From: Agarophyton chilense | Taxonomy: Eukaryota > Rhodophyta > Florideophyceae > Gracilariales > Gracilariaceae | NCBI GenBank assembly: GCA_030374765.1 | Contig: JARGXX010000008.1 | Coordinates: forward strand, 1-64,000 | Direction of reading: 5' to 3' | DNA length: 64,000 bases | In this document: positions 1 through 64,000 of the stretch, one piece after another | Position numbering within the stretch: the first letter of the stretch is position 1 | How the letters are laid out: every line of letters begins with the position of its first letter | The notes under the pieces: model-generated | The model's database searches: none | What the model saw: only the letters and a program-made list of their open reading frames with translations | What the model was told of the DNA's origin: nothing | Program-made: the position numbers and the translations under genes

Positions 1-501
1 GGTGGAGCAAAACCCGGCGACGGGAAGTGCTCTCAAGGTGTTCGAAAGCCTTGCTCCCTGGGGGAGGCAGACTCAGAGACAGAGCCCTCCGTTCCACCCG
101 TAGTGTGGGGTGTAACTCCCACGGGGGATTCCGGCAGTACCGACGGAGGTGAGGGGTAGAAACCGTTGGATCGGGAATGGGTATGGGTATCCAAAGAATG
201 GGGGAAAATCCGGCGAAGAGGAAAAACGGGCGAGGGTCGGGCACTAACAGGCACCGGACCGAGAACCAGAAAAGGGGCGAAACAACAAAAAGAAACCCAA
301 TACAGGGGCGAAAACCTGTCCTCGAAAGGAAACACAAAAAGCACGCAACAAGTAAGCAGAACCCCCACGGGGTATCGTGCACGCAGGTCGTCTGAGCGGT
401 CCCAAGGGGGTGGTTGCACGGAACCCAAACGTGGGCACTCTCCAAGTGGAGTCGTGTCCCTACGCAGGCGTTGCTAACCAGAGCCCGTTCCGGGTTGTAA
501 G
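1..501 (-). repeat. Left (3') long terminal repeat of element G1
   Basis: Bases 1-501 match 10416-10918 almost base for base. Homology stops at 501. The left edge is cut by the window, so the true outer end and any target-site duplication cannot be seen. Short plus and minus reading frames inside (for example 166-477 and 33-428) recur in the right copy and are non-coding by-products. Confidence 0.85.
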
Positions 502-516
502 CAATCCGAGCCGCGG

Positions 517-2383
517 GTGTCTCGCTTTCCGGTCACTATATATACTTCTCTCCCAATGGGGTCCTTCACCACTTCTGAGGATCGCCACAAAACCGGCACA
601 TCGGTACAACTTTCTTCTACTCCTCCCTCTTTCGGCGATAAGAAACGTCTCGCAACAGCAGTCTCAACCAGCCCTCTCACGGGAATGAACCCATACGTCC
701 TCAACCCACTCTCGGGGCCATCGGCCTCCGCGCCGGCGGACAACGAAGCTCCCCAGCAGGGTGGATATTTCTCCGGTTTGGACGCGGCTCCGTCAGGTAC
801 CGAACCTTCCGTTTCGGCGAGCAACCGACATCCTCAGGAGGATTTGGACCTTAACGCGGTGGCGTGGAACTCCGCTCATGCGATGCCCTTGGTAGCAAAC
901 TCCAGAGGTTGGATCTCAAACGAATCCTTTCGAAGGTGGAGTCCCCTTACCGATCCGGTGATATATTCCCGCGCTCCGTGGTTCCATCCGACAGCGGTTC
1001 GCGACGATGAGCTCATCGACTCCTACGTGGAGGACGGCTTATTGCCGGGTGGCCTACCTGTCGAGGTTGTACGTTCTCCCGATTGGAGGGCGCGGGTAGC
1101 CATAGAGCCTCAGTATCTATACCGCGGTCGCGGGGAGTCCCTGGACAAGGCGCGCGCAGCGATGGCGGCTCTGGCCTACCAGCGATTGGAGAGGTCACGC
1201 TTTGACCATCTGGTTCCCCCGGAGTACGGTGAGGTCTCCTACGGGGATAACCTGGCAGCCTTTCCCCGAAGCCGAGTTCCGCGGACCGGGTTTTCCTCTC
1301 CGAGAAGATATGCTCCAATGGAGTCGTCCCATCCTTCGGGCTGAATTCAGGTACCTTCAACGGCAGTTTACCCAGTATGGGTTCGATCGACGCGTGCGCT
1401 TCGAGCGCCGCTCGCGCTCCCGTTTCGGGTTCCTTGTCCCGTATCCTCACGTGGAACTGGAGCGTATCCGTAACACGGCGAAGGTTGGGCGATTCGTGCC
1501 CCTTCCAGCTTGGTGGAGTAAGGTCGAGGTCCCCCGAGGGTGCTTTGCTGAACTGCCCCCATGCATCTACTATATCGGGTCTCGTTTGATGCACGACCCG
1601 AACTCGGGATACTGGGCCCTCGTTGCAGCCGAGTGGGCAGCCCGCGTAGCGGCGCACCTCCTCTGGGATGCTCATGACCATTTCCGTATCTGGTATATTC
1701 CTCCGATGCTACGGACCATCATGCGTCAGATCGACCTTGTCCCAGCGTTGGGTTCGGCCAGCAGCGTGCAGGACCTGTATCCAATCTTGGACGTGATCGA
1801 CAACACCCAATGGGATCGAGTTCCAGTGGAAAATCAGCCCGCAGGTGAAGGATCCGCGCGAGACAAGTCTCCTGGCCGGTACGATCCGGGCTACAGTAAC
1901 TGGGTCTATTACAATCTTTTCGAAGGGGTTCGCATCAGCGCGGCGCAAGCACGGGCGCTGATTGACTCGCCTCGACCGATGCCGGTGGGACACCCGACGG
2001 GGTTCATTTATACCGACGATTACGAGTACGAGCCTCCAGTAGACCTGGACGATCCAGCGTTGGATAACGACGTGCCAGCTCCTAGTGGAGTACTCCCTGT
2101 GGAGCCATCTGCACCCTTCCAACCAGTGGGAACGACCTCAGCTGCGGCGGCGAATGCATCCGGTGGCGGTCCATCTGCTCCCCCCGGGTGGGGTGTGAAC
2201 AACCTTGCGCAGGCGCCGGTTGCCACTCCGCAAGCGGATAGTGTGCGACAAGGCCTCGTGAACGCGGGCATTCCGATTCCCCCGGGTATGACGGATGTGA
2301 GCCAGATGTTGGCTTTCGCCTCGGCGTACCATCAGGGTCAGAATCCCAACGGTGGGGCGGGTCCTTCCTCGGGCTTTCCGTAG
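517..2383 (+). CDS. Antisense coding region beyond the pol of Gypsy element G1
   Basis: A long plus-strand coding region lies opposite to gag-pol, between the chromodomain and the left LTR. It is open over most of its length but is not intact as one frame here. The upstream part (from about 517) is rich in Ser, Pro and Ala. The central part (about 1300-1900) is rich in Trp, Tyr and Arg, with segments such as YWALVAAEWAARVAAHLLWD. The last 100 residues (about 2090-2383) are Pro/Ala/Gly-rich and look disordered. I recognise no domain. Antisense ORFs between pol and the 3' LTR are known from some plant Gypsy lineages, so this is probably an element gene rather than a captured host gene; its role is unknown. 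A second Gypsy element in the window has an antisense ORF in the same place (54795-55547). Confidence 0.5.
2207..2239 (+). repeat. 33-bp motif shared with 3482-3514
   Basis: This 33-bp stretch recurs at 3482-3514 in the same orientation with one mismatch. Here it lies in the Pro/Ala-rich end of the antisense region; there it lies between the chromodomain and the integrase tail. The core reads GCGCCGGTTGCCACTCCGC. Confidence 0.8.
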
Positions 2384-2439
2384 TTCTGCCTTCGGGCAAT
2401 TGTAGAGTCCATAGCTTGGCGACAATAGTAAACTTCTGA

Positions 2440-2620
2440 TATTTGCATAACTTCTTTTCTTCTTCCTTCCTAGGATCTTAACTTCTACTTCTTTCTTCTT
2501 CCTTCTTAGGATCTTCTTCATCTTCGTCTTCATCTTCTTCCCTTCCTAGGGTCCAATCTTCTTCTTAATCTTCTTCTCCACTTCGTGGGTCTTCTTTTCC
2601 TTTCTCATCAAAAACTGTCC
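2440..2620 (-). repeat. Long polypurine (minus) / polypyrimidine (plus) low-complexity tract
   Basis: The plus strand is almost pure CTT/CTTCC repeats, broken by short CCTAGG and TCTTAGGATC blocks; the minus strand is therefore purine-rich. It lies between the chromodomain and the antisense region. In the direction of the element it is where a polypurine tract would mark the start of a 3' LTR, which would put the antisense region inside a longer LTR. That reading is not settled, because the right-hand repeat shares only about 500 bp with the left. Confidence 0.7.
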
Positions 2621-2781
2621 CGATAACCGGTGTTGTGTTCCCCGGTTAACGGCGCTAGGCCGAGGGCCAGTAGACATTCCCTCTCAATACGTGTTCTTCG
2701 GGATACTCTCCTCAATTCCTCTTCACAGGTCCAACATCTTCCTCACTTCGAGGTCGCATCCACACCAGTTCCCGTGGTGGC

Positions 2782-3072
2782 TTACCCGACTTGGGCACGA
2801 TCCAGATTTGGAGGCAAGGTTACCCGGGCGCGTCGGTGATAGGATAAAACCTTAGACCTCGGAAGGTGCTCAATGGGTTCCACTGTATCCTCATCAGGCG
2901 GGAATCCGTACCATCGGACTTGGTAGCGAACTTCTCCCTCGGGGGTGTAGATGTGACGCACGATGCGATCGATAACGAATTCCTGCGGGTACACTTTTCC
3001 CTGTTCGGGCTTCTCTTCCATCTTGGAACGCTCTCGTTCTCTTGAGGGTGTCAACGTAGGGTTTAGACACAC
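2782..3072 (-). CDS. Chromodomain module of Gypsy element G1
   Basis: The 96-residue frame contains a chromodomain: FVIDRIVRHI, then RYQVRWYGFPPDEDTVEPIE, then a helix around HLPRSKVLSYHRRA. The aromatic-rich core (Y, W, Y, F) and the W-x-G-F-P-x-x-x-D-T-V-E-P pattern are typical of chromovirus integrase tails, which bind methylated histone H3 and steer integration towards heterochromatin. It lies downstream of the integrase in the element's own direction, separated from the integrase frame by about 550 bases. Whether it is reached by read-through, splicing or as a separate product cannot be told from sequence alone. Confidence 0.8.
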   Translation of the reverse strand: MCLNPTLTPSRERERSKMEEKPEQGKVYPQEFVIDRIVRHIYTPEGEVRYQVRWYGFPPDEDTVEPIEHLPRSKVLSYHRRARVTLPPNLDRAQVG

Positions 3073-3365
3073 CCCGGTGGGTTCTTTTCCGTGTTGCGAG
3101 CGGGTCTCAGCACTTCGTCCAAACGGCGCCGAGTGGCCTGTGGGCTACGTTGTAACTTCCGTCTACGGAGTCAAAACGGCCCAGTTTTGGGTTCTTCTTA
3201 AATCTGAGATCTTCCCGATAACAACGGTGTTCTTAGATTCCGTGACGGTTGAGAAACCGCGACGCGGGAGCGTCTCCAATCTCAGGGGGGTAAGACTTCA
3301 ACGTCAACCCGAGCTACGGGGACGAAGGTTGCTCTTGTGCAATGCGCCATGCGACGGAGGCGGTT

Positions 3366-3456
3366 TGCGCGACGGTTGGTTGTCAGAGCCTTTTGATTGG
3401 CTCGGTGAGGCGGGTTGCGCGACGGTTGGTCGTTAGAGCCTTTTGATTGGCTCGGT
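3366..3456. repeat. 50-bp tandem duplication
   Basis: The block starting GACGGTTGGT at 3371 is repeated at 3421 with period 50 and a few changes. Both copies contain AGAGCCTTTTGATTGGCTCG. It lies in the stretch between chromodomain and integrase tail of G1, a region (3073-3621) with no other supported feature. Confidence 0.75.
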
Positions 3457-3621
3457 GCCATTCGACGTGTGCCACATAAATGCGCGGGCGCCGGTTGCCA
3501 CTCCGCAAGCGGATGTGAGGTGGCGCTTTCGACACGCGCTAGCACTTTTCTGAGCTGTCCCCGACGGGTCTCACTCATTTCTTTCCCATTCCTGAGGGTT
3601 CAAGTGTCTCCATAGGAGTTC

Positions 3622-6600
3622 CTATTCCCATTCCATATCGGAGAGCCAAATTTGGTCAACCTCGTCGTCGAGATCTTCCCCGTGCGGGTCCGCTGACACA
3701 GCTCGTTCCCGAGAAAGCGGGGTTTGAGTGTGCGACACCTCAGTGTCTCTTCCGCGGCGGCGGGTGATCGTCGGCTCTGTAGGCGTTCCGGGTGCGGAGT
3801 TCTCCACACGACTCTCCCTAGGCGGGGTTTCGTCATCTTTTCTGACGTCGTGCTCGGCTGGGTCGGCGGTGATGTCGCTACCCATACGCTGGGGTTGTGA
3901 CTTCTCTGTCGCCGGCTCGGTCGGGCTCGCCGTCTCACTGTGAGAACTAGATTTCCTGTTAGGGCGACTGGCAGACGCCGAAACATCGTCCTGCGAAGGA
4001 ACTAAGTTCTCCTCCCCCTCCTTAGGCGGAGAGCCAGGAGGCTTGATTACCTCCGGTGGGGGAGTCTCTCGGTAAGAGTTCGTTGACTGGGCCCTTGAGG
4101 GAGCGGGCCCAGGTTCGGGAGTATCCGAAGTTTCCGGTAGGTCGGTTAAACCACGTTCCGGGTGCGGAAGTATAACGGGGCGGTTGTTCGAATCTCCGCC
4201 TGACGGGTTAACTTCCGTTGAATCATCCCCTGTGGAGGGCGTTGGTGCCGACACCACTTCCACATTTGGGTTGGGCGCTCGTGTGATGCGGTCCCTGGAG
4301 ATTCGTTCGTGGCGGTTAGCGATATCCAATACCACCGTGTCCGGGTCTACAGAAACCACACGATAGGGTCCTGTCCACAATTGGCGAAAGCTTGTGCCTA
4401 CGTTCCTTTTCAGGATTGTAGTATTCCTTTCGAAGGAAGACGAAGTCGTCGGGCTCCACCTGAGGTAGAGGTTTGCGAACCCGATTGTCAAAGTCCTTCT
4501 TGTAGGCGTGTTGAGCTTTGTCCATTGCTTTCCGGGCTATCGGCACCATCTTCGTAAGCCACTCCTTCCAGGCTTCTCGGTACAATCCCGGTGACGGGTA
4601 CGTCGACAGCGTCGGTTGAGCCTCGATGGCGACCGGCGGCAGTGTCCTCGACAGTACCAGTTCGAATGGGGATAACGATGTAACCCGATGTACCTGGGTG
4701 TTGTATGCATACGTAATAGCGTCTGTGTACAAGTCCCAATTTTTGGGGTGATCCGCAACATACGATCTCAAAGCGTTGAGTATCGTGCGGTTAAACCTCT
4801 CCATTTGGCCATTCCCCTGAGGGTGATACGTAGTAACAAATAAATTCCTTACATCAAGGATTCGACATACATCCTGAAAGAACTTTGATGGGAATTGCCC
4901 TCCGTTATCGGATAACAAATGCACCGGCTGTCTATATACGAACACTTAATGGGTCACGAACGCTTGCGCGACGGTAGCGGCGGTGATCCGCTTCAGCGGC
5001 ACAGTTCTCGTTAGCTTAGAGAATCTGTCAGAAATGACAAGCAGATACCGATGACCTCGGGGCGTTCTGATAAACACCCCTAGGATGTCTATGGCCACGA
5101 ATTTGAGTGGAGCCCGTGCCGGGAACAGCGTCCACTTCTTAGAGTGCTTCCGAAGTTTGACGTCATTCTTGGCGCAATTGGCGCAGGCCCGTCTGACGGC
5201 GTAACAATCGAATGCCATTGCCGGCCAGTAAAAGTCCCTTCTCAACGTGAGGTACAGTTTTCTTCCCCCGGGGTGGGCGCCAACCTTCAAATAGTGAGTG
5301 AGGTGTAATACTCTCTGTTGTAGGGTGTGCGGCACCACTATCCTCGGGCGAGGTCCAACGGTCCTGATTAGGTAACCCTGATCGTCGTCCTCGAAAGGTA
5401 ACTGAAATCCTCCGTTGAGGCGAGCCCGAATCCGTGTACAGAATGGGTCGAGCTGTTGCTCGCGTACCATCTCTTCTGGAGAGATAGGTATAAAAGAGCC
5501 GAGCGGCGAATCCAGACTCTCGTTGACGAGTATATCGTCACAAACATCATCCGTCAGCGGTTGAGCTCCTCCCTCGAGGTCCGATACCATAAAGCATGGG
5601 ATGTCATCGTCCTCGTAGGGTTCCGTTTCCGCTGTTGTTTCCAAGCGGGATAGTGCATCAGCCTGAGTGTTCAGCTTCCCTTTCTTGTACAGGATCTCAA
5701 AGTCGAATTCCGACAGTCGGAGACGCCAGCGCATGAGGCGGCTCGAGGGTTCGGAGATCTCCAGGAGCCAAAGCAAGCATGCGTGGTCCGTATGGACTTT
5801 GAAACGAGTACCAATCAGATAGGGGCGAAGTGTAGCTAAGGCCCACACAACGGCTAAACATTCTTTCTCGGAGACCGAGTAGTTCCTTTCATGGACATTC
5901 AGAGAACGTGACCAGTACCCAATAGGGTGACGTTCACCATCCTCAGAGGATTGGAACAGTGCACACCCTACTTGGTTTGCACTAGCATCGGTGTCCACTT
6001 CGTAAGGGAGCCCAGGATTGGGTAGAGCCAAGATTGGCGGTGATGTTACGGCATTCACCAGTGCCGTGAAGGCAGACGTTTCCGCGTCGCCAAAAGATTC
6101 CAGTTCAACTGGTTGTCCCTTCGTCAGGAGCCTGTTGAGGGGGGTGGCAATATCCGCAAAGTTCGGGACGAATCGGCGATACACGTTACACAGACCTAAG
6201 AAGGATCGCAACTCCGTTTGAGTTTTCGGGTGTTTTGCTTCCTTCAAGGATTTCACTCGTACTTCATCGATTGAAAGCTGTCCGGGACGGATGATATGAC
6301 CCAGATATTTAACCGAATCGGTGAAAAACTCGCACTTCTTGAGTTTCAAGGTGATTCCCGCGACGCGGAGTATCTTCATTACGTCCCTGACGTGTTCGAG
6401 GTGATCATCCAGGTTGTTGGAGAAGACAATAATGTCGTCTAAATACACTAGACACGTCCTCCCCTTGAAGGGAGCCAACAGAATGTCTATCGTTCGTTGA
6501 AACGTTGCGGGGGCATTTGTCAACCCAAAAGGCATCCTCCGGAATCGGAAAAGTCCTTGATGACACACGAAAGCCGTTTTGTCCCGATCTTCCTCCCTAA

Positions 6601-7963
6601 TAGGGACTTGCCAGTAGCCCGAATTGGCGTCGAGGGTAGAGAAAACAGTAGCGCTCCCAAGGGAGTCGATTTATTCGTCCATCCGAGGGATCGGGTACAC
6701 ATCCTTAATGGTTACCTCGTTCAGGCGTCTGTAATCGATGCAGAAACGCCACGATCCATCCGGTTTCGGAACTAACACCACTGGTGAGGCCCAAGCGGAC
6801 TGGGCAGGTTCAATTACGCCCGCTTTAAGCATCTTCTCCACTTGAGATTTCTCCTCTTCCCGAGCTTTCGGTCCAGCCCTGTAAGGGTGTTGGGCAATAG
6901 GCGGAGTGTTCGGTAACAAGTCGATGCGGTGTTCTGTAATCCCAATAGTTCCAAGGGAACCATCCCACATGGGGGTAAATTCACGAAGCATGTGCCTCAG
7001 ATTCTCCCGATGAGATGCGGGTACATGGTTGAGATCCCATTTTCCCAATTCCTGAACAGGATCCGTCTGGTCTGCTCCTGTGATAGGGGCCGTAACCTCC
7101 TGAGGTTTAAAGTGTTCAGCGTGTGGAGCTGCAGTCGTATGCTCACCGTCTTCCGCGATTTCGGCAGTGTCCTCCCCCTCCTTAGGGTCCGCCACACCAA
7201 GGACCTCTGCGATAGAGATCTTTGTAGGTACGACCGCATGCGGGTGTGGAAGAACAGAACCCAGGATCTGGTGTTTGACCAAATGCTGCGTTGTCTTTCC
7301 AAAGTTGGCTACCAAAACCTTGAAAGGTTTATCCGGTTCCACGGAGACAACCCCATTCGCAAGGGCGAGTTGACGCCGCGTATACAGAGACAGGTTCGGT
7401 TGTATCACATGCACACCAATTTGCTTGGTAACATCTGTGACCCAAACCTGGGTTTCTGGCGGGATAGCCCCTGACTTCGCAACCTTTACCCGTGTAGACA
7501 CCGGGTCCTTCTTCACAGATTTCTGCACGACGGGGAGAGGGACGCGTGTTCGCGCTGCTCCCTGTAACAGTTTACGAACGATTGGGATCGTAGACCCGTC
7601 TTCGAGTTCCACAGTTCTATTCCGAGGACGGATGGCTTCCACGGAGCGGTCGCAAAAGTCACAACCCAGTATGAGTGGTGCTGCAAGTGACTTGCTTACA
7701 ATAAACTCTAGCTGAACGAGATAGGAGCCTAACCTCACCATGAGGGAAATTGTACCCAGTGTCCGTAGCGGATTGTTGTTCGCATCGGCGATATCCAAAC
7801 GTGGACCGGTACGAACTTGAACCCGGAGCAGCGGGGGTAACAATTCAACATGAATTAAGTTAGGAGCGGCTCCTGTATCCAGGACAGATATTTGACGAAC
7901 CATAAACTGGTTGGACAGGCTGAAGTCGGCGAATACTTTATAATTCCGCTTGGCCATTACCAT
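3622..7963 (-). mobile_element. pol: pol region of Gypsy G1 (protease, RT, RNase H, integrase)
   Basis: Parts in order on the minus strand: aspartic protease with VLDTGAAPN (about 7880); reverse transcriptase opening with WASPVVLVPKPDGSWRFCID (about 6780) and the catalytic YLDDIIVFSN (about 6430); RNase H with DTDASANQVGCALFQ and TDHACLLWLLE (about 5990-5760) closing at ADALSRLE (about 5650); integrase zinc finger with HLTHYLK...CANC (about 5310-5170); integrase core with FVAIDILG, LLSDNGGQF and HPQGNGQMERF (about 5100, 4900 and 4800). A long acidic, Pro/Ser/Thr-rich tail (about 4290-3622) follows and looks disordered. Related in every part to the element at 52197-54634. Confidence 0.9.
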
Positions 7964-8286
7964 AACTCGATCCGGAATACGGAGATTACGGGACCGTATC
8001 CACGGGCGACGGAGGACACTAAACTATCCCGAGTTAACGTCGGTGTCAGCCGTTCTCCTTGAAAGGATAGTCACAGCTGGGGAGCGAAGCTGGAGCGCCT
8101 CGGGCGTCTTCAACTCCGGCTTAGAAGACGCCCCTCCCGCAGGGGAGACTCCCAAGTTTAGTTTTTCGAAGCGGACCCCACCGAATTCGGTGCAGCTGCC
8201 TCGAAGGGGACCGGTTGTTCCCCGTTCGCGGGTACAAGTTCTGTATCCCTGTCAGCAAGGTGAGCTCGGAGTATCCTTTGTTCTTC

Positions 8287-10188
8287 TTAGGACCTATTCG
8301 GGACTCGAGCTTTCTCCTTAGGGGTCAGAGCCTCGTACTGAGCGATAATTCGTGAACCCTCCCGCAGGGGAAATGTGCAGTCTGGTGCTTTGTGGCCACG
8401 GAGGTAACACAAATAGCAAATCAGCTCTGCCGGGTTCGGTTGTGGACGTGAATCCACGCGACGTGGTGCTGTATCCCTCCATCCGGGGCGAGAGAACCGA
8501 GCAGCGGTATTTGCAAAAGGTAGCGATGCAGCTGGCACCCTCCGTCCCTGGGTATAGAGCGCAGGGTCTTCATCCGTAGTCGGAGCGGATGTCGACGGCA
8601 ACTCAGACGTACCCATAGATTCGGGGTTACTTCCCATGAAGTGAATGTTATCATTGACCCCCACAGAGGCAGGGCCTCCTGCGAGTGACAAAAACGAGTT
8701 ACCTCAATCGGCGAGGAGTGCACGTGTCGGCCGACTCTTTCGGTTCTGCCGGGCACGGAGAGTATCCCCCTCAGCCTGGGCGTACTGAACCAGTTCCAAG
8801 TAGGTCAGCTTGCGCTTCTCTTCCCGATGTCGGGCAACCAATGCCTTTATCGAGGGGTCCAAACCATCCACAAAAATGGTGCATCTCTCGTAGGCGGGGA
8901 ATACATTCCCGCATCGGTGAAACGCTTTATTCAAGCGAGTTGAATACACCGTTTCGGTTTCCATCGGCTTCTGCCGCGTATCCCTTAATGCAAGGATTGC
9001 TTCCTGAATCGCATTTCCAGTAGCGTATGACCTCAAGAGGTACTACACCGCTTCGGGCCAGCACGTGACTCCCCCTTCCGAGGCTCGGGATGATCCACGG
9101 ACGGAGTTGAACTGGTCTTCAGCCATCCCCTTTAAGAAATAGGGTAATGCAAGATACGCTTGCGCTTCACTCATACCGAGGATGTCAGCCTCCTGGACGA
9201 ACCTCGCAAGGAAATCGAGCACCAGAATTGGGTCTGTTCCTGTGAACTCCCTCTTCTGTAGGGTGATGCTCAGCCTTTTGATGTAGTCCTTGACCCTACC
9301 CGTTCCGCGGGATGTTCGATCTCCCGAAGGGTTATCCAACCGGTAATAGCGGTACGATAGCAGCTTCCGATAGAGAGGATTCGTCGGCTTCAGCTCCCTT
9401 AATCCAAGGTGTTTCCTACCCTTCTTCCGGGTACGGATTGCCCCTTGAGAGGTGTAAATAGCCTTCGACCGAGTCGCCCGGGATGACCGGCGTCCATCTT
9501 CACTATCCGAAGATTCGGAGGACGAACTCGATGACGAGCGATTGGGATCGGAATCCGATAAATCCTCTTGGAAGTGAACCCTCTTCTTGGACTGGCGGCG
9601 GTCCCGTTTAGCGAAGCGGTGTTCTTCGTCTTCCGAAACGTCGGGTTTATCCTTCGAGGCTTCTGTGTCTCCGTCCATACGGATAATGGCCTCGAGGGTG
9701 TCCAGCCGAGCTCGGAAGCGTTCCGCTTGCACGCGGTGTTCATCCACGAGGCTCCGGTACTCCTGGATAAAGACCCCAGGGGTACCAAAGCTTTCCAAAA
9801 GGGAGTTCACATCCCTCCTCAGGGTAAGAAGGTCATCAGCGACTCCCCGCACCGGGGCGTCCTCCACCTTGAGGCGGAGCGTAGTAACCTCCTGAAGGAG
9901 CTCGACGTGAGCCGCGTTGGCGATATCGATTCGAGTCTCCAGGCGCTGTAATTCAGGGTCGGCCCGACTTCGGGGTGCTGCTGAGGGGGTCTCCACCACT
10001 GGAGCTGGGCCCACAGCCACGACCTCTCGAGGACCTGAAACCACTGAGGGTGCTCTCCGAGTGTCCGGATCGATACCGGAATCGTTCCGACTTTCGGGAA
10101 TTGAGCTCCTCGACCTAGGTGGGGCAGGGGGCTCTGAATCAGCTTGACGGTTCGATCCAGTCCTGGAACCACGGGTAGGCGGCGACAT
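8287..10188 (-). mobile_element. gag: gag region of Gypsy G1
   Basis: The region opens at 10188 with a Pro/Arg/Ser-rich, probably disordered N-terminal part, then a coiled-coil-like stretch (about 9960-9700), an acidic/basic stretch with serine runs (about 9600-9480), and a capsid-like helical segment (LVLDFLARFVQEADIL, about 9220-9180). A zinc knuckle CYLCYLRGHKAPDC lies at about 8420-8380, as expected for a nucleocapsid. The region looks broken at one or a few places. Structural protein of the virus-like particle, by analogy with Gypsy gag. Confidence 0.8.
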
Positions 10189-10415
10189 GCTGCAGACACG
10201 ACACCGACGATTCGGGGTAACGATGAAATTCGATCACGAGATTCCTGGAGAACGGATGACGTAACACAAAACAAAAATAAAAACCAATTCCACCCTTTCC
10301 AAAGGGGACCACTACAACAAATCTTCACAACGGTGCTTCCTCTTCCAGGAGATATTCCAACACGTGGATGACCAACTCAAAAGTCCGAGAACGGCTTCTA
10401 AGTCGGGAGACCACT

Positions 10416-10918
10416 TGTGGAGCAAAACCGGGCGACGGGAAGTGCTCTCAAGGTGTTCGAAGCCTTGCTCCCTGGGGGGAGGCAGACTCAGAGACAGAGC
10501 CCTCCGTTCCACCCGTAGTGTGGGGTGTAACTCCCACGGGGGATTCCGGCAGTACCGACGGAGGTGAGGGGTAGAAACCGTTGGATCGGGAATGGGTATG
10601 GGTATCCCAAAGAATGGGGGAAAATCCGGCGAAGAGGAAAAACGGGGCGAGGGTCGGGCACTAACAGGCACCGGACCCGAGAACCAGAAAAGGGGCGAAA
10701 CAACAAAAGAAACCCAATACAGGGGCGAAAACCTGTCCTCGAAAGGAAACACAAAAAGCACGCAACAAGTAAGCAGAACCCCCACGGGGTATCGTGCACG
10801 CAGGTCGTTTGAGCGGTCCCAAGGGGGTGGTTGCACGGAACCCAAACGTGGGCACTCTCCAAGTGGAGTCGTGTCCCTACGCAGGCGTTGCTAACCAGAG
10901 CCCGTTCCGGGTTGTAAG
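10416..10918 (-). repeat. Right (5') long terminal repeat of element G1
   Basis: Matches 1-501. Homology starts within a base or two of 10416, just outside a TGG-starting candidate primer-binding site, and stops at 10918. Most differences from the left copy are changes in homopolymer length. Confidence 0.85.
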
Positions 10919-11379
10919 GCCGAAACGATGGCGACGAAGAACCTCTAAAGGTATCGAAGACCAACCTTGGTTCCCATTTACTCTGAGCTTCGGACTGTCA
11001 GATCTCGTCTCCCTAAGTAGGGCCCACTAACTAAACTCTACAGTAGTGCACACCTGCTAAGGGCCTTACACGTGAAGATCCCACTGTCAGGGCCCAAAAG
11101 TCCAACGTTCTAACAAATATCCGAAAATCGGTGCCAAAATTAAGCCACGTGTATCACGGGGCCAATCCAACCATGGGCCATCCGAATTTTCACTTCATAG
11201 GCGAACTCTAACCAGAAAACAGTGCCACCTCAGCACACCTTGGAGGGGATCATAGTCATAACCCTCGGAGGGTTCAATCCTCATTCCATGAGTTGCATCT
11301 TCAAGTATCTCCTAACTGGGCGCTGCTCTACACCAGTAACGTGAGCCATGTGGAACGTTATGGTCATATTCTTCCCTAA
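10919..11379. other. Unassigned sequence between two elements
   Basis: No gene, repeat or RNA is supported. The first ~15 bases share GATGGCGACG with the LTR relic at 43205-43960, so part of this could still belong to a longer G1-type LTR. Confidence 0.4.
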
Positions 11380-12243
11380 TCATTCATTATCCTTCGCAGA
11401 ATTTGAAGTCGTCCTCAAAGAGCCATCTTCGTTGTAGACAAAAGCCCAATGTCCCATATGTTTGCGCATACGACACTTACTCTTGGACTTCAAATCCGCC
11501 AATTGTTTAGAATTGATAGTGCGCTTCTTACGTCCATATGAGCTGGTACTTGCAGAAATAGCCTGTACTGAACGTTGCAAAGAACTTTCTGAACCTTTAG
11601 GCCGATCGCATTGCCGAATAAGTGAAGCAATGGATGAATATGACAAGGACTTCAGGTAGTCATCAGTCGTAGAAAAGGCATCAAAAGATTCATCACGAGG
11701 TGCGGAAGCGGCGAGAACCGATATTCGCTGATTCGGATCAAAGGAAGCATTGGCCATCAACATGAACGCAACAAATGCGTCTGGAAGTTTTGACTTGCTG
11801 GAATGGAAGTTGAACATGGACACTTGGGCCTCGAATTGTGACTCGAAGTTCTTGAAAGTCTCTGTTGAACCACTCTTGGTGTTCAGTAGATCCAGAAAGT
11901 CATTATACACTTCACTGACGACGGCCAGAGCGTCACGTTTGTGAAGACCATTAACAATTGCTTCAACGCCATCACCTGTCTGAATCGTCGAAGAGGGTAT
12001 TTTCATACAAATATCACTTATGCGACCAAACAACTGTGAGAGTAGCAAAATTACCTGAAGTTCTTTCGGTATCTTGCTCGAGTTGAATCAGGTAGTCTAT
12101 CATGGAACGATTTCCAGAGCGATACGGAACGAGCGTATTGGTCTTGGTCGCCTTTCCAGTCAGTCCAAGGAACATGGCGGATATCCTACGGAAATCGCGG
12201 CCGAGAAGGTAAATCTGAAGCGCAGGTAGCTAGGCCCTTAACT
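11380..12243 (-). mobile_element. Copia gag remnant related to element Cop-A
   Basis: The minus strand encodes a gag fragment whose core (KRDALAVVSEVYNDF, then NTKSGSTETFKNFESQFEAQ) parallels the gag of the whole-looking Copia at 16969-22048 (KDALSVVSEAYRDF, NTRRGNTETMKNFESRFSAQ). The upstream part (to about 12220) also resembles that gag's N-terminus, for example PWTDWKGDQ. A primer-site-like stretch sits at 12223-12242. Only gag is left; no pol follows. It looks old and broken at a few places. Confidence 0.75.
12223..12242 (-). other. Primer-binding-site-like sequence of the Copia gag remnant
   Basis: The minus strand reads GTTAAGGGCCTAGCTACC, close to the site GTTATGGGCCCAGCGCCC of the Copia at 16969-22048. 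That site is complementary to the anticodon arm of initiator tRNA-Met. The match marks the junction of internal region and 5' LTR. Confidence 0.5.
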
Positions 12244-12440
12244 TAAAAGGTTGTGATAACAAACAACCCGTAACGTAACAATGAGAGTGATGTATCAAAC
12301 AAAAGGTAGCGTAACGTAGTAGCAGTTTTACATCAATCGATGCTCGTTCTTGTGAGTTCATGCATCGTGGGTAAGCTATATATAGTATTTTTAGAGTATC
12401 TATGTAGTCTATGATGGTTCCGAATGCGGAAGCACTTCCA
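12244..12440 (-). repeat. Probable 5' LTR remnant of the Copia gag fragment
   Basis: The position next to a primer-site-like sequence implies LTR. It contains TATATATAG at about 12377 but has no second copy in the window, so its outer end is a guess. Confidence 0.3.
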
Positions 12441-12570
12441 ATCAGGTGAGCACGCTTTGATTAGCAAGATATCCGAAAGGGCCGCAGCCCAAACGAGATG
12501 CATATGCGTCTAAAAGGGCTTCGTAACCATCCCAAAGAGGTGACAGAAACAGTAGCTCTTGATACAAATA

Positions 12571-12610
12571 ATGACAAACGATGCCAAGCGATGACAAACG
12601 ATGCCACGGG
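12571..12610. repeat. 20-bp tandem duplication
   Basis: Two head-to-tail copies of ATGACAAACGATGCCAAGCG (the second ends CACGGG). It lies beside the chromodomain end of the old chromovirus, where its 3' LTR should be. Confidence 0.8.
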
Positions 12611-12654
12611 AAAACAATAATATCCATGTAGGCCATAAAGTTAACAACTACCAG

Positions 12655-12909
12655 CTATGTAGACAAAATATGGCGACTATTCAACCAAGCCGCACTACAA
12701 TTGTTTTCGATGGTGGAGATCAAATTGCGCTGTCTCTTTGTACCGGACTTCTTCGTTTCATCTAAGTACTTCTGTAAAAGCTCGGGTACGTTTTTGCTGA
12801 GCGAATCCGTTGTAACCCAGTCTGCTTCGTCCTGAGCGAAACCAGTCCACTTGACCAGTAGCTCTATCTTCTTATTGGGGAGTCTAATGTCTTCGAAGTC
12901 TTCGGTCAC
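12655..12909 (-). CDS. Chromodomain module of chromovirus C
   Basis: The 84-residue frame holds a chromodomain core KIELLVKWTGFAQDEADWVT followed by the helix NVPELLQKYLDET. It is the C-terminal integrase tail of element C and lies where the pol of the sister element at 56039-61736 also ends in a chromodomain-like module. Confidence 0.7.
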   Translation of the reverse strand: MTEDFEDIRLPNKKIELLVKWTGFAQDEADWVTTDSLSKNVPELLQKYLDETKKSGTKRQRNLISTIENNCSAAWLNSRHILST

Positions 12910-15900
12910 CAGTAGCTCGTTTTGTTGACAAGAGAAATGTGTTTTGATCTTTTCTGAAACGTCATCATCTTTGTTCTATAAACGCTTGAGTCTTCGGCCT
13001 TGAAATAGTTCTTTCTGAGAATTGAGGAGGTTCTTTACTTCGAGAATGAATCGGTCGCTGCAATTTGTTACCCGGAACGGTCCTAGCCACCAAAGACTAA
13101 TTTTGGACCTGATATGTTTCTTTAGAACCGATTGCAATACCTAGTCGCCTTCTGTGATGTCGATAGACCTTATACCGGTCCTCCGACGGTTGTGCGCCTC
13201 GATAGAAGATTTTCATTTTTTTTGTGCACTTTTTGAGCAGGTGTGATGAATGCTTTCGAGGGCCGTCTGCATCTTCTAGATTTCCAGGAGGGCCTTCGTT
13301 CGTTCGCCGTAGATTTCGTTGACAGTCGATACTTCATCCTGACTTCACGGTATGGCGGAGAGTGGAGAGTTCTGTGGTAATCCGTGAATACAATTAAAGG
13401 TCATTTTCCATTAAGCTTCTTCGTTTGAGCACTGTGCAATGCTGACTAGACTTCTGGCAAGAAAGCCGCCCAGACGGAATGCGGAAGCTGGAACTCGGAG
13501 AGAATGGCTCGAGTGGCTCCCAGCAACTTGCGGCATACAACTTCGACCGATCCATTAATCCACGGGCAGTAAGGAAGTTTAAATTGGTGGTTTACCTTCA
13601 GCTTATGAGCCAAAAGTTTAACCAGCATTTTCTAGAAATGGCGTCCTTGATCCGATATCCACGACCTCGCCACTCTGAATGTTGCGAATCATTCCCCTAG
13701 CTCCTCCGCGGCGGTTTCAGCGGGCGCTTTCTCCGTGCTTCTGAACTACACATATCCAGAAAGATTGTCCTTTACAATCAGAATGTATAACATGCTCTTT
13801 TCGCCCTTTTTTGATGTGGCAAACGTCGAAGTGGAGCAGTTCGTTCGGTTTGCTGGCATCAGTAGTATGTTCTAGAGGCCTCAGGACGACATTTCCGGGT
13901 TCAGTTGCGATTCAGTGGAAACATGACCGTAGAGAATCCTTGGTATGGCTCCTAAGATTCTTCCATCAGAAATGTGCAATAACCGTTTCTGTCGTTGTGT
14001 CGGCTGCTCTGTGTTCTCCTCTCCCGGTGTGCGCGGCAATCAAGATCCGAAGTTGTAGCTTCGTGTTTTCGTCGGTTATCCATATCTGTCCCGTAGGAAA
14101 TCCGAAAAATCCACCTGTCCGCTGAGCTCTCTTGGGAAATGATTTACGACTTTTCTGCTGAGACTCGATGATATCTTGCGGCGACGGCCAGTAATGCGCT
14201 TTATTGACTCCGGTGTTGATTGGTGCAGTCATTAGTGCTCGTATTCGCCCCGCGTTAGACGGCTGAACAGTGTTTTTCGTTTTGACAGCCCACCTGGTAA
14301 GTATGGCGGCCAACACGTATTGATCTCCAGCTACATGTTCTACAATGAATCGAAACCCGTTCAATTTCAAATCCCAGCGAGTGAGCTTGTGGGTTGTGTG
14401 CCGCGCAATTCCTGGGCTACGGCCATATAAGTCGTATATGTGGATAAGGCTCGCATGATCGGTGTAAATGGACACGGTCCGTCCGACCGTCAAATAATCC
14501 AGTCTGCACATGGACTCTATGATCGAATTTACTTCCTTTTCTGACACACTTCCCCTTTCAGAAGAGTTGGTAAAGGCTCCGGAGAGAAAACAAAATGGTT
14601 AGTGCGTTTGTTCGTCGATTTTTTTCTTCTGTTCCTGTACTGGTGACTGGGTTAAAGTTGCCGCCCAATGAGTGTCCGAAGCGTCTGTCAACAGACACAT
14701 TCTGTAACCTTGCTTGGAAATTGCTAATTTCGAAGCAGATGCGAGGCTTTTCTTGACACGCCCGAAAGCTTTGGAGTGTGCGCGGTTCCAGGAGAGCTTC
14801 ACCCTTCTCAGCTTTTTCGTCCGTTTTCCGGCTTTTTGCATGCTTCGTCCAGAAGCTTATGGAGCGGCTGTACTGCTCGAGCGTAGTCTAGTATAGATGT
14901 TCTCATCCCATTAGATGAGCAAAGTAGTTGTTGCAACTGGTCCCCAGTTCGTGGGGGCTTCATCGCAAACAAGACTTCAAAGTTTCTTGGGTCAAATTGG
15001 GCTTCTACGGATAAAATTATCCTTCCGCATAACTTTACCTTCGCAGTGAAAGAACAAGACTTCTTAGGGTTTACCTTGAATCTAGTTTCCGTGCAAACTC
15101 CGAAGAATTCTGCGATTTCGGACTAAAGCTGTTCTTCATTTTTGGCGTGGATGAGAAAGTCGTCTAGCCATCGCAGCCTGCGATCTATCTTTCCCTCAAA
15201 ATTCTCCCTTGCCACGGATGGGAAGTGGTTTCCGGAGTCTGTGCCTCCGTAGAGTTTTGGTTGGCGAGTAAATCCCTAACGGGGTTTGAATTGACATTAG
15301 CTCTTGCGATAGTTTGCCCAAATAAATTTGCCAGTAGCTATGCGTAGAATCGTTGTTCGCGAAACACTTGCTTCCTACACAGCCCTGAAGCATTGACTCG
15401 AAGTGCGGCATTGCTGACTGGAGAGGCAATGTCTTCGAGTTTGTGGCACGAAAGTCGACGGTGAAACAGAGCTTGTCAGTCTCGGGCTTTGGGACTGCGA
15501 GTGCAGGGCATGCCCATCGTGCTTGGTCATGCTTGTAAACCGCACCGATCATCTGGAGTTCACGAATAGTGTGCTTGATAAAAAAACTCTCTGTGCGGCT
15601 GACTATAGTCGTTGGGGAGAACGATATGGTTTGGCATTCGACGAAAGTTTGATGGAGAGAGGACGCACATTGGCGAAAGGATCTGGTCCCAACTTGATTC
15701 GAAAACAACTGCGGTGCTTGTCCAAGAGTTTTCGAAGCTTTCTATTGCCTGCTTCAGATAGACCGTTCTTCTTGGCATCCTTGATCGCCGACTGTATCGC
15801 ATTGTCGATGGACTCCGTGAAGTCTACTCAAAATCCTGCGTGGAAGCACTCGGGTGGCTCCATGGGATCTTCATCTGTATCTGCGTAGCTGAAGCATCTG

Positions 15901-16963
15901 TATTTCGCTAAAGGGAGCCTGCAGTGTCCTCCTTGAAGTTCTTCTTCTGATTTGCCGTCTAAAGAGACGCTACGCGGTGCAGATGCTTGTTGAAATCGAA
16001 ACTCATGGCATTCAGCAATAGTCTGCCCAGGTATACCTCAAGCATTTCGGAGTCTGTTATTAGGAACTGTAGAAGTCGAATGAGCACAGAGATTCATATA
16101 TGAGGTAAAAGTATGGTTCGGTCTAAATCGATTGTCCTTTTCTGGATGACCGGGAATCTGGAGTCGTCCAACTTGATTGCGGTACTCAGCGTCATGGATC
16201 TCTTGAGTTGGTCTTGTAGGATCTCATGGTACTTCGCAGTGATAATTGCGAAGAAGTCAGATGGTAAGGTAGAGTAGTCTGCACCTGAGTCTTCTAAGGC
16301 TACTGTTTCAATATTGTTTAAACGAATCTTTTACTTCCCTTCTTCTTCATTCGGGGCAGAGTCGGCCGAAGAGTTTAGTGAAGCAGCGTTGGGGCTTCTT
16401 CCGTTCTTCCTCTTCGTGCCACAATGCCGGGCGAGTAGACTGCGTCTCTTATCGTTCAAGGGGACAGGGCATCTGCTCATCGAATGTATTCTTGAACATT
16501 CTCCCTTGTTCAAAAATGGCTTATCTCAATCTTCAAAGATGTTTTCCTCCATCGCGCCCTTTCCTATGCTCGAGTTACCCATGTTGTGGGGCTTTTTCAT
16601 GCGTAATCCCCTTCGAAGTTTCTTCTTCCGGGGTCCCTCCGATTTCGAGTTCTCAAGTGTTACTCTGGTGTCGGGAGCCTTTAAGTGCTTCCTCTTGAGC
16701 AGAGTAAGACACTGTACTACTTTCAATTAAACTGCAAGGTTAAATATGATATCCACAAAGAACTTCAAGTCTTTCTCCTGCTCCTTCTCTCATAGTCTCA
16801 TCTAGTCTGTTACGATTTGTCTTAGCTCAGGTGGTTCTAGTTTCGAAACGAATTTCACGACCAGTTCCTTGCATTGGTTCTTGTGGTTGATGATGCTTGA
16901 GGCGTTGTACTCATCCAATGCGGTGATAATTTCCAAAAAAATTCCCCGCTTCTCCAGAAGGGT

Positions 16964-16968
16964 CTCTT
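16964..16968. other. Target-site duplication CTCTT (left)
   Basis: CTCTT here is repeated exactly at 22049-22053, directly outside the two LTRs of the Copia element. A 5-bp duplication is the usual size for Copia integrases. Confidence 0.85.
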
Positions 16969-17236
16969 TAGAAGAGTTATGGACACTCTACTGTTCAGTG
17001 TCGACCTTGTCGAAGAGGTAGAGCGTGCAAATTGCTAGAGTGTAGTCGATGTACACAATCTCGTGAGTACCGTGGTTTACAATTCATAATCATGAAGGTC
17101 TAAATACACAAAGTCATAACATATAAACGGCCGTAATTAACAGCGAACATATTCATCAAACTGAATCAAAGATACAAATTCAAATACCAAGCGGGCGCAT
17201 CCAAAAAGCAACCAACCAGAACCGAATAGTTCTATA
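16969..17236 (-). repeat. Left (3') LTR of Copia Cop-A
   Basis: 268 bp, apparently identical to 21781-22048. Short inverted ends TAGAA/TTCTA. Bounded outside by the CTCTT duplication and inside by the purine tract. Confidence 0.9.
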
Positions 17237-17249
17237 CTCCTCCCTTTTC
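17237..17249 (-). other. Polypurine tract of Copia Cop-A
   Basis: The minus strand reads GAAAAGGGAGGAG directly before the LTR start TATAGAAC. The polyprotein stop codon (17250-17248) overlaps its first bases, so no untranslated spacer is left between pol and the LTR. Confidence 0.85.
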
Positions 17250-20200
17250 ACCCAAAGTTTTTCTCAGAGTGTTTTGTCTCCGAGATCTTGTCAAAGTCGA
17301 AACAAAGTTTTCCAGTAAACAAAGTTAACTGAAGTGCATCAGTCAGCGCGCTGTCCTTCTTCGTCAGAGGATCAGCCAGATTAGAATGTCCAGGAACCCA
17401 AGAGATCTTATCCACAGCACCAGTCTGAAATTCGTAGCGAACACATGCAACATCACCGCGGATAGACTTGTCGATGGAATTCTTTTGTGTGGATAGTGAA
17501 GTAAAGAGATCTTTGGAGTCAACAGCCAAACGCAACTTGATTTCCTTCCCAAGTAGCTCGGTGTAGGCGTTAGAAATAGTCTTACCTTCATCAATGCCCT
17601 CAGAAGCGGCGAGGATTTCCGCAGCTGGAACACTCTTAACAGGACGCTTCGATTTGTGGGACATCCACGAGATGGCATGGTAGATGGACTGATTCTTCAT
17701 TTCACCAACCAACAAACCAGTGAGCACACCAAGTTGTCCGCATTCGTCCGTCCTGGAAGCATCAGAAAAAACCAACACGCTCAGTTCGTGCTGTCTATTA
17801 TCCGTCGGTATCGGATAAGCAATGGTTGTCCCAAGCTTCTTAAGCTTACGAACAATATTTATCTGTTCAACCAAATGACAAACCTTAAGTTCCGGTGCTT
17901 TCTGCTGCAAGTAGCTTGCATAGAATGAGCAGAATGGTGAAGCTGCAGTCCCAATCCAACCAAGCGAGCTGTTGGTTGAGGCAAACACGGATTTCTCGAT
18001 CTTGTTCAGAGATTGATCGAACTGCTTGCGACGTTGCCTAGTGAATGGATATTCTACGACTGCATCCAACTTGTCATCTGCATCCGTCTCAATTGTCATG
18101 TCACCATTTTGCACCGTGTTGATACCAAAAAACCGAAGCTTTCCTGGACCCTTCATGACATCGCCAAACTTGAAACGCTTGTCGAACTCTTTCATGAAAT
18201 GATTCACCCGATCTCCTTTTCCGGCAGCTTTCAGGTCATCAACAATTTTTGCCACAATTAACACCAATTTTCCGTTTTCTTTCTGAAAGAACAGCTGTGG
18301 CACATGCACTGATTGCGTGAGTCCAATGTCAAACATAACTTGATCAGACTGACTCTGCCATTTGGCATTTGCATTGACGAGGCCATACGCAGCTGTGAGT
18401 AGTAACCAAAGATGAGTAGCCTTCATGTGACTTTCCTTCGGAGGGCGAACATATACATCCCTCTGAGCCTCCCCGGTCTGCAGGAATGCCGCTTTTACGT
18501 CAGCTCTATAGATGTTCCATTCGTATAGAGACGCAATTGACTCAAGGATACGTAGTCCTGTGGGCGGGCACGTTGTGCAGTCTTTGCTCAAGGCATTCTT
18601 CAAGTCATCTTCATTACCATGTGGTGCTATGCGAGCTTTCAGCTTAAGCGAGCCATCATCATTGGTCTTAACCTTGTACAATGTGTGGCTGTTAATGATG
18701 TTGGCGTTAGGCGGGACTTGATTATGCGAAACAGGGCGCACAGTCTTGAGAAAAGTCTCCTCCTCCTTCTTGTAGGCGTTCACCAAGGGAAATTGGTCAA
18801 AACCCTGGGCATGATGTCTAAGGAACGGCTTGTTCCCAAAGTGATCAAGCATCGATGAGAGAACAGAAGTCTCAGTGCTTGTTACCTGTAGCTCAGGTTG
18901 CGTAGAACTAGAACTGGCCGCGAATGTCTCATTGTTGAACTTCCATACTTCGTTCGAAATATCCAAAGTTTCAGTGTCTCCGTCATCATAGTGAATGTTC
19001 AAACGTCCATCTTCCTCCTCAGAGTGAACAGTACCCGGATAGAACTGATCTTCGAGAGGCCAGAACACTGAGATGTTGTCACCGACAGATGGTTCAACGT
19101 TTGCAGACTCAGTGGAAAAATCATCATCAAGAGGTTTGATGTCTTCAGACGACGACACTGGAGTATCAGAGCCAGTTGCAGTATGTCCGGTGAGGTCAAA
19201 TGAACTCTCCTCATTCGACTCATCAATAGAGTCGATACCTTCTTGCACTAGTTGTGCAAAGCTCTCTTGAGGTAGGGCTTTACGGGTGTCCTCAAAAGCA
19301 ACTGTAACTTGTTTGCCTTTGCGTCCAGGTACAGTCACTGAGCGAGCACTGCGGTCAACGGAGAGAATTGGCTTGGCAATAGACCATTTTCCTCTCTTCT
19401 CGTGGTCTTTCTTATGATATACTTCGACCATGTCGCTGACAGCGATAGGTGGATCAGAGACCGCCTTCGAGCGCAAGATGAGCGCTAGCTTCCTGCGAGC
19501 GTGAAGTTGATCGCGAGCAGTGCGAACATCATCGGGTACAGTCGTATCAGTGGGCTTTGCCACAACGGGACATGTAAACCCTTTGGCCAGTTCGAATGCA
19601 GACATTGTGTCATTCCCGTACAAGTCATTCGAAATGGAGACAGACTTGTATGCTCCAAGCATAGGATCAAAGTCCTGTCCAGCAGCTTCTTTCAAGCGGA
19701 GAAAGACACTGCGTATGATATTGTGCTTCGACTCGATGGCATTCTTAGAGTGCCTGCCAGGAGGCACTGGCTGAACTGGAATCCCAAGGTTGTCGATGTA
19801 GTCTTTAAACACACCGACTTGAAAGGCTTTGTCTGCCCGAATAGACTCAGGATACCAGAACTGGGAAACCCAAGCTGCTTCGAATCCAACAATAGCTTCT
19901 TTGAGGTTTGTCGATGACACCGCATGAACACATGAGTACCTCGTGATTAGATCCATTAGATGCATAAGCAATATTTCATCCAAGTGCAAGTGGTCAACGC
20001 ACAGAACCTCGTTGAAATTCTTGGATAGTGAGCTGATAGATACCTTGCGGCTCGGTTGCGGAACTGCTGTTGAACGACAAGCAGAACAACGATTGACCAT
20101 TTGTGTAACATAAGATGCAACCGTGTCATTCCAAAATCCGTTTCTTTCTAGAAGAAGCTTGTAGTCGGTAAGGCTAGCATGTCCGCACACATGCTTGTGT

Positions 20201-21777
20201 ACCTTGTCAATGATTCTCTTTACCTCAGGCCATGGTTTCGAATTGACAGTTACAGCTGAAAGGCATGAAAGCACAGAGCTCTTACTGCAGCTACCAGTAA
20301 AGCGATTGAGCTCGACGTAGCTCAAAAAATCACGGTTGACGAGAGAAATAGATTCCCTTGTACCATTTGCAAGAAAGACCAGAGCATTTATTCCAATGTG
20401 CTCAATGTTGGCCTTGCTGGTCACATTCCTTCCTATGACCCACTGAGATGAACCGTCTAATACCAAATGCTTGATTTCGATCAGAGACCCTTGGTCTGAT
20501 CTGGCTGTCAAAACAATGGAGCCTAAAATGCGGCGTGCTGGACTAGCATGATCTCCTGTCCCATACTGCCAATGGGTGTGTCCATTGAGCGTGTCGGGAA
20601 TGGGCCCTAAGGTGGGGGTTGTTGGCATTCCAAGATGTTCACCCAACAGGCCAAGTTCAACTGAGCCAATTCCAGCATATGGCGCTCCATCATCAAGAAG
20701 AGGTCCTAGTTCAACAGTTGGCATATTTGTAGTAGCAGAGGAACTGCAGAGACGGTTTGTGGTCACACTATAATGTGGAGCGGCTGGAGATGTTGCCGTG
20801 CTAGACGTAACAGGCTTTAGAGTCGTTGCCATATTGAATCGAACCGTCTTTGTATGCGATTTGTCATCTGTGTCACGTCTTGAGCTTTCGTGATACCTAG
20901 ATCGCGAGGAACTCAAGCCATTGGCTCCTGATCTTTGGGGTCTGTCAAAAGACTTGCAATGTGAGGGAAGTGATCCATCAGCATTGTGGTTGCGTTTCCA
21001 ATGTCCGTACTTACCGCACAGATCACATGGATACTTCATTGTAGGAGATTGTCCCTTTTGATTGAACCGGTGTCGCTCATGACGAGTTGTACCACCAGAG
21101 CTGGCCGATAAGGTTCCATACTCTTGCGCTGGATGCGAAGTCTTGTCGCATTGCTTGATTACAGAGGCTACAGACTGATACGTGATGGCACTTAAAAACT
21201 GTTCGTTAGAAGACTGTGAATTTAGGTTTTCGTCCGACGGTGCAGCAGCAGCCATGACAGACACACGCTGAGAGTCATCAATTGCAGAATTAGACAGTAG
21301 CATCAAAGCTGTAATACATTCCGGTAGTTTAGTTGTCGTGGAAATAGAGTTGAATCTTGCAACCTGTGCAGAAAAACGAGACTCAAAATTCTTCATGGTC
21401 TCGGTATTACCACGTCTTGTATTCCAGAGTTGGTTAAAGTCACGATACGCCTCACTCACTACAGAAAGAGCGTCTTTCTGATAAATTTTGCCAACTATAA
21501 CATTGACGGCACCTTCAGTAACCAACTCAGCCTCTGAAATTCCGGAGCAGAGGTCTTTAGCACGCCCGTACAGCTGGGACTTAAGACAAATTGCTTGCAG
21601 AGTAGCTGGGATCTTGTGACTGTTTGAGGCGGGCAGTGCGTTGTGAAATGTCTGCCAAAGATTGACAGCATCACGATATTCTTCTTGATCACCTTTGCCA
21701 TCTGTCCATGGGGGGGACTTGGCATCCCAGGAGAACTTAGGCCTGGAAGGCAAATTGGAATTGGGCGCTGGGCCCAT
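17248..21777 (-). CDS. Copia Gag-Pol polyprotein with an embedded Tudor-like domain (1,509 aa)
   Basis: The start is the ATG at 21777, which lies inside the primer site; an upstream in-frame extension has no better start. Parts: gag (residues ~1-320) with a zinc-knuckle-like CDLCGKYGHWKRNH near 255; protease VLDGSSQWVIG near 450; integrase zinc finger HVCGHASL...CSACR (~545-590), core with VLCVDHLHLDE, SIRADKAFQ and NAIESKHN; a Tudor-like module at ~897-947 (VGDNISVFWPLEDQFYPGT, IHYDDGDTETLD); reverse transcriptase with RADVKAAFLQTG and VAKIVDDLKAAG (~1110-1200); RNase H with VFSDASR and WVPGHSNLADPLTK near the end. All enzymatic parts of the Copia order PR-IN-RT-RH are present in one frame. 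The Tudor-like insert is unusual. One fused frame means gag/pol ratio must be set by something other than frameshifting. Confidence 0.92.
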   Translation of the reverse strand: MGPAPNSNLPSRPKFSWDAKSPPWTDGKGDQEEYRDAVNLWQTFHNALPASNSHKIPATLQAICLKSQLYGRAKDLCSGISEAELVTEGAVNVIVGKIYQKDALSVVSEAYRDFNQLWNTRRGNTETMKNFESRFSAQVARFNSISTTTKLPECITALMLLSNSAIDDSQRVSVMAAAAPSDENLNSQSSNEQFLSAITYQSVASVIKQCDKTSHPAQEYGTLSASSGGTTRHERHRFNQKGQSPTMKYPCDLCGKYGHWKRNHNADGSLPSHCKSFDRPQRSGANGLSSSRSRYHESSRRDTDDKSHTKTVRFNMATTLKPVTSSTATSPAAPHYSVTTNRLCSSSATTNMPTVELGPLLDDGAPYAGIGSVELGLLGEHLGMPTTPTLGPIPDTLNGHTHWQYGTGDHASPARRILGSIVLTARSDQGSLIEIKHLVLDGSSQWVIGRNVTSKANIEHIGINALVFLANGTRESISLVNRDFLSYVELNRFTGSCSKSSVLSCLSAVTVNSKPWPEVKRIIDKVHKHVCGHASLTDYKLLLERNGFWNDTVASYVTQMVNRCSACRSTAVPQPSRKVSISSLSKNFNEVLCVDHLHLDEILLMHLMDLITRYSCVHAVSSTNLKEAIVGFEAAWVSQFWYPESIRADKAFQVGVFKDYIDNLGIPVQPVPPGRHSKNAIESKHNIIRSVFLRLKEAAGQDFDPMLGAYKSVSISNDLYGNDTMSAFELAKGFTCPVVAKPTDTTVPDDVRTARDQLHARRKLALILRSKAVSDPPIAVSDMVEVYHKKDHEKRGKWSIAKPILSVDRSARSVTVPGRKGKQVTVAFEDTRKALPQESFAQLVQEGIDSIDESNEESSFDLTGHTATGSDTPVSSSEDIKPLDDDFSTESANVEPSVGDNISVFWPLEDQFYPGTVHSEEEDGRLNIHYDDGDTETLDISNEVWKFNNETFAASSSSTQPELQVTSTETSVLSSMLDHFGNKPFLRHHAQGFDQFPLVNAYKKEEETFLKTVRPVSHNQVPPNANIINSHTLYKVKTNDDGSLKLKARIAPHGNEDDLKNALSKDCTTCPPTGLRILESIASLYEWNIYRADVKAAFLQTGEAQRDVYVRPPKESHMKATHLWLLLTAAYGLVNANAKWQSQSDQVMFDIGLTQSVHVPQLFFQKENGKLVLIVAKIVDDLKAAGKGDRVNHFMKEFDKRFKFGDVMKGPGKLRFFGINTVQNGDMTIETDADDKLDAVVEYPFTRQRRKQFDQSLNKIEKSVFASTNSSLGWIGTAASPFCSFYASYLQQKAPELKVCHLVEQINIVRKLKKLGTTIAYPIPTDNRQHELSVLVFSDASRTDECGQLGVLTGLLVGEMKNQSIYHAISWMSHKSKRPVKSVPAAEILAASEGIDEGKTISNAYTELLGKEIKLRLAVDSKDLFTSLSTQKNSIDKSIRGDVACVRYEFQTGAVDKISWVPGHSNLADPLTKKDSALTDALQLTLFTGKLCFDFDKISETKHSEKNFG

Positions 21778-21780
21778 AAC
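21763..21780 (-). other. Primer-binding site of Copia Cop-A, initiator tRNA-Met anticodon arm
   Basis: The plus strand GCGCTGGGCCCATAAC equals the anticodon-arm region of eukaryotic initiator tRNA-Met, so the minus-strand RNA can pair with it. This is the internal half-tRNA priming known from Drosophila copia. The polyprotein ATG (21777-21775) lies within the site. Confidence 0.8.
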
Positions 21781-22048
21781 TAGAAGAGTTATGGACACTC
21801 TACTGTTCAGTGTCGACCTTGTCGAAGAGGTAGAGCGTGCAAATTGCTAGAGTGTAGTCGATGTACACAATCTCGTGAGTACCGTGGTTTACAATTCATA
21901 ATCATGAAGGTCTAAATACACAAAGTCATAACATATAAACGGCCGTAATTAACAGCGAACATATTCATCAAACTGAATCAAAGATACAAATTCAAATACC
22001 AAGCGGGCGCATCCAAAAAGCAACCAACCAGAACCGAATAGTTCTATA
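21781..22048 (-). repeat. Right (5') LTR of Copia Cop-A
   Basis: 268 bp, apparently identical to 16969-17236. Its outer edge touches the duplication CTCTT at 22049-22053. Confidence 0.9.
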
Positions 22049-22053
22049 CTCTT
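22049..22053. other. Target-site duplication CTCTT (right)
   Basis: Exact partner of 16964-16968. Confidence 0.85.
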
Positions 22054-22764
22054 AGCATCAATTTTTAACAAATTCTGTATGTGGCTACCTCCAAGCAGTC
22101 GCTGAGATATCGGAAATTCGAAGAAAGGCGACTGTTGATCCAATTATAAATGGCTTCGTCCGTGGCGTATTCTGATGATGATGCCTCATCGATGCGTCTT
22201 AACATACACAGACCGTTCAGTAATCTAGTATTCATTCATTGCTTGATAGATAGGGCCTCGATTCTCTGATTCGGTGCGCGTCTGGCAATGATGTCGTTTA
22301 CGAGTTCGGTGTACGCGGCAAAGTTTACATCGAATTGAATAAGATATGTTTGAGTCACGAAAGCCACATTCGGGGTATAGATAGTGCTTACGATTCTTTA
22401 CGACGACATATTGCTCCTGTGTGGTCCTGGTACTCTTTGACGTCTCAAAGCGCTTTTTTGATCAAGACGGGTACTGAAGTCTACGCGGGGCGTTATCGTG
22501 CAGAAGAGAGAACAGCCACAAAGACCTCGGAAGCCTATTCAAAGATGCTTTCGGCACCGTTGTCTTCAATCGGATCCGGGCTTTTATAATGCCGCGTGCG
22601 GGCAGGTGCCCAGAGTGGCTTTTGCCTCTTTGGGCTGCTGTAACCCAACTTCTTTTGGGTTATAAAGGTACTACTTCTAGACTACGACCTAAAACGGCCA
22701 GGCCGTTGGAGGCGATGACCAATCTAGGAAGCTCTAGCATACCTAGCCATCAATCAACAAACGG
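22054..22764. other. Probable 5' remainder of chromovirus C and unassigned sequence
   Basis: By the insertion logic, sequence from 22054 continues what stops at 16968, so the first ~300 bases are probably chromovirus C gag or leader. No clear frame supports it. About 22600-22680 forms tRNA-like hairpins (see findings). Nothing else is supported. Confidence 0.35.
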
Positions 22765-25240
22765 ACTCCTTTGAAGATTTCAGATATTATATCGGTATAG
22801 TCGATGAAGAGTCTCGGTTTCTGTTTACTAAGCCACTTCGTTAGAAAAGTGAGGATTCGGAGGTTATATTGGATTTTATCAAGTTGTTTGAGCGTTCTAC
22901 TGCTTATAATGTTCTGTCAATACACACAGATGGTGGTTTTGAATTCTTCAAGGCCAAGAAGGCACTTCGAAAGCTCGATGCAAATGTTTCACAGTCATCG
23001 CTATACATACTGTCGTCAAGCGGTCTAGCCGAACGTCGTATCGCCATACCAATGGGACCGATCAGAGCTTGTCTGCACAAAGAAAAACTATCTCTCACAC
23101 ATTGGCCGGAAGCTCTGGCACATGTTACTGATTAAAAGAACAGTATAAATCACAGCATCACAAGGAAAGTTCCATATGTCCACCTTCTTAATGAGCAGCC
23201 TCGCTTTCTGTAATGTCTGCGCAATGAAGAAAATCTTCGAAAAATGGAACCTCGTCTTACTGATGGCATTCACTTTGGTCATGCACAAGGAGGAATGCAT
23301 AGAATCCTTACACACTCGGGAACAGTTACCACCAAACATGTTCGATTCATTGAGTCTGAGTTTCTTGGCACAGTGGTTCCTTGACGAACTCAGGCTCCCA
23401 CAATTACTAATCCCGTGCCAAATTTCGAATGCTACATATCTGACGATGAAGTGAAGGAAGAATTTGTCAAATCAGAAGTTTGTCCTATATCTCATATCTA
23501 AACACCTATGGAGTCTGATATTGCATCAATTTAGTCTTAAATCTTAGAAGAACTCACTCATTATTCTGAAAAGGATTCAACATATAACCCCGACACTGGA
23601 AACTATGCATCAAATGATGACTCTCCTGTATCCTTTGCCAATGTCCAATCTCATCGTGCACTTCCTGAGACAATTAGTACCACTGATGATTCTACGCTTC
23701 GACAAAAACTGGCATCAAATGAGTCTGAATTCTGGTTTGGGGCTATTCGTGAGGAACTTCAGACAATCTGTCACCTTGGAACGTATACCGATGCAGAGTA
23801 TGGTCATCGACGTCCAATTCCTTCTGGTATTATTGTTCGTCTCAAAATAGATCATAATGGTAGCCCCTTGCGCTTCGAAGCTCGATTAGTAGCTCCTGGA
23901 AATTTTCAGCTCCACTCAGACAAGAAAACCCTGTATGCCCCAGTGCTCGACCTCGAAATATTTCGTATCATACTTGCTATCTCCGCTGCTAAAGGCTGGG
24001 ATCGACAGCACATTTACGTCAAAGGTACCTTTTTTCATGCGTCCATGCCACAGGATAACACAGTGTGGATCAAACTCCCAACTATTTCTGGAATTTCTGA
24101 AGCTTATGGACGCATTGTCCGCCTTTTCCAATCTCTATATGGAACTTGGGAGGCCCCTCGGCTGTAGTACAATGACTTACCCAATTATCTTTGCTCTATT
24201 TGATTTCGCCAACTCAAATGCACACCCTGCATATTCATACACAATCAAAGCAATGACATGTTCGTCGTCCTTGCGTACGTAGATGATCTCAGCATTTTTG
24301 GGATTGTCTTATCACTTCATGGGCTAAAAAGACACTCAGTGCACATTAAGATGTCTCGGTTCTTGGAAGAACCGATATTTATCTTGGAGTATCTATCGAA
24401 GGGCAAGAAAGTCATGCTGTCTTGCACCAGCGCCCTTTGATAGAGAAAATTATCAGATTAGCCAACATGGAAGATGCCAATCCTCTTTGCACTCCACTTC
24501 TATTGGAACATCCGCTTTATGATTCCCATCGCTCTCGCACGGAATCGGAAACACTCATAGTGAAGAATAGGCCGTATAAAATTTTTTTGGGATGTCTTTT
24601 ATTTCTGAGCATAAGAACACGCCCAGACCTGTGTACTGTGGTTTAAATTCTCGGAAAGTTTACTGAAGCTTCTTTTCCATCTCATTGGAACGGCATGAAG
24701 AAAGCGGTTCGGTATTTAATAAAGACAAAAGACCATGGATTTGTTATTCCGAAACTAGACAACCTAAATATCTGTGCCTGGTCTGATGCACATTGGGGCC
24801 ATGATTTTGACAAATGTCGCTCCGGGGAGGGATACTGTATCATGTTTGGAACAGTGCCTGTGATATGAAGCTCGGAATTGCAGAAGTCAATGGCACTCTC
24901 CACAACGGAAGCTAAATTCTACTCGCTCTCTGAGTGCATTTGACAGATCGCATGTATAAGAAATGTCTTCCAGAATGCCAAAGTGGAGATTACTTACGAA
25001 ATTTTCTTACACCAGGACAACCGCGGCACTTTCTTGTGCAAAGGCCACAATTGGTATGCGAAAGGTCAAAGAAACCAAATTAAGGTATCATCATGTTCTT
25101 GATACCGTGAAAGACATTGTTGTGGCTCTAAAGTATGTTCCATTAGAAGAAAATCTAACAAAAATATTTACAAAAATCCCTGATTTGAGAACAGTTCTTC
25201 AAACATGGCAATTTTCTTGAAACCGCTCCTTTCTAGGTCA
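22765..25240 (+). mobile_element. Old Ty1/Copia remnant Cop-B1 (integrase to RNase H)
   Basis: Plus-strand parts: integrase core (FRYYIGIVDEESRFLF at about 22770; SIHTDGGFEFF at about 22920); reverse transcriptase (FEARLVAPGNFQLHSDKKTL near 23890; FVVLAYVDDLSIFG near 24270); RNase H and its end (PLEENLTKIF near 25150). Gag and protease are absent. The whole stretch is about 90% like 36075-38450, the second copy, which keeps its gag. Many breaks; old. A short LTR remnant (about 25690-25730, TGAGTTGGGTGCCAAATTTG) resembles one at about 38725-38760. Confidence 0.8.
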
Positions 25241-25821
25241 AGAGAGGCTTAGACAAGTAAATAGTGACGTATTTACTAAAGGCTTACTGACCAATTTGTC
25301 AAGGTTCGTGCTTGAGTTCATCTAATCGGAGCTCAGTCTCACTTAAATATATTTTCCCGACGGTTTCTAAAATATTTGAAGCTATGCATAAATTATACAC
25401 TACAACATGCAGAAAGTTCTAATATCAGTCTAGACCATGCTGGAGACTTGTTATGCCATCCAGCGAGGTCTACTGAAATCGGTGGAAGAATCCGGATGGT
25501 TCGTGTAAGACATGACTCGCCCTTACGGATACTGTGCCGCCTCATTACAGTAGGCCGGCCGCCTCCATATACCCCACCTCGTGGCTAGACATCCTTTTCT
25601 GAATAATGCAATCTTTCGTCATATCCTCATTCCTACAGTTCACCACCTGTCGCGCCGTGTCCATCAGATTGGTTCTCGACGCCGAACAAATTTGAGTTGG
25701 GTGCCAAATTTGTGGTTGTAAATTAATTCGGATATTGTACGATTCGTGGGGTGACAGCTTGCAGGATTGCACCACCCTGAGGGTGACAGGTGCAAACAAC
25801 CCGTAAAACCCCTAAAGCAAA
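25241..25821. other. Unassigned sequence with a short Copia LTR remnant
   Basis: Up to about 25670 the sequence has no counterpart at the end of the sister Copia copy, so something replaced or interrupted the LTR here. From about 25674 to 25730 it matches 38712-38762. No gene is supported. Confidence 0.4.
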
Positions 25822-26553
25822 AATGAGTAGAACCGAGGTTAGAGGCACAAGAGATCACAGTAGTACCATCAAAAGCTTGGACAAGTAGCTGAGAGCAGCG
25901 GTTTGAAAGTGAGAAAGCATAATTGTTATTGATTATTCCTTTGCTCTTCGTTGCAAAGCCCGGATTGGCTAAGCTGCCCGCCTGCTGCCCAGCTCTGCAG
26001 TTAAATTTCAAGTAAATTTATGACCTCTACTGTCAATACATGTACTGCGCACACCTCACAAAATTGTTTTCAACCACCTAAACAGGAGTGTTTGAGATAT
26101 TAAGTGTTTGGCACTCTACGGGTAGCAACATTTAGTTCAGCTCTTTAAAGTCAGCAAGCTAGTGGCGAACACGAAGAGCTTTCCAATGAAGCTCTTTATG
26201 CATTGAACAGCCTTTTGGTTTGAAAGATAGGTGGATCGAAGTACAGGAGAACCCTGAGGACACCACTCAGCGACGAATTACATTTTGAACTGTTACTAAA
26301 AAAGAATCATGCCAGCTGGCAATGAACTGTATCCGGACTACACAGCTGAATCATCACGGTGATTCTCCACGAATATTATAGAACAACATCAATTCGCTCT
26401 ATCGCAACAGATTTTATGACAGTACTGCCCATGACCTGTTTTAAAACCATTAGTTGTGTACTGTAGGAGGCAAGCCAGAACTATAATTTTGACAAACGTT
26501 GATCTCCGCAGGAGAACTGACGAAAAAATCCCGAACACCAGTACACCCCCAAA
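25822..26553. repeat. 730-bp non-coding repeat, copy 1
   Basis: It matches 38940-39672 at about 96% (roughly 29 differences by eye), in the same orientation, and in both places it lies downstream of a Copia remnant of the same family. The copies contain no conserved long frame. Both ends of the match are sharp (AAAGCG follows here, AGATAG there). Confidence 0.85.
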
Positions 26554-27001
26554 GCGTTATTACCTTTATTTCACTTGCCACAATGATGGCTAGCTTCGTG
26601 TATCTACTCATGCAACATGTAGCAGTCCATTGGGACAACTCTCGGTGGCTTTTTGTGTCTCTAGACGTCTACACCAATAGCTCTCCGAGACTGCCAATCA
26701 AACCGTAAGCTACAATCCTGGAAGCTTGTCTATTGCGGCACTGTTGCGCAACCATAGTGAAGATTCTGGGTTATCCTTGATAAACTCACAGAAGAATATG
26801 CTCGAAAAAAACCCGCCGCCAGTATAGCAGAATTATTCAAATAGCCCACCACAAACGCCTTCTGTTGTATTGTGGCCTTTCATTAACAGAGTCCAAACCT
26901 GTTTGAACATTCTACTCTTGATAGTGCCCCCCTCTTTCAGCCCACGCTTTTCATTCCAGAACGCAGCCCGTTTGCTCAGATGACGCTATGCTCGACATGG
27001 G
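26554..27001. other. Intergenic sequence upstream of the subtilase
   Basis: No coding frame, repeat or RNA recognised; the end holds the promoter of the next gene. Confidence 0.5.
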
Positions 27002-27008
27002 TATAAAA
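27002..27008 (+). promoter_or_regulatory. TATA box of the subtilase gene
   Basis: TATAAAA lies 96 bases upstream of the chosen ATG (27104). The short spacing fits a compact promoter with a short leader. Confidence 0.6.
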
Positions 27009-27103
27009 AGACACAACGATCACGATTTGCATCACCTACAACCGACACACGCTTCAAAACTCTTTCGAGCAGTCCACAAGTGATCCCGTCGCACGTATCA
27101 ATC

Positions 27104-28279
27104 ATGTCTTTCAAGCAAATTAGCGTTTTGGTTATGGTCTTCGTACTGATTGCTCCCACAAAGGCGGCAGTGATCGACGGTGAATACGTGATTCAGCTGG
27201 AGGGCACATGCAATCCAGATTGTCGTGATGCTCTTCAGCAAGCTCTAGACAATGGGCCAGATACAGCAGGCTGCTCCCTGGCCGCCACGGGCTCGCAACT
27301 CGGCGGTTTTGCGTTCGAGTTTGTATCATGTCCGACGGCGGCGGGGGTTGAGTTGGCAGTGGTATCCGGCATCGTCTTCGCCCAGAGCAGCACCGGCCAG
27401 GTACCGACGGTGCAGCTAGTGGAGCAGAACGTGGAACTGACCACGCAGGCAACATCGACGTCTCTGTGGGGCATTGACGAGACGGACGGCGGTGTCAAGA
27501 GAAACTTACTACGAAATCCGGTGCGAGACGGGCTGCGAACATGCAGCATGAGCAGCAACAACGGCGCTGGCGTCAATGTGTGGATCTTGGACACCGGCTG
27601 TACCCCCATCAACGGCGGGCTGTGCACTGGTTTCCATGGCGGCGCTAATTTGTGTGAGGACAACTATGGCCACGGTGAACATGTCGGTGGCACCGCAACC
27701 GACAGTGTTTTTGGTGTGGCCTTCGGAGCCGCGCGCAGCTGCGTCAAAGTGCTCGATGACAGCGGCGGGGGCTCTGTCATCGATGTAATCAAAGGAATTG
27801 AGTTCGTTGGAGAAAATCTCAACTTGTTCGGGAAGGGCGACGTGATTAACCTTTCGCTCGGCGGTCTTAGGTTAGAAGTACTCAACAACGCTGTAAAGGC
27901 CGTTCGGGATTTGGGCGTCTACTTTTCCATCGCAGCTGGCAATGGAAACGACAACGCTTGCAACTATTCACCAGCATCTGCCGAAGGCCCTGGAATTTTT
28001 ACAGTGCAGGCGCACACAGAGAATCTTAAGAAGGCTAGCTTTTCCAACTATGCTACGGTTCTGAACAGTTGCACCACACTCACAGCTCCTGGAGTTGACA
28101 TCGAATCCGTCAATGGTATTGCATCAGGAACCTCCATGGCTGCGCCTCATGTTGCTGGAGCATGTGCTGTTTTGCTTGCAGACGATAAAACGCCGACCAA
28201 GGCCCTCCTCACAGCTAAGAGCGTCATAATCAACCCCCTGATTGGCCTTAGACGTCGCACTTTGGGGCTCGGTTGTTAG
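27104..28279 (+). CDS. Secreted subtilisin-like serine protease (S8, proteinase K-like), 391 aa
   Basis: The ATG at 27104 starts a clear signal peptide (MSFKQISVLVMVFVLIAPTKA, cut near residue 21); the upstream in-frame GTG at 27080 would spoil it. Residues ~25-115 look like an inhibitor-I9-type propeptide (YVIQLEG start), which chaperones folding and is removed. The catalytic domain has Asp163 in ILDTGC, His193 in GHGEHVGG, oxyanion Asn280 in AAGNGN and Ser344 in SGTSMAAPHVAG, all in the proper order and spacing for proteinase K-like peptidases. The His motif reads GEHVGG where most family members have GTHVAG. Many cysteines suggest disulfides. It is probably secreted and digests protein outside the cell or in the vacuole. 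No intron is visible. It is the best-preserved host gene here. Confidence 0.92.
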   Translation: MSFKQISVLVMVFVLIAPTKAAVIDGEYVIQLEGTCNPDCRDALQQALDNGPDTAGCSLAATGSQLGGFAFEFVSCPTAAGVELAVVSGIVFAQSSTGQVPTVQLVEQNVELTTQATSTSLWGIDETDGGVKRNLLRNPVRDGLRTCSMSSNNGAGVNVWILDTGCTPINGGLCTGFHGGANLCEDNYGHGEHVGGTATDSVFGVAFGAARSCVKVLDDSGGGSVIDVIKGIEFVGENLNLFGKGDVINLSLGGLRLEVLNNAVKAVRDLGVYFSIAAGNGNDNACNYSPASAEGPGIFTVQAHTENLKKASFSNYATVLNSCTTLTAPGVDIESVNGIASGTSMAAPHVAGACAVLLADDKTPTKALLTAKSVIINPLIGLRRRTLGLGC

Positions 28280-29549
28280 ATATGTTCGCCGAATATATAT
28301 CAACGAAACCATTTGTGTACCTCAGTCCCTGCATTTGACACCAACGTTGCCCAAATACCCACGACGCATTTACTGCCAAGGTGGAACAAGGTTGAAAGCG
28401 TATTTGAATGGTGACCACAACCTTTCGTAGTCACTTATAAACTGTTACTTTTTTATACTGTACCTTGCATCCTAGTTCGAATTTGTCACGAAATGTGTAC
28501 CCAGAAATGTACAAAAGCGGATGGAAGAAGCGATATAGACGCTAGCATATGTATCCAAGGTTAGTAATGGCTAGCCCTTCCGGCACAAGCAATCCAGGAG
28601 TGTCAAGCATGTGTCAAGCCGTTGTCAAGGGCAACCATCTCCTTTTTCTCAAATTTTCAAAAAAGCGCAAATTTCCCGCGCTTCGCACAGATTTTGAAAA
28701 TACAGTACATTGCTGGTTTTATTTTGAATATTTTTGTGTGAACCGAATCGTCGGGAGTAGCTGTTTACTATTTTCGAATTTTTGTCTTTCGTTAAGTAAA
28801 ATCTTGGACTGCGAGGCCCGCATTTTGTTCACGAACAGTAATCTTCCTTGCGAATGCGTATGTTTGCGCACCGAGGATGGGTTGGGGCGTCAAAACTCGT
28901 GAAACAGCAATATGTTTGATAATGCTGCCCATAGTACACAATTCAGGAGCATTTTGCCTCCAAGCAATATAGGAAAAGCAGAAAAGTTAATGTCCTAGCT
29001 TGTCTGCAAGTTCCAAATAGACGAAACCAAAGTTTTTCAAATGTTGGAAACCTGCAGTTGTAGTGGCACAATTGTTTCATGTTATTCGCCGATATTGCGT
29101 AGTTTGGAAAGAGTGAAGCAGTGTTCGTCTGTTGTGTAAGAACACAATCAGCTGCATAACACAGTTTTCAAACTGGCAGGCTCTTCTCTTTGGCCTAATG
29201 GTGCTCTTTTTTACATCTTGTAGCAAAAGCTTCAGCTTTGATATACGCAAAACGAAATGAAATTGTTACATGATGTAACGAAATATTTCATAATTTTGAA
29301 AAGGTTCCGCAACACTATACAGAAGCTCTGTAAACCAGATACTGCCGCATTACGCAAATGAAATAAAAAGCCATATCACAAAAGCTGAGTGAATTCCAAA
29401 AAAGCTATGTTCTCAGAAAACTAAGTTACAAATTGGTTTTGAAATAATGGTAATCAATAAAGTGGTCTATTTACTGAAAAACACTTGTTGTTCTTGAAAA
29501 GTCCGACAAAAAGCAATCATTTGGTTTACAACAAATTATGTAACAGTTG
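28280..29549. other. AT-rich intergenic sequence
   Basis: Nothing supported. There are short A/T runs and an AATAAA at about 29361, too far from the subtilase to be its poly(A) signal with confidence. Confidence 0.5.
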
Positions 29550-30453
29550 ATCCACAAATTGAGCACATGCAACAACTCTTGGCCTCGACAACGCCGCTGT
29601 TGCTTGCGGCGCGACCAGACGTACAGTCGCATTCGCCGCTGGAGCCATCATTCAACTCTAACGTTCACGCTCTGTTTGAGACACTGCCTTTCTCGCCACC
29701 CACATCCACGACGGTCAAGCGCCCGATGGTCATTCCGTGAAGAAGCGTTGACCCAGCAGCAACCGGTTTCATTGATCCCATCATTCATATTGGGAACCCA
29801 CCGTTGTTTGGGAAAGGGTGGCAATCCATTCAGCTCAGCCACCCCAACGACACCGTCGTGCTGCCAGGCGTGAGTGGAATGTTCGGCGGCTTTCAGCTTG
29901 ATGGGCACTCGATGTTCCGAGGCCTACGCCTCCAGCTCACTTCGGCTTTGGAAACGGCTATGGCGCAAGCTCGACGCCAAATCTTGGTGAGCAGCCGGCA
30001 AACGTGGGCCACTTTAGAACGGGCAGTGGGTTCATCCCAAACCCCCAGCCATAAATTTACGACGCCGTTCTCCAAACGGACACGCACGAGGTGCTGACGC
30101 GGCTGGATGGAAACTACGCGCCAGGTGCTGTAGCCCCATACCCCCTACTAGCTTCCGGCAACATGGGGATGCGGCCCGCCCAAAGGTACAGCCCGACGAG
30201 AGAACTCAAGTTGGTAGAGCCATCGTCGTGGGGAACAAGCAGGCCACTCTAGTGGCGACCGGGGCCACTAGGCCGCACACAGGACCCTACAAGCAACGTG
30301 GAGGATTTTGAAGATTCGAAGTCCAAGCAAAAAACGTTGAATGCCGCGATCAACGGATCTGGCAGTGTTTCGCTAAAGCAGAAAGGCATACGCGGCTCCG
30401 TGGACAGAATCACAATGGAATCTATCACGCACAAAAAGACATTGGTTCAATAA
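29550..30453 (+). pseudogene. Decayed host-like gene, unknown family
   Basis: A GC-richer plus-strand block in AT-rich surroundings holds several short coding-like segments in different frames: a Gly/Asn/Pro-rich one (about 29935-30050, GFGNGYGASSTPNLGEQPAN), one of ~64 residues ending at a stop near 30252 (VLTRLDGNYAPGAVAPYPLL), and one of ~56 residues ending with TAA at 30451-30453 (SVSLKQKGIRGSVDRITMES). Codon quality drops sharply outside. I recognise no domain. It is either a host gene broken by at least two frame changes or a gene with small introns; Gly/Pro/Asn richness hints at a low-complexity or RNA-binding type of protein, but that is a guess. Confidence 0.4.
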
Positions 30454-30659
30454 AAAATGAGTGCTATGTAGTTGTCAATCTTCTTTGTGTTTTCAGTGAC
30501 TTGTTTGACAATTTCCCTCTGCCATGTCATGTGAAGCAGCATGGGTTCAGTCGAGATAAGGATAGGACGAGACATAAACGTATCTCACACAATCCACGTT
30601 GTATTCGACGATGTGATTGCAAAGAAGAGTAATTCTTAGTGCATGACGAAAGTTACTAA

Positions 30660-30709
30660 TGCTAGTGATATAGCAAAACTCACCCATTGAGGTTTTGCTA
30701 TATCAGCAT
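30660..30709. other. Long perfect-stem hairpin
   Basis: TGATATAGCAAAAC (30666-30679) pairs perfectly with GTTTTGCTATATCA (30692-30705). Pairing extends through TCA/TGA on the loop side with a one-base bulge and through ATGCT/GCAT on the outer side with a two-base bulge, about 20 pairs in all. It lies in intergenic sequence. Confidence 0.7.
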
Positions 30710-30948
30710 GGTATTCAATTGCCAATGAGTGTTCGAAAAGCGAGTGGTGTCCACAATACTCGTGCTTTATCGTGTCACTTGGTTGTGGACATGTCTCGTA
30801 TTTGTCGCTCGGTTTCGAGGGAGAACTTCGTAGTTTCCCTCGTCCCAGTGCAATCAAGAACGATTTCAGTTCACGAATGACTACGATATACTCTCTTGAA
30901 AAATCGAGCGACCAACGTGTTATTGGCTGGAGATGATTAGACTCATAC

Positions 30949-31184
30949 ATATTTGTGCTGACCAGAGGTTCAGTAGAGAAAAAGTTCGATGACTCGGTTT
31001 ACTAAAGCAGGCCAGTTTATTGTACTGAATCCGACTCCCTCGTGGAGAAGGACTTGACTCGCTACTGCTACCCAGCCATTGGTTGCATGCTACCTAGCCT
31101 AATTGTTGCGTGGCCTGCTCTTGACTCAAAACGGACTCGGATCCCTTTTGGGATTACGCATGTGTCCGAGTGCGTCACAATATT
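30949..31184. mobile_element. Solo LTR of the chromovirus E family with perfect 5-bp duplication
   Basis: The 226-bp body (30954-31179) starts TGTGCTGACC and ends GTGCGTCACA, matching the LTRs of the chromovirus at 41800-47881. ATATT at 30949-30953 is repeated exactly at 31180-31184. A lone LTR with an intact duplication is the usual trace of recombination between the two ends of an inserted element. Confidence 0.9.
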
Positions 31185-31919
31185 GTCTCGAGATGATTAA
31201 ACTTTTTTTTTCTTCTCGGAATAGTTGTCCAGTCGCGTGCATGCAAGGACATCCTTAACGGTAAGCACAAACCTCGTAGCGTGCCAACTGGCTGTGCTAG
31301 CCGTTTCTCTCAGGGCGCTGGGAAGGTGGTGTTGCGGTCCGCGAGCGGACCGAGCGCGCAACGAGCGGGTACCAACGGTAGCAGCGATACATGAAGTCGC
31401 ACGCAGCAAAGAGAAGGGCAGCCAAGGTAGCCCCCTTGGGAGAGGCATGGTCCGCTACTCGGGGCCCACATTCCACACTAGTGAAATTCTTCGGCTCGCG
31501 ACCACAGTTTCAGGGTTTAAGAAAACGTGGCGTCAACATGAAGCATTTGCAAACATCTTGAATGTTGTTTTCTGCAACCGCAAGGAAGACTTTCTTTCAT
31601 CGCTATTCTAAAAATCTTAAGACCTGAATATTCATTCCCACAATCACTGCGAAAGAACAACTTGTCCTAATTACAATGAAATCATACATGAATCTGCCGA
31701 TGCAAGCCACTCTAGATAGTCGGTGTTTGCGGCCAGCAGAAGCTTTTCTCATCTTTCAACAAATGCAAAAGAAGCTGGTATCAGAAAACAATCAGTCAGC
31801 CAATAGCGAGCAATGAAAAGAATTATACCAGCTGTCGAGATCGAGACCCGCCACCGATAAAGAGCAAACTGCTTCCATCGTTCTGTAAACCCTTTCTCTC
31901 ATTGTTGAGTTAACTTCAC
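31185..31919. other. Intergenic sequence upstream of the 126-aa gene
   Basis: Contains frames on both strands at 31197-31611 with no recognisable domain and a small palindrome GGTCCGCGAGCGGACC at about 31338. No supported gene. Confidence 0.45.
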
Positions 31920-31926
31920 TATAAAG
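31920..31926 (+). promoter_or_regulatory. TATA box of the 126-aa gene
   Basis: TATAAAG lies 113 bases upstream of the ATG at 32033, similar in spacing to the subtilase promoter (102 bases between TATA start and ATG). Confidence 0.55.
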
Positions 31927-32032
31927 AGGTGGTTCCGTTGCTCTTCCCTTCGACGCTCTGACCATCTTCCAATTAAGCTCCAACTGCAGAACCACTCTTC
32001 GTTTTCAACTCTCCAACAATCTTTAACCAATC

Positions 32033-32413
32033 ATGAGCGCCGTGTCAGCAGAAATTTCCGTTTCCATTTCAAGGGCTCAAAATGATGGCGGTGGTACGTC
32101 TGAGTATGACATCGGTGCGAATCTCATAAACCGAACGACTGGAGAACAATGCTACGTTTCAAAGCATGTAGAGATCGATGATAACCAAACGTACAACCCC
32201 CCGAAAGAGTTGAGCAAGACGTCCCATACCGTGAGAATGAACGAAGGAGACGAAGTGTCCGCGTCGCTCAAGATGAATGAGTCTGATCCTTCCTACGATG
32301 ACTCTTGCATCGACGAAAGCTGGCCATACGATAAGGACAGTCTTGTGCAGAAAGGTGATTGGACTGGCGATCATGACACGGGCGTCTTCTGCGTTACCTT
32401 TATCCCTCTGTAG
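32033..32413 (+). CDS. Small acidic protein of unknown function, 126 aa
   Basis: Complete frame from ATG 32033 to TAG 32413. The start follows a C/T/A-rich leader and a TATA box. There is no signal peptide or membrane segment. The protein is acidic (many Asp/Glu, few Lys/Arg) and alternates hydrophobic and polar residues (AEISVSISRA, SKTSHTVRMNEGDEVSASLK, GVFCVTFIPL), as in an all-beta fold. Four cysteines are spaced along it. I do not recognise the family; I considered aegerolysin-like and C2-like beta-sandwich proteins on size alone and found no motif for either. No element parts touch it, and codon use resembles the subtilase, so I take it as a host gene. Confidence 0.65.
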   Translation: MSAVSAEISVSISRAQNDGGGTSEYDIGANLINRTTGEQCYVSKHVEIDDNQTYNPPKELSKTSHTVRMNEGDEVSASLKMNESDPSYDDSCIDESWPYDKDSLVQKGDWTGDHDTGVFCVTFIPL

Positions 32414-33319
32414 GTGCACTGTCCATATTCCCGGATGTGCGCCCTATGGTGTGTGCATTGAATGAGTTTAGTTGCATGGTGAAGAAGAGAGTTATCACTT
32501 GCGTTATGTCTTGATTTCTGTTCATTCATTAAAATCGTTGCCGACAGCTGCCAAGTTGCGTTCAGCCGGGAAGTGAGTCGCGTTCATTTCTTTGCGGATT
32601 GCGAATGGCGCTTCTCTTCCTCCAAGAGATTCTCTACCCTAAGCCACCACTTCCCAGGGTTGCTAGTTGCTCTCTTTGCCCTCGCCGCTTCAAGAGTCAA
32701 ACTATGACAATGTCTCGACGCCTGAAGCAGTACTAGTTTCCCAAACCTTGCAATAATCTTTTTTGCGTGCTACATCGAAGCACTGGCATCTGTTATGGCA
32801 ATAGCAATCGAAAATGAGCTTTTCTTCAAATGAATCCACTGCTTTCCAAACAAGTTAGCGCGTCATGCATGCGACTATGTGCACAGCCGTTTCCCTTGCA
32901 TGTACAACCCTGAAGGTGAATTCTCAGCTTGATCCACGTGTTGCACGTTAGTTGGTACTTAGCGCGCGGGCAGCTCTTTTGCCGGGGTGAAACCCGGACA
33001 ATAATTGTGCATATCTGCCTCTCTTTTCCAAGTCAACAAAACGAACGCGCTCCTCTTGAGATGATTGCTAATGCATTCGTCTTGCATTGAAGTCAAAAAC
33101 CTCGCATGTACTTGATATACGTGGTACGCAATCATGCAGATGGTTGTACGAATGTACATAATGAGCTTTAGATTGAATGATGGCCCGAAAAGCACAGCAT
33201 TGACTACAAGGAAATGATCTTCGTATTAAAAGAAACAAGTTCACGTACTTCGTAATGGATTTCGGTTTGGATATATATTGAAACATGACATAGAATCTAT
33301 TGTAGGCCCTTCTATCCCA
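32414..33319. other. Intergenic sequence
   Basis: Nothing supported beyond a possible poly(A)-type signal ATTAAA at about 32529 for the preceding gene. Confidence 0.45.
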
Positions 33320-33517
33320 AATAAGATGCTCACGGATGTTTCAAGAACATCTTCTCCAACGGCAAAGATGAGACATCCCATTAAAATCAATGCGGAACGC
33401 AATGCTTATCAAGAATACGAGATAACCGATGTTGGATTAATTAGATCTGCACAAAAACTTGTGGATGTGTTGACAAAGCGAATAAGGAACCCTCCCTGTA
33501 TTCCAAAAGGTTCATAA
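33320..33517 (+). mobile_element. Copia RNase H end fragment
   Basis: The frame ends with MRHPIKINAERNAYQEYEI and SAQKLVDVLTKR, the pattern at the very end of Copia polyproteins (KHI-x-I-x-Y...ADVLTK). Only this end is recognisable. Old. The A/T-rich sequence after it (33518-34008) may include its LTR. Confidence 0.6.
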
Positions 33518-34008
33518 TGATTAGGATATTTTTCACATAATAAATCAGAACCCAACATATTTTTTTCAATATCTTGTTTTTCCAATGCTTTTGCATGAAA
33601 TTCCATATTCGAAACAAACATATCTATATCTGCAACTGAGCCTGGATGGTGTTCACTACAAAAAAGTGCAATTCCTTTTGGTATTACAGACATTTCTACT
33701 TTCAATCTATACAGGTTATGCTTTCTACAAAAATATTTCTTACCCTCAGATATATTTCCGGATGGTCGAAAACTCTGTTGAAAGGTTACGTCGGTTGCGA
33801 AGTGTAAAAAATTCCAAAATTCTCAAAGTGCAGTTATTCTGCGACATTTTTTGCAAAGGATAGTAACCGTGTGCCGTAGACATAAAACTATTGTATATTT
33901 CGGTGGATGTTGCTTGACTAAAATTGATTATAATCCTCTCGAATGAAAACCCAGCTACGTTACATATTTTTTTTCTAAAACATGCCAGTGACCTCAGTGC
34001 TTCAGCAA

Positions 34009-37000
34009 ATTTACGTGAGCCTTTACGTGATTATGATATTCCTCATGCTCACATTTTACTGGTGACATGCACTTGCTTCTATAAAGGGAGTGATAGACAC
34101 TTGATGGCAAGGTCTACAACTCCGGAACTCATTCCATTGCATCAACCTTTCGCTGGTCAAGAGGTTATGAGCCCAGCTCGCTACAGTACTTTTCTTGCTG
34201 AAAACGTTTGGTCCTCTCATCTACCTGTGTTTTGATTTCCTTCAAAGGTTTTTGTAACTCTTTCCTTTAAGGATGGAGTCAGAAAAGGTTCTCGTGAAAA
34301 CTTTTGAGGAGCAACATGACTAATAATTGCGGCGAATAAGAATTGAAGCAGCTTGTGAAGCTCGAGGCATTGCAATTGCCGTATTGCGAACAAGGAATCC
34401 ATATACAAGAGATGATCAGAAACAAAAGTAGTTTGAGTTCAACCAAAAGAAAGCGAGCGAATTAATCGTCTCAGCACTGTCAGATGAAAAATTAAGAACT
34501 GTAGAATCAGAAATTGAAAACCCTTACAAAATGCTTAAACGTCTGGATGATCGATATGCATCTACCCAAGCTGCATACCGCATTGCGAAAATTTGTGAGC
34601 TATTCAGTCTTCGATACTCAGAAATGAACCAGAACCTTGGCCGTCAAATTGACAAAAGGGCGAGTCTCTTAGAACAGCTGGTTTCAGTAGATATCAAACT
34701 GCCTGAAGAGCATTGTGTGGCATTGTTTATATCTGCCGTTGTGGCATGCAAGCTCAACTTACTTTGTGCTGCAATCAAGATACTTTCACCAGAGAACACA
34801 ACATGGGACCTTGTAGCTGCAAGATTCCTCGGCGAGCACCGTTTTTTTCATGACCATGCTCCCGAACGCTCTCATGTTGCTAAACGGAAGTGTGCTATGT
34901 GTGACAAGGATAATCATCCAACGGAACTTTTCTATTTCAATCCATTATATTCCAGAAACAAACTAAATCTCCCAAGAAAAGGAGATGGGATGTCTTTATC
35001 AAAGGAAACCCCAATAAATGATCAACTTTCAAACAGCAAATCAGAGAAGGACATTAAAACTGGTAAAATAAGAAATCAACATCGTGCAGCAGTGGCAAAA
35101 GCTACGACTTCACGCACTACTCTGGAGCACTTTTCGATGCTTGATTCGGGTACGACAACATACCTTACGCTCTCTTCAGAACAAATGACTCGCAGCGATT
35201 GTTGCAGTATACCGAATGCTCTAGGAGACAATTCCGAAATTATTGCAACTGAACAAGGCACCAGATCAGCCACTTGGTCTTATGATGGACAGAATACAGA
35301 GGTTACGCTCAGCAACACTTTGGTTTCGTCTAATCTCGCTATGAGCTTACTCTCAATACCAGCTTAAACAACTAAAGGAATGGCAGTCCTATTCTTACCC
35401 CAAGCAGCGCTAATTATCGGCCTTGAAAATGATCTTCGCGTTATTGGAAATGCGGAGAAACAACCAGACAGACTATACTGTATCCCAGAAAAATGTACAA
35501 TCAATTCAAATGAGCATAGTTCTCTACCACCAAGCTTAGAACATTCAATGATGGCCTGCATCTCGTCAATGGTTAGAAATATAGCTGTAGCAAGATCTGA
35601 AGCGGAATACATTCTCAGAGAATTTGAGGATCAACTCAAAGATCTAGGAATTCGAAACGACCCCTCTTCGGACAATAGATGTGATTATGACTCTGACGAT
35701 GACCTTCCAGACTTAATCTCCAAGGATGAAGTCTCTTTCATATCCGAGGATGACGGATACAGTGATATTTGTTCTCACGAAGGCAACGATCGAAATGAAG
35801 ATGAAGATACCCACTGCAAAAGTGCTTGTACATCTGTTTCCAGAGAATCACGGAACAAACTCCAACTGTGGCGCCATTGACTGGCTCACACTGCCACGAC
35901 TTAAAAACTATTGCAAGAATGTTGAAAAGTGGTACTTTACCAACGACGTCACACTCATAGCCTATCTGTGTTCCGTGCCTACAGGACAAATTCAGAAAAG
36001 CCTTCATTGGATCTGTCACGTCAGCGTCACGTCCGGGACATTTGCACGCCGACATCACCTTTGTTGGAACGAACTCCTCTGAAGGTTTCAGATATTATAC
36101 CGTCATAGTCGATGAAGAGACTCGGTTTCTGTTTACCAAACCACTTGGTGGGAAAAGTGAGGCTTCAGAGGTTATATAGGATTTTATCAAGTGGTTTGAG
36201 CGTCAAACTGCTTATAATGTTATGTGAATACACACAGATGGTGGTTCTGAACTCTTCAAGGCCCAGAAGGCACTCCAAAAGCTCCGTGTAAATGTTTCAC
36301 GGTCATCACCATACACACCGTCGTCCAACGGGCTTGCCGAACGTCATATTGCCACACCAATGAGACCGATCAGAGCTTGTCCGCAGAAAGGAAAACTATC
36401 TCTCACATACTGGCCGGTAGCTCTGGCACATGTTACCGATTCAAAGGACAGTATAATACGCAGCACCACAAGGAAAGTTCCATATGTCCACCTTCTTAAT
36501 GAACAGCCTCGCTTTGTGCAATATCTAAGTTCTTTTGGATGTCGCGCATTTGTTTTGCGCAATGAAGAAATCCTCGAAAAATGGAACCTTGTCTTACTGA
36601 TGGCATTCAACTTGGTCATGTAAAGGAGAAATGTATAGAATCCTCACACACTCCTTTGGAATAGAAACCACCAAACACGTTCGAATTATTGAATCTAAGT
36701 TTCCTGGCACAGTGGTCCCTTTACGAACTCAGGCTCCCACACTCACTAATCCCGTGCCAAAATATCGAATGCTACATATGTGATGATGAAGTGAAAGAAG
36801 ACTTTGTAAAATCAGAAACTTATCCTATTTCTCATACCTGAACACCTATGGAGTCTGACAGTGCTTCGATTTCGTCTTCAGTCTTAGAAGAACTCACTCA
36901 TTATCCTGAAAAGGATTCAACATATAACCCTAACACTGGTAACTATACATCAGATGATCAATCTCCTCCTGTATCCTTTGCCAATGCCCAATCTCATCGT

Positions 37001-38666
37001 GCACTTTCCGAGACTATTAGTACCACTGATGATTCTACGCTTCCACAAAAACTGGCATCAAATGAGTCTGAATTCTGGCTTGAGGCTATTCGTGAGGACC
37101 TTCAGACAATCTGTCACCTTGGAACGTATAATGATGCAGAATATGGTCATGGACGTCTAATTCCTTCTGGTATTTTTTTCCGTCTCAAAACAGATCATAA
37201 TGGGAGCCCCTTGCGCTTCAAAGCTCGATTAGTACCTCGTGGAAATTTTTCAGCTCCACTCAGACAAGAAAAACCTATATGCCCCTGTGCTCCACTTCCA
37301 AATAGTTCGTATCATACTTGCTATCTCCGCTGCTAAAGGCTGTGATGGACAGCACATTGACGCCAAAAGTGCCTTTCTTCATGCGTCCCGTCCACTGGAT
37401 AACCCAGTGTGGATCAAACTTCCTACTATTTCTGGAATTTCAGAAGCTAGTAGACACATTGTCTTCCTTTTCAAATCCCGTTATGGAACTCGGGAGGCCT
37501 CTTGGCTGTGGCACAATGACTTATACAATTTTCTTTGCTCTATTGGATTTCGCCATCTCAAACGTGCACCCTGCATATTCAGTCACAATCAGGGCAATGA
37601 CATGGTCGTCGTCCTTGCATACGTAGACCATCTCAGCAATTTTGGGCCTCGTCTTCTCACTTCATGGGCTGAAAAGAAACTGGGTGCACATTACGTTGTC
37701 TCGGATCTTGGACGAACCGATATTTATCTTAGATTATCTATCGACGAGCAACGAAGTCGTACTATCTTGCACTAGCGCCTTTTGATAGAAAAAACATCCG
37801 ATTGACCAACATGGAAGATGCCAATCCTCTTCGCACTCCACTTCTATTGGAACATCCGCTTTATGATTCCCATCGCTCTCGCTCGGAATCGGAAACACTC
37901 AGAATGAAGAGTACGCCGTATGAAAGAATCCTGGTTTGTTTCTGAGCAAAAGACCACGCCCAGACCTGTGTACTGTGGTTTCAATTCTTAGAAAGTTTAC
38001 TAAAGCTCCATTGCCATCTCATTGGAACTGCATGAAGAAAACGGTTCGGTATTTAATTAAGACAAAAGACCATGGACTTGTTATTTCGAAACTGGACAAT
38101 CTGAATATCTGTGCTTGGTCTGATGCAGATTGGGGTCATGATCTTGACATCATTTCCATGTGTGGATAAGGAATTCCTTCCAGGAAGTCGAAATGGAGAC
38201 TACTTACGCAATTTGCTTACACCAGGACAACTGCGGTACTATTTCCTGGACCAAAGCCACAAGTGGTATGCGAAAGGTCAAACACACCGAATTAATGTGT
38301 CATCATGTCTTGATACCGTGAAAGATAACATTGTGGCTGTGAAGTTCCATCAGAAGATAATCTTGCAGAAATATTTACAAAAATCCCTGATTGAAGAGCA
38401 GTTCTTCAAACATCGCAATTCTCATGAAACCGCTCCTTTCCAGGTCAAGCGAGGCTCTCAGTGAGTTTTAATAGGTCTGTAGTAAGTGGCAGGTTGCATT
38501 TATGTATTTGTATTCTTATATTTGTAGTTAATGTTTACGTGAGCGTTTGCGTGATCATGATACTTCTCATCCTCGCATTATACTGGTGATATGTACCTGC
38601 TTTTATAAAGAGAGTGACGGCAAGGTCTACAACTCTCGCTATTTCATCAATTTTTAGCTGGTCAAA
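34009..38666 (+). mobile_element. Old Ty1/Copia element Cop-B2 with diverged LTR cores
   Basis: LTR cores: 34009-34163 and 38530-38666, roughly 80% alike (both with TTTACGTGAG at the start, TATAAAG and CAAGGTCTACAACTC). Plus-strand parts: gag (34531 to about 35100) with a CAMCDKDNHP zinc-knuckle-like motif; protease region with LDSGTTTYLTL at about 35140; integrase (FRYYT... about 36090; IHTDGGSELF about 36230; SSNGLAERH about 36315); reverse transcriptase (FKARLVPRGN near 37225; VVVLAYVDHLSNFG near 37610); RNase H end near 38400. Many breaks, old. Sister copy of 22765-25240. Confidence 0.8.
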
Positions 38667-38939
38667 ACTTCCGGATCGGATTCGGCCAGCCCGCCTCTGA
38701 CTGGACTCTGTTCTCGATGCAGAACAAAAATGAGTTGCGTGCCGAATTTGTGGTTCTAAATAAATCTTCTTTCTACACCGCTACGTCCAAAAAGTATCTA
38801 AATTACTGTATTAGTTGAGGGCAACTGTAAAGTCAAGGTGTGTGGCTCGCACTAATATAAATTAATAATTTGACACGCATTACAAATATATATCCGATTA
38901 CTTGTTCTCTTGTTCTTAGTCCAGACTTTGAATTCGAAA

Positions 38940-39672
38940 AGGCAATGAGTAGAACCGAGGTTAGAGGCACAAGAGATCAGATTAGTACCATCAAAAGCCT
39001 GGACAGGTAGATGAGAGCAGCGGTTTGAAAGTGAGAAAGCAGAATTGTTATTGGTTATTCCTTTGCTCTTAGTTGCAAAGCCCGGATAGGCTATGTTGCC
39101 CGCCTGCTGCCCAGCTCTGCAATTAAATTTCAAGTAAAATTATGACCTCTACTGTCAAAACATGTACTGCGCACACCTCACAAATTATTTTCAACCACCT
39201 AAACAGGAGTGTTTGAGATATTAAGTGTTTGGCACTCTACGGGTAGCAACATTTAGTTCAGCTCTTTAAAGTCAGCAAGCTAGTGGCGAACACGAAGAGC
39301 TTTCCAATGAAGCTCTTTATGCATTGAACAGCCTTTTGGTTTGAAAGATAGGTGTATCGAGGTACAGGAGAACAGTGAGGACACCACTCAGCGACGAATT
39401 ACATGTTGAATGGTTACTAAAAAAGAATCATGCCAGCTAGCAATGAACTGTATCCGGACTACACAGCTGAATCATCACGGTGATTCTCCACGAATATTAT
39501 AGAACAACATCAATTCGCTCTATCGCAACAGATTTTATGACAGCACTGCCCATGACCTGTTTTAAAACCATTAGTTGTGTACTGTAGGAGGCAAGCCAGA
39601 ATTATAATTTTGACAAACGTTGATCTCCGCCTGAGAACTGACGAAAAAATCCCGAACACCAGTGCACCCCCA
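38940..39672. repeat. 730-bp non-coding repeat, copy 2
   Basis: About 96% identical to 25822-26553, in the same orientation and again downstream of a Cop-B element. The Copia coding parts of the two loci are only about 90% alike, so repeat and elements do not share one simple history. Confidence 0.85.
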
Positions 39673-41799
39673 GATAGAACTGGCGTTGAGTTCCAAAGTT
39701 GTTTGGGGAATCATTTATGCCATTTGACGCATTCTGAACCCCGCAGCGGTAGCTTACTAACAAAAACATAAAAAAATCGCGACATCCCGCTTTTGTGCAA
39801 CTTTCTTTCGGTAGACCATTCTTTTATTGCCTCCCTTTTTGGGAAGAAGGATCCACAAGTCGTAAGGAAAACACTGTGAGAAAAGTTTTAAATAGTTTCA
39901 CAAACCAGCATCGACCTTCTGCAGTACAGTTTGAAATATTAAGGTACGCTTAAATGCGGAAGATTTTGTGAAGTGTTGACTTGAATTCGGTTTTTAGACT
40001 CATTCTATGTTCTTCTGTTCTTTTATATTGCTTTTAAGCTCTTCTAACTTGTTCTGGACGCATATCATGTCGTATTAAGATAGTTCTTTCTTTATCTACA
40101 TAAAGGTCTATAGAAGCAGCTAGAGGCTTGTACATACGTCTATTACATAAAGACGTTTACAGTTGCATTCTGGAACCTTTTTGAGGTTTCTACAACAAAA
40201 ATATCAGGATCTATGCGTGCAAAATGGTGCGTCTGTGCTAGAATATATGAGCCGTCTAGCAAAAGTCGAATCGAAGCCCGGCAGTGACAGGCATTCTGGA
40301 TCCGACAAAGATAAGCTGCGTGCACTCTTTGGAGGGTAACTGAAGGAGTATTAAGTATCCGCTGAGGTGATTCGTGCCACTGACAACAAGCCACATGAAG
40401 CCACTCCCATGTTCATCACAAGAGAGATACAGGTGGGCATGGGCGGTTCAAAATCGGCCGGTGGCGGTAGTGGCGGAACCTTTTACGTTCGAAGGTTTAC
40501 ATAAAACAAGGACCGAACCTTTTTCTTGTGTAACGAGAAAAAACAAATCAAATGCCTTTTCAGGAAGAACCCACGAAGCGACAAACACGTCAAAAAGAAC
40601 AATGTTTTCGAAAGGCGCTGAGAAACCGAAGAGTTACCAAGAAACCCCCCACAGGGCAGACAAAATGCCTGGATGCCGTTCATTGCAGCAAATGTGGCAT
40701 CTGCAAAGAAAGAGTCTATCATGCAAGAACACAAATGATATTTGGACTCTGTACCCATTATACACATGACCGCAGAGTCTGATATTCTTTATTATATAGT
40801 AGTCTGTGGTGCTCCAGTACCAGCTCGTGGGTTGCGCTTCTGGGTTTTCTATGATGCGTGCGCTGCGTAGGTGTCGCTGTCGTCCAGCAGCTGTCTACTT
40901 CGAAGTCCTACGCAGTCCAAACGCCCACATCTCAATCCAGACTACAGTCCACTCTGGGCTGCAGTTGCGCTATTTCATCCCAGTTCCGCAGCACCCTGCT
41001 TTGGGATGCGCGTATGCATCCCAGGTGTGCTCGTGGGTGGTCAACAGGTACGTATTGAAATTTGTGTGCACCCTTTTGTCAGTGATTGCCATTCTCAGAA
41101 AGAACTGTTTTATCGTTTTAAAGTCTGATCAGCCAGGGTAGGAACTGTGTCTTGTAATCAATCATCGAACGAGCGATAGAATGGGTTCTTTGTTTTGAGC
41201 AGTATTCGGGTACTAGATAGATCTGAGACGGCTAAGTGTTGCTAGGTAGCTGAGCTGCGGTAGTCGCATGACTAGCCTTACCAGCATGTAGTCTTTATAT
41301 GTAGTCTATGTCAACTGTATTGTAATGTAACAACTCACTACAACCGCCATCTGAGCATATGCAATGGAATCGCTTTTCTCTCGGGTGGTCTGTCGTGCAT
41401 GCTTTCGTGAGTTTTACAAATGCAATTGACATTCATAAGATTTGGTATAGAACTCAAGACAGCCCTCTACGAGAACACATTCCGTTCTTTGTCCAAAGAA
41501 TCGACATTTATTTCAAATGTAAGCTACATCTAAACACTACTGTGGCACAAAAAAACTTGGGAATCCTGGCGCAAATGCAATGCAGAAAACTATGAAGGTT
41601 GTAGATGGTGTTGAAATATCTAGTGTCTGACATAGCCATTTCAAAGGCCGCAGCCTAAACGTTGGTCTAAGAGACCATCAATATCAGTAACCAATTACCT
41701 CTGTGGCAGTTTGGGAGATCATATGACTATTGAACAACCACAAAATGTTTCAAACCCTTCGTATTTCCATAAAAAACATTGCGTTTTGCCGAAACCGAA
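39673..41799. other. Unassigned sequence left of chromovirus E
   Basis: No clear gene. It holds the small Cys-rich ORF at 40552-40782, a TATATG-rich stretch at about 41300 and short frames with no domain (41359-41595). A few bases near 41655 (AAAGGCCGCAGCC) recur at about 12489. Confidence 0.4.
40552..40782 (+). CDS. Small basic Cys/His-containing ORF, 76 aa, doubtful
   Basis: ATG at 40552. The N-terminal half is strongly basic (RQTRQKEQCFRKALRNRRV); the C-terminal half has CLDAVHCSKCGICKERVYH, a possible zinc-binding cluster. No promoter or neighbours support it, and the frame could be a remnant of a longer gene. Function unknown. Confidence 0.25.
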   Translation: MPFQEEPTKRQTRQKEQCFRKALRNRRVTKKPPTGQTKCLDAVHCSKCGICKERVYHARTQMIFGLCTHYTHDRRV

Positions 41800-42034
41800 T
41801 GCGCTGACCGGAAGGTCAGTAGAGAAAAAGATCGATGACTCGGTTTAGTAAAGCAGGCCAGTTTGTTGCGCCTTAAGTACTGAGTCCGACTTTCTATTGG
41901 AGGAGGACGTGATTCGCTACCGCTACCCAGCCATTGGTTGCATGCTACCTAGCCTAGTTGTTGCGTGGCCTGTTGTTGACTCACAACGGACTCGGATCCC
42001 TTTTGAGGTTACGCGTGCGTCTGGGTGCGTCACA
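41800..42034 (-). repeat. Left (3') LTR of chromovirus E
   Basis: 235 bp, TG...CA ends. Same family as the solo LTR at 30954-31179 and the right LTR at 47647-47881. Confidence 0.88.
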
Positions 42035-42044
42035 ATCCCCTCTT

Positions 42045-42284
42045 TCAAAGAGAAAGTTGTTTTCGAGCCTTTGCAACCAAATCTGCCGGAGCGTGTTTTC
42101 GCTTGAGTAGAAGTCGAAACAATACGGGAATATCCTCGGTGATCGTTTCGATAGGCTCTACAGTGTCTTGCTTTTGTGACAAACCTTTCCACCGCACGTG
42201 GACCTTCAATCCATCTGTATTTTCTACCAGCTTTGTTAATCGAGAGACAGGCATTCCCGTTTTTGATTTCAAGACATGACTCAT
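42045..42284 (-). CDS. Chromodomain module of chromovirus E
   Basis: The frame contains MPVSRLTKLVENTDGLKVHV, then RWKGLSQKQDTVEPIETI and the helix DIPVLFRLLLKRK: a chromodomain at the extreme end of pol. Its stop lies about 10 bases from the LTR, with the purine tract in between. Such tails read methylated histone H3 in known chromoviruses. Confidence 0.75.
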   Translation of the reverse strand: MSHVLKSKTGMPVSRLTKLVENTDGLKVHVRWKGLSQKQDTVEPIETITEDIPVLFRLLLKRKHAPADLVAKARKQLSL

Positions 42285-43204
42285 AATACAATCTCAGTCA
42301 AGAGATCTGCTACAATAAATCTTCAATCTGCTTCCAATTAGGTATTCTGTAGAACCGTTTCGTAAATCCTCGACTTAAAATAATCGGATGAAATTTTAAC
42401 TATCCTTCTCGATCGTCTCCATCGCAAAGCAAGTTTTTAACAGGCACTAAAAACTTCCCGTGCAACCAGAATAAAGTCGCCTTCGATGAAGTTGGTCTGA
42501 ATTCACCGAGAAGCTTTCTGATAAGATACAGCTCTGAAATTCAACAAAGTTCGTTGTACGAGTGGATGAAGTTAGGCGAGGTAATGGTTCAGCTGTTTAT
42601 TTTACATTGCACGTTCCAAAACGGCCTTCTTGACAGTTACAGACTTTGACGACGTAGTTCGGATGAACGTTCGAAGATGTAGTGTCGGATCCGTGCCTAA
42701 GAAGGCAAAAACAGGGTCAATGTTACCACGGTGCGGTAAATATTTATTGGTCAGAGAGCTTCTAGTAATCGGGAGAAGATCAGTCCGTTCTTCTAAATCC
42801 ATTTGCTGTTCCAAAGTCAGAGCTCGAAAGGTTTTCAACACTTTTTTCTAGGATATTCTACTGCGCCATTGCTCGAAGGCCTGTATGGAAACTTGAAATG
42901 GTGGGTAACGCGCAAAGACTTGGCGAGCAGTCGGAAATCTTAGTTGCGGAAATGTACCGGTCCATCAGACATCAGACCTTATGGGACTGCAAAAGCAGCA
43001 CACCAGTCGATGAGTGCGTTAGCTGCATGTTTTGCTGAGGTTTTTTGGAACGCAAATAGCCACTTGTGGTCTGAATGGTTGTCATGGAGCATGAGGACAT
43101 ACTTCTCTCCAGTCCTGCTTGGACCGATCTCCAGGTAGTCAAATTGGAGGAAGTCATTCGGAGCACTACCGTGCACTGCTGGTTCATAAGGTCGGTGTCG
43201 TGCA

Positions 43205-43960
43205 ATACCCTGCGAGGGGAAAAGACACTCAAGGTGTTCAAAGCCTTGCTTTTTTCTTAGGGGAACTCAGCGTAGAGCCTTCCATATCTCCTAGCTGTGG
43301 GTGTAACTCTATGGAGATTGCAGGATATACCACAGAAGTGGGGATAGAAACGAGTATGCAGTGTACGATAGCAATGCCGATAGCTCTTAGAAAAGCAGAA
43401 ATAAGGGATTAAATAAAGGGAGAAAACTCCAACGGAGCAATAAAAATAACAAGAAACCAAGAAACAACCAAATACTGGGGCGGAGAAGAAACCTGTAACA
43501 CACAGTAAAATATAAGTATAAAAGAAACAGGGAAACTACGCAAGGTGTAGCAAGAATCACTCCTTAAGATATGCCAGTAGGATAACTGAACCGATGGCAA
43601 TCCGGATACCCTCCGAAGGGAGTGGTAATCCTGCAAAAGCAGTCAAAATTAGAGCCGAACACCCGGTACCCATTTACTTGGTGATGGCGACGGCGAGATC
43701 GCCGGAGCACAAGTACTGTTCTTGTGCGGACGCTAGACTAATTAATTAAGTTAAATAAACTAATCTAGTGCCACTTATTATATTACTACATTTCTAATTA
43801 ATGTTCTTCCCATGTAGGGACCCCTTATAACGGGGGTCCCTGCCTTCTAAATATACCACGCTACCATAGCGCCAAAAAACCTACAATATTCCTCTAATAA
43901 GTAGAGCATCCCCCACGGGAGTATCAATATTATCTTATGCGTATCCACCACCAAAATATC
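43205..43960 (-). mobile_element. Foreign LTR of the G1 family nested in chromovirus E
   Basis: From 43210 the sequence follows the G1 LTR (ACTCAAGGTGTTC, GGGTGTAACTC, GGGCGGAGAAGAAACCTG and so on), strongly diverged. It separates the integrase core (ends about 43190) from the integrase zinc finger (starts about 43980) of chromovirus E. The part from about 43680 to 43960 is A/T-rich and contains two perfect hairpins; where the LTR stops is not certain. Confidence 0.65.
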
Positions 43961-46900
43961 GCCGAGGGCCTTGCACTACAGTCGGGGTAATTTGTTGCCA
44001 CCGAGAGTAGGAATACAGTGTATGCATGCGCGGAAAATTATCCTGACATCGTTGTCACAAGTTTTCCAGAAGGAAAACTTACAGAGAGTCTTAATCGTGG
44101 CGTCTTCCCCACGATGTCCTGCTTCGCCAGTGTGTGCAATAAGACATAGTCAAAGTTGTAGATCTTCTGCTGCGACAGGGATCCATATTTACTTCACAGT
44201 GTTCTTCCAGCGACCTTCATCCTTGCTCACGTTGTGCGGTCTGTTACCCTGATTGTATTCCTAAGGCGACCATATTTCCTTTATGGAAGGCCACATAAAC
44301 TGTTCATCTGAGGTTGAGGGGAGCGCTGGGACTTTTATGAGTCGGGGAACTAGAGGGGGTGTTGCCCAGCGGGTGAGCATATCCGCCCAGACATTATCAG
44401 TGCCTTTGATATGATAGCACGTGTAGTTGTACGCGCTGAGTTTTACTGCCCACCTCAACACTTTTCTCACCGCTGTCAAAGTCAAGGCTGGGATGAGAGA
44501 GAATGGGTCAAAGAGAAATATCAGGTTGTTGTGGTCTGTGTACATGTCGAAACCAGCCGATTTAGCGACCATCCAGTGCATTCGTTCAAGGGTAGCAAGA
44601 ATGGCAGGGGCCTTCTTTTCCAGTATAGAACACCTAAGCTGTGTTCCGTTCAATAATTCAGAGCAGAAAGCCAGAGAATTGTGACGTTTCTCTGCATGCT
44701 GTTTGCAAAGGTCTACAGTAGGTGTTTTGTTGATCATGCCGGACCATATGGTTTGGGAAGCGTAAGTGTACACAAAGTGTCGTTGGTTGTCATCACGAAG
44801 AGCGAATTTGACCAGATTGGCAAGGGCATGTTTGAAATGTGAGAAAGCTTTGCTTTCCACTTTAGTCCAATTGAGACCGGTTAGGTCTATTTTGGCAACT
44901 GCTGTCTTGGTTCTCTTCCCTGATCGCTCATAAACGCGCTCCACGAAGTTATGAAGGGGTGAGATGAGGTTAGAAAAGTCTGGTATACCCATTTTGACAC
45001 ACTGCATGGCGCACAAGAACCGTTGGAAGTGCGCTCCATTGGATGGCATCTCCATATGCAGTAGACCGTTCATTTGTCGAGGGTCGTACCGTACTTCTTT
45101 CGCGCTCATGATTCTTCCACACCAACTGATTAAGATTGCGAACAGTATCCACTTATCGGGGCGGAGGCGGATAAAGTACTTGGTGCAGAGACTGAAGAGC
45201 TTCCGAAAACCTTGCAGTAGTTCTCCGACGCTTCCAGCCTGCAATAGGATGTCATCCATCCATTTAAGTAAAAGGATTCGCAGGTCTTTGGGGAAAATCT
45301 CGGCGAGCATTGACTGCAAATGCGTCGTCGCGTTGGTTGTTCCATGTAGCACACGGGTGGGGGAGAGTATTCCATCGGGGGTTATAAACGACTGCAATTC
45401 TTGGGAGTCTTTGTGCAATGGAAACTGCCAATAGCCATGGGAAAGATCAAATGTGGCAAAATTCTGGGAGTCGGAGAGCTTCTCAAGCTCGTGTTCAGTA
45501 TTCGGCATCGGATATCAGTGGCGTACTGCAAACTTGTTGACGGGACAGAGGTCTACCGTAAATCTGAAACGTACCGGTCCTGATTTCGGGATGATAAGAG
45601 CGGCGCTTGCCCAAGTAGTACTAGGGTTTGGGTACGACATGACAGCGATGACCAGATCTGAGACAAAGCGTTTAAGGAATTCTCGTTGTTCGCGTGAGTA
45701 GTTACGCGGGTTTCACTCTTACGGGCGTGGCATCTGCCATTAACTTGATTTACAACAAGCGAATGTTAGCAGGGGGCCCTGCAGAGAGAGAGACACGAAA
45801 ACTGTTCTTGTGTTCTTCGACAATCTGTCTGAGAGTTTCGCAATCTTCGTTGCCCATTCCGTTCCTTTTGGCGCCGTTGATTCGCTCCTTTGTAACTTTC
45901 TCAATCGTGCTGTGCTGCGTTCCGTCGATAGGATCCAGCAGTGCAGGATATGGAAATGGATCCTGCTCCCATTTTTCCCTGTGGTAGTTTAAAATTGAAC
46001 GACTGAGAAGTTGAGCTTCAGTAAGTTTCCAATCGGCAGTGGGTTCTTGGTTCAAACGTGCGGACATGATGCGACTGACTTAGCCTCCGTCACACTCGAC
46101 TGTCGGGTTTCCTACTTGCAAACAATCTGCCCCCATCTAGGGCAAACCTATTGTGATCCAAAAGCGTTTGGGTGTCTACACGGAGGTGGTGTAATCCCGG
46201 GCGGCCAATGAGCAGATCTCCGCATGCGAGCTGATAATCTGCTACCATAAACGTGATGTTGACTAGCGCAAGACTTCCCGGTAAGAGATGTAGAACAGTT
46301 CGGGGTGAAGTCCATGTACGGCTGAATGAAAAACTTTCCACTTTGGGGCCTTCCTTGAGAGCGACAACTAGATGTGTAGTTTTGATAGGCCGGATTCTGC
46401 CAATTCCCATCAACGCGGCTTTCTCTATGAGAACGGGCGTCACAATGCTGTCATCGCTTCCGTCATCACATCGCCCTGTGGCGTTGATGGATATCTGTCC
46501 ATCTGAAATTGTGATTGGACGAGAAGAAAAATGTTCCCGAGGGGCAGATGGACGTAGCCTAACCACTGTTCCCTGACTTGAATTATGCTTTGAAGATCCA
46601 CTCGACCTACTGTTCTGGCTTCTGGTTGACCTTTAAGATCCGTCTGCTGCATTCCGGGCCTTTATCTTCTCGATCAACGCCTTTTTCTCTGAGACTTTGG
46701 CCAAATCACCATCTACTATCAAATTACGGCGCTTATACGCCTTGCATGGCGGGTGTATGCAGAAAGGTGGAGGGCGACTATTTTGGGATACTTACTCTAA
46801 GTCAACTGACTTCCTTTTTTTTTCTCCTGGTGTATTGGCGCGGCTTTTGGGTTCTCTATGACTGCCAGTGGTTCTTTGCTTTGTAGGGCCATTTTCTACA

Positions 46901-47646
46901 ACTTAAAAAGCGTCAGCAACTGAGATTGCGTTTTTCATAAAACCTCGAAAGTCTTTCATGTATGTGCAGTGCACCAGTTTTAACTCTATCTCTAAGCGAC
47001 GCTGCAAAGTCTTTGGGCGCACTACAAAGACGACGTGCAACACTGCAGTCATTGGATTGTCTCCAACGAGCCAATTCAAATCATTATTACGAAGCAATGA
47101 CATGTAGCTTGTAAACAATTGTTCCATTCGGCATCGCGAAGACGAATCAGACATATCCATTTTCAATCGTTTCTCAATTAGAGAGTTGACTGTGGTGAGA
47201 GTGAACGAATCCTTATCTTCCTCACCTTTGTGTTCCTGATATTTTGGAAAAGCTGTCTCTGACAATTCTGGAGTCTCCTTAACTGCCGAGATATACCCAA
47301 GTTCAATACTAGACTCCAATCAGTCTGCGCCATCACTTTGGCTGATATCCAGAAAACGAACAGGTTCCGTGGTGGTGGAATCAATGACAGTCAATTTATG
47401 TGCGCGGGCTGTGATTTCCTTGGAATAGTGGTCATAGGGTCAAAGGAAATGACGGACAAAAGCTGAATCCGTTTTGAAGAGACGTGAATGCGCTAGGGAA
47501 AAAGATACGGTAGACAGTTTCTGCAGAACAGTAAAGTCGGTTTTCCAATTGGTCGCGGTAGATGCCGAAGCATTTGACATGACGGGGGTCGAACAAGAAT
47601 ACAAAATAATAACGAATGAGCCTCATGTAATTGGGCTAGTGATGAC

Positions 47647-47881
47647 TGTGCTGACCGGAGGGTCAGTAGAAAAAACGATCCATGACTCGGTTTACTAAAG
47701 CAGGCCAGTTTGTTGCGTCTTAAGTACTGAATCCGACTTTCTATTGGAGAAGGACTTGACTCGCTACTGCTACCCAGCCATTAGTTGCATGCTACCTAGC
47801 CTAGTTGTTGCGAGGCCTGTTGTTGACTCAAAACGGACTCGGATACCTTTTGGAGTTACGCGTGTTTCCGAGTGCGTCATA
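47647..47881 (-). repeat. Right (5') LTR of chromovirus E
   Basis: 235 bp, starts TGTGCTGACC; matches 41800-42034 at roughly 88-90%, showing an old insertion. Confidence 0.85.
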
Positions 47882-47949
47882 CCGATACACGTAACCATAC
47901 AGGCACAACAGTTATGATGTTTTCTACTCTATGAACAACTACTGCAACC

Positions 47950-48951
47950 CAAATTCAGTCAGTCTAGTACAAATATTCGTTTGTACTCACAAAAGTCAAA
48001 AAAAGGCATACTGAACCTAGTGATGGTGGTTGACGACATTCTTATGTTTTTGAATTCCTTTTCTCTTCCCAAGTATTTAAAAGAAGAGATAGAGAAGCTG
48101 TTTTACGTGATCCTACTGTTCAAAGCGAAGATCTTCGTCGGACTAAATATGGAACCGGATAGTAATGGTATTAAGCTCCGTAAAACGAGTTGTCTCTACA
48201 CCATACTGAAAGAAAACGGATTACTGATCTCAAATACCGGACGGCCGTCGTTTGTTCTGTATAAGACATTCCTCGTCGAGGCAAGGACGAGATCGTACAT
48301 ACACCTGCGCTTCACAGTCGCTACCGGAAAATAGTAGGAGATTTGATGTATCTGGCTCTGGCTTCAGGATAATAAATGATATTTTCAGCTTTATTGCAAG
48401 AAAAACTGGCTCATGATGCTTTCATAAGACAGATGGGAGTTGTAAAGAGAATGATATGGTACTGGAAGGGTAGAAAGAGTCTTTCTCTGTTCTTTACCGT
48501 TTATATTACAGCTCTGATTGTACTATATTGCTATGTAAACTGTATTGGATGTCGTCAGACAAAGATATTAACGACTGGGTTGATGATCAAGTTTCGGAAA
48601 GCGCCGATCATGTACAAAACCAAGAAGCAGTTCTGACTCACATTTTTTTCTCGCGAAGCAGAGCATATTGCACTTTAGTACTGGTGAAAAATGCTGACAT
48701 GGTTCTAAAGACTGCTCTGAGAACAATTCAATAAAAAGGTTGTACGGGATGAAACGGATATGTCACCGATCTCGAAATCCATGGATAGCTCGACTGTGTC
48801 GTCTGTTGTCCAGAACCCGAGAACCTCGGAAAAGAAAAAACATATTGTTCTCAAATATAATCATATGAAAGAGCTGTTGAGGAATCGAATAATGAATGTG
48901 AGCGAAATAAGAGCAGACGTGCAATCTGCTGATGTGTTAACAAAACACTGA
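47950..48951 (+). mobile_element. Old Ty1/Copia remnant (end of RT and RNase H)
   Basis: Plus strand: reverse transcriptase fragment with LNLVMVVDDILMF (about 48015) and FVGLNMEPDSNGIKL (about 48145), then RNase H ending KHIVLKYNHMKELL...SADVLTKH at 48951. The gag, protease and integrase parts are missing. Broken in several places. Its 3' LTR is probably 49230-49653. Confidence 0.75.
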
Positions 48952-49229
48952 GAACTGAAAGGTTAAAACGAATTTTTTTGTTTCTTGAAGAATTGAGTAT
49001 AAAGTATTTGTATTCTTTTTGAGTTATAAAATAATTTTTTCCCTGTTTTTTTATCTATTTTGTTTTTTGTCACGGCATGAAAAAAACTTTCGGGTTCTGC
49101 TTTACTGTTCTTCTGTAATTGAGCAAGAGTGCTATACCTCTTTCTTAGTTGCAGGTTTTTCTCACAGAGTTCTACTGTTGCAAGGGTTTTAACTGTGGAA
49201 ACTGTTGAAGACATCTCGCGAGAGGGTAG

Positions 49230-49653
49230 TGTAGAATTACTACACGCATTCTATTGTAGGTAGCTGCGTAGGTTGCACTATAATTCTAAGTAGCGAACGT
49301 TAGATACACACGAAATTGAATCTTTACTTTGAATTAGAAGGAGACGTTGAAGTAGAATGACGCTGCTTACTTGGAACGGTAGAGACCCACACCAAGCTCC
49401 CAGCCACTCTAAAAGAGCTTGGAACAAGAGAACTACTTCTCTTGTCCGAGATCATCATCATCAAAAGCTATCAACCCTCAACCAACTCTACTACAACTTC
49501 TTCATCACCGTCAACGTCGTTCTCATTCATCTTGCTCTCGCGCCGCCGTTTACGCCGTTTACATCGATTCCGCCGCACCGCCGCCGTTTACGCCGTTTAC
49601 ACCGATTCCGCCGCGTTCTACACTGCTTACAACGAATCGTCGTTTGCACAACA
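49230..49653 (+). repeat. Copia LTR (probable 3' LTR of the preceding remnant)
   Basis: It matches 62151-62508 over its whole length (about 88%), starting TGTAG and ending ACAACA. It is longer mainly because of an internal tandem duplication of ~38 bp (GCCGCCGTTTACGCCGTTTA, 49541-49578 and 49579-49616). The purine run GCGAGAGGGTAG directly upstream fits a polypurine tract. Confidence 0.75.
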
Positions 49654-50214
49654 GTTACAACCACAGACAGGGCAATCAAGTTTTCCTTATGAGAAGCAGT
49701 CGTACGTAGAGCGGAAGGGCTGTTAGTCTGGTGTCTAGTATGCACTCGCAACGCGCGGTGGAACCGAGGAAGGTAAAACGGACACAAGGTGTCCCCTCTT
49801 GCTCTTCTGTCCCCAGTGTCTCGGGGTGGAGCAAGAGTGAGGTTAAATATGCAGCGCCGGCGGCATTGTGCCAGGTGGCAACCGTGTATTGCACACCCCC
49901 GGCCTTGGCGCGATACAATAAAATTGATTTTTTGGAGTGCGGCCGAATGCTCAACAACTCCCTTTCTGACCCTAAGCACGACATTTTTTTGGCGCATCTT
50001 CCTCGCGGGCCAGTTATTTCAAAAAAATCCCCCCTGTGTGCCTTCAACGTTTTTCGAGAACCCCTCTATTCCATTATGAGAACCGCGCACGCGCCAAAAC
50101 GCCAGATTTGCGACGTCACTGCTTCCATCTAAAAGTATGAAACCTTGACGCGGAACTCGACGTGTCACCTCTCTCCGGACAGCGTGGACGACTTCTGCTC
50201 AGGTGAATCCATCT
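49654..50214. other. Sequence upstream of the H3-tail ORF
   Basis: No coding region is supported, although both strands have chance frames. Possible promoter elements are TTAAATATG at about 49842 and ACAATAAAATTG at about 49915. GC-rich start, then T-rich. Confidence 0.4.
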
Positions 50215-50751
50215 ATGGCTCGCAATAAGCAGATGGCTCGCAAATCTGTTGGCGGAAAAACCCCACGGCGCCAGCTTGCAGGCAAAGCGGCAAGAATCAC
50301 AAGCGAGACACAACTTGAACAATACCTTAATAAGAATATTGTCAAGCTTCTCTGTTCCAAACCGCAGCGCGGCGTGAGAAAAATTTACGCAATCACATTC
50401 GAGGGCAGCAATAACATCGTGCGATTTAGCGAAAACGAAGCCATTATTTTGCTCGGGCGCAGGATAGCTCATTTTATCCGGCAGTTTCGTGGCACGCAGT
50501 TCGGAGGGTTGATGCTGTTACGATTGGGTCATACAGAGGCTTTGGATGACGACGACGATCCCGATACCAGTATTGAGTATAAAGATTGGATGATCGAGAA
50601 GGCATGGTTGTCGACAGGAGGTCGTGGTAAGATTAAGGACCAATTCTATGCTCTGGAGCATGGCATTAACCAGTGTGCCCCATCGATATGCATACTTTCC
50701 GAATCGAGTACAGTCAGGCAGTTGGAGGTGCGGCGTCGAGAATTAGTGTGA
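50215..50751 (+). CDS. ORF beginning with a histone H3 N-terminal tail, 178 aa, novel
   Basis: From ATG 50215 the protein begins MARNKQMARKSVGGKTPRRQ, then LAGKAAR. Canonical H3 begins [27 protein letters not shown]. In H3 numbering R2, K4, Q5, R8, K9, S10, G12-G13, K14, P16, R17, Q19, L20, A21, K23 and R26 are kept; T3N, T6M, T11V, A15T, K18R, T22G and K27I differ. The likeness stops at residue ~26: no histone fold follows. Residues ~30-178 are an unrecognised domain with a basic helix (LGRRIAHFIRQFRG) and an acidic run (DDDDDP). An in-frame GTG 12 bases upstream is not needed. The last ~25 residues overlap another good coding segment (50673-50906), so the true C-terminus is uncertain. It is neither a histone nor any element part I know; it could be a host gene or a gene of an uncharacterised mobile element. 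Confidence 0.6.
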   Translation: MARNKQMARKSVGGKTPRRQLAGKAARITSETQLEQYLNKNIVKLLCSKPQRGVRKIYAITFEGSNNIVRFSENEAIILLGRRIAHFIRQFRGTQFGGLMLLRLGHTEALDDDDDPDTSIEYKDWMIEKAWLSTGGRGKIKDQFYALEHGINQCAPSICILSESSTVRQLEVRRRELV

Positions 50752-51559
50752 CGTATGATGGCGAAGAAGCAGAAGGAACCTTCCATTGGGGAGGTAAGGA
50801 CCGGTATGAAGCGATCAAGAGCGTTCTGGTTACTTGCAGCGCAAAGCCAGGTCAAAGGCTCACCGTGCTACAACTCGAAGCGCGGATGCCATCGTCGGGC
50901 GTCTGAAGTGTCCATCTACGTAATACGTCCGTGCAGTTTCGCGACGAGACGTTTTTGTGTTTTGAAGCTTCTTTAAGTCGTGCCTTAGCTCTCACCATTG
51001 GATCCGAGAAGGCTGCTGAGTGTTGGGCGTATCTCGCCGATCGCGTTAGGAAGAACGCAGACGATAATGAGATGTACTTGAACGCCGTTGCAGGTCTTGG
51101 GTTTGGTGATATTCTTGAGCCTGAATATTGGAACCGGAAGGCGCGAAGGGAGGATTGAGGGAAGTTTCAGGACCTCAAGGATATGCAGAGGTTTATTCGG
51201 GAAAAACAGGTGTCATTAGCCTCGACTACCTTCGCAATGGGACTGGACAATGAAAAAGATTCGCTTTGGATAACTTCCGCGATAGCGCAAACGTCTTCCT
51301 TGCCAATCTTCAGGCGATTGACGGATACATGCATGCGATTTGCATAGATGGAGAGCGCAACATGATTATTGATCCAGTGGAGAAGTATCACATGGATCCC
51401 ACGCAGGTTGCTCTCGAGTCCTGTGTTGGATCAGACCGTTCCTTCAGTCACATTGAGGACTGTCGCGTAGTGCGCTTGCTACCAGGGAAAAAGGATGTGA
51501 AACGCGCTCGTCGCGGGAAGAAACGTCATCACCTAGAAGGTTCATCAAACAGGGTTTGA
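50673..51559 (+). pseudogene. Coding-like continuation of the H3-tail gene region
   Basis: Three plus-strand segments with good codon quality follow: 50673-50906 (GTFHWGGKDRYEAIKSVLVT), 50931-51158 (EKAAECWAYLADRVRKNADD) and 51266-51559 (FLANLQAIDGYMHAICIDGE, then NMIIDPVEKYHM and a Cys-Val-Gly). The last resembles, from memory, C-terminal His...Asp modules of cysteine-protease-like proteins abundant in oomycete and other protist genomes, often with a Cys-Cys-Gly end; that likeness is weak. A basic tail (KKDVKRARRGKKRHH) could be a nuclear localisation signal. The segments lie in one orientation and probably came from one gene with the H3-tail ORF, now decayed or possibly spliced; I do not combine them. 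Confidence 0.4.
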
Positions 51560-52196
51560 AATCTTTACCATTTTAGATCCTAAGCCTTTAGGGTTCCAAG
51601 CCCCAGGATGGTGGCCCATAGTAGATATGATACTTTTCTGAGTATTCCTTGAACCATAGCTCGGTTTAAATGAGTAAAAGAATGATGATTGCCCTTTGTT
51701 AGCGCATCGGCTAAGTTGAGACTTCCCGCTATCCAACGCATGGAGGATATGTCTCCAGCTTTGAAGGAGTCACGGATGCGCGACAAGATGTGGCGCAATC
51801 GGTAGTCTCGGCATTCGTGAAGGGTGGTGATCGTTGAGTAAAAACCAAATGAGTCGACCTAAAGGACGAGCGAACCGAAATCCAATGCAAGAGCTTTCAT
51901 TCATTCCCTAAGTAGTATGGATCTGTGTGCGGATTCTGCTGCCGCAAAAATTTCAGCACCAATTGAACTAAAGGATGTACGTCCTTACTTCGCGCTATGC
52001 CAGTCGACGATGTGGTAGGAAACTTTCTCACCTTGGGAGAAGGCGATGCCACTGATGTAGCCAGTTTGACCGTAGGATGATTTTCCAGTGCTGGCGTCAG
52101 AGAACGTCACAATGTGGCCAGCGTTCATGTTATCCGATACCATCGCGGATCTCGGATCCATGTACTTCACGACCGGACGTAGCTTGAAAGACAAGG
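51560..52196 (-). mobile_element. Copia RNase H end fragment, cut by neighbours
   Basis: Minus strand: HIVTFSDASTGKSSYGQTGY (about 52100) and MRWIAGSLNLADALTKGN (about 51740), matching the RNase H of Cop-A (VFSDASR, WVPGHSNLADPLTKK). It ends abruptly at both sides: the Gypsy element D starts at 52197 and the H3-tail region ends at 51559. Old. Confidence 0.75.
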
Positions 52197-54634
52197 TTGA
52201 GGATCTGGATTGCCTGCAGAATAATAGCGGCTCCCCTCAACAAGAAGCTCCAGAAAGGTGAGCCTGAATGGTTTGAGAATCTATCGAACGAAGACATGTA
52301 CACGTTTGAGGAATTAAAACGAGCGCTGTTGTCGCCGCCAATCTTAGCGTTACCGAAAATAGTTCTACTGTACACGCTGGATACGGATGCATCCCATGCC
52401 CAAATTGGTTGTTGTCTCATGCAAAAGCATCACAACGGAGACAAATTACCTATAGGGTACTGGAGCCGCCCTATGAATGAGGCGGAGCACAACTACAAGG
52501 TAACCGAGGAGGAATTTCTAGCAGTAGTGTGGAGCATGTTGATGCTGCGTCCATACCTTTATGGTGAGCGCTTTACGTTGCGTAGGGACCACGACGCCTT
52601 AAGGTGGCTCCTCGGACTCGCAGATAAGTCCGGTAGACTTGCCCGTTTGAGGCTGAGACTGTCGGTGTTTGTATACAACGTACAGTACCGTCCAGGTATC
52701 AAGCACATCATATATGACGCTATGTCACGCTTAAACACCTCAGGTTTCGAGACAGAACCGGTGGACGATGATATCCCTTGCTTTTCGGTGTCATCAAACC
52801 AAAATGGTACCGGCGAACACCTATAAGGATGTTGGGACTTACCTGAGAAGGTGCCTTGCGGAACACCGACATGGCAACGCAGATACTGACCCTAGAGGAA
52901 ACGAACGTCATGCCCGTAACATGAGAGGAATTTCTACGAAAACAGGCCCAGGATGCGTATTTCAGAACCCTGGCTGACCAAATTGGTTTCAAAGGATTAC
53001 CATTCGGTGTGGACCACAATGGGTACATCGTGACAAGGTCAACCTTGGATGTTAACCTCCACAAGGTGGTTCCGAAGGCACTGCGCCCGAGAGTCTTGTA
53101 TCTCGCGCACTACCAGAGAGTATTGGGACACCCCGGTGCCACCAGGATGCATTACACCTTGAGGCAACGGTTCTATTGGCCTCATATGGCCCATGATGTC
53201 TATAGATTTGTAGGTCAATGCCAATCTTGTGTTCGTACCCGCGGTGGTATTCGAATGCATCGAAAGTACCTCAAGCTGTTCCCAGCAGCGGGTCCACTGG
53301 AGTTTGTTGCGATAGACCTTCTAGAACCACTTTCCAAAACCAAGAATGGGTATCAGCACATTCTAGTGATCACCAACAGGTTCTCGAAGCTCACGAGAGC
53401 GATGCCTTTAAAGGAGACGAATTCAACCACGCTAGCGATCGCGTTCCACAAAAATTGGGTCTCCCCGTATGGTGCACCACTGTACCTACTTACCGAAAAT
53501 GGTTCAAACTTGGCATCGAAGTTCTTCGAAGCAGTCTGTAACCTCTTGGGTATCAAGCACTATTTCACTACTGCCTACCACCCGCAGACGAAGGGACAGG
53601 TCGAGCGCTTTAACCACACATATGTATCAAGGCTAGGACACTATACGGAAGAGCACCAAACTTGTTGGGATGAGCTGGTGCAACCACTCACCTACTCCTA
53701 TAACCTTCAGGTACTCCGGTCAACGCAGACCACTCTCTTTGGTTTGGTTCTTTCGCGACACCCCCCAGTTATTGTAGTGCAGGGAGATCATACCACCAGC
53801 ACTGCAGCTGGCGCACTGACCCCTGCCCAAGTCAAGCGGAATACCCTTGTGAGGTTCAGGAGGGCTCTCAAACATGCAGAGAGCCCACTCACTGCAGCCC
53901 AAAAGCGGTACAAGGCCGACTACGACCGTAGGGTAACCAAAGTGGTCTCTGTATGTTCGGGACAATATGTCTACATAGACAACCCACCTTCAGGTAAAAG
54001 ACCACGACCGGGTGATGAAGCAGACGATGACGCTATTGACAGAGATATCGATTCGAAACTTCTACCCCAATCAGTGACACCTTATAAGGTATTGAACGCA
54101 TCAGACCACACCGTTACGGTTGACCAAGATAGAATACCGAATACGATATCAATTGACTGTATTAAGGTAGCACCTGAAACGGTTCAACATCGCATGGAGG
54201 CGGGCACCTCAGCCCGAGAGCCGAGAGCGGTAGCTCTGCGCACTTGACCCTCGGAGGACCCCACCCCAATTGAGGTGAATGATGAACTACAACGGGATGA
54301 TCCCGATTACAACCCTCTAACAAAGACGGAAATGGAACCTCACACGGTAACAGCGGGAGCTCCCGACCCGGCTCCCACAAACGAAGCTCCCAACTCGCAA
54401 CACATGAACCATCGAGGTGGCGTTCCCCCGAAAGATCAGGACCAAACCGCAGAGGAATTTCCCGTTGACCCTCTTGTGAGCCACACGCGAACCTAAAATG
54501 GTCTGAAGTACACAGTCAGGCGGTACGGCTGGGGCCCAGAAGGATACACTTTCGAACCCCCAGCCGCAATACCCCCACACTTCCGTATCAGGTATCGGCG
54601 CCGTCGCAAGGAGCCGATGCCTGCAGACGGCTAA
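52197..54634 (+). mobile_element. Gypsy chromovirus D (RNase H, integrase, chromodomain), 5' part absent
   Basis: Plus-strand parts: RNase H (DTDASHAQIGCCLMQ at about 52382, YWSRPMNEAEHNYKVTEEEF, end at about 52730); integrase zinc finger (LYLAHYQRVLGHPG...CQSCVR, 53095-53240); core (FVAIDLLEPL about 53305, LLTENGSNLASKFF about 53488, YHPQTKGQVERFNH about 53577); tail to 54247 and beyond; chromodomain-like end (54506-54631). It is the nearest relative of G1 in the window. Gag, protease and most of the reverse transcriptase are missing. A purine tract AGGAAGGGGGAGAACAGA follows at 54663-54680. Broken in a few places. Confidence 0.85.
54506..54634 (+). CDS. Chromodomain-like end of Gypsy D, short
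   Basis: KYTVRRYGWGPEGYTFEPPA followed by HFRIRYRRRRKEP parallels the G1 chromodomain (RYQVRWYGFPPDEDTVEPIE, then YHRRA). It ends in TAA (54632-54634) about 30 bases before the purine tract. Confidence 0.6.
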   Translation, partial: KYTVRRYGWGPEGYTFEPPAAIPPHFRIRYRRRRKEPMPADG

Positions 54635-54662
54635 CCTTAGACCCTCGTGGTACTCAGGCCTA

Positions 54663-54680
54663 AGGAAGGGGGAGAACAGA
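54663..54680 (+). other. Polypurine tract of Gypsy D
   Basis: AGGAAGGGGGAGAACAGA lies just after the pol end, so the 3' LTR should begin near 54681. If so, the antisense ORF 54795-55547 lies inside the LTR. Confidence 0.55.
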
Positions 54681-54794
54681 CGTAGTTTTCCGTAGAAAGT
54701 GGACGCATATGTGTTTTAGATTACCTACAAGGGAGGACGCGAAAGAACAACCAAAGGTAACAGTAGGGGAGACAACAAGAGACAACAATTTACT

Positions 54795-55547
54795 TTAAGA
54801 AGGACCTGTCGGTGTAGGAACAATGGAATCAGGAGGACCCGTGTGATTGACTACCCAAGGAAGAAAACCTGCAGAAATGCTAGGAGCCATCGACCTAAGA
54901 GGTAGCAAAGGAGCAGTAGCCCCGCCACTGGGGAGAGGAGTCGAAACCAAAAGAGGATGAAGGAAATGAACCGCCGGAGCAGGTTGCAAAACAGCAGGGT
55001 TCAAGTTAGCACCTAGAAGGGGATCTGTCAAAGGATCAGATGGCGCAGCAGCAGAAACACTTGCTAGATTGGCAACCTGACGGGTGGCCAGTTGGTACAT
55101 GTCCAACTGGAACTGGTTCCGGAACTCCCCAAGTTGGTTCAGCGCCTTCATGTACTGCTCATGGCGCGGCAGCATACCTTCAAGGAGTGTTAATGCAGCA
55201 ACCACGGAGGTAGGCCCAGACCTCTGAAAGATGGTGACCCAAGACTCACGAATTCGAGCCAGCAAACCGACCACACCCAGAAAATACATCATTGGTTGAG
55301 GCGGAGGACGAAAAATACCCGCCAACAGATATCGAACCGTCCCAGCAACCCGTGAGGAGCTCGGTTGAGTAGGAGTCACACCCGTAGGGGTAAGCGACTC
55401 ACGACCTTGATTTAACGGCTCGGACGGGAAGGGACCAGGCGGGACGGCGCTGCTCAGGGACCTAGGAGGGGAATGAAGTTGGAGTAACCGGGAAGGATGC
55501 GATACGAACTTGGTTAGACAGTGGGCGATGCGGAAGCAGAATCGCAA
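54795..55547 (-). CDS. Antisense ORF beyond the pol of Gypsy D, 250 aa
   Basis: An open frame opposite to pol, at the same place as the antisense region of G1. The N-terminal ~60 residues are Ser/Pro-rich (RSLSSAVPPGPFPSEPLN). The middle (~residues 70-160) is helical and hydrophobic (YFLGVVGLLARIRESW, LNQLGEFRNQFQLDMYQLAT). The C-terminal third is Pro/Leu-rich. No domain recognised, and no clear alignment to the G1 antisense product beyond composition. Two related elements each with a long antisense ORF here argues against chance. Confidence 0.45.
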   Translation of the reverse strand: MRFCFRIAHCLTKFVSHPSRLLQLHSPPRSLSSAVPPGPFPSEPLNQGRESLTPTGVTPTQPSSSRVAGTVRYLLAGIFRPPPQPMMYFLGVVGLLARIRESWVTIFQRSGPTSVVAALTLLEGMLPRHEQYMKALNQLGEFRNQFQLDMYQLATRQVANLASVSAAAPSDPLTDPLLGANLNPAVLQPAPAVHFLHPLLVSTPLPSGGATAPLLPLRSMAPSISAGFLPWVVNHTGPPDSIVPTPTGPS

Positions 55548-56038
55548 GCAAGCAGGGCCACTACCGAAAAGGTGTCCAAGAAAGCGTTAGCTACTTTGCA
55601 TCGCTCTCATAACAGTCCCTACCCGAATGGTTGTCGCTCAAATCGGGCGCAGACGTCTTCGCGTGCCTTCCCCAACCGATACTGGCGCCGAGTTCTGAAC
55701 TTCAAGGTATCGCGTGTCGTGTACAGACACCACTCTGATGCCCGCGCCGCTGTCGCTCGCTACCACTGTATGATGTGATGGAAGGAGACACGGGGCGTGC
55801 CTCACGGGTAGGAAGGGGGTCTGTCATATAGTGGCAGAAGGTCTGACCCTTGAGGTTGTCAATATACTAGACTGACCTTGTAGGTGATGGATGCGAGGAA
55901 TCATCGGCCACGCAGCTCCAGGAAAGCTACCATCTAGGTATTGTCAGCCACGTGTAGTGTTGACCCCTATTTTCTGGTTGAGTAATTGTTAGTGATAGTA
56001 ATTGTAATTATGTGTATTTAAGTACAGTAGTTGAGTGG
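55548..56038. other. Probable 3' LTR sequence of Gypsy D
   Basis: No gene supported. TATTTAAG at about 56014 could be a promoter element. The element F at 56039 interrupts this stretch; the sequence probably resumes at 61742. Confidence 0.4.
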
Positions 56039-56505
56039 TGTTGCACGCTAGCGCCTGCTTGACCCCCACGCACGATCACGGTCAGCCCTAGATTGCTGAC
56101 CGACACGCTAATCGGTATCCCGATGCGGCAGCGCCCGATGCGCTCGCAACTGATACGCCGGCGATGCGCTGGCTCCGATTTATCGGACCTTCGCCGATGA
56201 GACGCCGCCTACAGTTTGCTCCTTCCTTTTACAATAAATACCATCGCCCGCCTTATACATTTGGCAGCCTTGAACGAAGGCAGTCGGCACATTACCAACC
56301 ATCTCTTAGCCTGCTCACGCGCACTTGAACCCTCACACCGCTGGGGGTGTTGCCTTCCGCCTACCGCAGGCAAGGCCTTTGATTGCCGCAGCCTCTGCGC
56401 TTTCGCTCGCACTGATTGCGGTCTCCGACGTCTGCAATTCCCTTCGACACATCCATTCAACTGAACGTTCCGGTGTACTATCCTTCGGAGCCGTGGCGTG
56501 CCACA
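56039..56505 (+). repeat. Left (5') LTR of chromovirus F
   Basis: 467 bp, starts TGTTGCACGC and ends GTGCCACA. Matches 61270-61736 with about ten differences. Confidence 0.9.
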
Positions 56506-56531
56506 GAAATTTCTAACTGCTCATTCCGCTG

Positions 56532-58022
56532 ATGAACACGCGCGCCAAGGCACGTTCCAGTTCTCCGTTACGTTCACCCCTCCAAACCACGAAGCGTCGA
56601 GCCAAAAAACATCACGAAATGGCCAACGACGCCCAATTCGCATCTTCGTCCCCGTCTAGAGCTGTCACCATGTTTGCGCCAATCTCAGCACCGATTTTGC
56701 GCTCGGTCGATCCGGTTAAAGTCGCCAGATTTCTCAAAGAGCGCGATCGGTACGAGTTGGAAGTCACTTCAAAGCCGTCTCAGGTGCCCTCGCTTGAAGT
56801 TCTTCCGTATAAGACCAGCGTCGACCGTTCGTTGCTCAAATCTCTCCACTATATGGGAAAGTTTGAGAAGTTGGCACCAAACACCTAGTCGTTCAAAGAC
56901 CTGACAGATGAAGTCATCAAAACATTCGTAGAGTCATTGGTCAAACGAACGGAATCCGACGCTTTCGATCCATCAATCATCGAATCTGCGCTGAAGGGAT
57001 TTTCGATGCCGACGAAGATTTTTGATCCTGAATCAAGGATAACCACATACTGCGCAGATTTTCTAGAACGTCTCGAGTCGGTAGGATGTGGCACTTTTCC
57101 GGATCAAAACCCCAAGAAATCCGTTCGCCTTCTCTGTGCCCGCCTTCAGCCTGAAGCGCTCAGAAAGGAGATGCGTAAACGACTTGAGTATGACGAGTCT
57201 TTGGAGAGCTCCGTTAGGGCATTTATCAAGATTCTTACACAAGAAGCGATAAATTGTCAAGCCTACGCTGTTAGTAAGGGCTCCGAATCTGGGCCACAGA
57301 GAAAGCAGCAGAAAGATTCTCAAGTTCCTATCACGAAATCGAAGTCGTCGAATCAGAAACCAATCTGTCCCTATCCACCCCACAAAGAAAAAGGGCAGCG
57401 CCATTTTCTTAAAGACTGTCGCGATTGTCCGAAAGAGGAAAAGGACAAACTTTTCGAAGAGCTACGTAGTATGAAGAAAGAAGGAGTCCAGCGCACAACC
57501 AATCCCCTTTGTCAAGCCAAAGACTCCACCGTTCTCTTCACGGCCACGCTCGACGAAAAGTTCCGCACCACCGTCTGCGCCGACATCGGTTCGGCTGCAA
57601 CCCTAATGGATACCTCTACCCTGGAAAGGGCACGGAAGGCTGGCGTCGACGCTTCTGTAGTCAAGCTCGTCCCTCCCCGCAAATTCGAAATGGCTGCAAA
57701 GAATCCGGGCGGTTCACCTACCATAATCGAATGTACTCACGCAGCTACTATTGACACCGAGCTACACATCCGACACGGATCCGCTCTTGTTCTGCGAAAC
57801 CTCCGATGGCTTGTTACCCCTCAAATTGTCGACGAACCTTTGCTAAGCCGCCCACTGTTGGAGGCACTAGGGTTCGATTGCCAAAAAGTAATGCAAGCCG
57901 CAGCCGATCGGTTTGGCAGCTCTGTAGACGTTTCCTCTATTCTTGGAAACAAATGTGACTTTGGAACCAGCCGGATTGGTCGCATCATCGATGGGGTTTA
58001 CCACGCCGACGGCGGTATATAA
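56532..58022 (+). mobile_element. gag: gag and protease region of chromovirus F
   Basis: It starts MNTRAKARSSSPLRSP at 56532, 27 bases after the LTR. A helical capsid-like part (LSEKAL-type helices, for example RLEYDESLESSVRAFIKIL at about 57190) is followed by a basic spacer, a Cys/His nucleocapsid-like motif, and the aspartic protease motif ADIGSAATLMD. Broken at one or two places. Confidence 0.75.
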
Positions 58023-58052
58023 GACGCCGATCTGAATGCTGACGACGGTTGG

Positions 58053-58862
58053 TTGGATCTTGGCCCCGAAAACCCAGCAGAAAAGGAAAGCGTGATACTC
58101 TCAAAGCTGGAGGAAGCCAAAAAACACGGAATGTCAGAAAACGGCTGTCACAAACTCGACATGTTGCTTCGCGAATACAGTGACATCATTAGAATGAGGT
58201 TGGACGCAGGCAAACCCGCTGACATAGAACCTCTCAAAATCACGCTCAAACCAAATGTCGTCCCTCACCGTGCCAAACAGCGGCGTTATGCGAAACCTAA
58301 GCGTGAATTTTTGACACGCTATGTTCGCGAACTCTTCCGACTCGGTTTTGTCAAGAAGGCGTCGTCGCCCGAATGGGTATCGGCACCTCTCGTCGTCCCC
58401 TAGAAACCGCCGGCTCTCTATTGCCTCACCGTTGACTATTGCTCCATCAACGCGGTAACCAGACCGACTTTCTGGCCTATGCCTAACATCGAAGCCGAAC
58501 TCGCCGACACGCGTGGCGCTGCTGCCTTTGCTGCTATTGATTTCTGTAGTGGCTACTGGCAAGCGCCTTTACACCCGGAGAGTCAGCCATTATTCGCTTT
58601 CTCGACCCCAGAAGGCGTCGTCATGCCAACTCGGACCACACAAGGCGGTTGCAATTCAGCAGCCAACTTTCAGGAAAAGGTTGAGCAATGTTTCAATGAG
58701 CTTCGAACTAACCTTAAGGCCTGGCTCGACGATTTTATGCTTTTTGCACCGAACGAAGCCAAACTTCTCTGCATCTTGCGGCGTTTTTTTGAGATCTGCC
58801 GCAAGCGCCGTCTCGTTCTTTCCTTACCAAAGTCTGATTTCTTTCTTTCCGAAGTCGCTTAG
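58053..58862 (+). mobile_element. pol: Reverse transcriptase region of chromovirus F
   Basis: Contains RT entry motifs (KRRYAKPKREFL-like leader, SPEWVSAPLVVP at about 58370), the first catalytic aspartate in AIDFCSGYWQAPLH (about 58530) and the LDDFML box (about 58725). It is followed after a gap by the RNase H frame. Confidence 0.8.
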
Positions 58863-59036
58863 TGTGGTCGAATCATCGATTCGCAAGGTGTCCGATTTCA
58901 CCCAAAGAACATAGCTGGCCTTACCAACAGCAAGCCGCCGCGTTCGGCAGGAGAACAGTCCCAGTACGTACACGGGGCTACCTGGATATCCTCCAGCATC
59001 CCGCGTTTCGCTGAGCGTGTCAGCCCACTTCGCAAA

Positions 59037-61229
59037 ATGCTTGAAAAAGCCTACGCCAAGGCAGGAGGATGTCGTAAAAAGAAGGCTATCGCACGAATCT
59101 TGCTAGAAGATTTAGGCTGGAATGAACATCACCTGAACGCCTTCAATGACTTGCAAGCCCAAATACGAGAGGCTACTCGTCTGGCACATCGCAACCCAAA
59201 CTTGACGCTGTGCATTTACACGGACGCCTCAGATAAGCACTGGGCTGCAGCAGTCACGCAGTGTCATCCTGATGAACTCAATAAGCAGCTTCGAGACCAA
59301 ACGCATGAACCATTGGCGTTTCTTAGCTCACCGTTTTCAGAGCGTGAAGAACACTGGTCTACATATGAACGTGAGGCCTACGCAGTCGTTCAAACATTCC
59401 GAAAGCTTGATTACATGCTTGCTTGTGACCAAACCATCCGCGTTTTCACAGACCACCGCAATCTGCTATTTGTTTTCAACCCGGTAACAATGGAGCCTTC
59501 TTTAGGACGCCACAAAGTACTTAAAGTCATTCGCTGGGCCCTTTATCTCAGCGCCTTTAACTACCGCATCGAACACATTCCCGGTGACTCGAACGTCTGG
59601 GCAGACATCATGACACGCTGGATGCGCGGGTATCGAAAACCTCCTGTCATTCGACGAGTGGCTCCGGTGATACCTTTTGGCGGAGTCACAATGTCCCCAG
59701 ATGACCCTGAATTCCAGTGGCCCGATATCAGCGAAATCTTGGATGTCCAGAAAAAGCACAAAACTACGGCTCCAAAAGCAGCAACGCTCCAGGATTCCCA
59801 GATCCTCTCTGTACACGGAGCAAATTGGATACCAGACGACGCTATTCACCTCAAGCTTCGACTTCTCACCATCGCACACGCGGGGACTGCCGGTCATCGC
59901 AGTGGAGACTCAACTTTGCAGGCCCTTCGGACGGAATTCTTCTGGACTGATCAGCGCGACGATGTTCGTGATTTCGTGGCTGCTTGTTTACTCTGCGTTT
60001 TTTCCAAAAGTGGCAACAAAGTACCGCGTCCGCTATCCACGACGCTACATGCTACCAAGGCAAACGAAATTATACATTTTGACTATGTTTTTCTTGGGCA
60101 AAGCGACAACGATCACAAGTACGCCCTGGTCGTCAAAGACGATCTCAGTGGCTATGTATGGCTCAATCCTTCCCCAACAGCCGATTCCAAACATGCAGCC
60201 TCGGTCCTTGCTCGTTGGACACGGATTTTCACAGCACCTGATGTATGGGTTTCCCATCAGGGATCGCATTTCAAGAATCAGGTACTGGAGCATCTCTCCT
60301 CTACCCATGCGATCCGCCACAACTTAACCTTCGCATACTCGCCCTGGATCAATGGAACCGTAGAGTCCGTCATGCGCTCTGTTCTTTCTTCCATAAGAGC
60401 AATGTTGGCAGAACTGAAGCTAAGACCCCAAGACTGGCCATCCGTTCTACCCGCTATCGCCACAGCGCTGAACGAAACTGGATTGGAGCGTCTCGGCCGC
60501 AATTCAAATGGAATCTTACGAAGCCCTCTTGAAGTCATGACTGGAATTCGACCAAAGCGCCAAATTCTTTGCATTCTGCCGCCCTCTTTAGATCACCTCA
60601 ACGCCAAGACTGTTACGCGAGCTCGTGCCATACAACTTCTCAAGATCGAAGAGCTCCAATCCTCTCTCAACCAGATGCACAAAGAGGTCTCAAACCGAAA
60701 CTTTAAAAGTCGCGAGCACGCCATTGCCAGGCACAACGCCGCAATAAATATCATTTCCCCATCGTTTTCAGTCGGAGATTTGGTTCTCGTGCGCCATGCA
60801 ACCGACCGAGGACACAAAATGCGCTTCAAGTGGCACGGCCCATTCTGCATCACCACTGTTCACAGTCCACTTGTCTATTCAATCAGCCCCCTTTCAAACG
60901 GAAGAATTGAAAAAGCCCACGCAACCCGTTTAATCCCGTACAAAAACGCATTGCACGGAACACAGGTTCCTCAAGAAATGATCGAACTTGCCGATAAAAC
61001 CGAATCTCGATACGAAGTCATAGACAAAATCGTAGACATCGGCAAAGACAAAGATGGTATTTGGCTTCGAGTCGTCTGGGATGGACTTCCTGACGAGCGT
61101 GACTGGACATGGCAGCTTGCCTCCGTTCTACATACTGATATTCCTGAGATGGTGCGCACTTTTCTCGCAACTTGCAAGAAAAAGAAGCTTGCAGCGTCAA
61201 CCATGCGCCAGCTAGGCATATCTGCCTGA
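59037..61229 (+). CDS. pol: RNase H - integrase - chromodomain frame of chromovirus F (730 aa)
   Basis: Long single frame. RNase H: LCIYTDASDKHWAAAVTQ (~residues 60-77), YEREAYAVVQTFRKLDYM, FTDHRNLLFVFNP (~residues 142-154) and WADIMTRW. Integrase zinc finger: IAHAGTAGHRSGD...CLLC (~280-322). Core: IHFDYVFLGQ (~346), WVSHQGSHFKNQVLE (~405) and YSPWINGTVESVM (~440). C-terminal: an SH3-like part (FSVGDLVLVRHATDRGHKMR, ~577) and a chromodomain-like end (YEVIDKIVDIGKDKDGIWLR, VVWDGLPDERDWTWQ, ~660-695). Stop at 61229, 40 bases before the LTR. The order is classical for chromoviruses. Confidence 0.9.
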   Translation: MLEKAYAKAGGCRKKKAIARILLEDLGWNEHHLNAFNDLQAQIREATRLAHRNPNLTLCIYTDASDKHWAAAVTQCHPDELNKQLRDQTHEPLAFLSSPFSEREEHWSTYEREAYAVVQTFRKLDYMLACDQTIRVFTDHRNLLFVFNPVTMEPSLGRHKVLKVIRWALYLSAFNYRIEHIPGDSNVWADIMTRWMRGYRKPPVIRRVAPVIPFGGVTMSPDDPEFQWPDISEILDVQKKHKTTAPKAATLQDSQILSVHGANWIPDDAIHLKLRLLTIAHAGTAGHRSGDSTLQALRTEFFWTDQRDDVRDFVAACLLCVFSKSGNKVPRPLSTTLHATKANEIIHFDYVFLGQSDNDHKYALVVKDDLSGYVWLNPSPTADSKHAASVLARWTRIFTAPDVWVSHQGSHFKNQVLEHLSSTHAIRHNLTFAYSPWINGTVESVMRSVLSSIRAMLAELKLRPQDWPSVLPAIATALNETGLERLGRNSNGILRSPLEVMTGIRPKRQILCILPPSLDHLNAKTVTRARAIQLLKIEELQSSLNQMHKEVSNRNFKSREHAIARHNAAINIISPSFSVGDLVLVRHATDRGHKMRFKWHGPFCITTVHSPLVYSISPLSNGRIEKAHATRLIPYKNALHGTQVPQEMIELADKTESRYEVIDKIVDIGKDKDGIWLRVVWDGLPDERDWTWQLASVLHTDIPEMVRTFLATCKKKKLAASTMRQLGISA

Positions 61230-61269
61230 GCACTACAGCTAAACAAAGCCGTTGCGCTCATGGGGGCAC

Positions 61270-61736
61270 TGTTGCACGCTAGCGCCTGCTTGACCCCCAC
61301 GCACGATCACGGTCAGTCCTAGATTGCTGACCGACACGCTAATCGGTATCCCGATGCGGCAGCGCCCGATGCGCTCGCAACTGATACGCCGGCGATGCGC
61401 TGGCTCCGATTTATCGGACCTTCGCCGATGAGACGCCGCCTACAGTTTGCTCCTTCCTTTTACAATAAATACCATCGCCCGCCTTATACATTTGGCAGCC
61501 TTGAGCGAAGGCAGTCGGCACATTACCAACCATCTCTTAGCCTGCTCACGCGTACTTGAACCCTCACACCGCTGGGGGTGTTGCCTTCCGCCTACCGCAG
61601 GCAAGGCCTTTGATTGACGAAGCCTCTGCGCTTTCGCTCGTACTGATTGCGGTCTCCGACTTCTGCAATTCCCTTCGACACATCCATTCAACTGAACGTT
61701 CCGGTGTACAATCCTTCGGAGCCGTGGCGTGCCACA
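61270..61736 (+). repeat. Right (3') LTR of chromovirus F
   Basis: 467 bp, same ends as the left LTR; bounded outside by GTGG (61737-61740), which is also found at 56035-56038. Confidence 0.9.
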
Positions 61737-61741
61737 GTGGC

Positions 61742-62150
61742 CACCTGGCACTGTAGCCAGTGTTGGCCAGGTCTCTGACACTAGGTCAGAGACCGTGCCT
61801 TGCTTGCACCTCCCAGGTGATCTGGAGAGTGCATTCCACTGCATATAGATAACTGCACTTCCCCCATCCTAATCTGATAAAAACAGGCATCACTTGAATC
61901 ACGACTATACCTTTTGATTCATTGTTTCTCAACTATCACACAGGTTTTCTCGCGCGTCGACGCCTACCATCGTTCACCTACAAGGCACAGACTAGCCGCC
62001 CTGCCGTTCGCCCCTGCGAGTTTTCACGGTGCTCTGTTCCCATCGAGGTTTACTACGTCCACCTTCTAAGGTTGAGCGTCAACACACTCCCTACGGTTGA
62101 GCGTCACTACTCTCTCGAGACAAGACAGTAGCATACCCCGGAGGTGATTG
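61742..62150. other. Probable continuation of the Gypsy D LTR, with a perfect hairpin
   Basis: By the insertion logic this continues 56038. GGTCTCTGAC (61770-61779) pairs perfectly with GTCAGAGACC (61785-61794) over a 5-base loop. There is also a short repeated GGTTGAGCGTCA (about 62072 and 62094) and a TATAGATAA at about 61845. No gene. Confidence 0.4.
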
Positions 62151-62508
62151 TAGGACAAATTACGTCACGCAATCTATTGTAGGCAGCTGCGAAGGTTGCA
62201 CTATGATTCCTAGTAGCGAACGTTAGATAGACACGAAATTGAATCTTTACTTTGAATTAGTAGGAGACGTTGAGTTAGGATGACGCTGCTTATTTTGCAC
62301 TGTAGAGACTCACACCAAGCTTCTAGCCACTCTAAAAGAGCTCGGAACGAGAGAACTACTTCTCTTGTCCGAGATCATCATCATCAAAAGGTATCAACCC
62401 TTAACCTCCTCTACTACAACTTCTTCTTCACGCTCAACGTTGTTCTCATTCTTCTTGCTCTCGCGCCGCCGTTTACGCCGTTTACACCGAATCGACGTTT
62501 ACACAACA
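62151..62508 (+). mobile_element. Solo Copia LTR, same family as 49230-49653
   Basis: 358 bp, starts TGTAGG and ends ACAACA; no Copia coding sequence on either side. I do not find an exact duplication around it. Lacks the internal 38-bp duplication seen in the other copy. Confidence 0.7.
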
Positions 62509-63411
62509 GACAATCTTTCTAGAATAATACAGAACGCAATTGATTGCTAGTAGGCATGCTTGCGAGGGATGGTGTATGTCTTTCCATGTGCTGTCGCTTG
62601 GTGGGTGTCATGGTGTCCACCTGTTCACATGATGTGCACTGTAAAAGGACGGCCGAGGGCCGCCGCCGCCGGAATCTCACGAAGTCAGGCAATGTCGATC
62701 CTGATTCCAAAAGAGAGAGGACCGTTGTTGGAATCCATTCCAAACATAGTTGGACGTTTTTCATTTCTTGGAATAGGACAAATTGTTCAGCCGATAAATG
62801 CAGTACACTTTTTGCTATAATTACAAGTGGATCACTACATGTGGAACGGCTCTAACGGCTATGGAAATAGAATGCTTGATAGGTTGTCCACTACTTCCGC
62901 CTTGTACGTCTTAGAGCGAATGGAAATGGGGGAATCGGGGAACTATGCGTACGGTGTTAGTTGCTTGCCATGGGGGATATACATGGTTTAAATGCTCCAT
63001 GGGGTAAAATTGGAAGTAAAATATTCCATGGCCCAATGAACTGTATTCTTGGCAAAATAGGAAAGGAGCCTCAAATCTCCCCAGCTACGCGTTTATCTAG
63101 AGCTGTTGAGAGATCTGAGCGCACTCGTAAACGCAAGATACTTATAATTTAATAATTGGAAGCCATATCATCTATATCATCACTGGGATGTAAGAGCCCC
63201 TATAAGGGTTGCCTGCAACATAAGAAAATGAAACAAGGCGGAAAGGATTCATGCGAAGCTTTCGTCGTCGCACCAACACACCAGCTCCGCAATTGATCAT
63301 TTTATAGTAAGCGTACTATTATGTTTTCGTGCATCAAACCCATCCAAGGCCTGTCTCTGAGTAGAAATCTCAGGTCAATCTCAGTGCGCAGTTGTACTCC
63401 TATCGGCATTT
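62509..63411. other. Intergenic sequence with short frames
   Basis: A 60-residue frame from ATG 62970 to TAA 63152 has a basic end (RSERTRKRKILII) but no domain or promoter support. Nothing else is supported. Confidence 0.4.
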
Positions 63412-63803
63412 CTAACATTCTCCTTCATCACAAAAAGTAGAAGATGCTCTTGCATCACTAGAAGCACTTGCATCTAAATTGGCTGCGAGTCCAATTACAT
63501 CAAGCGGGGAAGGCGTAACCTTGGGAATTTTGCAGGTAGTCTTTACAACCTCAGCCACCTTTTCGTCCAATTTGGCAAAGTCAGCTGACAGATAGAACTC
63601 TGAACCGGATCGCTCGCAATGTTCTTCAGGTATGGTACGTCGACGTTGTTCCCAATGCCGATAGCCACTAACGATATCCCTGCTTGTTTGATCTGGTTTT
63701 GCACTTGGAGCAGCAGAACTCCTGGCATCCGTCAGCAGAATGATGGATCGAGTACTTTTCCAGACTAGCCCCGGTCGAAGCACGACTCCAGTGCAGAGTT
63801 CAT
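63412..63803 (-). pseudogene. Von Willebrand factor A domain gene, decayed or mis-assembled
   Basis: The minus strand shows the second half of a vWA domain spread over different frames: helix NSALESCFDR (about 63802), the strand-loop RSIILLTDARSS (about 63750-63713), then in another frame the segment QAGISLVAIGIGNNVDVPYL with KNIASDP (about 63690-63610), then back to the first frame with EFYLSADFAKLDEKVAEVVK (about 63600-63545). It continues about 45 residues in a Ser/Ala-rich tail to a stop at 63412. vWA domains bind metal and protein ligands, often outside the cell. At least two frame changes are needed to read the fold, so this is a broken host gene or the assembly has small indels here. 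The metal-site start of the domain is not found to the right. Confidence 0.6.
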
Positions 63804-64000
63804 GTTTCAGCTAGAGAAGACCAGCAAATATGCGCCGGACTTTAGTCGTTTTCAAAAGCACAAATGTGTGCAAACGCGATGAAGATGAAAGCAGCCGACA
63901 CACGTGTCCATGTGTTGCAGCTCGACGTGTTGCGCTCATTGTACTGTATGCGCCCCGGCGCATGTGCCTTTGTATGTACACGTAGTACTGCGCTTGATCC
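63804..64000. other. Window edge, unassigned
   Basis: May hold the 5' part of the vWA gene, but no clear vWA start (DxSxS) is readable in any minus-strand frame. Confidence 0.35.

Follow-up and report, generated by a model that had tools for sequence, protein, structure and literature searches.

The open reading frame (ORF) of 178 amino acids at 50215-50751 (+), in the stretch of 64,000 nucleotides of Agarophyton chilense DNA that we analysed (the window), is the 5' portion of a disrupted accessory gene, which lies antisense in a Ty1/copia LTR retrotransposon of this red alga. The encoded protein begins with an imitation of positions 1-28 of the histone H3 tail, and purifying selection acted on both the tail and the gene during the active period of the elements. 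From the conserved residues and from the literature on inhibitory H3 tails, we tentatively propose that this selected mimic may serve as an anti-silencing decoy, with PRC2 as its likeliest target, a reading to which we give somewhat less than an even chance.

The H3-like tail and the broken gene

The ORF starts with MARNKQMARKSVGGKTPRRQLAGKAARIT. When its residues 1-30 were searched against PDB sequences they matched histone H3 tails (best E 2.1e-5), and in a fixed register 20 of the 28 residues encoded at 50218..50301 (+) were identical to H3 positions 1-28, which is 9.5 s.d. above shuffles of the same residues. The Pfam scan of the 178-aa ORF gave no family at E ≤ 1, hence no match to the histone fold, and the ORFs of five relatives had no Pfam match above the cut-off. 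The preliminary description, made from the letters alone, had reported a near-complete H3 tail at the true N-terminus of a non-histone protein, and these results bear it out. Its list of kept tail residues ended with R26, which is indeed present, but the next residue, K27, is replaced by isoleucine (codon ATC, 50296-50298). Residues N3 and M6 are departures of the window copy, as T3 and T6 are each found in 22 of the 27 copies compared below.

The ORF and its tail are present as first described, but the extent of the ORF is not that of the gene. From about residue 150 the ORF is out of frame: residues 150-177 are encoded in another frame by other copies, and the accessory gene's own frame resumes at 50673-51553, with further breaks (tblastn). 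The whole gene has around 450 codons (a protein of around 450 aa) and can be followed over 50215..51553 (+) by tblastn matches in successive frames and by open pieces. Three in-frame TGA stops interrupt it, and the frame shifts near 50670 and again between 51146 and 51209. None of the 15 copies that we examined for ORFs was open over the whole accessory gene. The C-terminal part of the gene (51254..51553, +) also occurs in accessory genes from other families, both copia and gypsy, as it matches both the L017 protein and a gypsy-family protein, and it holds the His and Asp of a Cys-His-Asp pattern (see below). Between the LTR and the start codon lies a leader (49896..50214, +) that is common to the copies, in which 200 bp were found to be without codon pattern, and which would hold any antisense promoter.

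The gene belongs to a Ty1/copia element

The window copy of the element is truncated and spans 49688..52221 (-), with 89-90% DNA identity over 2.5 kb to two other copies (c14 and c06). Its LTR, the 3' LTR, lies at 49688..49895 (-); these 208 bp match both ends of c14 and c06, and the match at the right end of a third copy, c20, is 209 bp long. The repeat edge at 49688, 527 bp before the start codon, is common to many copies in pairwise comparisons. To the right of the accessory gene lies the decayed 3' end of the copia polyprotein (51554..52221, -), which we read by eye as the RNase H region because it aligns to copies that read RNase H-like on the minus strand. The cut end at 52221 is adjoined or overlapped by a 5'-truncated Ty3/gypsy element (52188..54247, +; RT_RNaseH 3.7e-29, Integrase_H2C2 2.1e-17, rve 9.7e-11).

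Three complete copies measure 6,960-7,036 bp between the outer LTR ends. All three carry LTRs of 208-216 bp at both ends, with within-copy identities of 94.8, 91.8 and 79.2%, and the 5-bp target-site duplication is exact in one of them and conserved in 4/5 bases in the other two. The right LTR is adjoined by CTGGGCCCATAAC, exact in two of the three complete copies, and the same letters occur around the CAT anticodon in all three tRNA-Met genes of the genome. Copia elements take their primer site from the anticodon arm of the initiator tRNA-Met, and we take CTGGGCCCATAAC to be the primer site expected of them. By eye, the minus-strand ORFs to the right of the accessory gene resemble a gag that has a zinc knuckle, and the protease, integrase, reverse transcriptase, and RNase H of a retrotransposon. 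Among these, Pfam identified a copia-type reverse transcriptase (RVT_2, E 5.3e-24) in the relative copy L049, in a part absent from the window copy, while no integrase or protease model matched the pieces read by eye as such. Since the pol-type ORFs are on the minus strand, the element runs leftward in the window, with the H3-tail gene antisense to it between pol and the 3' LTR. The suggestion in the preliminary description that the ORF might be an element's own chromatin-mimic factor is thus supported, as the gene belongs to a repeated Ty1/copia element.

Two further observations concern these copies. The piece of L049 read as integrase (L049:925-2256, -) had a weak match to Tudor_FRX1 (E 8.5e-4), below the cut-off of that model. 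Just outside the LTR of the window copy, the stretch at around 49203-49687 is also present at copy L005, and both elements may therefore have inserted into older repeats of one kind.

The earlier mention of chromodomains in several neighbouring elements holds in part. There is at least one in the window (2833-2979, -; E 5e-7, in a 120-codon frame, with many genome matches of the same frame length), but none was found in the seven retroelement ORFs of the window that we scanned, five at E ≤ 0.001 and two at E ≤ 0.01. A copia polyprotein elsewhere in the window (17248-21846, -), open over 1,532 codons, has a Tudor_3 match (E 4.8e-6) before its reverse transcriptase, which is another link to chromatin readers. 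The window also encodes a subtilase-like ORF at 26984-28279 (+; Peptidase_S8, E 1.5e-21), which may be a host gene surrounded by retroelements.

Conservation and selection across copies

We searched the alga's own genome, a 79.8-Mb assembly in which the window is on contig C8. The window protein had 90 matches, three of them at true H3 tails. A 35-residue query restricted to the tail matched 44 places at E ≤ 10, i.e., the three true H3 tails and 41 others, of which two had E above 0.1 and five were near-identical duplicates. The preliminary description had asked whether homologues would also start with an H3 tail and sit in repeats; in this own-genome search they do both.

For comparison we kept 27 copies, corresponding to 30 loci minus three (L019, L021, and L022) that are near-identical to L020. 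The in-register score against H3 was between z 6.1 and 10.0 in 26 of the 27, the exception being L018 (z 2.4), and several copies had 20-21 identities out of 28, with z about 9-10. The majority residue is that of H3 at 22 of the 28 positions (all except 11, 15, 18, 22, 27, and 28), and the six consecutive residues A-R-T-K-Q-T are found in the majority of copies. The modifiable lysines are well represented: K4 in 24/27 copies, K9 in 21/26, and K14 in 19/26. L003 is truncated and its placement in the tree of copies is unreliable. One copy, L071 with L077 and L078 (C128:813300-818300), is more diverged; it has T11 as in H3, an alanine at position 27, and other sequence downstream.

Substitution patterns among the 27 copies show that the protein was selected. 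The pooled dN/dS of the gene was 0.495 in the coding frame, against 1.02 and 1.05 in the shifted frames. The tail alone gave 0.55, against 1.14 and 0.97 in the shifted frames, and the 200 bp of the leader used as a control gave 0.86-1.19 in the three frames. Residues 30-153 were more constrained (0.39) than the tail. When pairs were grouped in four bins of rising dS, the median dN/dS decreased from 0.73 to 0.58, 0.47, and 0.43 (14, 31, 42, and 189 of 276 pairs), although the pairs are non-independent and 75 of the 351 are missing from the whole-gene median because they had too few codons or were saturated. This fall of dN/dS with distance points to selection during the activity of the elements, followed by decay after insertion.

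Position 27 and the possible targets of the tail

Lysine was never found at position 27. The 26 readable copies have I (20), V (3), M (1), G (1), or D (1) at this position, so that a hydrophobic residue (I, V or M) is found in 24 of them. The preceding residue is R in 18 of 27 copies and K in 6 of 27. Copies in which R26 is followed by I or M have the feature of PRC2 inhibitors of the K27M type. Previous work showed that PRC2 is inhibited by H3 in which residue 27 is M or I, that EZHIP acts in the same way and tolerates I, and that PRC2 prefers R at -1 (PMC6061380, PMC6513997). In another red alga, Cyanidioschyzon merolae, H3K27me3 covers 172 repetitive elements, i.e., 50% of them, and is associated with low expression (PMC5405695). 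The host genome encodes two genes with SET and CXC domains (E(z)-like) and has two VEFS-Box matches (Su(z)12-like). In the same genome we counted nine chlorophyll-binding matches and thirteen phycobilisome-linker matches. The one chlorophyll-binding match that was compared with PDB came closest to a chain of the red-algal entry 7y5e (E 6.9e-60). Seven of the linker matches are on contig C39, and the other six are on contigs of 0.9-5 Mb, which exceed the size of a plastid genome. These genes point to a red alga as host and speak against an oomycete; a search for elicitins gave no match, which carries little weight as its controls had none either.

The decoy reading is based on the lack of K27, on the literature on K27M/I and EZHIP, on the host E(z)- and Su(z)12-like genes, and on H3K27me3 on repeats. 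Removal of the initiator Met would leave a free fake tail, which would be presented to the host enzymes and readers of the H3 tail. The R26-I27 pair, like K27M or K27I tails and EZHIP in the active site of EZH2, might then block methylation of H3K27. With PRC2 jammed, or with the readers of K4, K9, and K14 occupied, the chromatin of the element would stay open. A further activity would come from the remainder of the protein, the C-terminal part of which is common to several copia and gypsy families. Among the candidate targets, we rank host silencing enzymes first. Several observations count against a decoy aimed at PRC2: residues 30-153 are under stronger constraint than the tail, R26 is present in just 18 of the 27 copies, and position 27 is where the resemblance to H3 ends. 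The breaks found in all 15 copies examined for ORFs count against it as well, as does the one related transcript-derived protein (P0001, of the gypsy family, see below), which starts at residue 26 and so lacks the tail. Moreover, nine readable copies of a gypsy family described below (excluding L070, whose tail is unreadable) have V (7), M (1), or L (1) at the equivalent position, and no lysine. Since this family is barely H3-like and nevertheless hydrophobic at 27, the residue may be structural.

K4, K9, and K14 fit other H3 readers as targets equally well. The tail could thus be bound or modified through A1-R2-T3-K4, K9, S10, and K14 by PHD, chromodomain, Tudor or SET proteins, and would either tether the accessory protein or an integration complex to chromatin or titrate H3 readers, without being specific to PRC2. 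The frequent conservation of the three lysines is consistent with such a bait, as are the abundance of chromodomains in the genome (a lower bound, since 150 of 1,935 candidates were scored) and the Tudor_3 match of the window copia polyprotein. Yet, it leaves the missing K27 unexplained, and on balance we consider it possible but rather unlikely. A more specific form of the decoy reading is that of a retrotransposon "oncohistone", in which an antisense protein with a K27I H3 tail would poison PRC2, the complex whose mark covers red-algal repeats. The protein would then be a natural counterpart of EZHIP, made by a transposon and used against silencing. Under this form, the N-termini of the copia and gypsy relatives would have drifted from H3 or would be moving toward it. 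It seems to us unlikely in this full form.

Related accessory proteins in copia and gypsy elements

A second family encodes a protein of 424 aa, with an intact frame in the C4 copy used as query and in a C92 copy that is 97% identical to it. The protein is 25% identical to an H3-tail-family protein from residues 2 to 318 (E 6.7e-11), and its gene is antisense to a gypsy polyprotein (RT_RNaseH 5.9e-27, rve 1e-9). Gene and polyprotein are at L033:1397-2668 (+) and L033:2897-4501 (-), and also in L034, with 471-codon frames on C4 and C92. Five places, L036, L037, and L038 together with places on C88 and C77, have in common an in-frame internal deletion of the gypsy-family gene that leaves frames of 276 codons; this shortened, derived version has therefore spread. 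We rejected splicing as the explanation of a 212-bp gap in the gypsy relative L039, because the gap lacks GT-AG ends where the alignment breaks and has the appearance of a deletion.

The gypsy-family protein has a basic N-terminus that resembles H3 weakly; in five copies, 5-9 of 28 residues were identical, with z 2.5-3.9. This would suit an explanation in which the basic stretch serves nuclear localisation or nucleic-acid binding and resembles H3 by chance or convergence, devoid of H3-specific function. We regard this explanation as improbable for the copia family, where 20-21 of 28 residues agree in register with z about 9-10 and A-R-T-K-Q-T is present in the majority of copies. Basic composition alone is insufficient to produce these scores because the shuffles preserve composition.

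Further families share mainly the C-terminal part. The accessory genes of L042 and L044 are antisense to a copia reverse transcriptase (Pfam). Two others were assigned with no Pfam match for either, L058 to copia by eye and L057 to gypsy because the ORF next to it resembles the corresponding ORF in the 424-aa family. Because related accessory proteins sit antisense on both types of element, a single lineage of accessory genes seems to have moved between elements of the copia and gypsy types.

Searches with single sequences in a large protein collection found no homologue at E ≤ 1. A profile of seven sequences, searched in the same collection at E ≤ 0.1, found a single protein, P0001, derived from a transcript of ambiguous strand. 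It is identical to the gypsy-family protein at 392 of 399 residues and begins at residue 26 of that protein, i.e., without the tail. We found no paper on its accession in the literature searched. The seven aligned proteins show a Cys-His-Asp pattern, with the Cys in register in 5, the His in 6, and the Asp in all 6 that reach it. We considered a papain-like cysteine peptidase, but the relatives scanned had no Pfam or PDB sequence match, and with it no recognised peptidase domain, and in the H3-tail family the three residues are of no more than average conservation (percentiles 0.52, 0.25, and 0.39 for Cys, His, and Asp). We therefore kept the pattern as a motif only.

Origin of the tail

At the DNA level the tails of five copies and those of three host H3 genes are identical at 52-57 of 84 bases. 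For the residues shared with H3, 5-11 of 20-22 codons are equal to those of a host H3 gene, and the host H3 genes have 13-16 of 28 codons equal among themselves. The preliminary description had offered as alternatives a histone exon captured by a host gene and the chance joining of a truncated H3 copy. If an H3 exon of the host had recently been captured, by the element or by a host gene, or a truncated H3 had been joined by accident, this would account for the gapless alignment of the tail to host H3. We nevertheless find such an event very improbable, because the silent codons mostly differ from those of host H3, the DNA identity is low, and the tail is conserved as protein, under selection, in diverged copies; recent capture was accordingly rejected. 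The tail may instead derive from an old capture of H3 or from gradual convergence. Still less credible is a regulatory role of the antisense RNA (e.g., through small RNAs) with an incidental ORF, which is one proposal for plant antisense ORFs in PMC7264820: dN/dS is well below 1 in the coding frame alone, which argues against a function of the RNA only.

Relation to known systems and meaning

Histone mimicry has precedents. Short ARKS-like H3 mimics are found in viral and host proteins, e.g., influenza NS1; they too imitate a motif of the H3 tail, but they are short and do not form a near-complete N-terminal tail. The accessory protein and EZHIP or the H3K27M/I oncohistones have in common an H3-like peptide with R before a hydrophobic residue at the place of K27 (PMC6513997, PMC6061380). 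EZHIP differs in being a host protein that mimics only the surroundings of K27 and uses M (PMC6513997), whereas the algal mimic spans H3 1-28, is N-terminal and retrotransposon-encoded, and has mostly I; its inhibition of PRC2 is putative. Accessory genes directed against host control have been proposed before, as in orchid Ty3/gypsy elements with an added AlkB RNA-demethylase ORF, which encodes an RNA demethylase domain and not a histone-tail mimic (PMC9289625).

The position of the gene also has a precedent. Antisense ORFs between pol and the 3' LTR (aORF-3R) were described in the plant elements Grande, RIRE2, Retand, and PvRetro13, with function unknown (PMC7264820). They have the same place and orientation, occur in many copies and are protein-coding. 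They differ in that they are without clear protein similarity, and the word "histone" occurs 0 times in the text of that paper; the red-algal gene starts with an H3 tail and has relatives in copia as well as gypsy elements. Among the papers listed in our literature searches, judged by titles and abstract openings, none dealt with a retrotransposon-encoded H3-tail mimic; as few subscription papers were covered, this is weak evidence of absence. Hence, an antisense ORF at this place is already known, and the H3-tail N-terminus on one of them appears to be new.

A selected H3-tail mimic gives such antisense ORFs a concrete candidate function, namely interference with silencing that acts on the H3 tail. 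PRC2 silencing would be the likely target because H3K27me3 covers half of the repeats of C. merolae (PMC5405695). If so, the accessory gene would show that a near-complete mimic of a histone tail can be maintained by a selfish element.
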